A stretch of DNA of 64,000 bases from Akkermansiaceae bacterium (GTDB lineage: Bacteria > Verrucomicrobiota > Verrucomicrobiia > Verrucomicrobiales > Akkermansiaceae): assembly GCA_017798145.1 (NCBI GenBank), contig CP059069.1, positions 3,581,226-3,645,225 of the forward strand, written 5' to 3'. Every line of letters begins with the position of its first letter. Position 1 is the stretch's first letter. Below are positions 1 through 64,000 of the stretch, one piece after another. Position numbers and translations under genes: made by a program. The notes under the pieces are model-generated. The model did not search any database. It saw only the letters and a program-made list of their open reading frames with translations, and had not been told where the DNA came from.

Positions 1-1340
1 TCCGAGCGGGAAAGGACGTTGAGCAGCATCCCGTGGCGCATCACGAAGGACGAGCTGAGTTTTTCCGGGGGCGAGTCGATGAGTTTCCGGAAGGTGTTCT
101 CATCCCAGTTCACGAAGCCATTTTCCGGCGGCTTTCGTTTCATCGCCTTGGATTTCCCTCCCTTTGCGGCAGCCTTGGCATCCGCCTTGATGTTGGCGAT
201 GACATGCTCGGGCGCCTGCGCGACTACGAACCCGAGGTCGTCGAAGCCCCGCCGTCCCGCCCGTCCGGCGATCTGTTTGAAATCCCTAACGGCCAGTGTT
301 TTCGTGGACTGGCCGCCGTATTTGAAAAGCTGGGTGAAGACCACCGTGCGGATGGGGACGTTGACGCCGACCCCGAGCGTATCCGTTCCGCAGATGACTT
401 TCAGCAAGCCCTTCTGGGCGAGCTTTTCCACCAGCGTACGGTATTTCGGCAGCAGCCCGGCGTGGTGGATGCCGAGGCCGTGGCGGAGGAGTTTTTTCAT
501 CTCTTTCCCGTAGGGGCTGCGGAAATCTGCATCGATCAGGATCTCGGCGATGGCTTCCTTTTCCTCCTTGGAGCAGAAATTCCGGCTCATCAGATCCTGC
601 GCGGTCTTGGCGCAGGCGAGCTGTGAAAAATGGACGAGGTAGATCGGCGCGCGGTTTGCTTCGACAAGTTCCTCGATCTTTTCCTCAAGCGCCGTCGTCG
701 AGTAATCGAACTCCAGCGGCACCGGTCTGTCCTCCGATTTCACCAGCACCGCCGGCGCTCCTGTTAGCTTGGTGATGGATTCCTGGAAAAATGCGGTGTC
801 CCCGATCGTGGCGGACATGAGCAGGAAGCGTGATTGCGGCAGGGTGAGCAGCGGGATCTGCCATGCCACCCCGCGCTCATGATCCGAGTAGTAGTGGAAC
901 TCGTCCATGATCACGTCATCGGCGGAGGCGCTGGCACCCTCGCGCAATGCCAAGTTGGCGAGGATTTCCGCCGTGCAGCAGATCACCGGGGCGGAAGGGT
1001 TCACCGTTGCATCGCCGGTGATCATCCCGACCTTTTCGGGGCCGAAGGTGTTGCAGAGGGAGAGGAATTTCTCGTTGGCCAGCGCCTTGATCGGGACGGT
1101 GTAGTAGGATCGACGACCGAGGCAGATCGCGCGGAACTGCAGCGCCAGCGCGACCAGGGATTTCCCCGATCCCGTGGGGGTGTTGAGGATCACGTTGTTC
1201 CCTGCGAAGAGTTCAAGGATCGCCTCCTCCTGGTGGTCGTAAGGCGTGGTTCCGGATTCCTCAAGATAGGCCAGGAAGACTCCGAGGATCTCGTCGGAGG
1301 AGGTCGGGTCTGGAACATTTTCGGGCGAGAGGGCGGGCAT
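1..1340 (-). CDS. Ski2-like DEAD/DEAH-box helicase (C-terminus beyond window)
   Basis: Translating the reverse strand from the ATG at 1340-1338 gives an open frame that runs off the left edge. Superfamily 2 motifs appear in order: Walker A TPTGSGKS (about residues 54-61), a DEFH box, the MSATIG motif III, and motif [12 protein letters not shown]. This is the signature of Ski2/Mtr4-like ATP-dependent helicases, which in bacteria are thought to remodel RNA. About 445 residues are visible and the C-terminal accessory domain is missing, so the exact subfamily (for example the DUF3516 type) cannot be decided. The gene is monocistronic here, followed upstream by a 190-bp gap and a decayed TA locus. 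Helicase is secure; RNA versus DNA substrate is inferred. Confidence 0.88.
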
Positions 1341-1531
1341 CTGGGGAGGAGTTTAGGCGGGGATTTCCGGAACTCCAAGGCTTGGCAGCAATGGGTTATG
1401 AAGAATGGCTCGCACATTGCCCGGGATTCAAAGCCCGTCATCCAAAGTACGGGTCTTTAACCGGTAATCATTGCTAATACCGGAAATTTGAAGTTTTGGA
1501 AACTTATGAATAATGAATTTGCGTCTTATGC

Positions 1532-1810
1532 ATGAGGATAACCTCGGACATCGAAAAACCTGTTCTGGAATGCCTCAAAAGGCTTCAGAAAAAGGAAAAA
1601 TCCCGTTGGGCAAAAATCGCCTCCCTTCTGCTTGCGGAAGCGCTGTCGCGTGAGTCTTCAAGGAAACCGAGCGAAGCACGCCTGCGGTGGATTTCCGCGC
1701 CGATGGGGGCGAAGGTGGATCTCGCCGATAAGGCTGCCCTCTACCGCGAGATGGAGACACCCTGGTGCCCGATGCGCACATCGCCACAATCCTGCGGTTG
1801 CATGGGGTGA
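1532..1810 (+). CDS. VapB-like antitoxin, reading into a decayed toxin
   Basis: The first ~75 residues look like a VapB-type antitoxin: a start MRITSDIEKPVLECLKRLQ (short beta strand then helix, as in ribbon-helix-helix antitoxins), then the C-terminal toxin-binding tail with GAKVDLADKAALY. The last ~17 residues are out of frame with the toxin and are not antitoxin-like, so the natural stop was probably lost when the toxin gene was deleted. The remaining toxin piece lies in another frame at 1762-1917. Whether the antitoxin is still made is unknown; without a toxin it would be an orphan. Confidence 0.55.
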   Translation: MRITSDIEKPVLECLKRLQKKEKSRWAKIASLLLAEALSRESSRKPSEARLRWISAPMGAKVDLADKAALYREMETPWCPMRTSPQSCGCMG

Positions 1811-1917
1811 ATCGCATCTACACTGCGGACACGGATTACCTGAAATTCGGTTTCCTCGAGATCATCAATCCGCTGGCCTGGGGGGCGGCGAGCCTCGCGG
1901 TCGCCCTCCATCCGTAA
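1762..1917 (+). pseudogene. C-terminal relic of a VapC-type PIN-domain toxin
   Basis: In frame 1 the sequence reads LVPDAHIATILRLHGVNRIY, then TADTDYLKF and a stop at 1915-1917. This is the usual end of a PIN-domain toxin, with the D-A-H-I-A helix and the T-A-D-x-D acidic motif. The N-terminal ~80 residues with the first catalytic Asp are absent and the piece has no start codon. It overlaps the tail of the antitoxin reading frame, so an internal deletion of vapC is the simplest explanation. Confidence 0.6.
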
Positions 1918-1924
1918 GCATTGG

Positions 1925-2317
1925 CTAGCCGCCTGCGAATACCGGGTTGAAGCCGGCTTCTGTGAGAATGCGTTTCACCTCTTCGCGCTTGTCGCCCTGA
2001 ATCTCGATGAAGCCGTCTTTCACGGTGCCGCCGACACCGCAGGTTTTCTGGATTTTCTTCGCGAGATCCTGTTTCTCTGCAAGTGAGATCCCGATGAAAT
2101 TCTTCGCGATTGTGACGCCTTTCCCGCCACGGGCGTTCTGGCGGATGATGTCCACGCGGCCTCGCTTGGTGTTCTTCTGGCCGCGCTTGGAAGTTTTCAA
2201 TGGGGTGGCCTGGATATGCTCGATTGGCCCGGCAGGTAAGTCCGCGAATGTGTCCAGGGCTGTAAATGCGTTTGGGTTCCGCGCTGCATCCGTGGCGTTT
2301 TTTTTCTTCCTGCTCAT
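1925..2317 (-). CDS. eIF1/SUI1-family translation factor (YciH-like)
   Basis: A 130-residue protein. Residues from about 50 onward match the SUI1 fold, with RGGKGVTIAKNFIGI and KIQKTCGVGGTVKDG, followed by IEIQGDKREEVKRIL. In eukaryotes this fold scans for start codons; bacterial YciH homologues are small ribosome-associated proteins whose role is less clear. The N-terminus is lysine-rich and extended. I chose the ATG at 2317-2315 (MSRKKK); an in-frame ATG three codons upstream (2326) is equally possible. It stands alone between the TA relic and a divergently transcribed repeat protein. Confidence 0.85.
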   Translation of the reverse strand: MSRKKKNATDAARNPNAFTALDTFADLPAGPIEHIQATPLKTSKRGQKNTKRGRVDIIRQNARGGKGVTIAKNFIGISLAEKQDLAKKIQKTCGVGGTVKDGFIEIQGDKREEVKRILTEAGFNPVFAGG

Positions 2318-2443
2318 AGTGACCATTCAACGCCTGTTTGTTCGGAGTTCACGCTTTTTCCGGGAAATTTGTCGGGATCTTCGGGTGGCTTTTTCTCCAT
2401 CCGACACCTTGCGCTTCCTAGCTTTTGGATTAGCGTCCGCCAA

Positions 2444-3745
2444 ATGTCAGGAAAATCTTTGAAACTACATCTGCTCTGGGGATTGGCTGCGATCGGCGCC
2501 TATGCGCTGGGGTCTGTCATCGCTTCGCGACCCGCTGAGTCTTCTGCTGCTGTGGGCAGGGAAACAGGCGATGGCACCCGCGCCACGAATGGAGGCCTAT
2601 CGCGACCCGATGGCAATGAGTCCGCGACCCGGCGCACCCGGTCGCAGAGGGATGCGGACGCGGCGGAGCGCAGCCGGATTTCTGAGCTTTTCGGGGCGTT
2701 CAAGGCGGGTTCCGTGAGCTTGGACGAGCTCGCAAAACAGGCTTTCAAGGATCCGAATCCGATCACACGGCGGCTTGCCTTCGGCGAGTTGCTTGCGTCC
2801 ATGACACCGGAAAACGCCGCGGAGCTGAGGGAGAAGCTCCTTGCCTACGGGGCTCGGGAGACGGAGTGGAATGATTTCAATTACAGCTGGGGTGCCATGG
2901 CCGGACGGGAGGCGCTGGAGGTGGCTGCAGCATCCAAGGAAGATGATCTTTCCGCAGTGATGAGCGGCTGGGCTGCGGCTAATCCCACGGAAGCCATGGC
3001 GCTGCTCACCAATCTTCCGGAAAATATGGTCAACTACAGATCGCAGATTGCCGAGGCGCTTGTTGCAGGATTGGCAGATACGGACACGTCGCTTGCCACC
3101 AGCCTCGCCCTGCGTCTCGCGCAAGAGGGGACGGGTCGTGCCGACCGGATGATAGTCGGGATCGCATCGGAGGTCTTGCGGATGCAAGGTGGGGCCGCAG
3201 CCTCGGTGTGGGCAAGCGGTCTGCCGGATGGTGCGGCGAAAGGTGCGGCGATGTCCCGCATCGCAGGGGACTTCGCGCGAGAGGATGCGCAGGCTGCGGC
3301 GAAATGGGTGGAGGGTTTCGCGTCCGACAGCTTCGCCAGCAGGGCGGTTGCGGAGGTGGGAACCGAGCTTGGCAGGCAGGATCCGGACATGGCGGTCAAC
3401 TGGCTGGAGAGCCTGCCCGCAGGGCCAGGGCAGTCGGAGGGCTTCAGGAATGTCATGGGCGATTGGGAAGACACCAATCCGCAGGCTGCCAGCGCATACC
3501 TTGCGGGAATGCCGCAGTCACCGCAACGGGATGCCGCCATCAGCGGATTTGCCAGCGGCTATGCATGGCAGAACCCGAAGGCATCCATCGAGTGGGCACA
3601 GGATATCTCCGATCCGTCCTTGCGCCAGCGGACTCTCATCAGGGCGGGGCAGGCATACTACAACCGCGAACCGGAAGCCGCCCGCGCATGGCTGGAAAGC
3701 AGCGGCCTCCCGGCGGAATCCCGCTGGCAGGTCCTCAACCGCTGA
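2444..3745 (+). CDS. Membrane-anchored alpha-helical repeat protein
   Basis: The start at 2444 (MSGKSLKLHLLWGLAAIGAY) gives an N-terminal signal anchor; an upstream in-frame ATG would put a non-hydrophobic stretch first. After a low-complexity linker the rest is helical repeats of about 30-35 residues, with recurring motifs such as WAAANPTEA, WVEGFASDS, WLESLPAG and WAQDISDPS. Proteins of this style are abundant in Verrucomicrobia and resemble HEAT/TPR solenoids; their function is not established. It is probably anchored in the inner membrane with the solenoid in the periplasm. Its 3' end overlaps the convergent lipoprotein gene by 11 bp. Confidence 0.7.
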   Translation: MSGKSLKLHLLWGLAAIGAYALGSVIASRPAESSAAVGRETGDGTRATNGGLSRPDGNESATRRTRSQRDADAAERSRISELFGAFKAGSVSLDELAKQAFKDPNPITRRLAFGELLASMTPENAAELREKLLAYGARETEWNDFNYSWGAMAGREALEVAAASKEDDLSAVMSGWAAANPTEAMALLTNLPENMVNYRSQIAEALVAGLADTDTSLATSLALRLAQEGTGRADRMIVGIASEVLRMQGGAAASVWASGLPDGAAKGAAMSRIAGDFAREDAQAAAKWVEGFASDSFASRAVAEVGTELGRQDPDMAVNWLESLPAGPGQSEGFRNVMGDWEDTNPQAASAYLAGMPQSPQRDAAISGFASGYAWQNPKASIEWAQDISDPSLRQRTLIRAGQAYYNREPEAARAWLESSGLPAESRWQVLNR

Positions 3746-4460
3746 CCCTGCATTTGGAAACGACCTCATCCCATGTGAAATCCTCGTGGAGCATCCTTGC
3801 GAGCCATGGGTCGGCGGCGGGCGATTTCTCGGCGGCTGCGAATTTTTCCGGGCGGGTGATGCGGGTGAAGAGGACGCGTTTGCAATCGCTGCGGGGGACT
3901 GATTTCGAGCCGTAGCCGCCGGGTTGGTTGCTGGACCAGAAGCGCACGGCTTCCGCATCGTGCCCGAGATAGACGACGTGGTGGCCGCGCTCCTTGCCGC
4001 CGATTTTCTCCGTCCACCAGATCTTGAGGAAATCGCCCGGTTGGGCATCGTTCCATGAGGTGAAGTTTTTCCCGGCACCGAGGTCGGCGACGAGCTTCGC
4101 GGCTCCGGGGCCGTTGGCGTTCCAGCGACCGAAGGTGCCGTGGCCGTCCTTTTGGTCGATCCCGGGCAGCAGGGAAGGGGATCCGCTGCCGAGGGCTTTG
4201 AGAAGGACAAGGTAGGTTGCTCCGGAGCAGAAGCTGGGTTTCGCAAGGGATGCGTCCACGCGGATATTCCCGGCTGTTAGGCCGCAGGCACCGTGAAGGA
4301 GGTTCTTGGTGGCGTCGCTGCCGTCGTAGCCGCCGCCGGTGGGCATGCTGCGGATTGCGGTGAGGATGCGTTGGTTGAAGTCCGCCGGTGCGTTTCCGGC
4401 AGGGGTGGTGGCGCAGCCGGTGGCGAGGGCGGCGAGGAGGAGGGCGACAGGACGATTCAT
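3735..4460 (-). CDS. Lipoprotein with NlpC/CHAP-like hydrolase features
   Basis: The protein (241 aa) begins MNRPVALLLAALATGC, a signal peptide ending in a lipobox whose Cys would be lipidated. The mature part contains FCSGATY (candidate catalytic Cys), GHHVVYLGH (candidate His) and WSSNQ, spaced as in papain-like NlpC/P60 or CHAP amidases that cut peptidoglycan peptides. The assignment rests on motif pattern only. The same frame stays open well upstream into pheA, but the lipobox start at 4460 is clearly the real one. It lies 53 bp downstream of pheA on the same strand and could be co-transcribed. Confidence 0.65.
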   Translation of the reverse strand: MNRPVALLLAALATGCATTPAGNAPADFNQRILTAIRSMPTGGGYDGSDATKNLLHGACGLTAGNIRVDASLAKPSFCSGATYLVLLKALGSGSPSLLPGIDQKDGHGTFGRWNANGPGAAKLVADLGAGKNFTSWNDAQPGDFLKIWWTEKIGGKERGHHVVYLGHDAEAVRFWSSNQPGGYGSKSVPRSDCKRVLFTRITRPEKFAAAEKSPAADPWLARMLHEDFTWDEVVSKCRVSG

Positions 4461-4513
4461 TGGATTTGCTGCTGGCGCCGGTGCGATGTAGCCGGCTGGA
4501 AACGCGGCTCTCC

Positions 4514-5584
4514 CTACTCGCCGGTGTCCGGGTAGGAGCCGAGGATTTTCACCATCGAGCAGTGGCCGGCGAGTTCCTTGAGGGCGGCGGACACGTTTTC
4601 CGTTTCCGAGTGGCCGGAGAGATCGACGTGGAAGATGTATTCCCAGTCCTTTCGCTTGGAGGGGCGGGACTCGATCTTGGAAAGATTGATCTGAAGGTGG
4701 TCGAAGGCCTGGAGCGCATTGACGAGCGAGCCGGGCTTGTCGTTGATGGCGAAGAGGATGGAGGTGCGGTCGTTGCCGGTGGGCGGGCAGGTCTTTTCGC
4801 CGATGACTAGGAAGCGGGTGGTGTTCGTCGCGCGATCCTGGATTGCGGTCTCCAACAGATCGAGGCCGTGGATTTCCGCGGCGAGAGCTCCGCCGAGCGC
4901 GGCGGCCCCTTCGTGGGATTTCTCCCTGGCGAGCTGGGCGGCCTTGGTGGTGGAGGAGACCTCGACGAGATCCGCCTCGGGGAAATTTTTCAGGATCCAG
5001 CTGCGGCATTGGCCGAAGACCTGGGGGTGGGAATAGAGGGTGCGGATTTCGTTTTTCGGAATCGCGGCCATCAGGCAGTTCTCGATGCGCAGGAGGATCT
5101 GGGCGCAGATGTGGAGAGGGGAATCGACGAAGAGGTCCAGGGTGTGGGATACCGCTCCCTCGGTTGAGTTCTCGATGGGGACGACCCCGTAGCTCGCCTG
5201 CCTGCGGGCGACCTGATCGAACACATCGGAGAAATTCGGTTGCGGGGAGTAGCCCACCGAGTGGCCGAATTTCTTGATCGCCGCCTGGTGCGTCCAGGTC
5301 CCCTCGGGACCGAGGTAGGCGATGGTCAGGTCTTCCTCCAGGGCGAGGGCGGCGGACATGATCTCGCGGTAGATCGCCTTGATGGATTTCTCCGGGAGAC
5401 GGCCCTGGTTGATGGCGACGAGGCGGTCTAACAGTGCCTGCTCGCGCTCCGGGGCGTAGATCTGCAGGCCGTCGCGCTTCTTGATGACGCCGACCTCGTG
5501 GACGAGATCGGCGCGCTGGGAGAGGAGCTTGAGCAGATCCTGGTCGATCAGGTCGATCTGCTTTCGTATGTCATCGAGGCTCAT
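4514..5584 (-). CDS. pheA: Bifunctional chorismate mutase / prephenate dehydratase
   Basis: The 356-aa P-protein converts chorismate to prephenate and then phenylpyruvate in phenylalanine synthesis. The N-terminal ~85 residues are an AroQ-type chorismate mutase (IRKQIDLIDQDLLKLLSQR). The prephenate dehydratase domain follows, with LGPEGTWTHQAA, PIENSTEGAV and the catalytic TTRF motif (NTTRFLVIG). The C-terminal ACT domain has KPGSLVNAL and ESRPSKRKDWEY, the Phe-binding ESRP site, so feedback inhibition by Phe is expected. Its ATG overlaps the scpB stop by four bases, implying coupled translation. Confidence 0.95.
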   Translation of the reverse strand: MSLDDIRKQIDLIDQDLLKLLSQRADLVHEVGVIKKRDGLQIYAPEREQALLDRLVAINQGRLPEKSIKAIYREIMSAALALEEDLTIAYLGPEGTWTHQAAIKKFGHSVGYSPQPNFSDVFDQVARRQASYGVVPIENSTEGAVSHTLDLFVDSPLHICAQILLRIENCLMAAIPKNEIRTLYSHPQVFGQCRSWILKNFPEADLVEVSSTTKAAQLAREKSHEGAAALGGALAAEIHGLDLLETAIQDRATNTTRFLVIGEKTCPPTGNDRTSILFAINDKPGSLVNALQAFDHLQINLSKIESRPSKRKDWEYIFHVDLSGHSETENVSAALKELAGHCSMVKILGSYPDTGE

Positions 5585-6321
5585 GGGGATTGTTCTTCGG
5601 AGGTTGGTTCGGCCTCGGATTCATCGGCGGCTGCGGCGGGCGTGCCTGCGGCGGAAAGGGCGAGCTGTTGTTCACCGTTCTCGATGGAGGATTCCTCCTT
5701 CGGCTCAGGCAGTTTCACGCGGCGCAGCTCCGAGGAATTCGGGAGGTCGTCGATGCTGTTGATGCCGAAGTGCTCGAAGAAAAGCTCGGTGGTCTGGTAC
5801 AGGAGAGGACGACCCGGAAGTTCGGCTCGTCCGCCGATGCGGACGAGGTCGCGGTCGAGGAGTTTCTGGATCATGCCGTCGCAGGAAACGCCGCGGACCG
5901 CCTCGATGGCGGCTTTCGTGATTGGCTGGCGGTAGGCGACGATGGCCAGGGTCTCCATCGCCGGGCCGGAAAGGCGCTCCGGTTTCCTGCCGGGGAAAAG
6001 GTGGCGGACGAATTCGCCGTATTCGGTGCGGGTGTATAGCTTCCAGCCCTTGGGGCGCTCAAGGATGGTGAAAGCGCGCCCCGTTTCCTGGTAGTGGGCG
6101 TTCAGTTCGGCGACGACGGAGGCTGCATCCTCAGGGCTTGTCTGGGCAAGGGCTAAGAGCCATTCCGGCATCGGTGCGGGCGCCGATCCCTCATCCGTTT
6201 CCCGGACGATGACATCCTCCGCCTCCGCCACACGGGCGCGGACGAGGCGGGCCATTTCCTCGGAGGAAAGGGGTTCTTGGGAGGCGACGAGGAGGGATTC
6301 CAGGATGGCGCTGAGTTGCAT
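5581..6321 (-). CDS. scpB: Segregation and condensation protein B
   Basis: ScpB binds ScpA and SMC in the condensin complex that compacts and segregates the chromosome. Two winged-helix domains are visible: the first from MQLSAILESLLVASQEPLS, the second containing LSGPAMETLAIVAYRQPITK, the most conserved ScpB segment, followed by GRPLLYQTTELFFEHFG. The C-terminal ~50 residues are acidic and Ala/Glu-rich, typical of a disordered tail. I chose the start at 6321 because the ScpB fold begins there; an upstream ATG at 6360 would add 13 odd residues. No scpA is nearby. It is coupled to pheA by a 4-bp overlap. Confidence 0.92.
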   Translation of the reverse strand: MQLSAILESLLVASQEPLSSEEMARLVRARVAEAEDVIVRETDEGSAPAPMPEWLLALAQTSPEDAASVVAELNAHYQETGRAFTILERPKGWKLYTRTEYGEFVRHLFPGRKPERLSGPAMETLAIVAYRQPITKAAIEAVRGVSCDGMIQKLLDRDLVRIGGRAELPGRPLLYQTTELFFEHFGINSIDDLPNSSELRRVKLPEPKEESSIENGEQQLALSAAGTPAAAADESEAEPTSEEQSP

Positions 6322-6521
6322 GGCGGGTCGGCAGGTTAGGGGAGGTGCTGGGCAATTCAAGCTTTGCGGTGCGGTGGGTGGCGACAGATATTTTCGAGTT
6401 TATGAAATTTCCCCTTGAATCGGCCTGCTCCAAGGGCTAATCCACCGCGCCCTTTCCGGGGGTGGAAACTCAGGCGACATGCCGCGAGCAAGAAACGAAC
6501 CCGGACACCAATACATCGATC

Positions 6522-7505
6522 ATGGCCTCCAAAAAGACCCCGAATAAGCCAGTTGCAAAAAAAACGGTCAAAAAACCAGCGCCAAAAGCTGCCAAAAAGC
6601 CCGTGGTCAAGAAGGCTGCAAAATCCTCTCCGACCAAGAAAGCCGCTCCGACCAAGAAAGCCGCTCCGGCCAAGAAAGCCGCTCCGGCCAAGAAAGCCGC
6701 CCCGGCCAAGAAGGCGGCTCCCGCGAAAAAGGCGGCCACTAAGAAGGCGGTGAAGAAATCTCCCCCTGCGAAAAAGGCCGCTCCTACGAAAAAGGCGGTA
6801 CCCGCCAAGAAAGCACCCCCTGCCAAGAAAGCCGTGAAAAAAGCGGCTCCCGTCAAAAAAGCGGCTCCGACTCCAAAGCCCGCCCCTGCCAAAAAAGCGG
6901 CTCCGGCCAAGAAGCCCGCAGCAAGGAAGTCCTCGCTGGTGAGCACCCCGCCGCCGCCGGCGCCCGTGAAGCCCCGCTTTGTCCCACCCAAGCCCGCACC
7001 GCCGCAGAAATCCTCTTCCAACGGCACCGGCAGCCACAGCGCCTCTTTCATCGAGAAGCAGCACCAGCGCCTGCTCGACCTGCGCGATTCGCTCGTCGAT
7101 TCCATGTCCGGAATGACCCGCGACACGATCCGCAACGCCCCCGAAGGCAGCGAGGCATCCGGCAGCGGGCAGCACCAGGGCGATGCGGGCAGCGATGCCT
7201 ATGACCGCGATTTCGCCCTCTCCGTCCTAGCCAAGGAGCAGGATGCCCTCTACGAGATCGAGCAGGCTCTCTATCGCATCAAAAAGGGAACCTACGGGAA
7301 CTGCGAAATCTCCGGCCACAAGATCCCCATCGCCCGCCTCGAGGCCATCCCTTTCGCCCGCCTGACCGTTGAGGAACAGGCGAATTGGGAGAAGGAATAT
7401 GGCAACCGCAGGTTCCGCCCCTCCGACGAAGTCGGCTTCAGCGGAGGGATTCCGCAGGAAGATGAAGATTCCGTGACGGTTTCGCTTGACGACGACGACG
7501 ATTGA
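6522..7505 (+). CDS. Histone H1-like lysine-rich domain fused to a DksA/TraR-like domain
   Basis: From MASKKTPNKP the first ~150 residues are AKKAAP-type pentapeptide/hexapeptide repeats, a basic disordered tail like eukaryotic H1 and bacterial HctB/AlgP, expected to bind DNA. A Pro-rich linker follows, then about 150 residues of DksA/TraR type: a coiled-coil region (FIEKQHQRLLDLRDSLVDSM), GDAGSDAYDRDFALSVL, and the finger YGNCEISGHKIPIARLEAIP. Only one finger Cys remains (YGNC); the positions that normally carry the other three read ISG and TVEE. Zinc binding is therefore unlikely. The protein ends in a poly-Asp tail. Role inferred: nucleoid or transcription modulator. It precedes rpmG-rpsR. 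Confidence 0.85.
   Translation: MASKKTPNKPVAKKTVKKPAPKAAKKPVVKKAAKSSPTKKAAPTKKAAPAKKAAPAKKAAPAKKAAPAKKAATKKAVKKSPPAKKAAPTKKAVPAKKAPPAKKAVKKAAPVKKAAPTPKPAPAKKAAPAKKPAARKSSLVSTPPPPAPVKPRFVPPKPAPPQKSSSNGTGSHSASFIEKQHQRLLDLRDSLVDSMSGMTRDTIRNAPEGSEASGSGQHQGDAGSDAYDRDFALSVLAKEQDALYEIEQALYRIKKGTYGNCEISGHKIPIARLEAIPFARLTVEEQANWEKEYGNRRFRPSDEVGFSGGIPQEDEDSVTVSLDDDDD
6640..6736 (+). repeat. Tandem 18-bp repeats encoding KKAAPA units
   Basis: Within the H1-like domain an 18-bp unit of the form GCCGCTCCGGCCAAGAAA is repeated about five times almost perfectly, with C/T and A/G changes at third positions. Such in-frame repeats can expand or contract by slippage without breaking the gene. Confidence 0.8.
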
Positions 7506-7535
7506 TCCAGTATCCGCCCCCCCACGAATTGAACC

Positions 7536-7709
7536 ATGCCACGCGAGATCATCATCCTTGAATGCACCGAAGCGAAAGCCGAGGGCAAACCGACTTCCCG
7601 TTACGTCACCACGCGTAACAAGAAAAGCCTGCGTACACCGGGCCGCCTAGAGAAAGTGAAATTCAACCACTTCCTCAAGCGCCGCACCCTCCACCGCGAA
7701 CTCCGCTAA
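7536..7709 (+). CDS. rpmG: 50S ribosomal protein L33
   Basis: A 57-residue basic protein beginning [20 protein letters not shown] and ending [13 protein letters not shown], with the L33 core [10 protein letters not shown]. It binds the 50S subunit near the E site. Only one Cys is present, so this is the Cys-poor, zinc-independent form. It starts 30 bp after the H1-DksA gene and ends four bases before rpsR, so the pair is surely co-transcribed. Confidence 0.93.
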
Positions 7710-7713
7710 TTTT

Positions 7714-7956
7714 ATGTCCGAGCCAAAGACAATCCAACGCCGCATCAATTTCCGCAAGGCGAACCGCCAGATGACCCGCCGCAGGCAGGACATCCCCGTC
7801 GAGCAATTGACCCCGACCAATCCCGAGCTTCTCGGCAAATTCACCTCCGAGACCGGGAAGATCCTTCCACGCCGCGTGACGGGTGTTTCCGCGAAGCTTC
7901 ATCGCAAAATCAACAACGCGATCAAGCAGTCCCGCGCGATCAACCTCATGCCGTAA
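7714..7956 (+). CDS. rpsR: 30S ribosomal protein S18
   Basis: The 80-aa protein carries the S18 core: INFRKANRQ, then [20 protein letters not shown] and [20 protein letters not shown], with basic ends. S18 binds S6 on the platform of the 30S subunit. The rpmG-rpsR pairing without rpsF or rplI is a compact local arrangement. A strong intrinsic terminator follows 46 bp downstream. Confidence 0.93.
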
Positions 7957-8001
7957 CCGGCAGGGGGATTTGTGCGAAACGCATGGAGATTCCATTTCAA
8001 G

Positions 8002-8030
8002 GCCCGCCCGAGCAAACGGGCGGGCTTTTT
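8002..8030 (+). terminator. Rho-independent terminator after rpsR
   Basis: A perfect 9-bp GC stem, GCCCGCCCG (8002-8010) with CGGGCGGGC (8017-8025), a 6-nt loop AGCAAA and a T5 run at 8026-8030. It sits between rpsR and folE2 on the same strand and should end the rpmG-rpsR transcript. Confidence 0.93.
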
Positions 8031-8062
8031 CGCCTTCCCAGTCACGGGTGTTTTGAGAAAAG

Positions 8063-8839
8063 ATGAACGTCTTGCCGGATACGCAGAGCGAAGAGGATCA
8101 CCGCGAGATCGTGATCGACCGCGTGGGTGTGAGGGAACTGCGCTACCCCGCCACCTACCTGGGCGCGGGTGGTGAGGTGCAGGCCACCGTGGCCAAGTAT
8201 GAGATGACCGTGGAGCTTCCCGCGCATCTCAAGGGCACCCACATGAGCCGTTTCGTGGATGCACTGCATCATTTCACAGGCCCGCTCTGCAGCGCATCGG
8301 TCATGCAGCTGACCGAGGATCTTGCCAGAAGGCTGCAGGCGACGCGCGCCTTCGTCGGCTGCGAATTCACCGTTTTCCGCGAAAAGGAAGCTCCGGTTTC
8401 CAGGATGCGAAGCATGTCGGACTACGAACTGGGAATCGAGTGCCGCTATTCCGAGCATGATGGCAACGAGATCTTCCTCAGTCTCCAGGTGCCTGTCGCG
8501 ACCCTCTGCCCGTGCTCGAAGGCGATCAGCGAGCGTGGCGCCCACAACCAGCGCGGCATCGTGACAATCTCCGTCGAGGCAAATGAAACGCTCAGCTTCG
8601 AGGAGCTCATCGACCTTGCCGAGGCGTCCGCAAGCTGCGAGCTGTATGCCGGATTGAAGCGCAGCGACGAGAAAGCCGTCACCGAGCGCGCCTTCGACCA
8701 ACCGGTCTTTGTCGAGGATCTCGTCAGGAATGTGGCCGCCGGCCTGAAAAAACATGCGGCCGTCAGGTGGTACCGCGTTGAGGCCGAGAATTTCGAGTCC
8801 ATCCACAATCACAACGCCTATGCGATGATCGAGTCCTGA
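8063..8839 (+). CDS. folE2: GTP cyclohydrolase FolE2 (type IB)
   Basis: The 258-aa protein matches the FolE2/MptA family, which opens GTP to 7,8-dihydroneopterin triphosphate, the first step of folate and queuosine synthesis. Family-typical segments are VGVRELRYPA near the start, GTHMSRFVDALH, the metal and active-site motif PVATLCPCSKAISERGAHNQ, and FDQPVFVEDLVRN. FolE2 enzymes can use metals other than zinc, which is known for the family and not visible here. The stop is followed 85 bp later by a secreted sulfatase. Confidence 0.93.
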   Translation: MNVLPDTQSEEDHREIVIDRVGVRELRYPATYLGAGGEVQATVAKYEMTVELPAHLKGTHMSRFVDALHHFTGPLCSASVMQLTEDLARRLQATRAFVGCEFTVFREKEAPVSRMRSMSDYELGIECRYSEHDGNEIFLSLQVPVATLCPCSKAISERGAHNQRGIVTISVEANETLSFEELIDLAEASASCELYAGLKRSDEKAVTERAFDQPVFVEDLVRNVAAGLKKHAAVRWYRVEAENFESIHNHNAYAMIES

Positions 8840-8924
8840 TGGGCAACTGGGCTTCGGATCGCTTCGCCCAATTGTGGATGGGTGCCCAACCGCCTCACCC
8901 ATGGGTCTCCGGAAGTGAACAGCC

Positions 8925-10403
8925 ATGTTACGTCTCAGCATCATCCACATCCTCGCCCTCATGCCCGCCGCCCTCATCGCCGGGGGCGCTCCTCGCAACG
9001 CCGTCTTCATTCTCGCGGATGACCTCGGCTGGGGGGAGCTGGGATGCTATGGTCAGGAAAAAATCCGCACCCCTAACATCGACAGGCTCGCTGCGGAGGG
9101 AGCGCGCTTCACCCACCACTACTCCGGGGCACCTGTTTGCGCTCCGGCCCGCTGTGTGCTGATGACCGGCAAGCACCTTGGCCATGCCGAAATCCGGGGC
9201 AACCTGCAGGCGACAAGGAATTTCCCGCACTTCAAGGAAGGCCAGCACCCCATCACCGATGCCAGCTTCACCCTGGCTGAGCGGTTCAAGGCCGCCGGCT
9301 TCGCCACCGCAGCCATGGGCAAGTGGGGGCTGGGGCCGGTTGGCTCCACCGGAGATCCCAACAGGCAGGGCTTCGATCTATTCTTCGGCTTCAACTGCCA
9401 GGCGCTCGCCCACTCCTTCTACCCGGAGTTTCTCTGGAAAAACGACAGGCGTGTGCGGATCAACGGCAAGGCCATTCCGGGACATGCCAGGCAGCCGGAG
9501 GGCACTGTCCGAATGGAGGATTGGATCGGAGGGACCTATGCCTCGGCATCCATCCTGGAGGAGGCGCTTGGCTTCATCGATGCTCACGCGGAAGTGCCTT
9601 TTTTCCTCTATCTGCCCTTCACCGAGCCGCACGTGGCGATGCACCCGCCCATCGAATCCGTCAACGAATATCCGGAGCAATGGGATGACAAACCCTACCG
9701 GGGCGAGTCCGGCTATCTGCCGCATCCCCGGCCGAGGGCGGGCTATGCGGCGATGATTTCCGATCTCGACCGCCACGTCGGCCGCGTGGTCGCGAAGCTT
9801 CGCGAAAATTGCATCCTCGATGAGACTCTCATCATCTTCACCTCCGACAACGGCACCACTCACAGGGCCGATGGGGCTCAGTTCGGGGTTGGTGGGGTGG
9901 ATGCCGCTTTCTTCCATTCCACCTCCGGCTTGAAGGGCTTCAAGGGCAGCGTTTACGAGGGCGGCCTGCGGGTGCCGATGATCGTCCGTTACCCCCCCGC
10001 GGTGAAAGCGGGCGCTCTCAACACATCACCCGGCTACTTCGCCGACTGGTTTCCGACTCTGTGCGCCGCATTCGGGCTGGAGGCTCCCGCTGGACTCGAT
10101 GGTGAGAACCTATGGCCCGCCATCACCGGCGCTCCGGCCATCACCGACCGCAAACCCATGGTCTGGGTCTATCCCGAATACGGTGGCCAGGTGGCAGTCC
10201 GGATCGGCGATTTCATGGTGTTGCGCCGCAACCTCAAGGCAGGGAAAATCCAGCCATGGGAAGCGTACGACATCCCAGGCGATGCAGTCCAGGCAAACAA
10301 CCTTGCCGCGGAACGTCCGGATCTCATTGCGAAGGCGGTGGAAATCCTCAAGCAGCAAACCGATTCGAACCCGCTCTTCAATTTGGAGATCCCTGAGCGA
10401 TGA
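8925..10403 (+). CDS. Secreted arylsulfatase-family sulfatase
   Basis: A 492-aa type I sulfatase. The N-terminal ~22 residues form a signal peptide. Metal-binding residues appear in FILADDLGWGELGCYG (Asp32-Asp33), and the sulfatase signature is C72-A-P-A-R76 followed by CVLMTGKH, where Cys72 would be oxidised to formylglycine by an FGE. Further motifs are GKWGLGPVG and FTSDNGTTH. It would remove sulfate esters from polysaccharides or other substrates in the periplasm. Verrucomicrobia often carry many such genes; the substrate cannot be deduced. No FGE lies beside it. Confidence 0.92.
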   Translation: MLRLSIIHILALMPAALIAGGAPRNAVFILADDLGWGELGCYGQEKIRTPNIDRLAAEGARFTHHYSGAPVCAPARCVLMTGKHLGHAEIRGNLQATRNFPHFKEGQHPITDASFTLAERFKAAGFATAAMGKWGLGPVGSTGDPNRQGFDLFFGFNCQALAHSFYPEFLWKNDRRVRINGKAIPGHARQPEGTVRMEDWIGGTYASASILEEALGFIDAHAEVPFFLYLPFTEPHVAMHPPIESVNEYPEQWDDKPYRGESGYLPHPRPRAGYAAMISDLDRHVGRVVAKLRENCILDETLIIFTSDNGTTHRADGAQFGVGGVDAAFFHSTSGLKGFKGSVYEGGLRVPMIVRYPPAVKAGALNTSPGYFADWFPTLCAAFGLEAPAGLDGENLWPAITGAPAITDRKPMVWVYPEYGGQVAVRIGDFMVLRRNLKAGKIQPWEAYDIPGDAVQANNLAAERPDLIAKAVEILKQQTDSNPLFNLEIPER

Positions 10404-10580
10404 GGATCGCCATCCGGAAGGCAGTTTGCGGTGGATTCAGGCCTGCTCGGGATGCATCCCATTTGCGGATACAAGGAGTGCATCCGCGACAGTCATTCCG
10501 ACGATTTTTTTTTGCGGAATTGAAACACACCCCGAACTCGCCGGGTAGAGGTGTGATCCATTCCGGTGGAAATCCAATTT

Positions 10581-11588
<1,008 letters not shown>

Positions 11589-11616
11589 TTCGGGAAACAG
11601 GCATCAGGAATCAAAG

Positions 11617-11653
11617 CCTGACCCCTGACTCCCGTCCCCTGACTCCCTGATCA
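11617..11653 (+). repeat. Degenerate CCTGACTCC repeats ending CTGATCA
   Basis: Between the MoxR stop and the DUF58 start, a TGACTCC-type heptamer occurs three times in degenerate form (CTGACCC, CTGACTC, CTGACTC), ending in CTGATCA directly before the DUF58 ATG. A cleaner copy with the same ending occurs at 48429-48455. Confidence 0.6.
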
Positions 11654-12583
11654 ATGTCCCAGCACCTTCCCGATCTCAACTACCTGACTCCGGAGATTCT
11701 CCAGAAGCTCGGTGACCTGGAGTTGATCGCCCGCGAAGCCGTCGAAGGCCTGCGGGCGGGCGCGCACCGCAGCCCGCTCAAGGGCTTCAGCACCGAGTTC
11801 GCCCATCACCGGCAATATGCGCCTGGCGATCCGATCCGCGATCTCGACTGGCGGGTCTTCGGGAGGACGGAGCGTTATTACACCAAGCTCTACGAGGCGG
11901 AGACGAACTTCGACTGCCATATCCTGATGGATGCCAGCTCCTCGATGACCTACGCCTCCGGAAAAGTCAGCAAGCTGGAATACTCAAAATATCTCGCTGC
12001 GGCTCTCGCCTACATGGTGCTCACCCAGCGGGATTCGGTGGGGCTGAGTGTTTTCGATTCGGAAATGCGCGCCTATCTCCCGCCGCGATCCGCGATGAGC
12101 ATCATTTTGCAGATCGAGAAAACCCTCAGGGAAATCGTTCCGCAACCCAAGACCAGCATCGGCAAGCAGCTCAACGACATCGCGATGCAGATCAAGCGCC
12201 GCTCGTTCGTGATCCTGATCTCGGATCTTCTTGCCGATCCCGGGGACGTCATGCGCGGACTCCAGCGCCTGCGCTTCGGCGGGCACAACGTGATCGTTTT
12301 CCACACGCTCGACTCCTACGAGCTGAACTTCCCTTTCAAGGGAATCTGGAAATTCGACGGCCTCGAAGGCGAGGAGGAGGTGACCACCCAGCCCGAGCGC
12401 ATCCGCAAGGACTACATGGCAAACCTCGAAAAATTCCTCGGCGATATCAAAACCGGTTGCGTCAGCAGCGGAGTCGATCATTGCCTCGTCGATACCTCGC
12501 TGCCGCTCGACCGCGTGCTCAGCGAATTCTTTGAAAACCGCTCATTGTCATCGATGGGCCCAGCCGTGGGGGCAAGGCCATGA
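11654..12583 (+). CDS. DUF58 domain protein of the MoxR operon
   Basis: A 309-aa soluble DUF58 protein. Its hallmark is GFSTEFAHHRQYAPGDPIRD then DLDWRVFGRTERYYTKLYE, followed by a vWA-like fold with a MIDAS-type D-A-S-S-S (LMDASSSMTYASG). DUF58 proteins pair with MoxR ATPases in Bat-type operons; their biochemical role is unclear. It overlaps the next gene by four bases (ATGA at 12580-12583), so translation is coupled. Confidence 0.92.
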   Translation: MSQHLPDLNYLTPEILQKLGDLELIAREAVEGLRAGAHRSPLKGFSTEFAHHRQYAPGDPIRDLDWRVFGRTERYYTKLYEAETNFDCHILMDASSSMTYASGKVSKLEYSKYLAAALAYMVLTQRDSVGLSVFDSEMRAYLPPRSAMSIILQIEKTLREIVPQPKTSIGKQLNDIAMQIKRRSFVILISDLLADPGDVMRGLQRLRFGGHNVIVFHTLDSYELNFPFKGIWKFDGLEGEEEVTTQPERIRKDYMANLEKFLGDIKTGCVSSGVDHCLVDTSLPLDRVLSEFFENRSLSSMGPAVGARP

Positions 12584-14754
12584 GTTTCTTCAATCCATGG
12601 GTGCTGCTAGCCGGGCTGGGGATCGCGCTTCCCATCCTCGCCCATTTGCTCAACCAGCAGAAGGTCAGGACAACCGATTGGGCGGCGATGCGGTTCCTCA
12701 ACAAAAGCATCCAGGTGCGCTCCCGCGAGCTGCGGCTCCGCGACCTGCTGCTCTTGATCCTTCGCTGCCTTGCCCTGCTTCTGCTGGTCTTCGCGCTGGC
12801 GAGGCCGGTCTGGAAAGACAGCGGCTTCATCACCGGCGAACCGCGCTCCGGCGTGCTAATCGCGATCGATGCCTCCTACAGCATGGCGGAAGGCGGCGAG
12901 GCATCCACCCGCTTTGACCGGGCGCTCAGAATGGTCGATGCAATCAGCGAACAAATCCAACCCGGCGATCCGGTTTCCGTGGTCTTGCTGGGTGGCGAAG
13001 ACAAGGTCTTGGTGCGCAACATGGCCTTCGACCGCGAGCGTTTCCGGGCAGCCATGGAAAAGGCCGGGGTCGCACCCGCAGGGCTGGATTTCGACCGCGT
13101 CCCCGGGCTGCTGAAGGAGCTCGCGGTGGATCTCAAGGCTCCGCAGGCGGAGGTCTATTTCATCACCGACACGCAGTCCCGCGACTGGCGCACAGCCTCG
13201 GCCAGCTTCCAGGGTGCGCTCGCCGACCTGGAACGCGAGGCGCAGGTTTTCCTCGTCCCGGTTCCGGGTGCCGCGGCCAATCTCGCGGTCACCGATCTCG
13301 ATCTCGTATCCGGCGTCCTGCGCAAGGGAACCACCGCCCGCTACCAGGCGACGGTGAAAAATTTCGGCACCGAGCCGGTGCCCGGCGTCGAGGTTCAGTG
13401 CCGGGTGGAGGGCGTGCAAATCGACAGCAAGATCATCCCGGTCATCGCTCCGGGCGCTTCCGAGACGGTTTCGCTGTTCGTCCCTTTCCACAATGGCGGC
13501 CCGACGCGGATCACTGCGGAAATCAGCGGCGATCTCCTGCCTGCCGACAACGTCCGGCGCGTGGTGGCCGTGGTGAAGGACAAGGTTTCCGTGCTCTGCG
13601 TCGATGGCTCCGATGGCGATGCCGGGCGTCTTGTCATGGCCGCCCTGCTGGCCCGTGCCGGCGGTGCGCAGGACGAGGATTACTCGGTGCGCTCCGTGCC
13701 GTGGCTTTCCCTGCCTTCCGAAAACCTGACGGAAGTGGATGTCATCATCCTGGCGGATGTCCCGGAAATCACCGCCGAGCAGGTCGGGCAGCTCAGCCGC
13801 CATGTCCGCCAGGGAAATGGCCTCGTCTGGTTCGCCGGGCCGAATGTGAAAGCCACCGCATGGAACGAGAGCTCCGCGAGCGGGAAGAACCCCTTGCTTC
13901 CCGCGAAAATCGGCCAGCTTGTCGATGCCCGGAACAATATCGGCGCGGGCAGCCCGCTGGATCCGGCGATGCCCGACCACACGGTTTGCCAACCGCTCCG
14001 CTCGCTTCCCGAAGACCTTTTCAGCGAAACACAATTCTTCACCCGGCTGGAGGTCGAGCCAAGCGCGTCGAGCTTTGCCGTACTGAGCCTGGCCGGCAGC
14101 GGCGCACCCATCCTCCTCGAGCATTCCCTCGGGCGCGGGCACGTTTTCCAGTTCGCGACTTCCGCGCAAACCGCCTGGAACAACATGGCGCTGACCCCGG
14201 TTTTCCCGATGCTCATGCAGCAGATCGTGACCTACCTCGCGGGCCGCGAGTTCGAGCAGCCCCGGGTTGTCGGGGATTCGCTTTCTCTCTCCTACGTCCA
14301 GCAACCCGATGCGAACGACGCGGTTTACGAAACCCCTTCGGGCCATACCGTGACCGTTCCGGTCAGCGAGCATGACAACCAGTTCGTGGCCATGCTCGGG
14401 AGTGCGGACGAGGCGGGCTTCTATGAGGCGAAGGTCAGCGTCCAGGCACCGGGCATGCCGGTGGCCGTGAACGTCGATACCCGCGAGTCTGAAATTGCCT
14501 CCCTGACCGCCGGGGAACTCCGGAAAAACGTCGATGGGCTCGGCCTGACCATCGCGTCCTCGGAAACGGAACTCGCCGCCGCGATCCAGGAGGCGCGCAT
14601 AGGCAGCTCGTCATGGCGTCAGTTCATGATCGCGGGACTTGTCCTATTGCTGGCCGAAAGCCTGATGGCCGACTGGCTGCGCAAACGGAAAGCCGCCCGC
14701 GCCAAAAAACCGGCCATCGCGCCGGAAACCCCTGCCCCCCTTTCCGATGTTTGA
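12580..14754 (+). CDS. BatA-like membrane protein with vWA domain
   Basis: A 724-aa protein starting MSFFNPWVLLAGLGIALPIL, the BatA N-terminal region, with a second membrane helix at about residues 48-72 (LLLLILRCLALLLLVFALA). The vWA domain follows with MIDAS motif DASYS. A large central region includes a CARDB-like domain (TVKNFGTEPVPGVEVQC) and a glutamine-amidotransferase-like segment, and a last membrane helix lies near the C-terminus (FMIAGLVLLLAESLM). It probably displays the vWA and beta domains in the periplasm. It overlaps both neighbours by a few bases within the MoxR operon. Confidence 0.85.
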   Translation: MSFFNPWVLLAGLGIALPILAHLLNQQKVRTTDWAAMRFLNKSIQVRSRELRLRDLLLLILRCLALLLLVFALARPVWKDSGFITGEPRSGVLIAIDASYSMAEGGEASTRFDRALRMVDAISEQIQPGDPVSVVLLGGEDKVLVRNMAFDRERFRAAMEKAGVAPAGLDFDRVPGLLKELAVDLKAPQAEVYFITDTQSRDWRTASASFQGALADLEREAQVFLVPVPGAAANLAVTDLDLVSGVLRKGTTARYQATVKNFGTEPVPGVEVQCRVEGVQIDSKIIPVIAPGASETVSLFVPFHNGGPTRITAEISGDLLPADNVRRVVAVVKDKVSVLCVDGSDGDAGRLVMAALLARAGGAQDEDYSVRSVPWLSLPSENLTEVDVIILADVPEITAEQVGQLSRHVRQGNGLVWFAGPNVKATAWNESSASGKNPLLPAKIGQLVDARNNIGAGSPLDPAMPDHTVCQPLRSLPEDLFSETQFFTRLEVEPSASSFAVLSLAGSGAPILLEHSLGRGHVFQFATSAQTAWNNMALTPVFPMLMQQIVTYLAGREFEQPRVVGDSLSLSYVQQPDANDAVYETPSGHTVTVPVSEHDNQFVAMLGSADEAGFYEAKVSVQAPGMPVAVNVDTRESEIASLTAGELRKNVDGLGLTIASSETELAAAIQEARIGSSSWRQFMIAGLVLLLAESLMADWLRKRKAARAKKPAIAPETPAPLSDV

Positions 14755-17131
14755 ACCGATACTATCCATCGCGAAGATCGAGCAGGTCTTCTTCGCACGG
14801 CCCATCCCCACGGTGGCCCTTGCCGGAGTGCTTGTGGCGATCCTGCTGCTGACCATCCACCTGTATCGGCGGGCTTGGGGCATGCCGCAATGGCTTCGTG
14901 CCGTGCTCGGGGTTTCGCGCTTCGTGGTGCTGGCCTTGGTCGTCGCCACCTTGCTGGAACCGACCGCCCTCGTGACCGAGACGCATACCCGCGTCCGCAG
15001 CCTGCCGGTGCTGCTGGATGTTTCCGAAAGCATGTCAATGAAAGACCAGCGCAAGCGCTCTGGGGATGTGGCGGATGCGGCCGCCGCACTCGGGCTGTTT
15101 TCGCTTGATGACACATCTGATCCCGATTCGCTGGTCATGGGACTTGACTCGAACCAGCGCCGGGCGATTTCCGATTCCTCGCGCTTCGACCTCGCGGGAG
15201 CCATCCTGACGAAATCGGCTCGCCCTGTCCTTGAATCGCTGGGTGACGGCGTGGATCTGAGTTACCACGCCTTCGGCCAGGCTGCGCGGCTGCTCAGCGA
15301 CGGGAAATTCCTCTCGTCCGGAGAGCTTTCAAGACTGGAGCCCAACGAACAGGGAACATCCATCGCGGCCTCGCTCGAAGCGGTCGCCAACTCGGGCGGA
15401 ATCCCTCCGGCGGGCATCCTCCTGCTTTCCGACGGCATCGACAACACCAGCTCCCAGCGCTCCGAGGCCGTGCTCCGCGATCTCGGCGCGCGTGGCATCC
15501 CCGTTTTCACCGTGCCCCTCGGCCTGCCCGATCCCGATGATGTCTCGATCCGCAACATCGTGATGCAGGAGGTGGCGTTCTCCGGCGATCAGGTGCCGGT
15601 TCGGGCCCACATCCAGTCGAAGGGCTACGAGAAGCGCACCGCCAAGCTCACTGTGAAACTCAACGACCGGCAGGTCGCCCAGAAACGGGTGCGCCTCGAG
15701 GGCGGCCTGCAGTTCGAGGACATCGAGTTCAACGTCGACCTCTACGAAAAGGGCGCGGCGCGGGTCGAGGTTGCGATCGAGCCTTTCGAAGACGAGGTGT
15801 CGGCGGCCAACAACCGCATCGAGCGCAGCGTCCGGGTGGTCAACGAAAAGGTCAACGTGCTCTACATCGAGGGCAACAACCGCTGGGAATTCCGCTACCT
15901 CACCGCGATCCTCAAGCGCGACCCACGCCTGAAAACCACGTTCATCTCATCCTCGGCCGGCCCAGAGTTCGCGCGCAACTCGCCCGAATACATCGAGCGC
16001 TTCCCCGCGAAACGCGAGGAGGCTTTCCAATACGACCTCGTCATCCTCGGTGATGTCGATGCCGCGTTTTTCACCCCCGAGGAGCTGGGTCTGTTGGAGG
16101 AACTGATCCGCGACCGGGGCGGCTCCCTGCTGGTGCTCTGCGGGCCCATGCACACGCCCGCTTCGTATGGAGGCACGCCGGTCGAGGCGATGCTGCCGGT
16201 TCGTTTCGATCCCGACAGCGAGTGGGATCTCACATCCGAATCGGTCTATCCGATGCTCACGCCCGAGGGGCGCAGCAGCATGGTGATGGTGCTTGAGAAC
16301 GAGCCGGAGGAAAACGACCGGATCTGGAGCCGCGTCGCGCCGCTCGACCACCTCCCGCCCCTGCTCGGCGCCAAGCCGGGAGCTACGGTGCTCGCCACCC
16401 TTTCCGATGCCGCAGAGGGATCGCAGCGCTACCCGATGGTCGCATGGCAGCGCTACGGCACCGGCAAGTGCATGTCGCTCGCCACAGACCGCCTCTGGCG
16501 CCTGCGTTTCAACACCGGCGACAAATACCACTGGCGCGTTTGGTCCCAGTCCATCCAGTTCCTCACGCTCTCGCGCCTGATGGGCGAGCACATGCGCATC
16601 CGCCTCGAGACCGACCGCTCGACCTATCGCGGCGGTGAGCAGGCGCGCCTGTATGCCCACGTGCTCGACGAGGATTTCGAGCCGGTGATCCAGCCCTCGT
16701 TCGAGATCGCTGTCACCGGGGTGGATGGAAACGCCCAGCAACAATCTGTGAGCCTGCAGCCTGACCGGACGACTCCCGGCCTTTACGAAGGTTATTTCAC
16801 CCCGGCGGCCGCAGGCAGATACCGCGTCGAGGCCAACGAGGACGACAAGGCGGTCTCCAACTCCACCGAATTCCAGGTGGCGGACGTGAAACAGGAACTG
16901 GCAAAAACGGATGCGGATCTAGATCAAATGAAACGGATCTCCACCCTCACCGGCGGTGCCATGCTCGGCATCCGCGAACTCTCCAAGCTGCCTTCGCTTT
17001 TGAAAACCGCCCCGTCCGAGACGTCGGTGCGTTCCGAACGCCCCCTCTGGGATCACTGGATCATCGTCCTGATGCTCGTCACCCTGCTTGGGGCCGAGTG
17101 GATCATGAGAAGAAAACACGACCTGCCATGA
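14747..17131 (+). CDS. vWA / amidotransferase-like membrane protein
   Basis: A 794-aa paralogue in architecture of the preceding gene. It has two N-terminal membrane helices (PTVALAGVLVAILLLTIHLY and FVVLALVVATLLEPTALV), a vWA domain with MIDAS DVSES and GILLLSDGIDNT, a class I glutamine-amidotransferase-like domain (VNVLYIEGNNRWEFRYL), beta-rich repeats and a C-terminal helix (WIIVLMLVTLLGAEWI). It is translationally coupled at both ends. Together with the two previous genes it forms the usual MoxR/vWA set, thought to act on envelope or redox protein maturation. Confidence 0.85.
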   Translation: MFEPILSIAKIEQVFFARPIPTVALAGVLVAILLLTIHLYRRAWGMPQWLRAVLGVSRFVVLALVVATLLEPTALVTETHTRVRSLPVLLDVSESMSMKDQRKRSGDVADAAAALGLFSLDDTSDPDSLVMGLDSNQRRAISDSSRFDLAGAILTKSARPVLESLGDGVDLSYHAFGQAARLLSDGKFLSSGELSRLEPNEQGTSIAASLEAVANSGGIPPAGILLLSDGIDNTSSQRSEAVLRDLGARGIPVFTVPLGLPDPDDVSIRNIVMQEVAFSGDQVPVRAHIQSKGYEKRTAKLTVKLNDRQVAQKRVRLEGGLQFEDIEFNVDLYEKGAARVEVAIEPFEDEVSAANNRIERSVRVVNEKVNVLYIEGNNRWEFRYLTAILKRDPRLKTTFISSSAGPEFARNSPEYIERFPAKREEAFQYDLVILGDVDAAFFTPEELGLLEELIRDRGGSLLVLCGPMHTPASYGGTPVEAMLPVRFDPDSEWDLTSESVYPMLTPEGRSSMVMVLENEPEENDRIWSRVAPLDHLPPLLGAKPGATVLATLSDAAEGSQRYPMVAWQRYGTGKCMSLATDRLWRLRFNTGDKYHWRVWSQSIQFLTLSRLMGEHMRIRLETDRSTYRGGEQARLYAHVLDEDFEPVIQPSFEIAVTGVDGNAQQQSVSLQPDRTTPGLYEGYFTPAAAGRYRVEANEDDKAVSNSTEFQVADVKQELAKTDADLDQMKRISTLTGGAMLGIRELSKLPSLLKTAPSETSVRSERPLWDHWIIVLMLVTLLGAEWIMRRKHDLP

Positions 17132-20100
17132 CGCAACCCACCCCAAACCACGCCCTCGAATCCTGCGTGCAAGCGGTATGGCGCCGCACGCAACGGAAAC
17201 ATCTGGTTTCCGGCCTGCTTGCGGCCTGCCGCTGGGGTGTTCCGCTCTTTTTCCTGGGAATGCTCATCGACCGCTATGCCTACCTGCCGGGTGCGGGTCG
17301 CGCGGTCATCCTTTTGGTCCTTCTCGCGACATCGCTCTACAAGGCATGGCAGAACGGCTGGCGCAAGCTCCGCTCCTTCGATCCCACACGCACGGCGATG
17401 GGAATCGAGAAACAGGAAGGAGGCTTTGATAGCCTGCTTACCACCGGGATCGAGCTTTCCAAAACGGGAGCGCCTCCCGGCACATCCCAGGCGCTCTGCG
17501 ACGAAACGATACGCAAGGCCGAACAGGCCGCCGCCGGGCTGCAGCCCGCGAAAATCGTCAGCCTCTCCAGCCTCCGGATCCCGGCCCGGATCGCGGTGGC
17601 GCTGGGTGTGGCGGTTCTGCTATTCGCCGCGTTCAAAGGCCCCTTCCTGGCGGCCGGACTTGCGCGCATTTTCACGCCATGGGTGACGGTCGCCTACCCG
17701 ACGAAGACCAAGCTCGATCTCGGCAACGCGGATCTCGTGGTGAAGGAAGGCTCCAGCGCACAAATCCTCGTAGGTGTTTCCGGAGCCGTTCCGGATTCCG
17801 CGAAGCTGCTGCTGCAGACCGGGGATGGAAGTCCCCGCGCAATGGATCTGGCGGTCACGGACGGCCAGGCGGAATACATGATCGAATCCGCCTCCCGCGA
17901 TTTCACATACCGGGTGCATGCCGGGGATGCGAGGAGCGAGTGGCACCATGTCCGCGTCGTCTCCGCTCCACGGATCAAGAACGTCGCGGTCGCGCTGGAT
18001 TTCCCCGACTACCTGGAAAAGGAAAACGAAACGGTGGAGGCCATGACCCTGACCGTCCCCGAGGACACCAAGATCCGCTGGGAGCTGGAACTCGACCAGC
18101 CGGTTCGTGATGCCGTCCTCCACCGCGATGGCGAGGAGCCGGTGGCGCTGGAAACCGCCGCTGGCGGGCGTCGCATTGTGATTGATGAGACCGTCGATGC
18201 CTCAAAGGGCTACAGCTTCTCATGGGTGGAAAAAGAACACGGCTTCGAGTTCGCCAGCCCGCGCTATTATCTGCAGGTCGCCTCGGATCAGGAACCGCGC
18301 GTCGAGCTGGTCTCCCCGGAGCAAAACCTCAGCGCCATGCTCGGTCGCCCGCTCGACCTCGTGGTACGCGCCAGCGACGACCATGGGATCGGCGAAACCA
18401 CGGTCACCTTCCGGGTCAACCTCCGCCCGGAAAAAACCATCACGCTGCCCAAGCCCGTGCGTGCCGGCGAAGGCGCGCAGAAGATCGACTGGGACTACCG
18501 CAAGGAACTGCCCGATCTCCAGGTCGGCGACTCGGTTTCCTTCGTGGTCGGGGTGGCCGACAGATATCCGGGCGAGAACGGCCCGCACCGAGCGCGCACC
18601 GAACTGCGCCGCATCACCTTCCTTTCGCGCGAGGATTACCTTGCCGCGATCACCAAGCAGATGGAGCGCTTGCTCACCAACGTGCGCGCCATCTACCGGC
18701 AGGAGCGCGCCGCCCACGAGCTTGTGCTAGGCCTCGATCCCGCTGCGGAAAGTTTCCTGCCGACCTGCCAGCTCGAGGTGATCCGCCAGGAAATGATCCG
18801 CGAACAGCTGGTCACCACCGCCGATGGCGTGAAAGCCTTGCTCGACGACTTGGCGGCCAACCAGGTGAGCGACGCCGTGGAAAGCGAATCGCTCTCCGCC
18901 ATGCAGGATGGCCTGCGCGGCATTGCCTCGGAGCACGTCGCCCGTGCCGCCGATCTCCTGCGCAAGCAGGTCGGCGCGGATTCGCAAGATCCGCAGCCCG
19001 CCATCGAAGCGGTGAACGAGGCAGCCCGCGAGCTCGGCGGCTTGGTTTTGCAGCGCGACATCGACGCCGCCCGCGAGGTCTTCGCACGCGAGACCCACAT
19101 GCTCGCCCGCGAACTCGCCCGCCTCCGCCTTCGCCTCCTCACCGCCGGCCCGGATCGGGCCGAGTCCCTCGCGAAGGGGCATGAGGATGTCGCCGAGTGG
19201 ACGGACCAACTCCTCGGCAGGCTCACCAAGGGCATGATCTACGAAAAACGCCCGCTCGCCGTACTCGGCCTCAACCGCCGCATCCACGCCCTGCGCACCG
19301 GCGGGGTCGCCGAATCGATTCGCAAAACCGCATCGCTCGCACGAGAGGGCAAAACCGCCGAGGCGGCCGCACTCCAATACCCCCTCATCCGCCCGCTGCT
19401 TGAGGCGGAGTTCACGATGCGGGCAGGTTCCGAGTATGCCCTGATCCGGGATCTCCACGGGCAGATCGCCAGCCTCGCTTCCGACCAGCAGGAACTCCTC
19501 GCCGCCTGTGAAAAACTGCCGGACTTTTCCGGCCGGGTGGAGGAGCTGAAGAAACGCCAGACGGACTTGCGCGATGCCCTCGTGCTCGCCCCGCTTCCCG
19601 CCATACCCGCCGCACGCGCACGGCTCTTCGATCTCGTGTTGCCATCCATTCCGCCAACCGACGAGTTCCGGCTCCGCGCCGAAACCCTGATGGGCGAGGC
19701 CATCGCCGGGCTTGGGAAGGGCTCCAGGGATGACACGCTTGCACACCAGCGCGGGGCGGTGGAATCGCTCCGCGAATTCGAAGGCATCCTCAAACGCTGG
19801 TTCGGGGAGTTGGCCCAGAAGTCGCTCGGCGTTTCCACGCTCGTTTCCGATGCCACCAACCGCGCAGGCGCGCTTGAGCAATTCGAAACCCGCCAGATCG
19901 TCCTGCTGGAAAGAACCGAGGAGGCCGCCCTCGACGAGAAGAACCCCAAGGAACTCGCCGAAGACCAGGATTCGATCGCGGCGGAGATCGAAGACTTCCG
20001 CAAGGAAATCGCCGGAGCCGGAGCCTCGAAAGAGGTTCTCCCGCTGATCGGGAGGCTCGATGCGGTGGCGAAGGCCATGAATCTCGCCACCGCGACCTTG

Positions 20101-21552
20101 CGCGGAAAGAGCGCCGAGGAAGCCCTTGGGCACCAGGAGGCCGCCGCCGCTGCGCTCACCGAGGCACGCGCCATCGCCGATGGCCAGCTGGCCCAGCTCA
20201 ACCTGCTCCAGCAGCTCATCGGCTTCGAGCAATCGGTCGCCAAGGCCAGCGAAGGCATGGCAGATGTCGTCGGCGGACAGAATGATCTCATAGCCGCCAC
20301 GGAAGCCGCCGACGAGGATTCGTTGCCGCCCTTGCTCGCCCCGCAGAAAAACCTCCTCGCATGCCTCAGCGACATCGCGCCCAGCCTCGATCTGGTCGCC
20401 GCGCGCCTCGATGTCGGCACGCCGCTGGTCTTCGCCGCATCGGATGTCGAGGACGCGCTCCTCGCCATGGAGGATGGCGACGCCGAGGGCGCGGCCGAGA
20501 TCCAGGGCATCGCCGTCGAGTCGCTGGCCAAGGTGCGTGGCCTCGTTTCCGAGATCTCGGTGCAGACCGGTTACGTGGCGGAGATCGTCGAGTTTCTCCA
20601 TGAAGCCACCTCGGAAGCCTCCGTGCTCGCCTTCCGCCAGCGCCAGATCCGCGAGAACCCCGATGCCAAGGACGCTGCATCACTCCAGCAGGCGCTCGCC
20701 TCCGAAACCGGAAAATACGGAAACATCCTCACAGCGGTCGCGGGCACCATCGATTTCCAGCAGCTCGACGAGAAAGCGAAGGAAAGGCTCGGCGAGATCG
20801 ATCTCACGGTCGATTTCGGAGCACCCGCCGCGCAGATGGAGGAGGCGGTGAAACTCCTCGGATCCGGCCAAGCGGCGGACGAAGCGATGTTGGCCGCCGA
20901 GAAGGCGCTCGGCTCGAACGCGGAGCAGTTGCTGGTCATCATCACCATGCTCAATGGCCTGCCCGCCATCGAGGTGACCAGCGCCTCCTTGCCGGAGCTT
21001 CATCGCCTCATCGCCGTCCTCGACATCGCCAGCAAGCACCGCCAGCTGATGCGAGAAACACAGGGCGCGGCCGACAAGGATCTCCCTGCGCTTGCCGCCA
21101 GGCAGAAAAAAATCGCCGAATCCGCCACCAAGTATCTCGGTGGCGAAACCAGCCACCCGATGCTTGTCACCGCACACGGACAGCTTGCGCCCATCGAGGC
21201 CGCGCTCACGGCTTCCCGCAAGGCCGAAGCCGGCTCCGCCCAGCTTGCCGCCGACCAAACACTCCGCCACTTCATCCTCGAGCAGGCGCTCGTCCTCAAC
21301 ACCGCCACGCCGCCCCCTTCCTCCAGCTCCGACCCTGTCATCACCGAATCCGAAACCACCGACCTCTCGGAATCGGACACGGTCGGTTTCGTCTCCGATT
21401 TCGTCAGCGGCGAGGCACCCAAGGACAAGGAATCCGAATGGGAAATCCTCGGCACCCGCAACCGCGCCGCCCTCAACCAGAACTTCGCCCGCGAGCTCCC
21501 GCTCGAATTCCGGGCCACCTTGAAAAACTACTACGAAAGGGTCGCGAAATGA
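17128..21552 (+). CDS. Very large DUF4175-like membrane protein of the MoxR operon
   Basis: A 1474-aa protein whose ATG at 17128 overlaps the previous stop. Two or three membrane helices lie in the first ~190 residues (WGVPLFFLGMLIDRYAYL; AVILLVLLATSLYKAW; IAVALGVAVLLFAAFKGPFL). Beta-sandwich domains follow to about residue 500, then nearly 900 residues of Ala/Glu/Leu-rich helices that look like extended coiled coils. This resembles the DUF4175 proteins found next to MoxR/vWA genes. It likely spans the periplasm as a scaffold. Function unknown; the fold call is from composition and context. Confidence 0.7.
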   Translation: MTQPTPNHALESCVQAVWRRTQRKHLVSGLLAACRWGVPLFFLGMLIDRYAYLPGAGRAVILLVLLATSLYKAWQNGWRKLRSFDPTRTAMGIEKQEGGFDSLLTTGIELSKTGAPPGTSQALCDETIRKAEQAAAGLQPAKIVSLSSLRIPARIAVALGVAVLLFAAFKGPFLAAGLARIFTPWVTVAYPTKTKLDLGNADLVVKEGSSAQILVGVSGAVPDSAKLLLQTGDGSPRAMDLAVTDGQAEYMIESASRDFTYRVHAGDARSEWHHVRVVSAPRIKNVAVALDFPDYLEKENETVEAMTLTVPEDTKIRWELELDQPVRDAVLHRDGEEPVALETAAGGRRIVIDETVDASKGYSFSWVEKEHGFEFASPRYYLQVASDQEPRVELVSPEQNLSAMLGRPLDLVVRASDDHGIGETTVTFRVNLRPEKTITLPKPVRAGEGAQKIDWDYRKELPDLQVGDSVSFVVGVADRYPGENGPHRARTELRRITFLSREDYLAAITKQMERLLTNVRAIYRQERAAHELVLGLDPAAESFLPTCQLEVIRQEMIREQLVTTADGVKALLDDLAANQVSDAVESESLSAMQDGLRGIASEHVARAADLLRKQVGADSQDPQPAIEAVNEAARELGGLVLQRDIDAAREVFARETHMLARELARLRLRLLTAGPDRAESLAKGHEDVAEWTDQLLGRLTKGMIYEKRPLAVLGLNRRIHALRTGGVAESIRKTASLAREGKTAEAAALQYPLIRPLLEAEFTMRAGSEYALIRDLHGQIASLASDQQELLAACEKLPDFSGRVEELKKRQTDLRDALVLAPLPAIPAARARLFDLVLPSIPPTDEFRLRAETLMGEAIAGLGKGSRDDTLAHQRGAVESLREFEGILKRWFGELAQKSLGVSTLVSDATNRAGALEQFETRQIVLLERTEEAALDEKNPKELAEDQDSIAAEIEDFRKEIAGAGASKEVLPLIGRLDAVAKAMNLATATLRGKSAEEALGHQEAAAAALTEARAIADGQLAQLNLLQQLIGFEQSVAKASEGMADVVGGQNDLIAATEAADEDSLPPLLAPQKNLLACLSDIAPSLDLVAARLDVGTPLVFAASDVEDALLAMEDGDAEGAAEIQGIAVESLAKVRGLVSEISVQTGYVAEIVEFLHEATSEASVLAFRQRQIRENPDAKDAASLQQALASETGKYGNILTAVAGTIDFQQLDEKAKERLGEIDLTVDFGAPAAQMEEAVKLLGSGQAADEAMLAAEKALGSNAEQLLVIITMLNGLPAIEVTSASLPELHRLIAVLDIASKHRQLMRETQGAADKDLPALAARQKKIAESATKYLGGETSHPMLVTAHGQLAPIEAALTASRKAEAGSAQLAADQTLRHFILEQALVLNTATPPPSSSSDPVITESETTDLSESDTVGFVSDFVSGEAPKDKESEWEILGTRNRAALNQNFARELPLEFRATLKNYYERVAK

Positions 21553-22766
21553 GAACACCTACAAATCCTGGCGGCGGATCCCATCCGTCATGCCAATCCA
21601 ATGCCCAGGCCATGCCATCTCTTCATCCGCGTCCATGCGCTTGCATTGACTCCATTACATTCCGTCCAAACGGATTGGCTGCGCGTTTCGATGGAATTCG
21701 CCAAAGCTCATTAAGTGTTCGTGGTTCAAGTTTCTTTCGTCGGCTGCTCCTCGCCACCCTGATCTGCGGTTTCACCCCACTCCACGCCCAAGACCCGTCA
21801 GATTCACCCACCGACGCCCCGGAACTGACGGAAGCCGCCGACCTTGCCATAGAGCGCGGCCTCCAATACCTCATCGCCAGCCAGAACGCCAACGGCTCAT
21901 GGACCTCCAAGGATGGGAACTTCGATGTCGCCGGAACCTCGCTGGGCCTCATGGCTTTCATGGTCAAGGGCGAGTTCCCCGGCTTTGGGCGCAACGGCGC
22001 AGCGCTCGACCGCGCCAAGGAATACCTGCTCAAGAAAGCCGAGGAATCCTCCACCGGATATCTCAACGGGATGTATGAGCATGGGCTATTCACCCTCGCC
22101 CTCTCCGAGATGTGGGGCATGACCAACAACACCGCCGACAACAAGAGGATCCAAACCGCCCTGGAACGCGCCGTGCAGGTGATACTCCGCGCCCAGAGCC
22201 CTCTCGGCGGTTGGCGCTACCAAGCCCGCCCGGATGCGGGACAGGACACCTCGGTCACCGCCATGGTATTCGTCTCCCTCGCCTCCGCCCGCCAGGCCGG
22301 GATCCTGGTGCCCACGGAAACGATCGACCGCGTCGTCAGCTACCTGCGCGATCAGGTATGGAACGAGAAATCCGGCGGCTTCGGCTACCAAGGCAATGGC
22401 GGCGGCACCCTCGCCTGCACCGGCGGCGGCGCCTACGCGGCCCAACTTTGCGGCATGCGCGACACCGAGTGGGTGCAGGCCGCCATCCGCTACCTCGAGA
22501 ACAGCCCGAAGATCTTCAACCGCGCGGAGATCGGCCACTACTACTACGCCCACTACTACGCCATGCAGGCGATGGTCCAGGCCGGCGACGAACACTATGC
22601 GAAGTGGTACCCGCAGATCCGCGATTCCCTCATCTCCCTCCAGAAGCCCGACGGCTCATGGAACGAAGGCACCGCCGACAAACCCGAGCCCTACCCCCAC
22701 AAGACCCCGATGTCCATCATCATCCTCGGCACCCCCCACCGCTATATTCCGGTTTACCAGCAGTAG
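21549..22766 (+). CDS. Secreted prenyltransferase/squalene-oxidase repeat protein
   Basis: The ATG at 21549 overlaps the previous stop (ATGA). The first ~80 residues are an unusual leader containing a hydrophobic stretch (LLLATLICGFTPLHA) that looks like a signal peptide, so the real start may be internal. The rest shows alpha/alpha-barrel repeats with QNANGSWTSKDGNF, QSPLGGWRYQARPDAGQDTS, SGGFGYQGNGGG and QKPDGSWNEG, the QW-like motif of squalene cyclase and prenyltransferase folds. Catalytic acidic motifs of true cyclases are not evident. Such genes commonly close MoxR operons in Planctomycetes and Verrucomicrobia. Confidence 0.8.
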   Translation: MRTPTNPGGGSHPSCQSNAQAMPSLHPRPCACIDSITFRPNGLAARFDGIRQSSLSVRGSSFFRRLLLATLICGFTPLHAQDPSDSPTDAPELTEAADLAIERGLQYLIASQNANGSWTSKDGNFDVAGTSLGLMAFMVKGEFPGFGRNGAALDRAKEYLLKKAEESSTGYLNGMYEHGLFTLALSEMWGMTNNTADNKRIQTALERAVQVILRAQSPLGGWRYQARPDAGQDTSVTAMVFVSLASARQAGILVPTETIDRVVSYLRDQVWNEKSGGFGYQGNGGGTLACTGGGAYAAQLCGMRDTEWVQAAIRYLENSPKIFNRAEIGHYYYAHYYAMQAMVQAGDEHYAKWYPQIRDSLISLQKPDGSWNEGTADKPEPYPHKTPMSIIILGTPHRYIPVYQQ

Positions 22767-22834
22767 GAATCCGGATCTGCCGTTGGTCTTTGTCCGTCGG
22801 TGCAGTGCCACGATGTGACGAAAATCTGTCGTTG

Positions 22835-23728
22835 CTATCTTTTGGAGGCGGAATTGCCACGCATGGAATCCGCCAGTTGCTGCGCCTCATCGAGAAAAGC
22901 CCTGGCGAGCTCGTTGGGCGGGCCGTTGGTGAATCCGCCGAAGAGGATTTCCGGGAATCCCGGTAAATCCAGTGCACGCACGCCGGAGGGCAGGCTGGCA
23001 CCAGGGACATCGAGAGCGAGGCCGACTCCGAAACCGGAGGCCACATAGCGGGTGACAAGTTCCAGGCTCGCAAGTTCGTAGGCCGGGTACCAGTCGATGC
23101 GGCGCCGGTGCAATTCCTTTTGGAAAATCCGGCAGGTGGGTTCGTTTTTCGGGAGTGCGATGAGCGGCATGTCGATGCGATCCTGCCCGAGGATTTGCGA
23201 AGCCTCCTTGATCGGCGAGTCGTCTTTCACCAGCAGGATACAGGGAAGCCGGAAAATCACGCGGCAATCCCACTGGGTGGCGACCGTTTCATCGGCCGAT
23301 GCGAGACCGATATCAATTTGCCGGCTGCGCAGCATTCGCGTGATTTCGTCGATTCGCGCCGAGACCAGGCTGAAATGAAAACGGGGAACGCGCTGCCGCA
23401 TGCGCTCCATCAAATGCGGGAGGTAGTCGCGCTGCACGATTTCCGGGCAGGCGATCCGCAGGTGATTGGCTCCTCCACCCCGGATGCGCTCGGCAAGTCC
23501 GTCGAGATTGCCGAAAAACGGCTCGATGGCATCAAACAGGATGCGCCCCTCGGCGGTGAGCTCGAAAGGGCGCCTTTGGAAGAGGGTTTTCCCAAGGTTG
23601 TCCTCGAGCTGGAGGATCTGGGAACTGATCGTGGATTGCTGGATGCCGTAGGGCATCTGCCGCGAAGCGGTGGTGATCCCACCGAAACGGGCGACATGAT
23701 AGAAGAGTTCCAGGTGGTGGATGTTCAT
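22835..23728 (-). CDS. LysR-family transcriptional regulator
   Basis: The N-terminal winged helix reads MNIHHLELFYHVARFGGITT, then IQQSTISSQILQLEDNLGKT and LFQRRPFELTAEG, the LysR DNA-binding domain. The periplasmic-binding-like effector domain follows from about residue 90 (HLRIACPEIVQRDYLPHL). I chose the internal ATG at 23728, where the LysR consensus starts, not the one at 23749. It is divergent from a methyltransferase/oxidase pair across a 60-bp gap with an inverted repeat, so it probably controls that pair and itself. Ligand unknown. Confidence 0.9.
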   Translation of the reverse strand: MNIHHLELFYHVARFGGITTASRQMPYGIQQSTISSQILQLEDNLGKTLFQRRPFELTAEGRILFDAIEPFFGNLDGLAERIRGGGANHLRIACPEIVQRDYLPHLMERMRQRVPRFHFSLVSARIDEITRMLRSRQIDIGLASADETVATQWDCRVIFRLPCILLVKDDSPIKEASQILGQDRIDMPLIALPKNEPTCRIFQKELHRRRIDWYPAYELASLELVTRYVASGFGVGLALDVPGASLPSGVRALDLPGFPEILFGGFTNGPPNELARAFLDEAQQLADSMRGNSASKR

Positions 23729-23755
23729 CGACTGATACGATGCGATCATGGATAT

Positions 23756-23769
23756 TTCCCATTAGGGAA
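23756..23769. promoter_or_regulatory. Inverted repeat TTCCC-ATTA-GGGAA, candidate LysR site
   Basis: A perfect 5-bp inverted repeat with a 4-nt spacer lies in the divergent gap between the LysR gene and the methyltransferase. It contains the T-N11-A pattern common to LysR-type operators. It begins 27 bp upstream of the LysR ATG and 19 bp upstream of the methyltransferase ATG, fitting autoregulation or shared control. Confidence 0.5.
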
Positions 23770-23787
23770 CAAGCATCGGTTTGATGG

Positions 23788-24690
23788 ATGATGTCTGCAT
23801 TGATTGCGAACAGCCAACACTCCAGCAAAACCGCCAAGCTTGTTGCACGAAGCCTGTGGCTGTCTTCCCACGATGCCATGCTGCGCAAATTGCTGCCAGG
23901 CGGCTCCGTGAAAATCCTGGGCTCGGTGCCGGAGGTGTCAGGCGGTGCGTTTGGGATGCTGTGTCGTTTCACTCCATTCCGTTGGATGTGCGGGTTGATC
24001 GAACGGATCGCCCTGCCGGGGATCGCAGCCCATTACCTTGCCCGCAAGGCCTGGATCGAGCGGGAAGTCCGTAATGCGCTGGCAGATGGCCTTCGCCGTG
24101 TGTTGGTCATCGGTGCGGGATTTGATCCGCTCGCGGCGCGGCTATCATCCGAGTATCCGGAGGTGGATTTCATCGAACTCGATCATCCTGCGACGCAGAA
24201 GGAAAAGGCGAGATCGCTTTTCTCTGGAAATAATCTGCATTTGCTCGGGGTGGATCTGGGGCACGAATCGCCCTTGGGCGCTTTCAGGGAAGCCGGCCCC
24301 GTTGCGGAACCGGCCATGGTGGTCGCAGAGGGATTGACGATGTATCTCCGGGAGGAACGCGTGATCCGCTTGCTCCGGGACGCCGCCATTCTCGCCGGCG
24401 ACGGAGGTAGGGTTCTGTTTTCATTCATGGAGCGACGCGATGACGGATCCATCGGTTTCCAAGGACAAAGCGCATGGGTGAGGCGCTGGCTCGACGCTTG
24501 TGGGGAAAGCTTCCTGTGGGGGATGGAGCTTACCCGGATCGGTTCCTTTCTCGCCAAATGCGGACTCGCTCCATCCGAGATGGCTGGAGCCGAGATCCTG
24601 CGCCGGGATGTCCTGAAGCCGAACGGCCTGCATGCCCTCCGCCTCGCCCAAGGGGAATGGCTTTGCCTGGCAACACCCAAACGACCATGA
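23788..24690 (+). CDS. Class I SAM methyltransferase, LCMT/PPM1-like
   Basis: A 300-aa protein with motif I VLVIGAGFDPLAARL, then DFIELDHPATQKEKA and AEGLTMYLREERVIRL. These are features of the leucine carboxyl methyltransferase-like (LCM, PPM1) family, which in bacteria often methylates small acids in secondary metabolism. The stop overlaps the ATG of the FAD-dependent oxidase by four bases, so the two proteins probably act in one pathway. The product is not deducible. Two consecutive ATGs at 23788 and 23791 are possible starts. Confidence 0.82.
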   Translation: MMSALIANSQHSSKTAKLVARSLWLSSHDAMLRKLLPGGSVKILGSVPEVSGGAFGMLCRFTPFRWMCGLIERIALPGIAAHYLARKAWIEREVRNALADGLRRVLVIGAGFDPLAARLSSEYPEVDFIELDHPATQKEKARSLFSGNNLHLLGVDLGHESPLGAFREAGPVAEPAMVVAEGLTMYLREERVIRLLRDAAILAGDGGRVLFSFMERRDDGSIGFQGQSAWVRRWLDACGESFLWGMELTRIGSFLAKCGLAPSEMAGAEILRRDVLKPNGLHALRLAQGEWLCLATPKRP

Positions 24691-26450
24691 AACCAACCCT
24701 CTGCAATGACATCCACTCCAAGCTCAATCCGTCGCTTGTCGCCGGGGTGTGTCGCCCCACCACGACCACCGAAGTGGCAGCGGCCATCCGCAAGGCGGCG
24801 CAGCTAGGTCTCGCGGTTTCCGTTTGTGGCGGTCGCCACGCGATGGGCGGCCAGCAATTCGGTGCAGGCACCCTGTTGTTGGATCTGACGCAGCTGAACT
24901 GGATCGGAACGCTTGATTCCAAGGACGGGATCATCGAAGCGGCTTCCGGGGTGATGTGGCCACAGCTCATCGATGCCCTGCACCGCATGCAGGAAGGCTG
25001 CGACCTCCTCTGGAGCATCCGCCAGAAGCAAACCGGCGCCGACAAGCTGACGCTCGGTGGCGCTCTCGCTGCCAATATCCACGGGCGCGGCCTGCTGATG
25101 CGCCCCATCATAGATGACGTCGAATCCTTCGCCCTTGTGAACGCAGAGGGTGAAATCCTCGAATGCAGCCGTTCCGAAAACGCCGATTGGTTTCGTCTTG
25201 CGATCGGTGGCTACGGCCTTTTCGGCGTGATCGCTTCCGTGCGCCTGCGCCTTGCCCCCCTGCGGAAACTCCGGCGTCGCGTCGAGCTCGTTCCGATCGA
25301 TCAATTCCTCCCGAAAATCGGAGAACGCATCCGGGAGGGGGCCGTTTTCGGAGACTTCCAGTTTTCCATCGACGAACAATCTCCGGATTTCCTCAGACGC
25401 GGTGTGTTTTCCTGTTACCTGCCGGCGGACGAAGCGGAGGAAATGACTGTTCCGAGAGGGCGGTTGGGCCCGGATGACTGGAAGCGTTTGATGAAACTCG
25501 CCCACGACGACCGTGCCAGGGGATTTGCCGAATACTCGTCCTTCTACCTGAAGACCGATGGCGGAGTGTATGGGTCGGACACCCATCAGCTTAGCGTTTA
25601 CGTGGACGATTATCATAGCGGGCTGGATCATGCCTGCGGTGCGAAGATCCCATGCAGCGAGATGATCAGTGAGCTGTATGTCCGCCGGGAGCATCTCGTG
25701 CGGTTCATGGGAGAAGCCGCCTGCATGCTGCGGGCGGGTGGTGTCCCGGTGATCTATGGGACGGTTCGCCTGATCCGGCGCGACGAGGAAAGCTTCCTGC
25801 CCTGGGCGAAGGAGGATTATGCATGTGTCATTTTCAACCTGCATACCGAGCACAGCCCGGAAGCCATCGCCCGCACCGCAGTGGTTTTCCGCAAGCTCAT
25901 CGATCTCGCGCTGGGTTGCGGAGGATCGTTCTATCTCACCTATCACAACTGGGCGAGGCTGGATCAGATCCAGCGCGCTTATCCGGATTTCGGGAGGTTT
26001 CTCGCCGAGAAGAACGCGCGGGATCCGTCCGCGCGATTTCAGAGCGATTGGTGGCGGCGCTTCGAAAACCATCGGCGAATGAGCGTGATTTCCGCAGTTC
26101 GACTCACATTTTTTCACCTCAGGGTCGCAAAACCATGCGAGCTGCCCGCTGAGAACGAAGCCGGTGCGTTTGGACTTGAGCATGAAGCCAAGGCCGCGAC
26201 GGATCGCGGAGCCTCGCCTGTTAGGAGGGACGAATGGTTCAAGGTCCGGATGCAAAATTCATTCACCCGATGGGTGAAAGCGGTGCGCCGGAGAAAATCC
26301 CCCGCAATGATGGCTTTTCCCGGAGTTTCCTTGGGTATCCCTGCGTCTCCTGCGGCGGATCCTACGATAAGGGCGGCCTCCCGCGAAGGAGGGGCCGCCT
26401 TGCCAGTTCTCACGGTTGGGCTGGTCAGGGAATGGTCACGACAACCTTGA
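24687..26450 (+). CDS. FAD-linked oxidase (PCMH/VAO type) with odd C-terminus
   Basis: The N-terminal FAD-binding domain shows PTTTTEVAAAIRKAAQLGLA, SVCGGRHAMGG, and LTLGGALAANIHGRG then AIGGYGLFGVIASVRLRLAP, the p-cresol methylhydroxylase / vanillyl-alcohol oxidase fold. A substrate domain follows to about residue 465. The last ~120 residues lack family resemblance, are Ala/Arg-rich, span an intergenic-looking hairpin (26369-26401) and run 26 bp into the convergent gene. The natural stop may have been lost through an indel near 26080. It is coupled to the methyltransferase upstream; together they may modify a small metabolite. Confidence 0.82.
   Translation: MKPTLCNDIHSKLNPSLVAGVCRPTTTTEVAAAIRKAAQLGLAVSVCGGRHAMGGQQFGAGTLLLDLTQLNWIGTLDSKDGIIEAASGVMWPQLIDALHRMQEGCDLLWSIRQKQTGADKLTLGGALAANIHGRGLLMRPIIDDVESFALVNAEGEILECSRSENADWFRLAIGGYGLFGVIASVRLRLAPLRKLRRRVELVPIDQFLPKIGERIREGAVFGDFQFSIDEQSPDFLRRGVFSCYLPADEAEEMTVPRGRLGPDDWKRLMKLAHDDRARGFAEYSSFYLKTDGGVYGSDTHQLSVYVDDYHSGLDHACGAKIPCSEMISELYVRREHLVRFMGEAACMLRAGGVPVIYGTVRLIRRDEESFLPWAKEDYACVIFNLHTEHSPEAIARTAVVFRKLIDLALGCGGSFYLTYHNWARLDQIQRAYPDFGRFLAEKNARDPSARFQSDWWRRFENHRRMSVISAVRLTFFHLRVAKPCELPAENEAGAFGLEHEAKAATDRGASPVRRDEWFKVRMQNSFTRWVKAVRRRKSPAMMAFPGVSLGIPASPAADPTIRAASREGGAALPVLTVGLVREWSRQP
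26369..26401. terminator. GC-rich hairpin between convergent genes
   Basis: The arms AAGGGCGGCCTCC (26369-26381) and GGAGGGGCCGCCTT (26388-26401) form a long stem with a 2-nt bulge and 6-nt loop. It lies 24 bp past the stop of the reverse-strand secreted-protein gene and could terminate it. T-runs are weak on both strands. It falls inside the C-terminal extension of the FAD oxidase frame. Confidence 0.5.
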
Positions 26451-29400
26451 GCCGGGCGAAGATCTTGCCGTCGGAGGAGAGTGCCGAGCGGCGGAGTTTC
26501 ACCACGACCCTGTCAACGGCCGTGTCAAAGCCGTCGTCGGTTGTCTCGATGATCACGTTGGTGCCATCGTGAACCGCATCGGTCCAACCGCTCAGACCCG
26601 TGCCATGCTCCACTGCGATCGCGGTATTGGCATCGGCATTGGCCGCGTCCGTCCGCCTGAAGGTGAAGATCAGGAAATCAGGGTCGGTGGTGTTGTCGAT
26701 CGTCGGTGCCAGGCCCGGATCGTCATTTCCATCCGTCGGATTCCCACCTACCACCCATTCGATGCCGGTGGCAAGCCCGCCGTTGTCGAAGTCAAGGTCT
26801 GCAGAAGTGTTGCTGAGGCCTGGGAAGCCGCCGGCCCAACCGGCGTAGCCAGGAGGAGGGGTTCCCGTGCCCAAAACGGTCAGTTCTTCTGAAAGCGCGT
26901 AGAAGTTGTATCCGCTTGTTGCCGCTCCGTTGAACGATTGCGTCCACCGGCCATCGGAAAAATGGGATCTGCCATACTGAATCGCGGGAGTTGTCGCGTC
27001 ATCGCCACCCAAAACCTGCGGGGTCGTGGCTCCACCAGCCGCATTGATGACGGCCGTAGCGACTCCGGTAGGGTCCGTGCCCGTAGCGACGTTCGTGAAA
27101 TCGGGGAAGAGGTTGCCGGTTTCGTCGTAGTTTATGCCTGCGTCAAGGCTTCCATCCCAGAAATCCTCGTAGCTATCGGCGATCTTGACATTCTTGATGT
27201 TGAAGATGCCGACACCAGTTCCGGTGGTGTTCGTGTTGTCGATTGCATCGACCGTCAGGGTCGAGCCGATGGCAGTCCAGTTGACCGCGCCGTATCCGGC
27301 AGCATTGGCAACGCCCTGAACGAAACTGTTGTAGTCCGCGATGTCGGTGGAATCGGCCGGGCGCTGGGTGCTGGTGATGAAGATGATCCGGTAGGTGTCG
27401 CCCTGCGCCCATGCCAGGCCGGTGGCTGGGTTGATCCCTCCGTTCGCGTTGACAATGTCGAGCAATCCGAGCTGGCCAGCCAATTCCGGTGCAGGGTTCA
27501 CCGTGATGGCAGTGTCATCCGGAAGTGCGGAGGTCGTTTCCAGGAAATTGCCTGACAAGTCTTCGATCACCGCTCCTGCCGCGATCTGGAGAATCAGGCT
27601 GCCAGCGCTGGAAGTGGTCACCACCACCTCGTAAACCGCAGGGTTCCCGGTGGCCGAGACGCTGTCAATCGTCACACCGGCCGTTCCGCCGTTTTCAAAG
27701 TCGTCCGTTCCGACCGTTCCCGACTTGACCCCTTTGTCGAAGGTGACCGTATAGGTCGGGGTGGAGAACTTGGTCGCAACGATGGGTGCTCCCGAAACGT
27801 TGTCATCGATGGACACCAGAACCGGCGGGGCGCTGTCATCGATGACGTTGAGCGTGGTGTCGTCGGGGATGGCCGTGGCGGTGTCCAAGGGGTTCCCGTT
27901 CAGATCCGTAACCACTGCCCCTGCGGCGAGCTGCAGGACAAGGGTTCCTGCGCCCGTCGGCGTGACCTTAACCTCGAAGCTTCCGTTGGAAGTGAAGGTG
28001 GGGCGGACCAGGTCGATCGTGGCGGTGGCCGTGCCGGCGTTCTCGAAATCCCCGGCATCCAGGGTTTTGGGAGCGATGCCCTCGTCGAACGACACGGTGT
28101 AGACCACCGGGCCGGCGTTGAGCAATACGTCTGATCCGCCCTTGTCATCCACGATGGACGAAAGGCTCGGGCTCACGCTGTCAGCCAGGTCAACGACGGT
28201 GAGAGGGTAAGAGATGGCATACATCCTGTTGGCCGTGGTGGTTGTGGTTCCAAAACGGTTCCAAACCCGGCCGGGGTTGTTGGCATTGGAGCTGCCGTAC
28301 GAGGTGTCATTCGGGTTGGTGTCCGCGCTCTTGCCCATGGGCCTGGTGGTGTTTCCTGCGCTGTCGCAGCCGGTCACACAGTTGGCCCCATGAACGTTTG
28401 CGCTGTCGCCGAGGCCGAATTGGTTGAGGAAGGGCGAGTAATAGACGCTTTGCGAGGCCACCACATCGTTTCCACTCGAATCCTTGTTGGTGGTTCCGGC
28501 AGCCAGGCGAAGGGTATTGTTGTTATCGAACGGGTTGCTCCAGCTGTTCCAGATGTCAGCGTTGTTCCTCGCGATGCAGGTTGTCCCATCCATGGCATAG
28601 ACCGGATCGCCGGCTCCGCCTACTCCGCTGCCGCCGGTGAGATCGGTCGTTCCCGAGAATTCCTTGACCGTCCTTAACGGGGCGCTTGCATCCGGGAAGT
28701 TGGAATCCAGGTTAAGCGTGATCATGGGAGCCCAGTAGGAACCTTGCAGAGCCGTCACCTTCGCAGCCTCGCTGTCCACGAAATCGTAGTAAAACTGGGG
28801 ATCGTTGGACTCCGTTCTGGTGGTGCCGTCGGTATAGAAAGCGAGGCGGTATCTGTCGCCGACCTTCCAGGCCTCACCCGTGTTCGGGTTGATCCCGCCG
28901 TTGGCGTTGAGATCGAGGATGCCCAGCTGGCCGCCGAGGGGTGCGGCGATGTTGACGGTGCCCTCGGCGATGCTTGTCTTGGGGGTCGGCGAGGAATCGT
29001 CGGTGACGCGGAGCTTGATCGTGTTGGCTCCGACGCTCATGCCGTAGGTGGTCTGGAGATCGGCGTAGCTGATCGCGGTCGGGGTGGCTCCGGTGATCAG
29101 CTCGTCGAAGTCGCCGTCGTTGTCCAGGTCCCACTCATAGGTGGTGATCGTTTGGCCGTCGGAAGGCGAGGAAGCGCTGCCATCCAGGGAGACCGAGCCG
29201 CCAATGGCCACGTCATAGGGCCCGCCCGCATTGGCGACAGGTGTGCCAAGCGCGACGGTGAGCTGGACGTCGTCGAAGTCGGTTTCCCCTCCTCCCACGA
29301 GAGCCTTGGTGAGAAGGCGGATCTCGAGGGGTTGGCCGACCAGCGCCGCGTCGGCGGCATTGTAGACATAGGAAACCGTGGAAGTCGTGAAGGTGCCTTG

Positions 29401-29856
29401 GGCGGGCGGGTTGGAGTTATCGTCCTGGCCATTGGTCAGGACGGTGCCTCCAGCCAAAAGCTGCACCGTGTAGCCCTCAAAGTTGAAGGCATTCGAATAC
29501 CCGACCCTGACGGTGAGCGTGTAGTCCGAATCGGCCGCGAACGTGGCACCAAGCACCTGGGCGAGGCCTTGGCCGGCCGCGCCACCAAACACATAGCCTA
29601 CATTCGATCCCTCAGGGGCTTCCCCGGTGTAATCTGTGGCGGAAGGATTCCATACCCCCGCATCCACTCCGCCGATGACAGTCCAGCTTGCAGGAGGGCC
29701 GTCGATCTGGGTGTCCGCCACCGCGGGATTCTCGAAGCCGGGGTTCTCTATGTTGATCGGCACGGCAGCGAATGCGGCGGTGCTCCAGCCCAGCGCGGCT
29801 GCGGTTGCGAACGCGGCGAGGGATGCATGCAGTCTCAGGTATTCATTAGGTTTCAT
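26425..29856 (-). CDS. Large secreted multidomain protein with PKD and Ig-like repeats
   Basis: An 1143-aa exported protein. The signal peptide ends near AAFAAVPINI. Domains in order: an N-terminal jelly-roll-like region (INIENPGFENPAVADTQIDG), a PKD domain around residues 205-300 (ANAGGPYDVAIGGSVSLDGS, YEWDLDNDGDFD), two related segments with GQLGILDLNANGGINP / GQLGLLDIVNANGGINP, two Ig-like repeats (YTVSFDEGIAPKTLDAGDFE and YTVTFDKGVKSGTVGTDDFE), and a C-terminal region GLATGIEWVVGGNPTDG seen in many verrucomicrobial secreted proteins. It is rich in Asp, Thr and Gly and nearly Cys-free. Likely surface or extracellular adhesion; no catalytic motif seen. Confidence 0.8.
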   Translation of the reverse strand: MKPNEYLRLHASLAAFATAAALGWSTAAFAAVPINIENPGFENPAVADTQIDGPPASWTVIGGVDAGVWNPSATDYTGEAPEGSNVGYVFGGAAGQGLAQVLGATFAADSDYTLTVRVGYSNAFNFEGYTVQLLAGGTVLTNGQDDNSNPPAQGTFTTSTVSYVYNAADAALVGQPLEIRLLTKALVGGGETDFDDVQLTVALGTPVANAGGPYDVAIGGSVSLDGSASSPSDGQTITTYEWDLDNDGDFDELITGATPTAISYADLQTTYGMSVGANTIKLRVTDDSSPTPKTSIAEGTVNIAAPLGGQLGILDLNANGGINPNTGEAWKVGDRYRLAFYTDGTTRTESNDPQFYYDFVDSEAAKVTALQGSYWAPMITLNLDSNFPDASAPLRTVKEFSGTTDLTGGSGVGGAGDPVYAMDGTTCIARNNADIWNSWSNPFDNNNTLRLAAGTTNKDSSGNDVVASQSVYYSPFLNQFGLGDSANVHGANCVTGCDSAGNTTRPMGKSADTNPNDTSYGSSNANNPGRVWNRFGTTTTTANRMYAISYPLTVVDLADSVSPSLSSIVDDKGGSDVLLNAGPVVYTVSFDEGIAPKTLDAGDFENAGTATATIDLVRPTFTSNGSFEVKVTPTGAGTLVLQLAAGAVVTDLNGNPLDTATAIPDDTTLNVIDDSAPPVLVSIDDNVSGAPIVATKFSTPTYTVTFDKGVKSGTVGTDDFENGGTAGVTIDSVSATGNPAVYEVVVTTSSAGSLILQIAAGAVIEDLSGNFLETTSALPDDTAITVNPAPELAGQLGLLDIVNANGGINPATGLAWAQGDTYRIIFITSTQRPADSTDIADYNSFVQGVANAAGYGAVNWTAIGSTLTVDAIDNTNTTGTGVGIFNIKNVKIADSYEDFWDGSLDAGINYDETGNLFPDFTNVATGTDPTGVATAVINAAGGATTPQVLGGDDATTPAIQYGRSHFSDGRWTQSFNGAATSGYNFYALSEELTVLGTGTPPPGYAGWAGGFPGLSNTSADLDFDNGGLATGIEWVVGGNPTDGNDDPGLAPTIDNTTDPDFLIFTFRRTDAANADANTAIAVEHGTGLSGWTDAVHDGTNVIIETTDDGFDTAVDRVVVKLRRSALSSDGKIFARLKVVVTIP

Positions 29857-30126
29857 GTTATGTGTATCGATTGGATTTCGAGGTTATGTTTTCAGGGATT
29901 CCGCACTCATGGCTTTTCGCAAAAAAGCATTATAAATGAACATCAATCTCAGTACAGCGAGTGGGACACCCTCATGGCAAGACAAATCCTCCGAAACGGT
30001 TTCAGGGCGGCTTCGGAGCCCCGGATTACCGTCCCAATGGGCGCCAGAGGGCAAGAACGGCTGCGACTGCATGAAAGAGACTCAGCCGCTTGCTCCGTAA
30101 GCTCATCCGTCTCCACCAATATCCCT

Positions 30127-32013
30127 ATGATTCCACTACGCATGCTAACCGCAATCGCTCTTGCGACAGCTTCCATTGCAACCCACGCCACGGCCAAGGA
30201 GGTGGTTGAAATCCCGCTCAATGGCCGCGGCACGGCGTTGCTCGGGAAGTATTCCGGGGAGCTGGAATCGCTGCGTTCGTCAGTGCTTGCTTCTGTGCCG
30301 GCGGTTGAGGAGGCGAAAAAGACCCGCTTCCAGGAAGCCCGCGCGAAATGGAACGGGCTGACCCAACCCAATGACGAAACCCCGCCCGCCGAGCGGAAGG
30401 CTTTGGAGGAGCTGAGGGATCGGACGCAGGCCGAGGGCATTGAAGCGGCATCCGCGCTGCTGGCCGATCTCAGCCCTTTTCTTTCCTCGGATGCGCTGGA
30501 TTCGAAGCTGATTCGCATTGCCGTGCTCACCCACGCCACCCCTCGCGGGCTTGCCGAGTTCGCCCAAAAAGGTGCCGCACAGGAGAAACTCCTGGAAACG
30601 CTTTTCGCCGACGAGGGGCTGATGCGGCAGGTGCTTGAGGCGGGTGGTGCCAACGGCGGGGCGTATGGGGAAATGATGCAGGTTTACTCCGCGATCCTTG
30701 CCAAGAGCGAGCGGGCACGCGAGGTGGGAAGCATCTTCCAGAGGCTGGCCCTCGGCACCGCGATCCATATGCCATGGCAGGGTGGGAAACCGGCGGCCGG
30801 TGTGCACGGTATCGTATACCGCACACAATATGATATCGATCAGGTCGAACGCTACCTCCACTACGAAAAGGCCTACCTGGACGGCGAGCTGGACGCCGCT
30901 TTCCCCGACTTCAATACCTGGGAATGCCGCTTCATCACCGATTCCGAATACAGCAACGAGGATCTGACCTGGATGCGCCAAATGATGCGCACCTACCGCC
31001 CCGACCAGATCACCACCGAAGACATGAAATGGCGCTACGTCCGCATCATCAAGGATGACGTCCCCTACTGCAGCACCACGCACGACCCATCGATCGGATC
31101 TCCGGCGCAGGAGCAGATCGCCCTAGGCGGAATCTGCGGGCGGCGTGCCTTCCTCGGGCGTCTCTCCACCCGCGCCTTCGGCATCCCGACGCGCGCCTCG
31201 ACACAAAGCGGGCATGCCGCGATGAGCCGCTGGACGCCCGATGGCTGGGTTGTCGTCCTGGGTGCATGGTGGAGCCAGGCATGGTGCGGGCCGCAGGGTG
31301 GGCTCGACTTCCTGCTCGATTCGCAGGCCCGCGAGTTCGGGGACGAATACCAGATCGTGCGACGCGCCCAGTGGATCGGCGATGCCTTGGGCGAGGATGA
31401 CGTGGACATCGGCCATGGCAAATTTGGCAAGGGCGGCGGGTTCTGGGACGGCCTCGCATTCGTGAAGAAGCAGCTCATCGTCAAAAAGGCCGAGGTCGAG
31501 GCGCTCGAACTGGTCGGCGGCATGAAGCTCGGCGAATCCGACGAACTGATCGGCGACGAGGAAGGCGAAGACATCGAGATCCCCGATGCGGACAAGGAGA
31601 TCAAGGTGGCGGACGACGGCACGATCAAGATCCCTGCCGTCGCGTGCTACTCGCCGCGCAAGAGCTCGGATCGCGTCCTGTTCCTGAAGAGCTGGGATGA
31701 AGGTTACCAGCTCCACTACAGCCGTCTCGGCCAGCGACCGGAGCTTTTCAAATACAACATCGAGGTGCCGGCGGAGGGGGAATACGAACTCACTGCGGAG
31801 GTGGCCACCGTATCGCTGAACCTCGAGGTGCTTGTCAGGGCCAACCGCGACGATCCTGCCCCATACGCCATCCCCTACACCAAGGGGATGTGGGCGGAAT
31901 CCAAACCCATGAGGCTGAAACTCTCTGAGGGACGCAACCTAATCAGCGTCACCGCACGCACGCCGAACCGCGGGGTGAGCATCAGGAACTGGCTTCTCAA
32001 GCCGGTGAAGTGA
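30127..32013 (+). CDS. Secreted transglutaminase-like protein
   Basis: The frame is open far upstream, antisense to the secreted-protein gene, but the signal peptide MLTAIALATASIATHATA marks the start region; ATG codons at 30127 and 30142 are both possible. The ~630-aa protein has a helical N-terminal half and a transglutaminase-like core with GGICGRRAFLGRLSTRAFGI (Cys), SGHAAMSRW (His) and DGWVVVLGAWW, the Cys-His-Asp arrangement of that fold. The C-terminal ~150 residues look like a beta-sandwich. It is followed 36 bp later by another exported protein, likely in the same operon. Substrate unknown. Confidence 0.75.
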   Translation: MIPLRMLTAIALATASIATHATAKEVVEIPLNGRGTALLGKYSGELESLRSSVLASVPAVEEAKKTRFQEARAKWNGLTQPNDETPPAERKALEELRDRTQAEGIEAASALLADLSPFLSSDALDSKLIRIAVLTHATPRGLAEFAQKGAAQEKLLETLFADEGLMRQVLEAGGANGGAYGEMMQVYSAILAKSERAREVGSIFQRLALGTAIHMPWQGGKPAAGVHGIVYRTQYDIDQVERYLHYEKAYLDGELDAAFPDFNTWECRFITDSEYSNEDLTWMRQMMRTYRPDQITTEDMKWRYVRIIKDDVPYCSTTHDPSIGSPAQEQIALGGICGRRAFLGRLSTRAFGIPTRASTQSGHAAMSRWTPDGWVVVLGAWWSQAWCGPQGGLDFLLDSQAREFGDEYQIVRRAQWIGDALGEDDVDIGHGKFGKGGGFWDGLAFVKKQLIVKKAEVEALELVGGMKLGESDELIGDEEGEDIEIPDADKEIKVADDGTIKIPAVACYSPRKSSDRVLFLKSWDEGYQLHYSRLGQRPELFKYNIEVPAEGEYELTAEVATVSLNLEVLVRANRDDPAPYAIPYTKGMWAESKPMRLKLSEGRNLISVTARTPNRGVSIRNWLLKPVK

Positions 32014-32049
32014 GCTGCCTGCCAAAGGTTTATCCAAACTCGAACCCCC

Positions 32050-34723
32050 ATGAAGAAACGCTTCGCCCATGCCCGCACCCTTTTCCTGGGAGCCATCTGC
32101 CTGACAATCTCCGGTCTTCTCACCCCGGATGCGGCCGCGCAGGACACGATCTCCAGGCAAACCATCGCCGAACTCGACAAGGCGCTGGCAACCGCCAAGG
32201 AGGGCACGTCGGAAGCGCGCCAGCGGCTTGCCATCCGCCGGGTGATCCGGGACGCGGAGAAACTCGTCGAGGGCCATGCCGATTCGCCGAGCCGTTTCCA
32301 TGCGCTCGGTTTCCAGTTCCGCGCCTACCAGCAACTCATCGCCCTCGATGACGATACGGAGCACCGGAAAGCCCTTCTCGCCACCGCCCGCGAGCTGGCC
32401 AAGGCACCTGATGACCTCGCCGAGCTGCGCCTTGAGGCGGATCTTCTCCTTTCACAGGCGGATCTTGCCAAACAAGGTGCAAATGCCGAAACCCGCGCCG
32501 GGGCGCTCCGCCCGTTTGTCGCCCGCTATGTTGATACCCCGGTCGGGGCGAAGGTGCTGCGCCTTGCAATGGTCATGGCCCTTGAGCTCGGCGACAACAA
32601 GCTCGTAACCGACCTCCAGGAAATGATCGAGGAGCGCTATGCCGGCGATCTCGACATGATCGCCTTCCAGCGCGACAAGCTCGGCGGGCAGGTCTTCGGG
32701 GCACCGTTCACCGGCACCTTTGAGAACTCCCAGGGCAAGATGCTCCGTTACCCCATGGATGCGCTCGGGCATTCCACCCTATGCCTTTTCTGGTCCAAGG
32801 AAGATGGCGGCGAGGAAATGATCAAGGGCATCGCCGCCGCCTATGTGGAGAAAAAAGAGGAACTCGCGGGACGCCTTGAGATCGTCAGCTTCAATCTCGA
32901 TGAGCTGCCAGACGCCGGCGAATCTTTGGTGCGCGGGCTCGGGGTGGACTGGCAGGTGCTGCGCCTGCCCGGTGGCAGGGAAAACCCGATCTACGAACCC
33001 TACGTGAGATCCGACCCACGGATACTAACCGTGAGCCCCACCGGATACACCGCCATGATCATGTCCGGATCGGAGCGAAAGAGAACGAATTCCGAGGGCG
33101 TGCCGGATTACGGGCGCATGTTCGAATCGACGCTTGCAAGGCAGTGGACCCAGCCGCGTTACGTCGAGCAGCTTTCCTCGCTGATGGCCGGCGATTTTCT
33201 GATCCTGGATCCCGAGGGTGGGATGGATCCTGCCATGCCCCCCGAAATCAAGGCGCTGGCCGACGCCAAGCCCCTGGCCCGCAACGCGGCGTGTGTGCCC
33301 GAGGAAACGCTGAAAGCGATCCAGGACAGCTTCGCCGCCCCTCCCATGCGCTACCGCCTCGCCCATTCAGAGATCCGCGAGGGCTACGCGAAAGCTGCCG
33401 GGCTTTGCCGCAAGGCCATCGCGGAACATGCTGATGCACCGGATCTCTGGATCGTCCGCAACCGCCTCATGGTTGCCCTGCTGGGGCTCTGGAAAACCGA
33501 CGTGGACCTGGCACATCTCGAGCAGGCGATCGCCGAAGCGAAGACGGCGTTGGCGGCGGGTTACCCGCCGGGCTGTGATGTCATCGCCCGCTTCTGCCTC
33601 GCCCGCGAGGCACTCCGCCAACCGGAAGCGGACACCCGCCTGGTCATCGGCAAACTGCAGGAAGAAACCGGCGGCGCAGCGGCGCCGGTAAACTCTCGCC
33701 GCCGCGGCTCTGCTCTCGCTCGAAGTCGCGGATCGGAAGGGCTTCGAGAAATACCGCGCAACGATCATCAAAGACCACACCGAAAGCCCGATGATGTGGG
33801 CATTCAGCGCATTCCTCCTCGATCGCTACCATCGTTACTGGCTGTTCCAGGTTCCCTTCACGGCAGGTTGGTCCTACGGGCGCAGGGAAGCCTATTTCCT
33901 CAGCAAAGGAGACACCGAGGAGGCTCATCGCATACTTCAGACGGAGCTGAATGCAGCCGACGGCAAGCCGCTGCGCATCCCCCGTGACCTGGACAGCGAA
34001 TTCACCCTGATCCATTTCACCGCTCCGCCGCCATGGAGCAAGACCCGGGATGACGGCTTGCCGCCATCACCGGAACGTACGGTGAAATCCCTCGTCGATT
34101 TTGCGGCAACCCGTCCGAATGGGGATGTAAAGGTTCTGCTCGCAAGCTTCGGAGGGGATCCCGCTGTCATCCGTGCGGAATTGCTCGCCAGCCGGAGCAA
34201 GCTGGACTGTTCCGTCCTTTCCGTCCCGGGAGGACTGGGCAACCCGCTTGTCCACCGGCTCGGCATTTTGTCCGAAGACACCGATTCCAACAGCGTGTTG
34301 CTCGATAAGGACGGGCGCATCCTGTCGGCCGTTTCCGGCCTGGTCAGAAGCAAGAATGGCAACCCCCTGGGCAACGTGGTGACATGCCAGGATGAGCGGT
34401 TGGTTGGCGCCGCACTCGAGAGGGGCGATATCGAAAAAGCCAAGGCATACATCATGGCGCTGGCCCCACACTTCGATCCCGATGCCGTTGATGACAAGGG
34501 CAGGAAACTCAAGGCACCTACCTATGACCTGCCCCACCTGCGTGCCCGTGCCCGGGTTTACCTGGCGCTCGGTGAATTGGATCTCGCCCTCGCCGACGCC
34601 CAGGAAGCCGTCCAGCGCCAGCTCGGCACCGATGGCGGCATGAGCCTTCGCACCGACGAGCTCGACGAAACTGAAGCGCTGCGCGACACCATCCTCGGCA
34701 AGCTCAAGGAAGCGGAGAAGTAG
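32050..34723 (+). pseudogene. Exported thioredoxin-like/TPR protein, broken by a frameshift
   Basis: Two frames form one gene. The first (from 32050, signal peptide MKKRFAHARTLFLGAICL) encodes helical repeats, a thioredoxin-like domain (STLCLFWSKEDGGEEMIKG, VDWQVLRLPGG) and more helices up to IGKLQEETGGAAAP. At about 33680-33695 the protein sense moves to the +1 frame, where TLAAAALLSLEVADRKGFEK leads into a second thioredoxin-like part and a TPR-like end (LALGELDLALADAQEAV), stopping at 34723. Without the shift the first frame makes ~108 nonsense residues to 33987. One missing base explains it; sequencing error versus real mutation cannot be told here. Confidence 0.8.
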
Positions 34724-34759
34724 CGTGGCGAAGGCAGGATCCGCCCGCCATTTCCCGGG

Positions 34760-36160
34760 TCAGATCCCGAAGACCTTGCCGATCGCGCCGAACACCCCTT
34801 CCCAGAGGCGTGCGGCCGGATTGCGCCGGCCACCGCTGACCTGCTGCTGGATGACTTGGCCGGAGCCTTGGAAAAAATCGTCGAAGAGGGCGTTTTTTCC
34901 GCGGATGTAGGCGACGAATGTCTCGGCGCGCCTCGGGGAATAATTCAGGTGCGGGCTGAATGCGGCGGTGAGGTGGCTGTTGACACGGCGCCCCGGCAGA
35001 TCCGGCGAGACATCCTCCACCTGCACCCCGCGCTGTGCGGAAAACACCAGCTTCGCCGGACCATCGACCATGAGGTAGCGGAAGCGGAGGTTCACCCAGG
35101 AATGGAGTTTCCGGAAAACCCACTTCGAGCGTATCCTCGGCGGCTGGCCGAGGGGATGGGAGACGGCGACGAGGTAGTGCGGACGGAAGACCATGGATTT
35201 CCCTTCCGGGATCGAGACCACGGCCAGCTCCTCGGTGGCGTTCTCCTGGGTGGAAAGCGTGATCTGGCCCGGCTCCGCGCCGATGTTGCGGATCTGCGTG
35301 AGGACATACAGGCCGGCGGCGATGCTTGATAGCGGATAGTGCCAGTCCATCAGCCACTTGGTTTTCTTTTCGAAATTCCCCATCGAGCCCTGCAGGTAAT
35401 CGACCTTGGTCATCATCACCTCGTTCTCCGCGAGGGAAATTCGCTGCGCGGGATGGCTCGGGGTTGCCGTGATCTCGCCGGAGCCGGGGACATCGGAGCC
35501 CAGCAGGATGGGCGCGGAGGATTGCGCCAGAGGGGCGATGACGTAGTAGGCGAGCAGTTTCCAGAGAAAAGGGATGAGGATGAGCGCGGCCAGGATCATC
35601 AGGGCGTTTAGGGCGAGCTGGCGGAATTGGTTGCGCATCAGCGAGTCCAGGGCAGCCCGCATCCCCTTGATCTCGCCGAGCTGCTTTTCCTTCTCATCGC
35701 GCAAAAGCTCCCGGCGTTTCAGTTCCTCCTCGGACTCGCCGCCCTCGATGCGGAGCTGCCGCTTGTCCTGCGCCAAGGCGCTGATCTCGCCCAGCAGCCG
35801 CTTTTCCTTCGCATCGATGCGCCTTTTCTCCGCCTCGATCTCATCCTTGCGGAAAAGGTTCATCACCTTCTCCAACCACTCCTCCATCGCCTTCCGTTTC
35901 TCATCGAGCTCCCGGAGCTCCTGCGTGCGCCTGTCGATCTCCTCGCCCATGCCCTTCGCGCGTTCCGCCAGTTCCCCGACCAGGGCGCGGCTCTCGCTCA
36001 GCTCCGCGATGGCCTTCTCCAGCTCCTTCTCATGGTATCTGACCACCATGGGCGGCACCACCTTGATCACGAAAATCCCCAGCAGGAGGGCAAGGATCAC
36101 CAGATAGATGACCATTTTCCCGGCCAGCCATGTGATGAGTTGTGCGATGATGCGCGCCAT
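34760..36160 (-). CDS. Coiled-coil inner-membrane protein with C-terminal beta domain
   Basis: A 466-aa protein. Helix 1 is at about residues 17-38 (VIYLVILALLLGIFVIKVV), followed by ~120 residues of charged coiled coil (ELEKAIAELSESRALVGEL), helix 2 at about 185-210 (ALNALMILAALILIPFLWKL), and a ~250-residue C-terminal beta-rich domain ending with GSGQVIQQQVSGGRRNPAAR. The C-terminal part loosely recalls AIM24/TerD-like domains, but I cannot confirm this. It is the last ordinary gene before the CRISPR array, transcribed away from it. Confidence 0.6.
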   Translation of the reverse strand: MARIIAQLITWLAGKMVIYLVILALLLGIFVIKVVPPMVVRYHEKELEKAIAELSESRALVGELAERAKGMGEEIDRRTQELRELDEKRKAMEEWLEKVMNLFRKDEIEAEKRRIDAKEKRLLGEISALAQDKRQLRIEGGESEEELKRRELLRDEKEKQLGEIKGMRAALDSLMRNQFRQLALNALMILAALILIPFLWKLLAYYVIAPLAQSSAPILLGSDVPGSGEITATPSHPAQRISLAENEVMMTKVDYLQGSMGNFEKKTKWLMDWHYPLSSIAAGLYVLTQIRNIGAEPGQITLSTQENATEELAVVSIPEGKSMVFRPHYLVAVSHPLGQPPRIRSKWVFRKLHSWVNLRFRYLMVDGPAKLVFSAQRGVQVEDVSPDLPGRRVNSHLTAAFSPHLNYSPRRAETFVAYIRGKNALFDDFFQGSGQVIQQQVSGGRRNPAARLWEGVFGAIGKVFGI

Positions 36161-36336
36161 TTCCCCTTGGGTTTACGATATCAGCCCGGGGGCGGCAACA
36201 ACAGCGCCTTCCGCCTCCACAGCCAGCGCAACTATCAAGGGGAGCCAAACCATGTCAAGCGAGGGCGGGGCGGTTTCCTTGCTGGAACCATGCTTCATTC
36301 GGATCGCGCGCCCCGCTCATGGCTCTCAGCATCCTC

Positions 36337-39300
36337 CCGTCTCAAGCTCTTCCACATCGCGGGAACTGCGGCAATCTCCACGTTAGACACGCGCAGGAGC
36401 ATTCCTACCGTCTCAAGCTCTTCCACATCGCGGGAACTGCGGCAATATCACCTTCATTGTCCAGGACTCAGAAACCCTGCCGTCTCAAGCTCTTCCACAT
36501 CGCGGGAACTGCGGCGCAAGAGCCGAGCAACCATAAAACGCATTACTGCCCCGTCTCAAGCTCTTCCACATCGCGGGAACTGCGGCGATTTCCTGCTCCT
36601 TGGTCATCCCCTTCTCCCCCCGCCGTCTCAAGCTCTTCCACATCGCGGGAACTGCGGCCCCTTCTGCGGTCGATGTGGGGTCAGCTTGGAACGCCGTCTC
36701 AAGCTCTTCCACATCGCGGGAACTGCGGCCAGGAGGGGAACCATGGCTGAAAATGCCACGATATGCCGTCTCAAGCTCTTCCACATCGCGGGAACTGCGG
36801 CCTTTCGATCCGGCTTGGTGTTTCTCCCTCAATGTACCGTCTCAAGCTCTTCCACATCGCGGGAACTGCGGCCGCCAAAGCTCTCGACGATGTGGCGTGC
36901 TGTCGTGCCGTCTCAAGCTCTTCCACATCGCGGGAACTGCGGCGAACTCATGCTCATCAGACTTGGCTATCACATCGCTCCGTCTCAAGCTCTTCCACAT
37001 CGCGGGAACTGCGGCGGACGGAAACCTTGTCTCCCTTCCTAGCTGCATCGCCGTCTCAAGCTCTTCCACATCGCGGGAACTGCGGCCAGATCGCTCATGG
37101 TCAGATGCGTTTCCGGAAACTCCGTCTCAAGCTCTTCCACATCGCGGGAACTGCGGCCAGATCGCTCATGGTCAGATGCGTTTCCGGAAACTCCGTCTCA
37201 AGCTCTTCCACATCGCGGGAACTGCGGCGCTTTCAGCCTCTTCCTTCAGCTGCTTTGGCGTTCCCGTCTCAAGCTCTTCCACATCGCGGGAACTGCGGCC
37301 GTTTTGAAGCATGTCGAGAACGGCACAAGATATGCCGTCTCAAGCTCTTCCACATCGCGGGAACTGCGGCTGCGAGCGAGGGAAAGACCCCGCAGGAGGT
37401 TATCCCGTCTCAAGCTCTTCCACATCGCGGGAACTGCGGCTCAAATCCTTCCGGTTTCCTCTTCCATGCGTCGATCCGTCTCAAGCTCTTCCACATCGCG
37501 GGAACTGCGGCTTCCTGGACAACGCCCTTGAAGGCATACTTGAATTCCGTCTCAAGCTCTTCCACATCGCGGGAACTGCGGCCGGCATCCAGATCACGGA
37601 ATCGCTTTCCCCCTCGCCGTCTCAAGCTCTTCCACATCGCGGGAACTGCGGCTGCGAGCGAGGGAAAGACCCCGCAGGAGGTTATCCCGTCTCAAGCTCT
37701 TCCACATCGCGGGAACTGCGGCTCAAATCCTTCCGGTTTCCTCTTCCATGCGTCGATCCGTCTCAAGCTCTTCCACATCGCGGGAACTGCGGCTGCAGAC
37801 TTTCACATGATCGCGGATGCCCTCCGCACGCCGTCTCAAGCTCTTCCACATCGCGGGAACTGCGGCCGGTCTGCATCCGGCGGACGGATCGCAGATCCTT
37901 CCGTCTCAAGCTCTTCCACATCGCGGGAACTGCGGCGCAAGGGCGTTGTTCTTGTTTTGGAGGGACTGCTGCCGTCTCAAGCTCTTCCACATCGCGGGAA
38001 CTGCGGCCATTTCCTCATGAGCGAATCTTCGGGGTGCGGGCACCGTCTCAAGCTCTTCCACATCGCGGGAACTGCGGCCGCACGGGGCGTGATCTGCTCC
38101 TCCCCTTTGTAGACCGTCTCAAGCTCTTCCACATCGCGGGAACTGCGGCCGACTCGGATATTTCACCAAGTTCGTCCGCAACCAGCCGTCTCAAGCTCTT
38201 CCACATCGCGGGAACTGCGGCCATGCTCCGCACCGATTGCATCCGCCTGCTGCAACCGTCTCAAGCTCTTCCACATCGCGGGAACTGCGGCGGCTGTGCC
38301 CGGAACGAAGTCCAACACCACGGTTGCCGTCTCAAGCTCTTCCACATCGCGGGAACTGCGGCGCGCAGCTTCTCCCCAAACTGGTGAAGTCATACTCCCC
38401 GTCTCAAGCTCTTCCACATCGCGGGAACTGCGGCGACGGCGGCTATCTCGCTCACCCAATTCACGGCCCCGTCTCAAGCTCTTCCACATCGCGGGAACTG
38501 CGGCCCAACGTGGTATGCCGAGATGGTGGCCGCTGTCGACCGTCTCAAGCTCTTCCACATCGCGGGAACTGCGGCCATGGGAAAGGGAAGTAGAGTCCGA
38601 GCGGAGTCTTCCGTCTCAAGCTCTTCCACATCGCGGGAACTGCGGCCCTGATTCTCTACGTTCTTTGCCGATATCCTGGACCCGTCTCAAGCTCTTCCAC
38701 ATCGCGGGAACTGCGGCCGCGACGATTAACGAGAACCTACACCTTGCCGATGGGCCGTCTCAAGCTCTTCCACATCGCGGGAACTGCGGCAGCGTTGGGT
38801 GCGGGCGGGTGAGGGGGAGGCGCTGCCGTCTCAAGCTCTTCCACATCGCGGGAACTGCGGCCGATTATGAAAGATTCGTCAAGATCGGTGAACTCCGTCT
38901 CAAGCTCTTCCACATCGCGGGAACTGCGGCTTAATGACCCCGCGGGCTATCGCATCAGCAACGATCCGTCTCAAGCTCTTCCACATCGCGGGAACTGCGG
39001 CTCAGCCGATGCGGTTGCGATGGAGGCGATACCCGCCCGTCTCAAGCTCTTCCACATCGCGGGAACTGCGGCTTCCGCTTCCAAAACGCTTTACCTCAAC
39101 AGCCCTTTCCGTCTCAAGCTCTTCCACATCGCGGGAACTGCGGCATACAAGGACACGCACGAAAACCGCCGCAAGCTCCATCCGTCTCAAGCTCTTCCAC
39201 ATCGCGGGAACTGCGGCCGGAGTTCAAGCGCCGCCACGATGCCGTCGCAGACCGTCTCAAGCTCTTCCACATCGCGGGAACTGCGGCGCTACAAGACCGG

Positions 39301-40144
39301 GGGATGTGCTGGCGAGGCGCTCCGTCTCAAGCTCTTCCACATCGCGGGAACTGCGGCAATCTGGAGGGTTGTATCCGATGGGGTCTTGCCGCTCCGTCTC
39401 AAGCTCTTCCACATCGCGGGAACTGCGGCACGGGGTGGGCAGCAATACGCAGCAGGATGAAACCCCGTCTCAAGCTCTTCCACATCGCGGGAACTGCGGC
39501 TCAAGGGTGTGCTGCTGGTCTGCGGTGGATGCGCGCCGTCTCAAGCTCTTCCACATCGCGGGAACTGCGGCTCGATCTTTTCTGCGGTTATTTCCCTGCC
39601 TCTGACTCCCGTCTCAAGCTCTTCCACATCGCGGGAACTGCGGCGCGTTAGCTTTCGCCGCAAGATCGGTGGTCAGATTCCGTCTCAAGCTCTTCCACAT
39701 CGCGGGAACTGCGGCCACATATTCTACTGTTCAAGCCAATAGTGCTAGCTGCCGTCTCAAGCTCTTCCACATCGCGGGAACTGCGGCGCCTCCACGGATG
39801 GTCGCAGCGAGGCGATCCTGACGCCGTCTCAAGCTCTTCCACATCGCGGGAACTGCGGCGAAGCGTTTCATATCTTAGTGGAAAGCAGTGATTCCCGTCT
39901 CAAGCTCTTCCACATCGCGGGAACTGCGGCGGCAACATGAAGGTTCAAACAAGAGCAAGGAAGAACCGTCTCAAGCTCTTCCACATCGCGGGAACTGCGG
40001 CCCCGGTTTGGAGAAGCAGGTGCCCGAGGTCGTTGTGCCGTCTCAAGCTCTTCCACATCGCGGGAACTGCGGCTCGGCGCGGGGATCGAGCTTGGCGCGG
40101 ATCTTCTCCCGTCTCAAGCTCTTCCACATCGCGGGAACTGCGGC
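36337..40144 (+). CRISPR. CRISPR array, 54 identical 36-nt repeats and 53 spacers
   Basis: On the + strand each repeat starts CCGTCTCAAGCTCTTCCA and ends CATCGCGGGAACTGCGGC. I located 54 copies, starting at 36337, 36408, 36480 and so on up to 40109, without noticing a variant, including both terminal copies. Spacers are 33-37 nt, mostly 35. Neither end has a degenerate repeat, so direction cannot be read from decay. The + orientation gives a repeat beginning (CC)GTC and ending in C, similar in style to published type V-B repeats; the reverse orientation would agree with the cas gene direction. Coordinates hold either way. Array length indicates long-term spacer uptake by the adjacent Cas4-Cas1/Cas2. 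Confidence 0.99.
37087..37757 (+). repeat. Duplicated spacers inside the array
   Basis: Spacers 11 (37087-37121) and 12 (37158-37192) are identical. The block spacer15-repeat-spacer16 (37371-37475) recurs exactly as spacer19-repeat-spacer20 (37653-37757), 282 bp away. This indicates recombination between repeats, not independent acquisition. Confidence 0.95.
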
Positions 40145-40412
40145 TGCGGGGTTCTGAGGGTGTGTGATTACCTTGGGTAGCCGCGCCTTTTGCGAGCGCC
40201 GCTGCGTATTTGTGTCCCGGTGATGCGATCCGATGCCGAAAACGTGACCGCAAAGCCTTTTACTAAAAGGTTCGCGAGCGCGTTCCGGCTGGTGGTGGGG
40301 CATCGCAGCTCTCGCGATGTCAAAGAACAAGTTAAACCCAAGGACGGATGGGAGAAAGGTCGGTGGCGACGTAGCCGGGAAGAGAAAAACAATTCCTAAT
40401 GCCCCCATCAAG
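40145..40412. other. Array-cas2 intergenic region with structured RNA potential
   Basis: This 268-bp gene-free gap lies between the last repeat and cas2. It contains a perfect hairpin CCTTTT-ACT-AAAAGG (40256-40270), a second hairpin CATCGC-(7 nt)-GCGATG (40301-40319), and the anti-repeat at 40304-40328. No credible protein frame is present. Depending on transcription direction it holds the tracrRNA gene, the array leader or both. I see no convincing -10/-35 pair or T-run terminator on either strand. Confidence 0.6.
40304..40328. ncRNA. tracrRNA anti-repeat (putative)
   Basis: The + strand here reads CGCAGCTCTCGCGATG then TCAAAGAAC. Against the reverse complement of the CRISPR repeat, 20 of 25 positions are identical. 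Differences are at 40309, 40312, 40321, 40322 and 40327. Read as a + strand tracrRNA pairing a + strand crRNA, four are mismatches and one is G:U. Read on the - strand, three become G:U and two are mismatches. Cas12b enzymes need a tracrRNA, and in type V-B loci it is known to lie near cas2 and the array, so location and sequence agree. Strand and RNA ends are undetermined. Confidence 0.72.
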
Positions 40413-40703
40413 TCAAATGATGGTGACCCGTGATCTTTCCGTATAGGGCTGGCCTAGGGATTCGATGCGGAAGGGGGAGCTTGAAGATTCCTGTCCCAGC
40501 GAGACGAAGAGGATCTGGTCTTCATCGTGATTGATCAGGATGTGGAGGGCGGCGCGCAGGTTCGCGAGACGGAGATCGTCGAGGGGGCACTCGAAGACGG
40601 AGTATTGGATGCGGGAGCCGAAGGACTCGCAGGTTTTGGCGACCTGGCGGAGGCGTTTCGGGTTCGCGATGTCGTAGGAGACGAGGTAGCGGGTGCGGGG
40701 CAT
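40413..40703 (-). CDS. cas2: CRISPR-associated endoribonuclease/integration subunit Cas2
   Basis: A 96-aa protein with the Cas2 ferredoxin-like start MPRTRYLVSYDIANPKRLRQ (conserved Asp11 after the first beta strand) and SRIQYSVFECPLDDLRLANL, the characteristic Q-x-S-V-F-E segment. Cas2 dimers bridge two Cas1 dimers in the spacer-integration complex. It sits 42 bp downstream of cas4-cas1 on the same strand, with a palindromic element in the gap, and faces the array across the anti-repeat region. Confidence 0.95.
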   Translation of the reverse strand: MPRTRYLVSYDIANPKRLRQVAKTCESFGSRIQYSVFECPLDDLRLANLRAALHILINHDEDQILFVSLGQESSSSPFRIESLGQPYTERSRVTII

Positions 40704-40720
40704 GGGGCTAAGCTTTGAAA

Positions 40721-40747
40721 CGGCGACCGAAGATCGCCGCCACGTTT
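40721..40747. repeat. Palindromic element GGCGA-CCGAAGA-TCGCC, copy 1
   Basis: The + strand reads CGGCGACCGAAGATCGCCG followed by CCACGTTT. It forms a hairpin right at the cas4-cas1 stop codon. A near-identical copy lies at 47966-47993, also at a reverse-strand stop codon. It looks like a REP-type or terminator-like dispersed element. Confidence 0.75.
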
Positions 40748-42404
40748 ATCGGGTGGTGAAGCCGTAGTAGGTTTGCGCATCGCCCCGGAAATATCTCCAT
40801 AGCTGGCGGGTCTGGACATCGAGCATGCGGCGGTAGGACATGCGGTAGTCGAATTGGGGATGTTTGACTTCGGTATCAAGACGGCGGAACCACGCGCGCC
40901 AGAATTGCCTTCGCCCGGAGTCTCCCATGAAGACGCCTTTGGAGGTGTGCTCGAAGTCATGGGTGCCGAGTTCCTGACGGTTGAGGAGTGAGAGCGCGAC
41001 GGAATCGGCGATGAGCGGGCGGAACTCCTCCATGAGATCAAGCGCGAGCGCGGGGCGACCGTAGCGCGGTTGGTGAAATACCCCGATGAAGGGATCGAGT
41101 CCGACGGCGTGGCAAATGCCGGTGAGTTCCTTGGCGAGGATCGAATAACCCTGGGAAAGGAGAGCGTTGAGGGGGTCATTGGGAGGGCGGCGGTTACGGC
41201 CTTCGAAGTCGAAGTTTTCTCCTGCGGTGCCTTTGAGCATGGTTTTGAAATGGCGGAAGTAATGGGCGGCGGCGGCCCCTTCGATACCACGCAGGGAATC
41301 GAGATCTTTGGCATCGGGGCATTGGTCGCGGAGGTCGGCGAGTTGCTTGAGGATGAGGTCGGGAGGGGAGCCGTTGCGCATGAGGAGGACGCGCTGGTTG
41401 TGGATTTTCGCGCGGATCATTTCGCGGGCGATGGGCAGGCGGTGCTGAGGGGAGTTGAACAGCCGCGCCTGGCCGAGACGGGCGTCGATCCCGGATTGGG
41501 GCAGTCCGGAAGTGGTGCCGAGGAAGCGACCGGCGGGAGAAAAGTAGGCCACGGGTATGCTCCTTTCCAAGAGGGAGTGGATCGCTTGTGTGCTGGTCTG
41601 GACGGCGCCATACAGATAGACCGCTTGGATTTGCTCGATGGGGTGTTTGGAAACGGTTTCCTCGTTGAGGCGGACTTGGATTTCCCCGCCCCGGCAGCCG
41701 AGGTAGGCTTTCGCATCTTGAATGACGATGATTTCCCCCTGGTCGCCGGGAGGGCGGGGCGGCTCGGTGGTCTTCGGGGCTTTCGAGGTGCCCGACCAGA
41801 AAGCGGATTCGTTGGGCAGGCAGATGGAGTAGGCGGAGCAATGGAGGCAGCGGGGATCATCGAGCAAGGGCGGCGGGCATACGCCGGAGGCCGCGAGGGC
41901 GCGGGCTTCTGCGAGGGTGTCGCGGACGGTTTGGAAAAGTGAGTCGGTGAGAGGGACGGGGATGCGGGATTTTTCAGCGGCGTAATAGACCGAGGCTTTC
42001 TTGATGGGCATTCCGGCTTCGGCGAGAAGCATCGCGTATGCGGCCAGTTGGAGGCAGTCGTTTTCCTTGGCGATTCGGTGGTTGTTTTCGTCGCGGCGTG
42101 CGGTGCCCTTTTTGTAGTCGATGATTTCCCTGCCGGATGCGGTGTTCTCTATGAGGTCGATGACTCCGCGCAGGCCGAGGGTTTCGGATTCCAGGGAAAG
42201 GGAGCGGAGGGAGGAGCGCTCGGAGGGATCGAGGTTTTCTCCCCAGTGGGAGGGTTTGTCGGTGTTGCGGTGGGTGTGAGAACCTGCGGCGGTATCTGCG
42301 TCCTCCACCCAAAGATCCTCGACCCACTGGAGGTAGAAGAGCCGCTTGCAGTAGGAGTAGTTGTGCAGGCGACGGACGGGCATGGGAGGATGTTCCGGAT
42401 TCAT
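40746..42404 (-). CDS. cas4-cas1: Cas4-Cas1 fusion protein
   Basis: A 552-aa fusion. Residues ~1-200 are Cas4: Cys19 in NYSYCKRLFY, RecB-type nuclease residues around GVIDLIENT (Asp83) and IIDYKKG (Asp96, Lys98), and the C-terminal cysteines Cys176, Cys186, Cys189 and Cys195 (CLHCSAYSICLP) for the iron-sulfur cluster. Residues ~223-552 are Cas1, with catalytic Glu375 (LRGIEGAAA), His444 (GVFHQPRYG) and Glu459/Glu460 (DLMEEFRP). Cas4 trims and selects PAM-bearing prespacers; Cas1 integrates them. Cas4-Cas1 fusions are typical of types V-B and I-G (formerly I-U). An internal ATG at 42383 is an alternative start. Confidence 0.96.
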   Translation of the reverse strand: MNPEHPPMPVRRLHNYSYCKRLFYLQWVEDLWVEDADTAAGSHTHRNTDKPSHWGENLDPSERSSLRSLSLESETLGLRGVIDLIENTASGREIIDYKKGTARRDENNHRIAKENDCLQLAAYAMLLAEAGMPIKKASVYYAAEKSRIPVPLTDSLFQTVRDTLAEARALAASGVCPPPLLDDPRCLHCSAYSICLPNESAFWSGTSKAPKTTEPPRPPGDQGEIIVIQDAKAYLGCRGGEIQVRLNEETVSKHPIEQIQAVYLYGAVQTSTQAIHSLLERSIPVAYFSPAGRFLGTTSGLPQSGIDARLGQARLFNSPQHRLPIAREMIRAKIHNQRVLLMRNGSPPDLILKQLADLRDQCPDAKDLDSLRGIEGAAAAHYFRHFKTMLKGTAGENFDFEGRNRRPPNDPLNALLSQGYSILAKELTGICHAVGLDPFIGVFHQPRYGRPALALDLMEEFRPLIADSVALSLLNRQELGTHDFEHTSKGVFMGDSGRRQFWRAWFRRLDTEVKHPQFDYRMSYRRMLDVQTRQLWRYFRGDAQTYYGFTTR

Positions 42405-42445
42405 GGGGGATTGACGGAGTTGGTTCAGTTGACTAAGTTTTCCCC

Positions 42446-42715
42446 ATGCAGGTTACGATCCATGAGGCGAAGACACATCTTTCGCGGCTGATCGCCGCTG
42501 TGGAGAGGGGGGAGGAAGTGGTCATTGCGAGGAGGGATAAACCGGTGGTGGAGCTGCGAGCCGTTGAATCCCCTGCAAAAATCAAGCGTTCTTCGGGATG
42601 TGGCGTTTTGGCCGGGTATTTCAGTGATTCGCTCATCGAGCGCCTCACCAACGATCCGGAACTCGACAAGCAAATTGAAGAAGACTTCGAAAGCTTTGTG
42701 GAAGATTGGAAATGA
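42446..42715 (+). CDS. Phd/YefM-type antitoxin inside the cas locus
   Basis: An 89-aa protein beginning MQVTIHEAKTHLSRLIAAVE, then RGEEVVIARRDKPVVELRAV: the Phd/YefM DNA-binding fold. The acidic tail (DPELDKQIEEDFESFVEDW) is expected to wrap the toxin. It is divergent from cas4-cas1 across only 41 bp and its stop overlaps the toxin ATG. It probably represses its own promoter, which lies in the same gap as the promoter for cas4-cas1, so it could influence adaptation genes too (inference). Confidence 0.9.
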   Translation: MQVTIHEAKTHLSRLIAAVERGEEVVIARRDKPVVELRAVESPAKIKRSSGCGVLAGYFSDSLIERLTNDPELDKQIEEDFESFVEDWK

Positions 42716-43101
42716 AGTTGCTCTTTGACACCCAGGCTTTCCTCTGGTGGTGCTTGGTCGCCCCGCAGATGACCCCTGCGGCTCTCGCAGCCCTGGATGA
42801 GGCCGAGCAGGTGTTCCTCTCGCCAGTGACTCTCTGGGAGATCGGATTGAAGGGCAGCGGAAGGGGATTTGATTTTGATCTCCCAAAGGATTGGGAAACC
42901 GTGCTCCCCGCCCATGCCGAACGCTACCAGATCTCGTGGCTGGCGATATCGCCCCGTCATTGCCGTTTGATTCAGGATTTGCCCTTCCATCACAGAGACC
43001 CCTTTGATCGGATGCTCATCGCACAAGCTTTGGAGGGAGGCCTGTCCGTGATAGGCTCGGATGAGCAGTTTGAGAAATACGGGGTGGAGAGGATTTGGTG
43101 A
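42712..43101 (+). CDS. VapC-like PIN-domain toxin inside the cas locus
   Basis: A 129-aa PIN-domain RNase. The first acidic residue is in MKLLFDTQAFLWW, the second in SPVTLWEIGLK, and the third pair in HRDPFDRMLIAQA, followed by GSDEQFEKYGV. These are the Mg-binding carboxylates of VapC toxins that cut RNA. The ATG overlaps the antitoxin stop (ATGA at 42712-42715). The gene ends four bases before the cas12b stop, so the two run convergently. The pair lies in the opposite orientation to all cas genes. Confidence 0.92.
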   Translation: MKLLFDTQAFLWWCLVAPQMTPAALAALDEAEQVFLSPVTLWEIGLKGSGRGFDFDLPKDWETVLPAHAERYQISWLAISPRHCRLIQDLPFHHRDPFDRMLIAQALEGGLSVIGSDEQFEKYGVERIW

Positions 43102-43105
43102 GGGG

Positions 43106-46100
43106 TTAGATGGGGATTTCGTCGGACAAGCCCCAAGCTTCCAGCCGGCGCTGATTGAGTGCGGCGCAGCGGGCGTAGATGGCTTGGTTCACGGCAGACC
43201 AGAGGGCGAGGCCGGAGACCAGTGGTTGGCCCTTCAAGGAGGCGCGATCATCGAGCAGATTGCCGTCCGGTCGGACGAGGCCATCTGGTTCGTAGAAGAA
43301 ATTCGGGGATGCGCTTTTGGCGAATTTCTTAGAGATAACCGAGGTGATTTCGATCTTTCCGGCGTCCTTGAAAGCGGCCTTTTCACGGGCGTTCTTTTGC
43401 ACGGCAATGTAGTTGCCTTTCTCCATCTTCGCGCGGACACGGCGGTGAATGGCGATGCAAGATGGTGCCGCGACGGCGCGAAGGCCTAGATTGATCGCGG
43501 CGTTCACATCGGATTGGATCGGGTTACCATCGCGGGCTGCGAGGAAGAGTGGGCCGCCTGCAACGGGGAAGTACAGGGTGCGTGGTTTCTTTCCTGACGC
43601 GATGCGGGCAGAATTTTCCTTGGAGATGATTTCAAATTGTTCGAGAATATCTTTTGCAGCCAATGCACGGATCCTATCGGCTTTGCCCGCGGGTTGCGTG
43701 GTTTTTTCGAGAGAGGTTTTTTGATAAGGTTCCAGTTGGTGAAGTTCCTTGAGTCTTGCTCCGGGCTGGCCGTTGCGGAAATGGAAGCGCGAGGAGTAGG
43801 CGGGTGCGATCTCCAGGACGGGGATACCGAAAGGCTCTTCTGCGAGCATCTTTAGCTTGTCTCGGACAGCGCGGTGCGCCCATTTCATCAGACGCGAATT
43901 TTCCGATGGGGCGCGACCTTGGCTGGAGAGGTAGCGGGAGAGATCCTCCATGACGATGAAATCGACGGGTTCCCTGCCTGGGGATTTTTCATATTCGCCG
44001 TGGATGTCGCGGAGACTGCGCTCGGCTTCCGGAATGCTGTGGGCTTTCAGTGAAACACCGAGGGCTTTCGCGAGGATGAGGTGAGCGGTCTGGTTAACAC
44101 GCTGCTCTTTCATCCGGTCGATTTTATCGAGGAGGTTCTGGCAGGGTTCGCCGGATTCTCGGCCTTGGTCTTCGCGGCCGAAGTTCGCGGGAACGTGCGC
44201 TACCTTATCGAGCGAGCGGTTGTAGCGGAGGAAGAGGCGTCTTAGGTCTTCGAGTTGCTCAAGGCGCGACATGGAGAGGCCGCGCTGGCCACGGATTTTC
44301 GGTGTGGCATCCATGAACGGGACGGGGGTGAGATTCCCGTAGGGGCTTTCGCCGCCGCGGTCGATCCATTGCCAAATTTTACCGCGCAAGGGTGCGACGG
44401 AGTTTGCCAAGTTTTCGAGATGGGTCTGTAGTTCGTGACGCAAAGCGGCGAACAGGTCGGCGGAGGCGTTGCGGAAATCAGGGATGGTGGTCTCGGTTAG
44501 GAGCGGGATGAGGGCTTTGACTTTTTCGTCTTCGTAGTGCGCGAGTTCAGCAACCTGGCCTTCGATGACTTTCTTTCGTTTTTCGGGATCCTGGATTTCG
44601 TGTGCCTTGAAGCAACTCCAGCGATGGTAAGCGGCAAGGCGGCTGAGGCGGCGATTTGCGATACGGAGGAGCTTGTCATTCAACTCGGGGAGGCTGAGAT
44701 CGCCGTGGGGGCGTAGCCATTCGGTGGCTTTTTCGATGTCTAGTTTTTGGGCAAGGCTGATGGCGGCAATGTATTCTTCCGGGCTGGGCATGCGTCCGGT
44801 TTTACCGGATTTTTCACGTTCCCATTTCCCCTTGTTCTGGATTTTCAGGTCTTCTCCTGGGAGTCGGTACATTCCCGAGTCGATGACGGTTGCGAACCAC
44901 TCGCGGATGCCGTCAGAGCCGATGGGGATGACGGGTTTGTTGGTATTGGCCTGATGGCAGGTAACTTTTAGTAGTGCCCATGCGCCGGCGTTACGCTGGC
45001 CGAGGTCGTTGGATAGGATGGTGAAGCCGTGCTCGACGATACGGGGGTTTTCCCACCAGCGGTTCTTCTTGGTCGCGTCCCTCTCTGTGCCCGGCCAGTG
45101 GAGATGGATGGATTTGTCTTTGGTGCCATTGAACTGATTTTTCCAAAGGGCTGACTTTCCAAGGAATTGGTGGAGAGGCTCGGCATCCAGGGAAACGGGG
45201 AAGTTCAGGAGGTGTCGGATTTTTCCATCGGCATCGCGATCCGGCATGAGGGATACGGCGCTATCGAAGGCGGCGGCTTTCTCCGGTGCGGGGAGTCCGA
45301 GGGCGGCGGTCATAGGCTGGAGCCATTTTGATTCCGCTCCTCCGAGAAGTTCATCGCGGCGGAGTCGAGGGGCGGAGTAAAATATGCGGACTCGCGTTTC
45401 TTTGAGGTGCGTGCCTGTCTGGAAGGCGATGGCGGTTTCCACGAAATGGCGTGAAGGAGCGTCCCCTTCGCCGGGGATTTCACCCAGTTTCACCTTTGCG
45501 AGTTTGTCCCCTAGGTCGGAAAACATGAAGAGCCTGCGTGAAAGATCCGGCTCGGCAGGGGTGAGCTTGATGGGGAGGCGAAAACGTTCAATTTCGCGTT
45601 CCAGCCGATGAATCTGGATAGCGGCTCGAAAGATTGCGATGCTTTGTGCGGACTTCTCCTGTTCATCTTCGTCGTCGGAAACTTTTTTTCCGGTCTGCCA
45701 GAGGGGGCGGTAAGTTTCTGTGCAGAGCAGGAGGAACAGTTGTACGGATCCGATCTCTCGCTTGTTTTTGTCATCGGCTTGGAATTTTTTTACCACCTTC
45801 TCCAGTTCCTCGGTGCTTGCTGTGAATTTTTCCTTTTCCCAGAGTTCGATGACATCGCGCAGGCCGCGAACGGAGCCGGTGCTGATCTGCCACTCGCCTT
45901 CGTTGAGGTTTCTGCCGAGTTCTGTTTCGAGGTCTGTGATCAGTTTCCATTTTGCCTCCCAGTCCTCGCGGCTTTTCCCGTATCTTGAGGGTGCTGCGAC
46001 TTCGGTGTCTTCATCGCCGGATTTCGGGGCTTCGTCGGTGCGCCAGAGGAGGAAATCGCGCTCGTGGATGGCGCGGTGGAGTTTCTCTTCGCGTTCGATG

Positions 46101-47242
46101 GTTTTGAGATTGAACTGGTTGAGTGCTTTGAGGGCTTCCTTGAAGGCGGCGATGTCGAATTCTTTCCAGACGGGAAGGCCTTCAGATGCCGGGTTCCAGA
46201 TCGGCAGTGAGGTAAAAGCCGGGAAAACGTAGCCGCGATTTCCACGGGCGAGTTTGATGGGATCGTCACCGAGGGAGCGGAAGAGGCTTTCGTCGTCTTT
46301 TTTGGCGGAGACTTTTGTCGCTTTGGGTGCCTTGATCCCGAGGCGTAGGAAGCGGCGGGTGAGTTCGCTGGGAAAGTGGATGAAGGTGATCGCCGAGAAG
46401 GTGAGATCTTTTGCGGCTTTTCTGTTTTTCGGTATGGAAATCTCATCGGGAAGCGTGGCGATTGCATCACGGTAAGCGGAGAGTTGTGTGGCCGGTTCCA
46501 CCCCGAGATTCTCGAGAGCTTCGGTGAGGCGCTTGCTAGGATTTTCCAGCATCGATAAGAGATGGGAGATGGCTTCGTGGAGGCGCGCTTTAGCATCATT
46601 GCCTTTGTAGAACTTGCCGGGTTGGAGCTTCACACCCGCCCATGAGAGATCCATTATGGCGGCGATGGATTCGAGTTCAGCTTGGGAGGGTTCCGAATGA
46701 AGAACATTCGCGAGGGTGTCGGAGCCGGAAGTCGATTCGAGAGATGAAGCGCTGTAGTCCCAGGTTGGATTGGTTTTGGGATCGCAGAACCGCGGGAAAT
46801 ATCCGCGTCCTCCCTGCTGGATGGCCGCGTCGCCTCCGCATTTTGAGAGCAGAAGGGTGAGGGAGACCATGCGGACATTTTCCGGGGCTTCATTACCTGT
46901 GAGGATGGCTTTGAAGCCTTCCCCGATCGTGGCGTTGGTTGGTAGCGCGGGAAAAGTCCTTCGGAGAGAAGCCCTAAGTCCGGATAGTGGTGATTGGTTG
47001 CGAGGATGCTTTTCCCAGGAGGCGTCCAAGCGAACGCGAAGATCACGAATGACGCGGCTCGGTGATGATTTGTCCGCAAGTGATCCGAGGGCGAGCAGGT
47101 AGTAGTTCACGGCATCTTGGAAGATGCTGTGGTGCTTCCAGAGCGGGCAAGAGAGGGGATCGCCGATGGTTGATGTATGGGTATTGCCCTCCGAATCGAT
47201 GATTTCGAGGGATTTGGCACGGCCTTGGTAGATGCGGTTCAT
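43106..47242 (-). CDS. cas12b: Cas12b-like type V-B effector nuclease
   Basis: The start MNRIYQGRAK at 47242 gives 1378 aa; the frame is open 75 codons further but that part is not protein-like. RuvC-I is ILSNDLGQRNAGAWALLKV (Asp746). RuvC-II is IVMEDLSRY (Glu1099), followed by APSENSRLMKWAHRAV and PAYSSRFHFRNGQPG, which closely mirror the Cas12b segment PPSENNQLMQWSHRGV. RuvC-III is IQSDVNAAINL (Asp1245). All three catalytic acids are kept. It would cut DNA guided by crRNA and tracrRNA. Alicyclobacillus Cas12b is 1129 aa, so this one is about 250 residues longer, mostly in the recognition half before RuvC-I. Last gene before the convergent TA pair. Confidence 0.93.
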   Translation of the reverse strand: MNRIYQGRAKSLEIIDSEGNTHTSTIGDPLSCPLWKHHSIFQDAVNYYLLALGSLADKSSPSRVIRDLRVRLDASWEKHPRNQSPLSGLRASLRRTFPALPTNATIGEGFKAILTGNEAPENVRMVSLTLLLSKCGGDAAIQQGGRGYFPRFCDPKTNPTWDYSASSLESTSGSDTLANVLHSEPSQAELESIAAIMDLSWAGVKLQPGKFYKGNDAKARLHEAISHLLSMLENPSKRLTEALENLGVEPATQLSAYRDAIATLPDEISIPKNRKAAKDLTFSAITFIHFPSELTRRFLRLGIKAPKATKVSAKKDDESLFRSLGDDPIKLARGNRGYVFPAFTSLPIWNPASEGLPVWKEFDIAAFKEALKALNQFNLKTIEREEKLHRAIHERDFLLWRTDEAPKSGDEDTEVAAPSRYGKSREDWEAKWKLITDLETELGRNLNEGEWQISTGSVRGLRDVIELWEKEKFTASTEELEKVVKKFQADDKNKREIGSVQLFLLLCTETYRPLWQTGKKVSDDEDEQEKSAQSIAIFRAAIQIHRLEREIERFRLPIKLTPAEPDLSRRLFMFSDLGDKLAKVKLGEIPGEGDAPSRHFVETAIAFQTGTHLKETRVRIFYSAPRLRRDELLGGAESKWLQPMTAALGLPAPEKAAAFDSAVSLMPDRDADGKIRHLLNFPVSLDAEPLHQFLGKSALWKNQFNGTKDKSIHLHWPGTERDATKKNRWWENPRIVEHGFTILSNDLGQRNAGAWALLKVTCHQANTNKPVIPIGSDGIREWFATVIDSGMYRLPGEDLKIQNKGKWEREKSGKTGRMPSPEEYIAAISLAQKLDIEKATEWLRPHGDLSLPELNDKLLRIANRRLSRLAAYHRWSCFKAHEIQDPEKRKKVIEGQVAELAHYEDEKVKALIPLLTETTIPDFRNASADLFAALRHELQTHLENLANSVAPLRGKIWQWIDRGGESPYGNLTPVPFMDATPKIRGQRGLSMSRLEQLEDLRRLFLRYNRSLDKVAHVPANFGREDQGRESGEPCQNLLDKIDRMKEQRVNQTAHLILAKALGVSLKAHSIPEAERSLRDIHGEYEKSPGREPVDFIVMEDLSRYLSSQGRAPSENSRLMKWAHRAVRDKLKMLAEEPFGIPVLEIAPAYSSRFHFRNGQPGARLKELHQLEPYQKTSLEKTTQPAGKADRIRALAAKDILEQFEIISKENSARIASGKKPRTLYFPVAGGPLFLAARDGNPIQSDVNAAINLGLRAVAAPSCIAIHRRVRAKMEKGNYIAVQKNAREKAAFKDAGKIEITSVISKKFAKSASPNFFYEPDGLVRPDGNLLDDRASLKGQPLVSGLALWSAVNQAIYARCAALNQRRLEAWGLSDEIPI

Positions 47243-47363
47243 GGGGGCTGATTGGTGAAGTATGAATTTCCGACGATGTGTTAGATTGACGGGTGGAATG
47301 CGTGAGTCGAGGTGAAAGACTGGGATGATTAGATGTTGAGTGATGTTTGCGGACGATCTGGGA

Positions 47364-47923
47364 GGGTGTGGGCGTAAGTTGGCACTTGGGATTGTGGCTT
47401 CTCCGAGAATGGAAGGCGGTTGTTTTTTTGTCGGGCGGTCAGCGCGCAGGCACTTGCCCTGAATCACGCGCAGACGGCGGGCTGGGGCTTTCGTTTTGCC
47501 TTGGCTTTGCGGGGAGGCTGGGAGCTTTGGCCCGGTTTGCGGAAGCGGGAGCTGTTCCAGGGGATGGGTTGTCCGTTGAAGAGGACGCGGAGGCCGGTGA
47601 GGAAGAGGCCTTGGTTTCCGTCGGGGCTGTGGCGGACGGCGACGACGTGGTAGGCGGTGCCGGGGCGGAGCGGGCCGTCGGGGAAGGAATAGGCGGAGAG
47701 GGGGATGCCGGGCGGTGCGCAGAGGGGGCGGGAGAGGTCGGTGTTGTAGGCGACGGCTTTGTGGCCGGGGCGGAATGTTTGCATGGGTGTGCCGGGGTTT
47801 GTTTCAGGGGGTCATTCGAGGGTGAAGACGCCGGTGGGTGTGGGCGTAGAAGGGCATGGCGTGTTGGGTGGCAGAAAGGGGTTTCCATTTTTCCTTGGGC
47901 TGGCCTTCGAGGGTGTGGGCGTA
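47364..47923. repeat. 13-bp GGGTGTGGGCGTA, three exact copies upstream of cas12b
   Basis: Exact copies lie at 47364-47376, 47836-47848 and 47911-47923. On the reverse strand each encodes Y-A-H-T in some frame. Two are preceded by ATG-like starts (MNSYAHT, MPFYAHT). They may be remnants of duplicated gene starts or regulatory sites. Confidence 0.7.
47464..47784 (-). CDS. Small conserved-looking hypothetical protein (106 aa)
   Basis: Starts MQTFRPGHKAVAYNTDLSRP and continues into a beta-rich stretch (GPLRPGTAYHVVAVRHSPDG) that reads like a small SH3-like or Sm-like barrel. The last 25 residues are basic and low-complexity (KPGQSSQPPRKAKAKRK), possibly nucleic-acid binding. I do not recognise the family. 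It lies 221 bp upstream of cas12b on the same strand. Confidence 0.55.
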   Translation of the reverse strand: MQTFRPGHKAVAYNTDLSRPLCAPPGIPLSAYSFPDGPLRPGTAYHVVAVRHSPDGNQGLFLTGLRVLFNGQPIPWNSSRFRKPGQSSQPPRKAKAKRKPQPAVCA

Positions 47924-47932
47924 GGAATTCAT
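47804..47932 (-). pseudogene. Possible relic of a Cas3 HD-nuclease N-terminus
   Basis: A 42-aa frame reads MNSYAHTLEGQPKEKWKPLS followed by ATQHAMPF and an early stop. Type I Cas3 HD domains typically open with Y-x-A-H-S-L-x-G-x-P-x-x-x-W-x-P-L, which matches well over ~18 residues. The rest of Cas3 is absent. If real, a type I interference gene once stood next to this type V-B locus. The match is short and could be chance, or could mark a different small gene. Confidence 0.4.
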
Positions 47933-47965
47933 TTTTGGGGAAAGCAGAGATGCTGATTTGGATGA

Positions 47966-47993
47966 GGTGGCGACCGAAGATCGCCACCACGTT
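47966..47993. repeat. Palindromic element GGTGGCGA-CCGAAGA-TCGCCACC, copy 2
   Basis: An 8-bp perfect stem with a 7-nt loop, followed by ACGTT and the stop codon of the 95-aa gene on the reverse strand. It shares the core GGCGACCGAAGATCGCC and the flank CCACGTT with the copy at 40721. On the reverse strand the loop reads TCTTCGG. Confidence 0.8.
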
Positions 47994-48280
47994 CACAGTC
48001 GGGCGATGGATTCGATCTGGGAGAGGGTGAATTCGCGTTTGCCGAGCTGGAGGAGGAGTTGGGAGCGGGTTTTGGGGAGGGTTTTGGAGGCGATGGTGAG
48101 GATGCCCTGGAGGGGCTTGTCCTCGCCGATGAGCTGGAGCTGGACGGGTTTGCCCAGGATGACGCCGAAGCGGGATTCGATTTCCCGTTTGCTGGCGTCC
48201 ATTTCATCGCGCCATTTTTGGTAGCCGTTGGCGTCGTTGGCGGGGGAGTCGAAATCGAGTTCGCCTTGGTCGAAGTCCAT
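47993..48280 (-). CDS. Small acidic hypothetical protein (95 aa)
   Basis: Starts MDFDQGELDFDSPANDANGY and continues WRDEMDASKREIESRFGVIL, then a strand-rich half (VQLQLIGEDKPLQGILTIAS). Codon use and regular secondary structure suggest a real gene; the family is not recognised. An AT-rich near-palindrome TTGAAA-(8 nt)-TTTCAA (48291-48310) lies just upstream and may be its promoter or operator. It sits between the vWA gene and the small genes upstream of cas12b. Confidence 0.6.
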   Translation of the reverse strand: MDFDQGELDFDSPANDANGYQKWRDEMDASKREIESRFGVILGKPVQLQLIGEDKPLQGILTIASKTLPKTRSQLLLQLGKREFTLSQIESIARL

Positions 48281-48290
48281 GGTCGCAAAT

Positions 48291-48310
48291 TTGAAAATTT
48301 AAAATTTCAA
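48291..48310. promoter_or_regulatory. AT-rich near-palindrome upstream of the 95-aa gene
   Basis: TTGAAA and TTTCAA arms flank an AT-only 8-nt core, unlike the GC-rich surroundings, 11 bp upstream of the reverse-strand ATG at 48280. Likely promoter or operator DNA; the binding protein is unknown. Confidence 0.4.
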
Positions 48311-48428
48311 CTTACAAGGAAGAAGGGTGATTCCCGCGCCGCGGTGTGCAATGAGCTTTCCGCCCTTGCGGGTGGGGTGGCTGTCCGCGGCGCGGGAAAG
48401 GGGGGACTGTTGAGAGCTTGGGGATCGG

Positions 48429-48455
48429 TGACTCCTGACTCCTGACTCCTGATCA
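48429..48455 (+). repeat. Three perfect TGACTCC heptamers ending TGATCA
   Basis: TGACTCC at 48429-48435, 48436-48442 and 48443-48449, then TGATCA at 48450-48455, whose last bases are the vWA stop codon on the reverse strand. The same heptamer-plus-TGATCA arrangement occurs at 11617-11653. Confidence 0.85.
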
Positions 48456-49121
48456 CTGGCGGCGTTTTTGGTCTTCTTCGCGGAGGATGTCGGACATGGG
48501 GGCGTCGGCGTCGTGGAGTTGTTCCGGGGTGGCGAGGCCGGATTTTTTGGCGCGGGAGGCGAGGGATTTGCGGGAGAAGCTGGCCATGGCGGCTTGGGAT
48601 CCGGCGGCGTCGGCGAGGTAGGCGGAGGAGTTGTGGGCGTGGATGTTCATCTTCGCGGCGGTGGCGATCGCGTCCTCGCTGGCTCCGAGGAAAAGGAATT
48701 CCCAGTCGTATTTCCCGGTCTGGTGCTTGATCCGTTCCGCGATGTCCTTCCAGGTGAAGCGGGTGGAGGAGTTTTCCTCGCCGTCGGTGAGGATGGCGAC
48801 GGAGACGTGGTCGGGGCGGTCGGCGGCGGGGAGGGCGGCGAGTTTTTTCCCGAGTTTGTCGATGGTTTCGCCGATGGCGTCGAGGAGGGCGGTGCAGCCG
48901 CGCGGGACGTAGGTGTCCATGTTGAGCGGCAGGATCTCGGCGGCGGGCAGGGACTCGTAGCGGTGCTCGGTGTCGGTGTCGAAGAAGACGAGGGAGAGGT
49001 TGGTCCGGCCGGGCGCGGCCTGCTGGTCGCGGAGGTATTGGTTGAAGCCGTTGATGGCGGCGGTGCGGATCGACTCCATGGAGCTGGAGCGGTCGAGGAT
49101 GAATGCGATTTCTGTTTTCAT
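48453..49121 (-). CDS. Stand-alone vWA-domain protein
   Basis: The 222-aa protein starts MKTEIAFILDRSSSMESIRT, a vWA domain with an intact MIDAS DxSxS (Asp10-Arg-Ser-Ser-Ser) and later VAILTDGEENSSTRFTW. It is soluble, with no signal or membrane helix. TerY-like stand-alone vWA proteins of this kind bind partner ATPases or metal-dependent ligands; no partner ATPase is adjacent. The frame is open upstream to 49457 but only the start at 49121 gives a vWA N-terminus. It is divergent from the WYL regulator. Confidence 0.88.
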   Translation of the reverse strand: MKTEIAFILDRSSSMESIRTAAINGFNQYLRDQQAAPGRTNLSLVFFDTDTEHRYESLPAAEILPLNMDTYVPRGCTALLDAIGETIDKLGKKLAALPAADRPDHVSVAILTDGEENSSTRFTWKDIAERIKHQTGKYDWEFLFLGASEDAIATAAKMNIHAHNSSAYLADAAGSQAAMASFSRKSLASRAKKSGLATPEQLHDADAPMSDILREEDQKRRQ

Positions 49122-49440
49122 GGGATCTGAGGATTGTTGGGGTTGAGGGAATTTTAACCGCGAATCCGACTTCGCTAAAGCTACGACGGACAGGTGAACG
49201 CGAATCTGGGTTGAGGGCTGGGGTTGAGGGGGGGTGGAACCACGAATGTCACTAAATGCACGAAAGGAAGAGGCGGTGGGATCGGCTTCTTTCGGGTTTC
49301 TTAAAGATTGGCTGGCGGGATGGGGGTGGATCGTGTAGTGGGACTGGAGACAGTCGTTTTTATCGTCCCGATCAATTTCCCAAGAAAGGGTGAACGCGTC
49401 AAGAAAAACGATGGGATAAAATTTAACGACACGAAAGGCG
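49122..49440. promoter_or_regulatory. Divergent intergenic region with operator-like repeats
   Basis: This 319-bp gap separates the vWA gene (reverse) and the WYL regulator (forward). It has a perfect inverted repeat GACTG-GAGA-CAGTC (49342-49355). TCGTTTTT begins at 49354 and AAAAACGA lies at 49405-49412, forming widely spaced inverted arms. A -10-like TAAAAT is at 49418-49423, 17 bp before the regulator ATG. No protein-coding frame is convincing. These are candidate sites for autoregulation by the WYL protein. Confidence 0.45.
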
Positions 49441-50262
49441 ATGGGTAACACGAGCAACAGGGATCAGTGGGCGGTGCGGGAGCGGCAGCTGTTCATCGAG
49501 CGGCTGGCTTGGTGGAAGGGGGTGGTGAACCGGGGGGATGTGCGGGATGTGTTCGGGATTTCGGCGGCGCAGGCTTCGGCGGATTTGCAGGGGTATCAGG
49601 AGGCGAATCCGACGGCGTTGGTTTATAATGTGCGGGCGAAGCGGTATGAGGCGGGGGAGGGGATGCGGTGCGTGATGCATGAGCCGCGTTTTGAGGAAGC
49701 GCTGAGCTTGTTTCTGGGGGTGGAGGTGCCGGGTGCCGGGTTTGCGGGCGATTTGTCAAATCGTGCCTGCCGGGTGGATTTTTTCAGGCCGCTGGTGAGG
49801 GAAGCTGGTGCGGAAGTGCAGCGGCGCGTATTCCTAGCGATGGATCAGGGGCGACGGTTGCGGGTGCGGTATTGGAGCGTGAACAGCAGCCAGGGGGCAT
49901 TGCGCGAGATTGCGCCGCATGCGCTGGGGCATGATGGCTACCGCTGGCATGTGCGTGCCTGGTGTTTTGAAAACGGGAGCTACCGCGATTTTGTGTTAAG
50001 CCGCATGGAGGGCGCGGAGTGGCCGGGTGAGGAATTTACTGCGGATGCAGTAGATGGGGACTGGGAACGGATGGAGACGGTCGTGCTAAGGCCGCATTCG
50101 GGCCTGGATGAGGACCAGAGGAAGACCATCATCCGTGACTATGGGATGAAAGGGGGTGTGCTCAAGGTGGAGGTGAGGGCGGCAATGAAGGAGTATTTCC
50201 TGGCACACTGGAGGTTGCCGGTGGCGGGCAGGCCGGCGCATCTGGAGATTTCAAGCCCCTAG
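49441..50262 (+). CDS. WYL-domain transcriptional regulator (BrxR/CapW-like)
   Basis: A 273-aa protein. The N-terminal helix-turn-helix reads RQLFIERLAWWKGVVNRGDV then FGISAAQASADLQGYQ and NPTALVYNVRAKRYE. This matches the pattern of BrxR/CapW regulators, which repress phage-defence genes (BREX, CBASS) and are thought to be relieved by a ligand bound to the WYL domain. The WYL core is IAPHALGHDGYRWHVRAWCF and YRDFVLSRM. A WCX-like C-terminal domain follows. Its place beside a CRISPR-Cas block supports a defence role; which genes it controls is inference. Confidence 0.87.
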   Translation: MGNTSNRDQWAVRERQLFIERLAWWKGVVNRGDVRDVFGISAAQASADLQGYQEANPTALVYNVRAKRYEAGEGMRCVMHEPRFEEALSLFLGVEVPGAGFAGDLSNRACRVDFFRPLVREAGAEVQRRVFLAMDQGRRLRVRYWSVNSSQGALREIAPHALGHDGYRWHVRAWCFENGSYRDFVLSRMEGAEWPGEEFTADAVDGDWERMETVVLRPHSGLDEDQRKTIIRDYGMKGGVLKVEVRAAMKEYFLAHWRLPVAGRPAHLEISSP

Positions 50263-50325
50263 CCCAAGCCAGGGTGCTCAGGGCGCTTCGCGGGTGGGGA
50301 ATCCGGGCGGAAGCCCGGCTCTGCT

Positions 50326-51381
50326 TCATTCGAGCTCGAGGCCCATTTTCTTGGCGCGTTCGTGCCAGAGGGAGCGGGCGTGGTGCTGGAGGTCGGGGTG
50401 GCGGTCGGATTCGTCGAGGATCTCGATGCCGAAGATGGTCTCGATGATGTCCTCGAGGGTGACCAGCCCGACGGTGGTTCCGAACTCGTTGGTGACGAGC
50501 ATGATGTGGTGGCGCTCCTCGATGAAGCGCTGGAAGAGCTTGTCAACGGGTGTGTATTCCGGGGTGACGGCGATGGGCTTGATGACATCGGCGAGGGTGC
50601 CGGTGTCGTAGTGATCCTTGAGGTGGGCGAGGAGCGCGTCTCCGCGGATGGCGAATCCGGTGAAGTCGTCGCCTCCTTTTTCGTAGAGGGGGATGCGGGT
50701 GAAGGGCTTGTCCTCGATGAGTGCGGCGAAATCCGGGAGCGGTGTGGACTGTGGGAGCGAGAAGATGACCGGGCGGGGTGTCATGATGTCGGAAGCCTTC
50801 ATGGCGTGGAGCTGGATGAGGTTGTGGACGAACTGGCTCTCGCGCTCGTGGAGGGAGCCGGAGGTCTCTCCGATGCGGGTCATGGCGAGGATTTCCTCGC
50901 GCTGTTCCGAGAGGTCGGGCACCGACTGTGCGGGCGTTATGAGGCTGGTGAGGGATTTGGAAGCGAGGACGAGGGGCTTGAGAGCGGTGATCAAAAAGTT
51001 GCAGCCAAAGGCGGTGAAGGGAGCGAGCAGGTTTGCGAAACGCGAGCCGATGGTTTTGGGGATGATTTCCGTCATCACCAGGATGGCAAGCGTGAGTGCG
51101 GCGGCGAAGACGGCCTCGCCGGTGTTTCCGAATATTTTCGCGTATTGTGCGCCGGCGCCGGCGGCACCCATGGTGTGGGCGATGGTGTTGAGGGTGAGGA
51201 TGGCGGAGAGGGGGCGGTCGATGTCTTCCTTGAGGCGCTGCATTTTGAGGCCCCATGGCTTGCCGTCCTGAACGGCGCGGCTGACGGAGGTGGGTGTTAG
51301 GGTGAGGAGGGAGGCTTCCAGCAGGGAGCAGAGGAAGGAGAAGACGAGGGCGATGAGGACGTAGGTGATGAGCAGGGCCAT
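50326..51381 (-). CDS. CNNM/HlyC-CorC family membrane protein
   Basis: The 351-aa protein has an N-terminal CNNM (DUF21) transmembrane domain (ITYVLIALVFSFLCSLLEAS, LTLAILVMTEIIPKTIGSRF) and a CBS pair at about residues 200-330 (ASDIMTPRPVIFSLP; MLVTNEFGTTVGLVTLEDII, ending ETIFGIEI). The usual C-terminal CorC domain is missing or very short. Members move or sense Mg2+ and other divalent cations. An AT-rich stretch precedes its start on the reverse strand. Transport direction is not deducible. Confidence 0.9.
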   Translation of the reverse strand: MALLITYVLIALVFSFLCSLLEASLLTLTPTSVSRAVQDGKPWGLKMQRLKEDIDRPLSAILTLNTIAHTMGAAGAGAQYAKIFGNTGEAVFAAALTLAILVMTEIIPKTIGSRFANLLAPFTAFGCNFLITALKPLVLASKSLTSLITPAQSVPDLSEQREEILAMTRIGETSGSLHERESQFVHNLIQLHAMKASDIMTPRPVIFSLPQSTPLPDFAALIEDKPFTRIPLYEKGGDDFTGFAIRGDALLAHLKDHYDTGTLADVIKPIAVTPEYTPVDKLFQRFIEERHHIMLVTNEFGTTVGLVTLEDIIETIFGIEILDESDRHPDLQHHARSLWHERAKKMGLELE

Positions 51382-51448
51382 GGTGAAAATTCTGAAATCT
51401 AAATCTTAAATCCTAAGGATTGCGGGGATGCGGGGATGCGGACTGGAG

Positions 51449-52717
51449 TCAGCGCTCCATGCGGGAGTAATGGTTTGCGAGGCCGGTGGCAAGGGCGGTG
51501 GCGTATTCGCGGTAGATGGAGGGTCGGTGCTGGCCGTTGATTTCCCGGAGCCCTTCGTAATCGCCGGCCTGGAAGCGGGGGTAGTCGATGTTGGAGTTCA
51601 TGACATATGGCTCCATGTAGATTACGGGGCAATCGTAGAGGCGGTTGGCGAGGAGGTTGCGGGCCCAGAGGAAGGGGTTGGCGTTGACGGGGCGGAAGTT
51701 GGCGCCTTCGCCCTGATAGATGTATGGTGGGAGCCCGGAGATTTCGGCGAAGGTTCTGGCGACGGTTTCCGATACGAGGGCTTCCTCTTCATGGGTGCGC
51801 TGGAGGAGCTTTTCCAACATGGCGAAGCGCTGGTCAGCGAGGTGGATTTCGTCGGAGGTGTATGCGCCGTTGAGGAGGATGTGGAAGTGGGTGCGCGGGA
51901 CGAGTTCGGGCTGTGCGGGGTCGCCCCATGCCTCTGCGTTGAAGTGGAGGCAGAGAACGAGATCGGGTTGGATGGTTTCATTGACGAGCTTTGCGCGGGC
52001 GCGGATTTCGGCGGTGCGGTAGAAGAGTTTTTCCGCAAAGAGGCGGAGGGAAGCGGGATCGGAGAGGGAGTCCGCCTCGGCGAGCCGGGTGAAATTCTCC
52101 GGTCGCAGCGGGGTGACGGGTTGGTTGGTGGAGCGTACGAGGGAGACTTTTGCGCCCATTGCCTCAAGCAGAGGTTTGAGGATTTCAGCGACGCGGAGGG
52201 TCATATCGCCTTCGATGACGGGTTTGGCGGAGCCGATCTGGAACCACCGGCCTTCGATTTTGGCCCATTCGCCTCCGATGTGGCCGGGGTCGATGGCGAT
52301 GTGGAGGTTGGCGAGGGCTTGATCCGGCGGGGGGCTGGGGAGGGAGCCGGTGGATTGCCAGGTGCGGGGGGGCTGGAGGGTTTTCGCGGGGGTGGCGAAT
52401 TCGAGGATGAAGGGTGGCTCGGAGGGATCGGTGGAGGTGAGGATTTCGGCGGAGTGATCGGAGAGTGAGATATAGGTTCGCCAGGTGTCGTCCGTGGTGA
52501 AAATTTCGGTGAGGAGCTTTTCGAAATCGCTGCGTGTTATGGTGTGCTGGTAGGCGGCGAGTGCTGGCCAGTCGGGCGGCTCGGCAAGGATGGAGAGATC
52601 GGGCTGCGGTGCCGGGGCAGGGGGCGGCTGCGGGTCGGTTTTTTCGGGGCGCAGTAGGAGAAAGATGGCAAATACGCCGAGGGTTGCGGTGGCGATGATG
52701 GGGGCGGGGTTTCGCAT
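51449..52717 (-). CDS. N-acetylmuramoyl-L-alanine amidase (Amidase_3)
   Basis: A 422-aa envelope protein. A membrane anchor occupies about residues 6-22 (IIATATLGVFAIFLLL), followed by a Pro-rich linker. The amidase domain has LHIAIDPGHIGGEWAKIEGR (zinc His), VIEGDMTLRVAEILKPLLE (zinc Glu) and LVLCLHFNAEAWGDP (second His). The family cleaves the amide between MurNAc and the peptide stem. Start chosen at 52717 (MRNPAP); an ATG six codons earlier exists. It is divergent from the DUF2868 gene. Confidence 0.85.
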   Translation of the reverse strand: MRNPAPIIATATLGVFAIFLLLRPEKTDPQPPPAPAPQPDLSILAEPPDWPALAAYQHTITRSDFEKLLTEIFTTDDTWRTYISLSDHSAEILTSTDPSEPPFILEFATPAKTLQPPRTWQSTGSLPSPPPDQALANLHIAIDPGHIGGEWAKIEGRWFQIGSAKPVIEGDMTLRVAEILKPLLEAMGAKVSLVRSTNQPVTPLRPENFTRLAEADSLSDPASLRLFAEKLFYRTAEIRARAKLVNETIQPDLVLCLHFNAEAWGDPAQPELVPRTHFHILLNGAYTSDEIHLADQRFAMLEKLLQRTHEEEALVSETVARTFAEISGLPPYIYQGEGANFRPVNANPFLWARNLLANRLYDCPVIYMEPYVMNSNIDYPRFQAGDYEGLREINGQHRPSIYREYATALATGLANHYSRMER

Positions 52718-52759
52718 TGGGTAAAGATTAGGCATTTCGTATCAAACTCCAAATCTGAA

Positions 52760-54208
52760 ATGAGTCGAGTGGAGGGGGAGGGGGCACAGCCACTTCTTGC
52801 GCTGTTGGATGGGGTCGTTAGGATGGCGTGGTTGAAGGCGCGATGGACATTGCGGGATTTGGTGGATTTCGAGGCCCTGGCGGGTCGCGGGGGGGTGGTG
52901 CGTACGGAGGATGTCAGGGCGGCGGTGAAAGGCCTTGAGGGTGCGGAGGCGCGGCGGGCGGGGATGCGGGTCTGGCTGGACGGGGCGAGGGGGGAGGGTG
53001 AGACGCCGGGCGAGGTGTGGGAGGGCGCCAGGTTTCTGGCGGGGGTGCTGGTCGGGGTGGTGATGTTGCTGGCGGGGGTCGGGGTGATGACCGGGATGCT
53101 CGACCGGGGGCGGATGGGCTTTCATGTGCCCATGGTGCTGGGGGTGGCGGTGGGTTTGCCGCTGCTGGTGATGCTTGCCGGTGGGTTTGCCTGGGTGTTG
53201 AGGGTCAGGTTTTCCAAGGGGCTTGGGTTTGTGCCACGGCTGTTAGGTTGGCTGGTCGGGAAGCTCGGCGGGGCTGGGAAAATGGAATGGTGGCGGACGC
53301 TACGGCAGGAGGGCGGCAGGGGATGGGAGGCGCTGGGCTGGAACCTGGTTAGGCTGACGCAGGCCGGGGCGGTGATGTTTTCCCTGGGTCTGATGGCGGG
53401 GCTGCTGGGTTGCATCTGGTTCATGGAGGTGGGCTTTTTCTGGGAATCGACGACCCCCGGGTGGATGGCGGCGCGGCTGCATGATGTTTCTGCTTTCGTT
53501 GGATTGCCCTGGGGATGGCTGTTTCCGGACTGGGTGCCGGGAATCACCGGAATTTCGCTCACCCAGCATGAGGAGGGTGTGGGGTCGGCTTGGCGGATGC
53601 AATCGGCCGCGACGTGGTATCCGTTTCTTTTTGCCGCGATTTTTGTCTGGGGCTTGCTGCCGAGGGGGCTGTTGTGGGTGATCGCCGTTGCGAAAGAGAG
53701 GAAGGCGCTGGGCGGATTGGATTTCCAGGCGAAGCGGCACCGTGAACTTTGGCGGGAGATCATGGGCACGCGGCGGTCGGATGTGAGCGAGGCTCCCCTG
53801 GACGGCGTGCTGGTGCTGGATGTGGGCGGCACTGGGCTGAAGGCGGACGGTCTTAGGGGTTTCCTGCTGCGGCGTCTGCGGGTGAATCCGGGGGATTGGT
53901 TCGAGGTGGGGGTATGGGACGGGAAGGGCGAGGAGGCGGCTGCGGAATCCATCCGGAAAGCCCCTGCGGGGGTGGTTCTTCTGTCCGAGGGTTGGGCGCT
54001 CTCGCCACCGAGGATGAAGGCGCTGCATTCCCAGATCCGCGCACTTGCGGGTGCGGAAACGATGATCCATTTCCTGGTGGCGAATGCAGGCGCGGATGGA
54101 AATCCCGCCGCTGTGAAACCGGAGGAAATGGAAATCTGGCGTGATTTCGTGGACGGCCTGGAGGATGCGGCGGCGGAGATATTTTTCTACGGGGAGGGGG
54201 GATTATGA
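52760..54208 (+). CDS. DUF2868 membrane protein
   Basis: A 482-aa protein with four or so membrane helices in its first ~330 residues (LVGVVMLLAGVGVMTGMLD; MVLGVAVGLPLLVMLAGGFA; MFSLGLMAGLLGCIWFMEV; FLFAAIFVWGLLPRGLLWVI). The cytosolic C-terminal part includes VLVLDVGGTGLKADGLRG. DUF2868 proteins are known to be encoded next to a DUF3482 GTPase, exactly as here, with a 4-bp overlap. Function of the pair is not established. Confidence 0.82.
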   Translation: MSRVEGEGAQPLLALLDGVVRMAWLKARWTLRDLVDFEALAGRGGVVRTEDVRAAVKGLEGAEARRAGMRVWLDGARGEGETPGEVWEGARFLAGVLVGVVMLLAGVGVMTGMLDRGRMGFHVPMVLGVAVGLPLLVMLAGGFAWVLRVRFSKGLGFVPRLLGWLVGKLGGAGKMEWWRTLRQEGGRGWEALGWNLVRLTQAGAVMFSLGLMAGLLGCIWFMEVGFFWESTTPGWMAARLHDVSAFVGLPWGWLFPDWVPGITGISLTQHEEGVGSAWRMQSAATWYPFLFAAIFVWGLLPRGLLWVIAVAKERKALGGLDFQAKRHRELWREIMGTRRSDVSEAPLDGVLVLDVGGTGLKADGLRGFLLRRLRVNPGDWFEVGVWDGKGEEAAAESIRKAPAGVVLLSEGWALSPPRMKALHSQIRALAGAETMIHFLVANAGADGNPAAVKPEEMEIWRDFVDGLEDAAAEIFFYGEGGL

Positions 54209-55653
54209 GCGGGGGTGTGCCGGAATTCGCGGTGGTGGGGCGGGTGAACATGGGCAAGAGCGCGGTGATCGCGACCTTGCTGGAGATCGATGACAACGAG
54301 CTGATCCGCGTCAGCCCGACGCCGGGCGAGACCACGCGGGTGCAGTCGCACAAGGTGGTTTTCGGGAACAGGGAATGTGTGCGTTTCATCGATACGCCGG
54401 GATTTTCCAGGCCGGTGGAGGCGATGCGGGCGATCCGTGAGATCCATGGAGAAGGGACGCCGGGGCTCGGGGCTCTGCGGAGGTTCGTGGAGGAAAAGGG
54501 CGATGATTTTGCGGATGAGAAACGCCTGCTCGCGCCGCTTTTGGAGGGGGCGGGAGTTTTGTATGTGGTGGATCCGGGCAAGCCTTTGCGGGATGATTTC
54601 CTGGCGGAGATGGAGATCCTGCGCTGGACGGGCAGGCCGCGGCTGGCGCTGCTGAACCGCCGTGGGGAAGGCGCGGCGGAGGGTGAGGAACTGTGGCGGG
54701 AGAAGCTGGGAAGCGCGTTCAACCTGGTGAGGACATTCGATGCCCACCGCGCGAAGTACGAGCAGAGGCTGCTGCTGATGAAGGCGCTGCTGGAAATCGA
54801 GGAGCGGCACCGCGGGATGCTTGAGGAGACGATCTCGCTCATCGAGCTTGAGTGGGATGAGCGCCGCAACGAGGCGGCGGAAGTGGTGCGGGAGTTCCTC
54901 GCCGAGGCGCTTGAGCTGCGGGTTCGGGCCAAGATGGAGGAGAAGGACGAGCGGATGCCGACTCGGCGCAAGCAGAAGGAAGAGGCTCTGCGGGTGGAGT
55001 ATTTCGACAGGCTGAAGAAGCTGGAGCGCGGGTGCTTCGGGAAATTGCTGGAAATTTACAGGCACCACTTGCTCAAGGTGGAGAGCGGTGAGGAGAGCTT
55101 CCGGGACATTGATCTTGAGAGCAGGGAGCTGTGGAGGAAATGGGGGCTGAGCCGTCAGCAACTGACGGCGCTTGGCGCCATAACCGGTGCGGCCAGCGGC
55201 GCGGCGATCGATACGGCCACGGGCTTCATCTCCCACGGAGTTTTCACGGCGATCGGTGGTGTCGGCGGTGCGGGCGTGGCGTGGTTCAAGGGCGGGATGC
55301 TTCCCGATCTGCGCGTCGATCTGCGGGATGGCCTGAAATTTTCCACCGGAGAGACCAAGGAGCTGGTGATGGGGCCGCCGGGCAATATCAATTTCCCTTG
55401 GGTCCTGCTGGATGGTGTGCTGGTGCGCTATGGGCGCATCCTGGAAAGGGCGCACGGGCGGCGCGACATCGAGGTGCTCGGTGCGACGGATGAGGGGGGA
55501 TTTACGAAACATTTCCCCCAGGATAGGCGGAAGCTGTTAGGGAAATGGTTCGCGGGTTGTTCGAAGGGCGAGAGGCCGGTTGGCAGGGACCTTGAGACGC
55601 AGGTGCTGTGGGCGCTCGAGGAGGCGCTGGCCGAGGTTGGTGCCGGCAGGTGA
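54205..55653 (+). CDS. GTPase with DUF3482 domain
   Basis: A 482-aa protein with the P-loop GRVNMGKS at residues 12-19, switch and G3 region FIDTPGF, and RLALLNRRG in place of a canonical NKxD G4 motif. A helical region (residues ~200-300) and a glycine-rich stretch (ITGAASGAAIDTATGFISHG) that could insert in a membrane follow. The usual partner is the DUF2868 membrane protein just upstream. The degenerate G4 motif suggests relaxed nucleotide specificity (inference). Confidence 0.86.
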   Translation: MSGGVPEFAVVGRVNMGKSAVIATLLEIDDNELIRVSPTPGETTRVQSHKVVFGNRECVRFIDTPGFSRPVEAMRAIREIHGEGTPGLGALRRFVEEKGDDFADEKRLLAPLLEGAGVLYVVDPGKPLRDDFLAEMEILRWTGRPRLALLNRRGEGAAEGEELWREKLGSAFNLVRTFDAHRAKYEQRLLLMKALLEIEERHRGMLEETISLIELEWDERRNEAAEVVREFLAEALELRVRAKMEEKDERMPTRRKQKEEALRVEYFDRLKKLERGCFGKLLEIYRHHLLKVESGEESFRDIDLESRELWRKWGLSRQQLTALGAITGAASGAAIDTATGFISHGVFTAIGGVGGAGVAWFKGGMLPDLRVDLRDGLKFSTGETKELVMGPPGNINFPWVLLDGVLVRYGRILERAHGRRDIEVLGATDEGGFTKHFPQDRRKLLGKWFAGCSKGERPVGRDLETQVLWALEEALAEVGAGR

Positions 55654-55656
55654 GCC

Positions 55657-56052
55657 TCACTTCGGCATCAGGTCGATTCCGACTTTGCGCAACAGGATCA
55701 CGGTGATCCAGAAAAAGGCGGTGGTGAGGACGCAATTGGCCCCGAGGGCCGTCCAGAAGGACCAGCCGCTGCGGAGCATCCAGGGGAGGATGAGGAACAT
55801 GGGCAGGGTGGGCAGGACGAACCAGAAGGTGCCCTCGGCGTGGCCTGCGATTCGTGATGCCTTCTCCCCGCCGTGCCACATCCAGACCATGGCCAGCAGG
55901 GAGGTGAGCGGCAGGGCGATGAGGAGGGCGGAGAGCTTGTCACTGAACAGCTGGATTTTGGTCACAAAGAGGATGATGGCCGCGGTCAGAAGGACTTTCA
56001 CAAGATCGAAGGGCGTGACGGCGAGGATCTTGCTCCATGGGATGTTGCTCAT
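55657..56052 (-). CDS. DUF3147-like small membrane protein
   Basis: A 131-aa protein with four predicted membrane helices: VKVLLTAAIILFVTKIQLF, LSALLIALPLTSLLAMVWMW, FWFVLPTLPMFLILPWML and ALGANCVLTTAFFWITVILL. The LPLTSLLAMVW motif fits the DUF3147 family, of unknown function. Start at 56052 (MSNIPW). It is convergent with the GTPase and divergent from the KH-R3H gene. Confidence 0.75.
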   Translation of the reverse strand: MSNIPWSKILAVTPFDLVKVLLTAAIILFVTKIQLFSDKLSALLIALPLTSLLAMVWMWHGGEKASRIAGHAEGTFWFVLPTLPMFLILPWMLRSGWSFWTALGANCVLTTAFFWITVILLRKVGIDLMPK

Positions 56053-56140
56053 GGCGTGAATTTCCCGCCTGGGCCGCACGTCTTCAACATAAAACGCGCG
56101 GAAGTTGACCCTTATGCGGATTTGGTTAAAGTCACTCCGT

Positions 56141-56590
56141 ATGAACGCCGCAGAACTTGCCTCAAAAATCCTCGACGCCATGCTCGGGCACCTCGGGATC
56201 GTCGCCGAGATCCAGACGCAGGAAACAGCGGATGGCCCGTGCCTGCAGATCTTTTCCTCGGACAAGGAGACGATCATCGGGGAGAACGGCGACCGGCTCG
56301 ACGACATCCAGTATCTTGTGAACCGCATCCTGCGCCGCCAGATGCCGGATGCGGAGAGGGTGAAGGTGGATTGCGAGCATTTTCGCTCCATGCAGGAGGA
56401 TTCGCTCCAGCAGGAGGTGCTGGATCTCGTGGAACTGGTGAAATCCCAGAAAAAAACCTACCGGATGCGCCCTCTCAACGCCTACTACCGCCGCCTGGCC
56501 TACAACGTGATCGCCGGCCAGGAAGGGGTCTCGGCGACTTCGCCATCCGGCGACGACCGCCTGAAGCGCATCAGCATATCCCCGAACTAA
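56141..56590 (+). CDS. KH-R3H RNA-binding protein (KhpB/Jag-like)
   Basis: A 149-aa protein. The KH domain has DKETIIGENGDRLDDIQYLV with the G-x-x-G loop GENG at 47-50. The R3H domain has MRPLNAYYRRLAYNVIAG and SPSGDDRLKRISI. KhpB/Jag proteins bind small RNAs and mRNAs and affect cell envelope control. The Jag_N domain found in longer members is absent. Start at 56141 (MNAAEL) chosen because the fold begins there. The DoxX gene follows after 7 bp. Confidence 0.85.
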   Translation: MNAAELASKILDAMLGHLGIVAEIQTQETADGPCLQIFSSDKETIIGENGDRLDDIQYLVNRILRRQMPDAERVKVDCEHFRSMQEDSLQQEVLDLVELVKSQKKTYRMRPLNAYYRRLAYNVIAGQEGVSATSPSGDDRLKRISISPN

Positions 56591-56597
56591 GACGGCC

Positions 56598-57062
56598 ATG
56601 AAATCATTCTTCTTCGATTGCGGCACCCGCGATGCCACCGCGTCCCTCGGTTTGCTGGCCCTGCGGATTGGCATCGGGCTGATGATGTTCCTCGGGCATG
56701 GCCTCGGGAAGATTGAGAATTTTGTGGACAAGAAGGACGGCTTCCCGGTTCCGGATTTCTTTCCGCTCAAATACATGTCCCCGCCCGTCAGCCTGATGGC
56801 GACCATAGGCGCGGAGGTTGTGTGCTCCGTGCTCATCATCTTCGGTTTCGCGACCCGTCCGGCCGCCTTCGTTTTCGCATTCACCATGACCGTGGCGGCC
56901 TTCCACATCCACGGCGGCGGCCCATGGTTCCTTGGCCAAGGGGAGGGCCCCAAGGAACCCGCCTTGCTCTATCTGATCCCCGCCGTCGCCATCCTCCTTT
57001 CCGGCGCGGGCAGATATTCCTTCGATGCCGCCATCCTCAAGGAGCGCCGCCGCAAATGGTGA
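56598..57062 (+). CDS. DoxX family membrane protein
   Basis: A 154-aa protein with four membrane helices: LGLLALRIGIGLMMFLGHGL, VSLMATIGAEVVCSVLIIFG, AAFVFAFTMTVAAFHIHG and LLYLIPAVAILLSGAGRYS. GHGLGK and GF-A-T-R-P-A motifs are typical of DoxX-like proteins, linked to redox or quinone functions. It is co-transcribed with the KH-R3H gene upstream. Confidence 0.87.
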   Translation: MKSFFFDCGTRDATASLGLLALRIGIGLMMFLGHGLGKIENFVDKKDGFPVPDFFPLKYMSPPVSLMATIGAEVVCSVLIIFGFATRPAAFVFAFTMTVAAFHIHGGGPWFLGQGEGPKEPALLYLIPAVAILLSGAGRYSFDAAILKERRRKW

Positions 57063-57450
57063 GTCGCCTTCCCTTGATCTGGGACCTAACCTTGAAAGTG
57101 GAATTTTGGAAACGCACCGACTCGTCCTGCCCGGAGACCTGAACCAATACGGTTCCCTCTTCGGCGGGCGGCTGCTCTCGTGGGTCGATGAGGCGGCTTG
57201 GATCGCAGCCTCCGCGGAGTTTCCGCACTGCCAGTTCGTGACCATCGCCATGGACAAGGTCGAGTTCCGCCACGGCGTTGGCGATGGTACGATCCTGTGC
57301 ATCGCCTGCGAGATGACGCGCAAGGGGACCACTTCCGTCACCTATCGGGTGCGCGTGACCGATGTCAGGAACGCCCCGGACATCCCCGTTTTCCAGACGA
57401 ACGTTTCCTTTGTTTCGGTAAATGATCGCGGTGAGAAGCGGCCGATATGA
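57025..57450 (+). CDS. Hotdog-fold acyl-CoA thioesterase (YciA-like)
   Basis: The conserved part starts near ETHRLVLPGDLNQYGSLFGG and includes LLSWVDEAAWIAASAEF and MDKVEFRHGVGDG, with the Asn-x-x-Gly-x-x-F-G-G and Asp-E motifs of acyl-CoA thioester hydrolases. It would release free fatty acid from CoA thioesters. The start is uncertain: an ATG at 57025 overlaps doxX by 38 bp and adds ~27 non-homologous residues, while a TTG at 57106 sits right at the homologous region. Confidence 0.82.
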   Translation: MPPSSRSAAANGESPSLDLGPNLESGILETHRLVLPGDLNQYGSLFGGRLLSWVDEAAWIAASAEFPHCQFVTIAMDKVEFRHGVGDGTILCIACEMTRKGTTSVTYRVRVTDVRNAPDIPVFQTNVSFVSVNDRGEKRPI

Positions 57451-57545
57451 GTGGCGATGGCCATCAATGGAATTGGGATAGGATTCTGTCATGACGCGCG
57501 ACCAACCGGCGTGCCTATCCCAAGTGTCGACCTTCTTCATCCCTG

Positions 57546-57911
57546 CTGCGGATTTACGACCATGAGCAGCTCCTGGCGCATCCGGCACTCGGTGCATCAT
57601 GGGAGGGCTTCGCGCTTGGGCAGGTAGCCAGATCCCTTGGGCTGTCGTAGGAACAGTTGTTCACTTGGAGCGTCCGGAGCGGCGCGGAGATCGATCTGGT
57701 CTTCATGTCCCAAGGGAAGCTGTTCGGCGTGGAGTTTGAAAATTCCGAGGCTCCGCGAACCACGAGATCCTTTACAATGGCTTTTGAGGAGCTGGGTCTG
57801 GGGGCGGCGGCGATCGTTCACCCCGGATCAAAAACCTACGAGCTTGCGGACAAGCGCTGGGCTGTTTCGATACATGACTTGGAAAAGCTCAAAGGTCTGT
57901 TTTTCGGGTAG
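57546..57911 (+). pseudogene. Relic of a DUF4143-type AAA ATPase (C-terminal part)
   Basis: One frame reads LRIYDHEQLLAHPALGASWE then GFALGQVARSLGLS, a TAG stop, and EQLFTWSVRSGAEIDLVF, then LFGVEFENSEAPRTTRS to the stop at 57911. This is the C-terminal domain of DUF4143 ATPases (HPxLGASWEGF, then GxEIDLVF and E-x-K-like motifs), with an in-frame stop and no ATPase domain. The last 84 codons keep an ATG at 57657 but are unlikely to act alone. The gene is dead. Confidence 0.75.
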
Positions 57912-58030
57912 ATCACCTTGGGGAAGCATGGAAGGGGTTGACGGTGAATTGGCGGGAAGGCACGTTCCCTTGGGTGCATTCATGGGAATAATTTTCGGTT
58001 GTTACCGACTTGATGTATCACCATTTCCAG

Positions 58031-59629
58031 ATGATCCACACCGTAGACATCGTCCTCCCGCTTGGCGTTTCCGAAGATACGGAGGCGCGGAGGGGGGCTG
58101 TGGCGAAGATGCTGGGGGTGGAGCCGGGGCGCGTGAAAGGCCTGCGGCTGCGAAAGCATTCCATCGATGCGCGGCAGCGGGAGGTGAAGGTCCAGCTGCG
58201 GCTGGAGGTGGCGGTGGACGAGGATCTGCCGGAGGAACCCAGGCCGGCCTGGACGGCTCCGGCGCTGGCGGGAAATGCGAGGCGGGTGCTGATCGTCGGC
58301 TCCGGGCCCGCGGGGCTATTCGCGGCGCTCAAATGCCTGGAGCTGGGCGCGAAGCCCATCGTCCTCGAGAGGGGCAAGGATGCCTCGGCGCGGCGCTTCG
58401 ATCTGGCCCCCATCCTGCGGGAGGGACGGGTGATTGCGGAATCGAACTACTGTTTCGGCGAAGGCGGGGCCGGGACGTTCTCTGACGGAAAGCTCTATAC
58501 CCGCGCCAAGAAACGCGGCCCGGTGGCGGACGTTTACAGGGTGCTGGTGGCTCACGGTGCGCCGGAAAAAATCCTGACAGATGCGCATCCGCACATCGGT
58601 TCGAACCTTTTGCCAAACGTGGTCAAGGCGATGCGGCAGTCGGTCATCCACCACGGCGGTGAGGTGCATTTCCAGGCACGGGTGAGCGATTTCCTGATTT
58701 CCGCTGGGAGAATCCGGGGCGCGATCACGGCGGACGGGCGGGAGTTTTTGGCGGATGCCGTGATCCTCGCGACTGGCCACTCGGCGCGGGATGTCTATCG
58801 CCTGCTGGCGGAAAAGGGTGTGCTGATGGAGCACAAGCCCTTTGCCATCGGCTTCCGAATCGAGCATCCGCAGCCTTTCATCGACCGCAACCAATACCAC
58901 GTGCCCGAGGGGAAACCGCGCCCCGAGCTGCTGCCCGCCGCGCGCTACCGGCTTGCCACCAAGATCGCGGACCGGGGCGTGCATTCCTTCTGCATGTGCC
59001 CGGGGGGATGGATCGTTCCGGCGGCGACCGATGACGCCCAGGTGGTGGTCAACGGCATGTCGCTTTCCCGCCGCGATTCGCCCTTCGCAAACTCCGGGTT
59101 GGTGACGACCATCGAGCCCGTGGACATCGCGCACCTCATTCCGCAGCATGGGATCATGGCGGGGATCGCTTTCCAGGAGGCGATCGAGCGTTCGGCGAAG
59201 GCTGCGGGTGGGAATGTGGGGCTGGGACAGGTCGCGCCGGGGCAGCGCGTGGCGGATTACCTTTCCGGGAAAATTTCCGCCGATCTACCACAGACATCGT
59301 ACTTCCCCGGGGTGAACCCCGCCCCGCTCCATGAGCTTCTTCCCCAGGCGATCACCTCGCGGATGCGCAAGGGGCTGAGGCTCTTTGATCGCCAGATCAA
59401 GGGCTATGCCTCCAGCGAGGCGCTGCTGCTCGGATTCGAGACCCGCACCTCATCGCCACTGCGCATCCCCCGAGATGAAATCACCTTGCAGCATCCGGAA
59501 GTGGTTGGGCTTTTTCCCTGCGGGGAGGGGGCGGGATACGCGGGTGGGATCGTTTCTGCGGCCCTGGATGGGATGAAGTGTGCGGAGGCGGCTTGCGGGG
59601 CGCATCCGGGATTTCCCCGCCCAACATGA
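58031..59629 (+). CDS. FAD-dependent oxidoreductase, COG2509 family
   Basis: About 532 aa. A small N-terminal alpha/beta domain (~80 residues, beginning MIHTVDIVLPLGVSEDTEA) precedes the Rossmann FAD site VLIVGSGPAGLFAALKCLE and the partner segment VLERGKD. Later motifs are ESNYCFGEGGAGTFSDGKLY, FCMCPGGWIVPA and FPCGEGAGYAGGIVSAALDG. COG2509 members are uncharacterised flavoproteins. Upstream TTG/ATG codons at 58010 and 58013 are alternative starts. Its stop overlaps an in-frame ATG of the following gene. Confidence 0.9.
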   Translation: MIHTVDIVLPLGVSEDTEARRGAVAKMLGVEPGRVKGLRLRKHSIDARQREVKVQLRLEVAVDEDLPEEPRPAWTAPALAGNARRVLIVGSGPAGLFAALKCLELGAKPIVLERGKDASARRFDLAPILREGRVIAESNYCFGEGGAGTFSDGKLYTRAKKRGPVADVYRVLVAHGAPEKILTDAHPHIGSNLLPNVVKAMRQSVIHHGGEVHFQARVSDFLISAGRIRGAITADGREFLADAVILATGHSARDVYRLLAEKGVLMEHKPFAIGFRIEHPQPFIDRNQYHVPEGKPRPELLPAARYRLATKIADRGVHSFCMCPGGWIVPAATDDAQVVVNGMSLSRRDSPFANSGLVTTIEPVDIAHLIPQHGIMAGIAFQEAIERSAKAAGGNVGLGQVAPGQRVADYLSGKISADLPQTSYFPGVNPAPLHELLPQAITSRMRKGLRLFDRQIKGYASSEALLLGFETRTSSPLRIPRDEITLQHPEVVGLFPCGEGAGYAGGIVSAALDGMKCAEAACGAHPGFPRPT

Positions 59630-59670
59630 AATTTGACGGGGCGGGGGATTTCCTTCACCATGCCGGGACG

Positions 59671-60732
59671 ATGAAAGGGAAGCGCCTGTTTGTGATTGCG
59701 TGCTGCGGGCTGGGCCTGATGGCATTTTCACAGTTGCTGATCGCCGGGATGGCGCTGGCGGTGCGGATTGAGAAAGGGCGGGAAATCAGGATCGTGGAGC
59801 GGCAGGTGGAGAAGCTCGTGCCGATCCGGATCAGCGTGCCGGTGGCTGGAGGTGAGGCGATTGCTCCCAAAGCGGAGGTCACACTTGTCCCGGAGCTGCC
59901 ACCGGTGCCGGAGCCACAGGACCTGGAGATGCCGGCCATCGCCGATCCCCGGGCGGAGCTGCTGGTGCAGGATGGCAGGAAGGCGCGGATCGCGGGCGAC
60001 ATGGGGATGGCGATCGTGAAACTCGAGGAGGCGCTGAAGCAATCGCCGCAGGATCCCACGGTGCTCTACGAGATGGGCATGGTGCATGAGATGATGGGTG
60101 TCTACGGGGCGGCGGCGGATTACTATGAAAGGGTTTTCAATCTCGGGGTGACCGGCGCGGGCGAGCTTTACGAGGCGGCTGCCGCGAAACTGCGGGATGG
60201 CTTCGAGCAGCCGACGGACATGCTCGGCAAGGTCGCGCTGGGCAGGGTGAGGATTTTCAACGATGCCAAGGCGCAGGGCGGGCAGCGGGTGGTGCTGAGC
60301 GTGCCGGTGCAAAAGGCTCCAGGCGAGGAACTGGATGCCCAGGAAATCGAGGTTGCGGTCACCTTTTTCAACAAGACGGACAAGGGACAGATCGTGCAGT
60401 TGGAGGATGAATCCTGGGCGGAGCCTTCATGGGTATCGCTGCCCTTCGACTGGGCGGGCGGTGAGGAGACGCTGCGCATGAATTACCGGATCCCAGAGCG
60501 GGATGCGCAGACGGCGCATCTTTTCGGAGAGCTCAGCTACTATGGGCAGGTGGTCACCCTGACCTACAGGGGCGAGGTGCTCGATGTGCAGGCCTGGCCG
60601 CGCGACCTGGCCGCGCGGATCGGCCAGACAGCGCCGGCGGGCGGGGATTTTCCGGAATTCCTTAGCGAGGATATCCTGCCTCCGGGCTTCGATCCGGATA
60701 TTCCGCTTCTCAATCCGCTTCCCAACGAGTGA
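59671..60732 (+). CDS. Membrane-anchored TPR-like protein
   Basis: The start MKGKRLFVIACCGLGLMAFS directly precedes a membrane helix; an in-frame ATG at 59626 overlaps the previous stop and is the alternative. After a Pro/Glu linker come about two TPR-like units (ADPRAELLVQDGRKARIAGD; PTVLYEMGMVHEMMGVYGAA) and a beta-rich C-terminal half (GQRVVLSVPVQKAPG). It overlaps the pseudokinase-FGE gene by four bases, suggesting that the two proteins work together at the membrane. Confidence 0.78.
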   Translation: MKGKRLFVIACCGLGLMAFSQLLIAGMALAVRIEKGREIRIVERQVEKLVPIRISVPVAGGEAIAPKAEVTLVPELPPVPEPQDLEMPAIADPRAELLVQDGRKARIAGDMGMAIVKLEEALKQSPQDPTVLYEMGMVHEMMGVYGAAADYYERVFNLGVTGAGELYEAAAAKLRDGFEQPTDMLGKVALGRVRIFNDAKAQGGQRVVLSVPVQKAPGEELDAQEIEVAVTFFNKTDKGQIVQLEDESWAEPSWVSLPFDWAGGEETLRMNYRIPERDAQTAHLFGELSYYGQVVTLTYRGEVLDVQAWPRDLAARIGQTAPAGGDFPEFLSEDILPPGFDPDIPLLNPLPNE

Positions 60733-62234
60733 AATCTGCGGCCACATCGGCAAGTATGGATAGCGTGAGCGAAGAGAACCACAGATTCGGCGATTACATC
60801 CCGAAGGAATGCCTTTCGGAAACCAGGACGACAAGATCCTGGCTGGCCGAGCAGGCATCGGTCGGGCGCATGGTGCTCATCGAGGAGCTGAAGGAGGAGG
60901 CTGCTGGCGAGATCGAGGCCTTCCTCGCGGATGTGCGCGCGATGGCCGCCGTGGAGCACCCGCTGGTGGGATCGATCTATGAGGCATGTGCCGAAAACGG
61001 GAGCTGCCACTACGCGCATGAGCTGCTGCCGGGCGATACCCTCGCGCGCCGTGCGGCGCAGGGGGATAGGATCAAGCCGCAGCTTTTCGTGCATATCCTC
61101 AAGAGGTGCGCCGAGGCGAACATCTACCACGAGACGCATGGCAACGCGACATCGCCGCTCGGGCTGGATGCGATCCACGTGGACAAGCAAGGGGTGATCC
61201 GCATGAAGAACCTGGTGGTGGCCGGCGAGCGCCCGCCTGAGGATTCGCCCCGGGATGTGGTGGCGATGGGCATTGAGATGGAGCCGCTGCTCGACCGGGA
61301 TCAGCCGGGTGCCACGCGTTGCCTGACTTTGCTGGCTTGGATGCGCGGGCAGGATGTGCCCAAGCCGCTGCGCTGGGCGCAGGTGCGCGGTTATTGCGAG
61401 CAGATCGAGCAACAGCTCACCACACCGTCGGATGTCGTCGCCCCGCCGACTGCGGCGATGCGCCCGGAGAAAAAGAACGGGTTTGTGTGGGTGGTTGGCA
61501 TCCTGCTGCTTGCGGTGATCGCAGCCGTCCTGCTCTTGCCGAAGAAGCCGAAGCGGGTGGCCGCAGAGGCTCCAAAGCCGGATTTCGTATCCGTCGAGCG
61601 CGGCAGGCACACCACGCCGGATGGCATGAATGTGCGGGTGCAGGATTTCAGGATCTCCGCATATGAGGTGACGATAGGCGAGTATGCGGCTTTCCTTGAG
61701 ACCCTTGGCGTCCTCGGGGATGAGAAGGCCTTCGACCACCCGGAACAGCCTGCGGGCAAGGCGGGCCACCTGCCGGATGACTGGGCTGCGCTATACCAGG
61801 CGGCCAAGGCGGCGGGAGAATGGAACGGGCGGGAAATCGACATCCACACGCCAGTCGTGGGGGTCGATTGGTGGGATGCCTACGCCTATGCGAAATCGAA
61901 GCGCGCCTATCTTCCCACCCAGGAAATGTGGCTCGGAGCGCTCATGTCAGGCGCAGCGGTCCCTTCCAAAATCCCTGTCAGCGATCTCGTGCCGGTGAAC
62001 GCGGAGACGGCGGATCGCACCACCAACGGTCTCCTGGGTATGGCGGGTTCCGTTTCCGAATGGACATCCGAGCCGCGACAGAATCCTGCCAATCCGCTGG
62101 GCGAGCCGCTGTGGCCGATCCTCGGAGGATCCTATCTGAAGCCTGGCAAAGGTGCGCTTGAGCGTGTCTTCGAGGCGGACAGGATGCTGCGCAGGCCGGA
62201 TCTTGGCTTCCGCATCTGCAAGGACGCGGAGTGA
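60729..62234 (+). CDS. Pseudokinase-TM-FGE-sulfatase fusion
   Basis: The ~240-residue N-terminal domain follows the Ser/Thr kinase layout (FGDYIPKECLSETRTTRSWL; HYAHELLPGDTLARRA; LFVHILKRCAEANIYHETHG; VIRMKNLVVAGE) but lacks the HRD Asp and DFG motifs, so it is probably a pseudokinase. A membrane helix follows (FVWVVGILLLAVIAAVLLL, about residues 254-272), then an SUMF1/FGE-type C-lectin fold (ISAYEVTIGEYAAFLETLG; DAYAYAKSKRAYLPTQEMW; GMAGSVSEWTSEP; ILGGSYLKPG; DLGFRICKD). The catalytic Cys pair of true FGE enzymes is not seen. Likely a sensor or binding protein. Confidence 0.82.
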   Translation: MKSAATSASMDSVSEENHRFGDYIPKECLSETRTTRSWLAEQASVGRMVLIEELKEEAAGEIEAFLADVRAMAAVEHPLVGSIYEACAENGSCHYAHELLPGDTLARRAAQGDRIKPQLFVHILKRCAEANIYHETHGNATSPLGLDAIHVDKQGVIRMKNLVVAGERPPEDSPRDVVAMGIEMEPLLDRDQPGATRCLTLLAWMRGQDVPKPLRWAQVRGYCEQIEQQLTTPSDVVAPPTAAMRPEKKNGFVWVVGILLLAVIAAVLLLPKKPKRVAAEAPKPDFVSVERGRHTTPDGMNVRVQDFRISAYEVTIGEYAAFLETLGVLGDEKAFDHPEQPAGKAGHLPDDWAALYQAAKAAGEWNGREIDIHTPVVGVDWWDAYAYAKSKRAYLPTQEMWLGALMSGAAVPSKIPVSDLVPVNAETADRTTNGLLGMAGSVSEWTSEPRQNPANPLGEPLWPILGGSYLKPGKGALERVFEADRMLRRPDLGFRICKDAE

Positions 62235-62236
62235 AT

Positions 62237-64000
62237 TCACCCGCGCACCAGGAAGCCTTCAGCGTCCAGTCCGGAGTCTTCCGGAAGTGGGATGGCACCG
62301 GGCATGATGCAGCCGTCCACGATGTGCCAGCCGGGCAGGATCTTGCCCCACGAGCCGGGCTTGTGGCCGGGCTGGAAGGCGCTCGTCCGCATCGGCATGG
62401 GCGGGTGGGGCATGGACATCGCGATGACATCGCCACCAAGCGCGAGGCCGGGCAGGTGGGTCAGGTTTTCCCGTTCGCTGGGTTGCAGCGCATGGGCTCC
62501 GAAATCGTGGAAAACAACCGCATCCCCTAACAGATCTGTCCCGGAGATCTGCGTGCGCAGCGATTCCCCGCCGATCCAGCGCCCCCCCACGAGCGGCTCG
62601 AAGCGGTCGTGCCTGACCAGCCTCCCCTTGGTGAGATTCGCGAATTCATCGAGCGATGCGAGTAGGGCGGGCTCGAGTTCGCCCGCGAGGACATGAATGC
62701 TTGCGCCGCGCGGGATCGCGGCGAACTGTGCCATGCGGTGGGCGTTGCGCCGCGCGGGCGATGCCCCGTGCGGGAATCCCAGGGCTGTTGCCGCCGTCGA
62801 GGTTTTCATCAGCGCCGCCTGCAGATCCGCACAGGTCGGCTTGGCCGGTTCGATCTCCTCGCCGACGGCGATCGCCAGGCCGTAGGTCATGCCATATGGG
62901 ATTTTTCGGAAAAAACGACCGCGCTCGAAGGAGAAAATGGATCCCCAGGAGCCATCGACCCATACCGGAATGATGGGTGCCTTGGCCTTTCTCGCAATGA
63001 GCTCGAAGCCCCGCTCGATCCCGCACAACCCGCCTGTCCGGGTGAGCTGGCCCTCTGGAAAAAGGACGACGAGGTGACCCTCCTCCAGCGCGGCGATGGT
63101 TTTCCGCACGGCCTCCAGCGGCTGGTCGCGGCGTATCGGCACGCCGCCGAAGAGCCGCATCGCGAATCGGATCACCCGGTGCGACATGAAGGCCTCATCC
63201 ATCACGAAGCGCAGGGGCCGCTCGCTGGCGGCGGAGAGGAAAAAGGCGTCCGCGTAGGTGACGTGGTTGGGCAGCAGCAGGGCGCCGCCGACCTTCGGGA
63301 TGCGCCCGGTGCCGGTGAGGCGGATGCGGTAGATCGATTTCACCATGCCGATGCACACCAGGCGTATGAAATCCGCTGGCAGGATGCGAAGGACATACCA
63401 TGTCATCAGACCGCAGGAGAGGCCGATGACGGTCATCTGCATGCGGAAGCCGGCAAGCTCCGACATCCCTAGTAGATCCGCAAGCGCGATCATCCCTCCG
63501 ATCGCGGCGACGGCGAGTATGCCCGCAAAACAGTCCTGGAGGTTCACGGCGGACTGGAGCTCGCCGCGCTTGTCCGCCGGGTAGCGGTCCTGCATCCATG
63601 CATTGAGGGGGGCGAGGAAGAGTGCGGCGGAAAAGGCAAGCAGCCCGAGGCAGGCCAGGAATGGCCATCCGCCCGCAGGCAGGAAGGCCAGCACCAGTGC
63701 GCAGCCTGTCATCATCAGGCCGGCCAGCGGCACCCAGCCAAGCTCGATGCGTTTCCGCAGCAGCCATGATGCGAATCCGAAGCCGATGGCCATGCCCAGA
63801 GAGGCGGCTGCCATGAACACCGAGGAGAGCGTGCCGAAACCCTCGCCGCCATGCGTCAGGGATTTCGCCACTTTCACCGACCAGAGATTGATGAATGCCG
63901 CGAAACCCCAGAAATACGCCACCCCCAAGGAGGCGCGGCGCAGCCCCGGCTCTTTCCAAAGCTCACCCAGATCCTTGAAATGGCTGAACAGCAGCTTCGC
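62237..64000 (-). CDS. MFS transporter-PlsC acyltransferase fusion (N-terminus beyond window)
   Basis: The reverse frame is open through the right edge. The first part holds MFS-type helices (FMAAASLGMAIGFGFASWLL; FLACLGLLAFSAALFLAPLN). The second is a 1-acylglycerol-3-phosphate acyltransferase with NHVTYAD (H-x4-D), VPIRRDQPL and VLFPEGQLTRTG. A ~220-residue C-terminal part ends near KPGSWGKILPGWHIVDG, which recalls the late motifs of adenylate-forming ligases, as in Aas proteins (MFS-PlsC-acyl-ACP synthetase), but much shortened. Role: lysophospholipid flipping and reacylation, by analogy. Confidence 0.85.
   Translation of the reverse strand, partial: AKLLFSHFKDLGELWKEPGLRRASLGVAYFWGFAAFINLWSVKVAKSLTHGGEGFGTLSSVFMAAASLGMAIGFGFASWLLRKRIELGWVPLAGLMMTGCALVLAFLPAGGWPFLACLGLLAFSAALFLAPLNAWMQDRYPADKRGELQSAVNLQDCFAGILAVAAIGGMIALADLLGMSELAGFRMQMTVIGLSCGLMTWYVLRILPADFIRLVCIGMVKSIYRIRLTGTGRIPKVGGALLLPNHVTYADAFFLSAASERPLRFVMDEAFMSHRVIRFAMRLFGGVPIRRDQPLEAVRKTIAALEEGHLVVLFPEGQLTRTGGLCGIERGFELIARKAKAPIIPVWVDGSWGSIFSFERGRFFRKIPYGMTYGLAIAVGEEIEPAKPTCADLQAALMKTSTAATALGFPHGASPARRNAHRMAQFAAIPRGASIHVLAGELEPALLASLDEFANLTKGRLVRHDRFEPLVGGRWIGGESLRTQISGTDLLGDAVVFHDFGAHALQPSERENLTHLPGLALGGDVIAMSMPHPPMPMRTSAFQPGHKPGSWGKILPGWHIVDGCIMPGAIPLPEDSGLDAEGFLVRG

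Follow-up and report, generated by a model that had tools for sequence, protein, structure and literature searches.

An anti-repeat between cas2 and the CRISPR array of an Akkermansiaceae genome very probably belongs to a type V-B Cas12b tracrRNA

Introduction

The window analyzed here, a stretch of 64,000 nucleotides from an Akkermansiaceae genome that consists of one 4.39-Mb contig, holds a CRISPR array and, between this array and cas2, a sequence that resembles the reverse complement of the array's repeat. Such an anti-repeat raises the question of whether it forms part of a tracrRNA, and, if it does, from which strand that RNA would be read and with which nuclease it would act. The initial annotation proposed a candidate tracrRNA and did not choose between its strands. 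Based on the comparison of the locus with its relatives, it is very likely that the anti-repeat is part of the tracrRNA of a type V-B Cas12b system, a minus-strand transcript together with the crRNA that would pair with two parts of the repeat and guide a nuclease with a 5'-ATC PAM. Searches of the open literature found no paper on the tracrRNA of a verrucomicrobial or Opitutaceae Cas12b (C2c1), and for Akkermansia in combination with Cas12b they found only reviews on other subjects.

Results

Layout of the locus and its cas genes

On the minus strand the order is cas12b, cas4-cas1, cas2, a gap of 268 bases (40145-40412) and then the array.

43106-47467, minus strand: cas12b (NF033949, 709 bits against a cut-off of 150; longest open reading frame 1453 aa)
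40746-42404, minus strand: cas4-cas1 fusion (NF049935 cas4g_cas1g, 606 bits against a cut-off of 560)
40413-40703, minus strand: cas2 (PADLOC Cas2g, 5.5e-27; TIGR01573, 50 bits against a cut-off of 24.5)
36337-40144, minus strand: CRISPR array of 54 identical repeats and 53 spacers (crRNA repeat GCCGCAGTTCCCGCGATGTGGAAGAGCTTGAGACGG), oriented from target flanks

The start of cas12b is probably the ATG of codon 75 (47245), because homology starts around residue 76-81. Residues D821, E1174 and D1320 of the predicted protein are invariant across 18 aligned Cas12b, and from knowledge of the fold we take them to be the RuvC catalytic residues. The locus therefore has the effector expected of type V-B, above the curated cut-off and with its RuvC residues kept, and it holds the cas4-cas1 fusion and cas2. 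Between cas12b and cas4-cas1, on the opposite strand (42446-43101), lie genes for a Phd/YefM-like antitoxin and a PIN-domain protein. The 53 spacers of the array include 50 distinct ones, as a block of two spacers is found at both 34-35 and 38-39, and spacers 42 and 43 are the same. Two repeats near-identical to those of the window occur in a genome of the same genus (L304, G158:C143) that is missing from the list of genomes matching Cas12b.

Relatives of the locus

Whole genomes were searched with the Cas12b family at E 0.001. Among 260 genomes of the taxonomic family there were 19 matches, 18 of them above the cut-off; the corresponding figures were 31 and 30 for the 386 genomes of the order and 15 and 12 for the 387 of the phylum. 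The three sets overlap, and of 14 control genomes one matched, with a score under the cut-off. Scanning the contigs of GTDB species provided 89 relatives, 80 of which were kept. Together with the window these supplied 64 loci with an array near cas2 and 53 distinct cas2-array gaps, from which two were left out: L083, whose array is inverted with respect to cas2, and L166, whose array reads in the opposite direction. The remaining loci were divided into two groups of our own making: a first group of 42 loci, including the window, with repeats ending GGCGG or GACGG, and a second group of nine loci with repeats ending GACAC, GACGC or GGCAC, one of which (L155) is without the second anti-repeat described below in place. 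All shuffles made in our own scripts are of single bases and not of dinucleotides.

The main anti-repeat and its agreement with the repeat

40304-40328, minus strand: main anti-repeat (AR), predicted to pair with repeat bases 3-27

By hand count, AR agrees with the reverse complement of the repeat (36 nt) at 20 of 25 bases, and the scored segment matches at 19 of 23 positions for a score (matches minus mismatches) of 15, while 100 base-shuffled versions of the cas2-array gap yield a mean of 7.2 and no score above 11; the sequence that the initial annotation singled out is thereby borne out. Read as minus-strand RNA, AR and the repeat form 20 Watson-Crick pairs, three G:U pairs and two mismatches, and the hand count likewise agrees with the annotated figures for both strands (three G:U and two mismatches for minus, one G:U and four mismatches for plus). 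The co-folding that had been suggested as a check gives a predicted duplex energy of -39.1 kcal/mol on the minus strand and of -31.6 kcal/mol on the plus strand, where the duplex is stable as well; shuffled repeats average -15.0 and -11.9 kcal/mol, respectively.

The agreement between anti-repeat and repeat is specific to the locus in most cases. Across the 42 first-group loci, where the score is the best match downstream of the hairpin described below, AR scores a mean of 13.6 with its own repeat and 7.7 with the repeats of other loci, and the own repeat outscores the mean of the others in 41 of the 42. A score of at least 9 against the own repeat is reached in 36 of these loci, while in the other six (L082, L084, L087, L106, L121 and L133) the score is 8 or less and not above shuffles. 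In five loci (L058, L060, L062, L063 and L093) AR sits farther from the hairpin. The cas genes and this comparison with relatives both support the assignment of the feature as the tracrRNA anti-repeat of a V-B locus.

A second anti-repeat in a covarying hairpin loop

40343-40347, minus strand: second anti-repeat (AR1), CCGUC in a hairpin loop, the complement of GACGG, the five bases that end the repeat next to the spacer
40337-40352, minus strand: hairpin displaying AR1, with 4 bp in the window and mostly 6-7 pairs in relatives; covariation across 41 aligned loci

The hairpin adjoins AR on the cas2 side. With at least five of seven Watson-Crick pairs it occurs in 39 of the 42 first-group loci, whereas 200 sets of shuffled gaps average 0.28. 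It is present with other loop sizes in the window (4 bp), L075 and L085. The loop and the end of the repeat co-vary among the first-group loci: in 39 the repeat ends GGCGG and the loop is CCGCC, and in the window, L059 and L123 the repeat ends GACGG and the loop is CCGUC. In the second group, matching pairs of repeat end and complement (GACAC/GUGUC, GACGC/GCGUC and GGCAC/GUGCC) are found in 8 of 9 loci, with the complement 32-41 nt before AR, a count made without a shuffle control. In known V-B guides the tracrRNA pairs with two parts of the repeat, as can also be read by eye in the published guide discussed below, and from sequence and covariation AR and AR1 would provide such a two-part pairing here.

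The stem of the hairpin covaries, with 76 cells changed on both sides compared to 20.2 in shuffles and a covariation score on the strand in which the cas genes are read (cas-sense; minus in the window) of 0.767 compared to 0.269 in shuffles, over 41 aligned loci. The number of stem pairs with two-sided changes (7 versus 5.2) is less telling, as 36 of 500 shuffles reach 7. One locus with tandem tracr copies (L070) was excluded from the hairpin alignments; the same locus, as L118:14376-14597, carries the tracrRNA hairpin unit three times in tandem, 95 bases apart.

A covariance model of the tracrRNA core

40302-40379, minus strand: tracrRNA core as modeled (5' part, AR1 hairpin and AR), with predicted ends; 51.2 bits with model R1

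The covariance model R1 was built on the cas-sense strand from 41 training loci, including the window. In the window's own genome it scores 51.2 bits at the tracrRNA, and its 15 further matches all reach 21.8 bits or less, 14 of them in the array and one elsewhere (14.6 bits). A better anti-repeat elsewhere in the genome had been named as grounds for rejecting the candidate, and no place that resembles this tracrRNA as well is found among the 150 of 1,930 first-look candidates that were scored with R1. Among 43 further loci, 12 match at E 2e-4 or better (L098, L109, L097, L122, L130, L069, L088, L071, L061, L086, L089 and L083); the match in L061 is truncated where the contig stops, two others (L109 and L071) closely duplicate training loci, and some of the matched loci have no array found on their contig. 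On the second-group loci given to it R1 has no good match, the best being L150 with 21.2 bits, and no Rfam family reaches its gathering score over the window.

Three of the matched loci differ in arrangement. L083 has its R1 match and its array jointly inverted with respect to the cas genes, while L086 and L088 carry the two upstream of cas12b; in all three the match is located ~157 nt before the array, on the array's strand. The tracrRNA, leader and array thus remain together and co-directional in these loci though inverted or moved relative to the cas genes.

Strand of the hairpin and of the anti-repeat

The stem covaries also when read on the other strand (score 0.664), as expected, and so the strand call from the hairpin draws on the G:U pairs. 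With fixed geometry, selection on Watson-Crick pairs only and the window, L075 and L085 dropping out, the imperfect stem pairs of 39 loci on the cas-sense strand comprise 28 G:U, 0 A:C and 13 others, a count that replaces an earlier pair-maximising one (32 versus 1). It should be noted that 17 of the 28 G:U pairs fall in one column and that the loci are kin to one another, such that these counts are not independent events. In two separate alignments, 89.5% of stem cells pair on the cas-sense strand and 82.0% on the other, and RNAalifold gives -6.45 and -3.72 kcal/mol, respectively. The innermost stem pair on the cas-sense strand is C-G in 17 loci, U-G in 17 and unpaired in six, and on the other strand it is unpaired in 23 of 41.

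The wobbles within AR were also tried as a strand test and are uninformative, with 19 G:U on the cas-sense strand versus 24 on the other over 22 loci and 39 versus 37 over all 42. The wobble argument of the initial annotation thus points to the minus strand in the window itself, as it said, and is not diagnostic generally. Its opposing argument, that the resemblance of the repeat to known V-B repeats favors forward transcription, did not hold: the close targets described below have 5'-ATC in the minus-strand orientation, and the second-group relatives show, by eye, the part order of the published guide on the cas-sense strand. Most likely, AR and the tracrRNA lie on the minus strand and run in the same direction as cas12b, cas4-cas1, cas2 and the array.

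Leader, array polarity and promoter

40145-40303, minus strand: leader between the tracrRNA and the first repeat
40192-40199, minus strand: leader box GCGCTCGC, with its start 55 nt ahead of the first repeat
40274-40281, minus strand: second leader box GCGCTCGC, with its start 137 nt ahead of the first repeat
40383-40416, minus strand: region of a possible promoter for the tracrRNA, which overlaps the stop codon of cas2 and is weak in the window

Degenerate end repeats, where present, mark the cas-distal end of the arrays (11 of 23) and never the cas2-proximal end (0 of 23), a count that covers those arrays (23 of 50) for which 100 nt or more of sequence follows the distal end, with L058, L083 and L166 skipped. 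The window's array is mute on polarity because its repeats are all identical. In L083 a degenerate repeat copy with five mismatches is on the cas2 side because that array is inverted.

In 36 of the 42 loci the cas2-array gap contains the pattern GCGCTCGC, and in 17 it does so two or more times (mean in shuffles 0.175). The array-proximal box lies 54-57 nt before the array in 25 of the 42, often with another at ~136 nt, and ranks among the best conserved columns of the leader (for this column comparison the hairpin coordinate of L100 was set by hand). From this placement, we infer that the box suits an adaptation or leader signal better than a switch that pairs with AR.

Between cas2 and the hairpin, matches to -35/-10 elements on the cas-sense strand exceed those in shuffles over the 42 loci (Wilcoxon p 0.0003), and on the other strand there is no such excess (p 0.30). 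The match in the window is 8 of 12 positions versus a shuffled mean of 7.1, and a stricter promoter scan of the window found none. No terminator-like site was seen between the tracrRNA and the array in the window, and such a site is present in six of the 42 loci and absent from 36, counted without a chance control. A joint transcript of tracrRNA and array by read-through is possible.

Spacer targets and a candidate PAM

The 952 distinct spacers of all arrays were compared with all DNA fetched; the genomes scanned for targets belong to the same family. Eight spacers of five relatives (L081, L083, L086, L087 and L091) have non-self targets with at most three mismatches. In the window's array, spacer 2 from the cas2 side has a target with three mismatches in 35 in a genome of the same genus, at two sites (G146:C1:5470116-5470150 and 876429-876463; L305 and L308) that are identical over the 3,035 bases fetched. 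The target is inside long overlapping open frames, one of which weakly matches a phage DNA transposition protein (29.6 bits); Pfam gave no match for these frames. Read in the cas-sense orientation of the repeat, all nine spacers have 5'-ATC directly 5' of the target, and the opposite flank shows no common triplet by eye. Six of the nine match a single contig (G056:C38), where a terminase, a Mu-type portal and a head protease are encoded. Eight weaker target places, with 4-6 mismatches, are without ATC.

Type V nucleases have their PAM 5' of the target. ATC, seen at the targets of the relatives' arrays and of one window spacer, is probably the PAM of this group; it would lie 5' of the protospacer, as for type V-B, and differs from TTN. 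Two further spacers, spacer 20 of L086 and spacer 3 of L083, match their own genomes with 0 and 1 mismatch and have the flanks CCG and AGC, not ATC. In phage records the best match for the window's array was only 93% over 29 bases (E 0.3) and the arrays of three relatives had no targets, and in the plasmid search one place appeared, with 83% over 48 bases. Viral contigs contained no target when scanned with a 22-base piece and no Cas12b.

Discussion

A proposed guide RNA read towards the array

Sequence comparison shows that the anti-repeats complement the repeat and that this match is conserved and covaries; it also gives the hairpin's strand, the orientation of the repeat (through target flanks) and the array polarity of the relatives. 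From these a course of events may be proposed. The tracrRNA would be transcribed from the minus strand, from near the cas2 stop codon towards the array, and the pre-crRNA would be transcribed on the same strand from the leader on the cas2 side. AR would pair with most of each repeat (bases 3-27) in the pre-crRNA, and by analogy with known systems this duplex would then be trimmed, probably by RNase III. The CCGUC loop of the hairpin would pair with GACGG, the last five bases of the repeat beside the spacer, locking crRNA and tracrRNA into one guide for loading into Cas12b. As in known V-B systems, Cas12b would then cut DNA that matches the spacer beside a 5'-ATC PAM.

Alternative readings

It is very improbable that the plus strand is the source of both tracrRNA and crRNA, with transcription running towards cas2. 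The even wobbles of AR over the 42 loci and the stability of the plus-strand duplex would permit such a direction, but ATC would then fall 3' of the target, and Cas12b PAMs are 5' as stated in PMC6255809 and PMC6342934. The 28 G:U to 0 A:C among imperfect stem pairs, the array polarity in relatives and the absence of a promoter excess on that strand argue against it as well, and the order of parts would be reversed, by eye, relative to the published Cas12b guide. Even less probable is that AR is a decayed inverted repeat left by a rearrangement of the array, without a functional RNA. The imperfect match of 20 in 25 and the weak AR1 stem and promoter of the window are what decay might leave, yet the placement is conserved, each anti-repeat agrees with its own repeat, the hairpin covaries and AR1 fits the window's own unusual repeat end. 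Additionally, the RuvC residues are retained and a spacer of the window matches a phage-like element with an ATC flank.

The third alternative concerns regulation and is compatible with a minus-strand V-B tracrRNA: AR may switch between pairing with itself and pairing with the crRNA, as the initial annotation suggested, or pair with the leader box ~35 nt downstream, and so regulate guide formation. The self-fold does exist in the window (-8.7 kcal/mol), and by eye AR can pair with the second leader box. A self-fold of -6 kcal/mol or better is found in only 8 of the 42 loci, however, in a count where the AR positions are off in a few loci, and the duplex of AR with the repeat is far stronger in the window at -39.1 kcal/mol. 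The array-proximal box, at its steady distance from the array in 25 loci, suits a leader signal better. A role as a switch is very unlikely.

Implications

With a minus-strand V-B tracrRNA as the preferred reading, an ambiguous anti-repeat becomes a defined guide RNA whose strand, structure and PAM can be put to the test, one that would belong to a verrucomicrobial branch of Cas12b that includes relatives of Akkermansia. The analysis also indicates that wobble counts in an anti-repeat need not by themselves reveal its strand, while a covarying hairpin and the flanks of targets can. If true, the ATC PAM would broaden the target range of Cas12b tools.

A more far-reaching proposal, which we put forward tentatively and consider somewhat doubtful, is that these loci constitute a distinct verrucomicrobial variant of V-B, with a tracrRNA-leader-array module that holds together when moved relative to the cas genes (as in three loci), a loop-displayed AR1 that locks onto the end of the repeat beside the spacer, a 5'-ATC rather than a TTN PAM, and, given that 36 of the 42 loci show no terminator-like site between tracrRNA and array, possibly one read-through transcript for the tracrRNA and first crRNA. 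Such a transcript, if real, would be a natural relative of the engineered single guide.

Comparison with known systems

Among the closest counterparts are the relatives themselves. As in the window, the 41 other first-group loci, from Verrucomicrobiota and neighboring phyla, have cas4-cas1, cas2, tracrRNA, leader and array co-directional, and usually cas12b too, and they share the AR1-loop hairpin, with fixed spacing in 39 of the 42, and in most cases AR. The window differs from them in its rarer GACGG/CCGUC combination, its shorter stem and the Phd/PIN toxin-antitoxin-like pair inside its cas cluster.

Beyond these relatives, the locus was compared with a Cas12b (C2c1) single guide RNA that is presumably the Alicyclobacillus scaffold. 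Its sequence is printed in Table 2 of PMC13203532 and, by eye, resembles the window in several respects: the tracr body comes first with the anti-repeat at its 3' side, GUGCC matches the last five bases of the repeat (GGCAC), and the 3' end of the repeat adjoins the spacer. In the printed guide GUGCC is within a longer stem, whereas in the window's group CCGUC or CCGCC is the loop of a separate hairpin. Of three nucleotide profiles of the tracrRNAs described here, tested on that sequence with L083, L166, L155, L137 and L106 dropped, two gave no match and the third 2.1 bits on the same strand, and because the profiles provide no link, the likeness rests on part order and pairing.

The placement and PAM of other Cas12b systems can be set beside the window in the same manner. 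For BhCas12b, AkCas12b, EbCas12b and LsCas12b, PMC6342934 reports a putative tracrRNA between Cas12b and the array, from small-RNA sequencing, while that of the window would lie between cas2 and the array. The same source gives these four a T-rich PAM 5' of the protospacer and PMC6255809 gives AaCas12b a TTN PAM, in contrast to the ATC of the window's group; both sources place Cas12b PAMs 5' of the target, the side on which ATC also lies. The tracrRNA appears to be of a known kind, that of type V-B, with variant details, and the details that would be new are the ATC PAM, the second anti-repeat displayed in a loop and the leader boxes.
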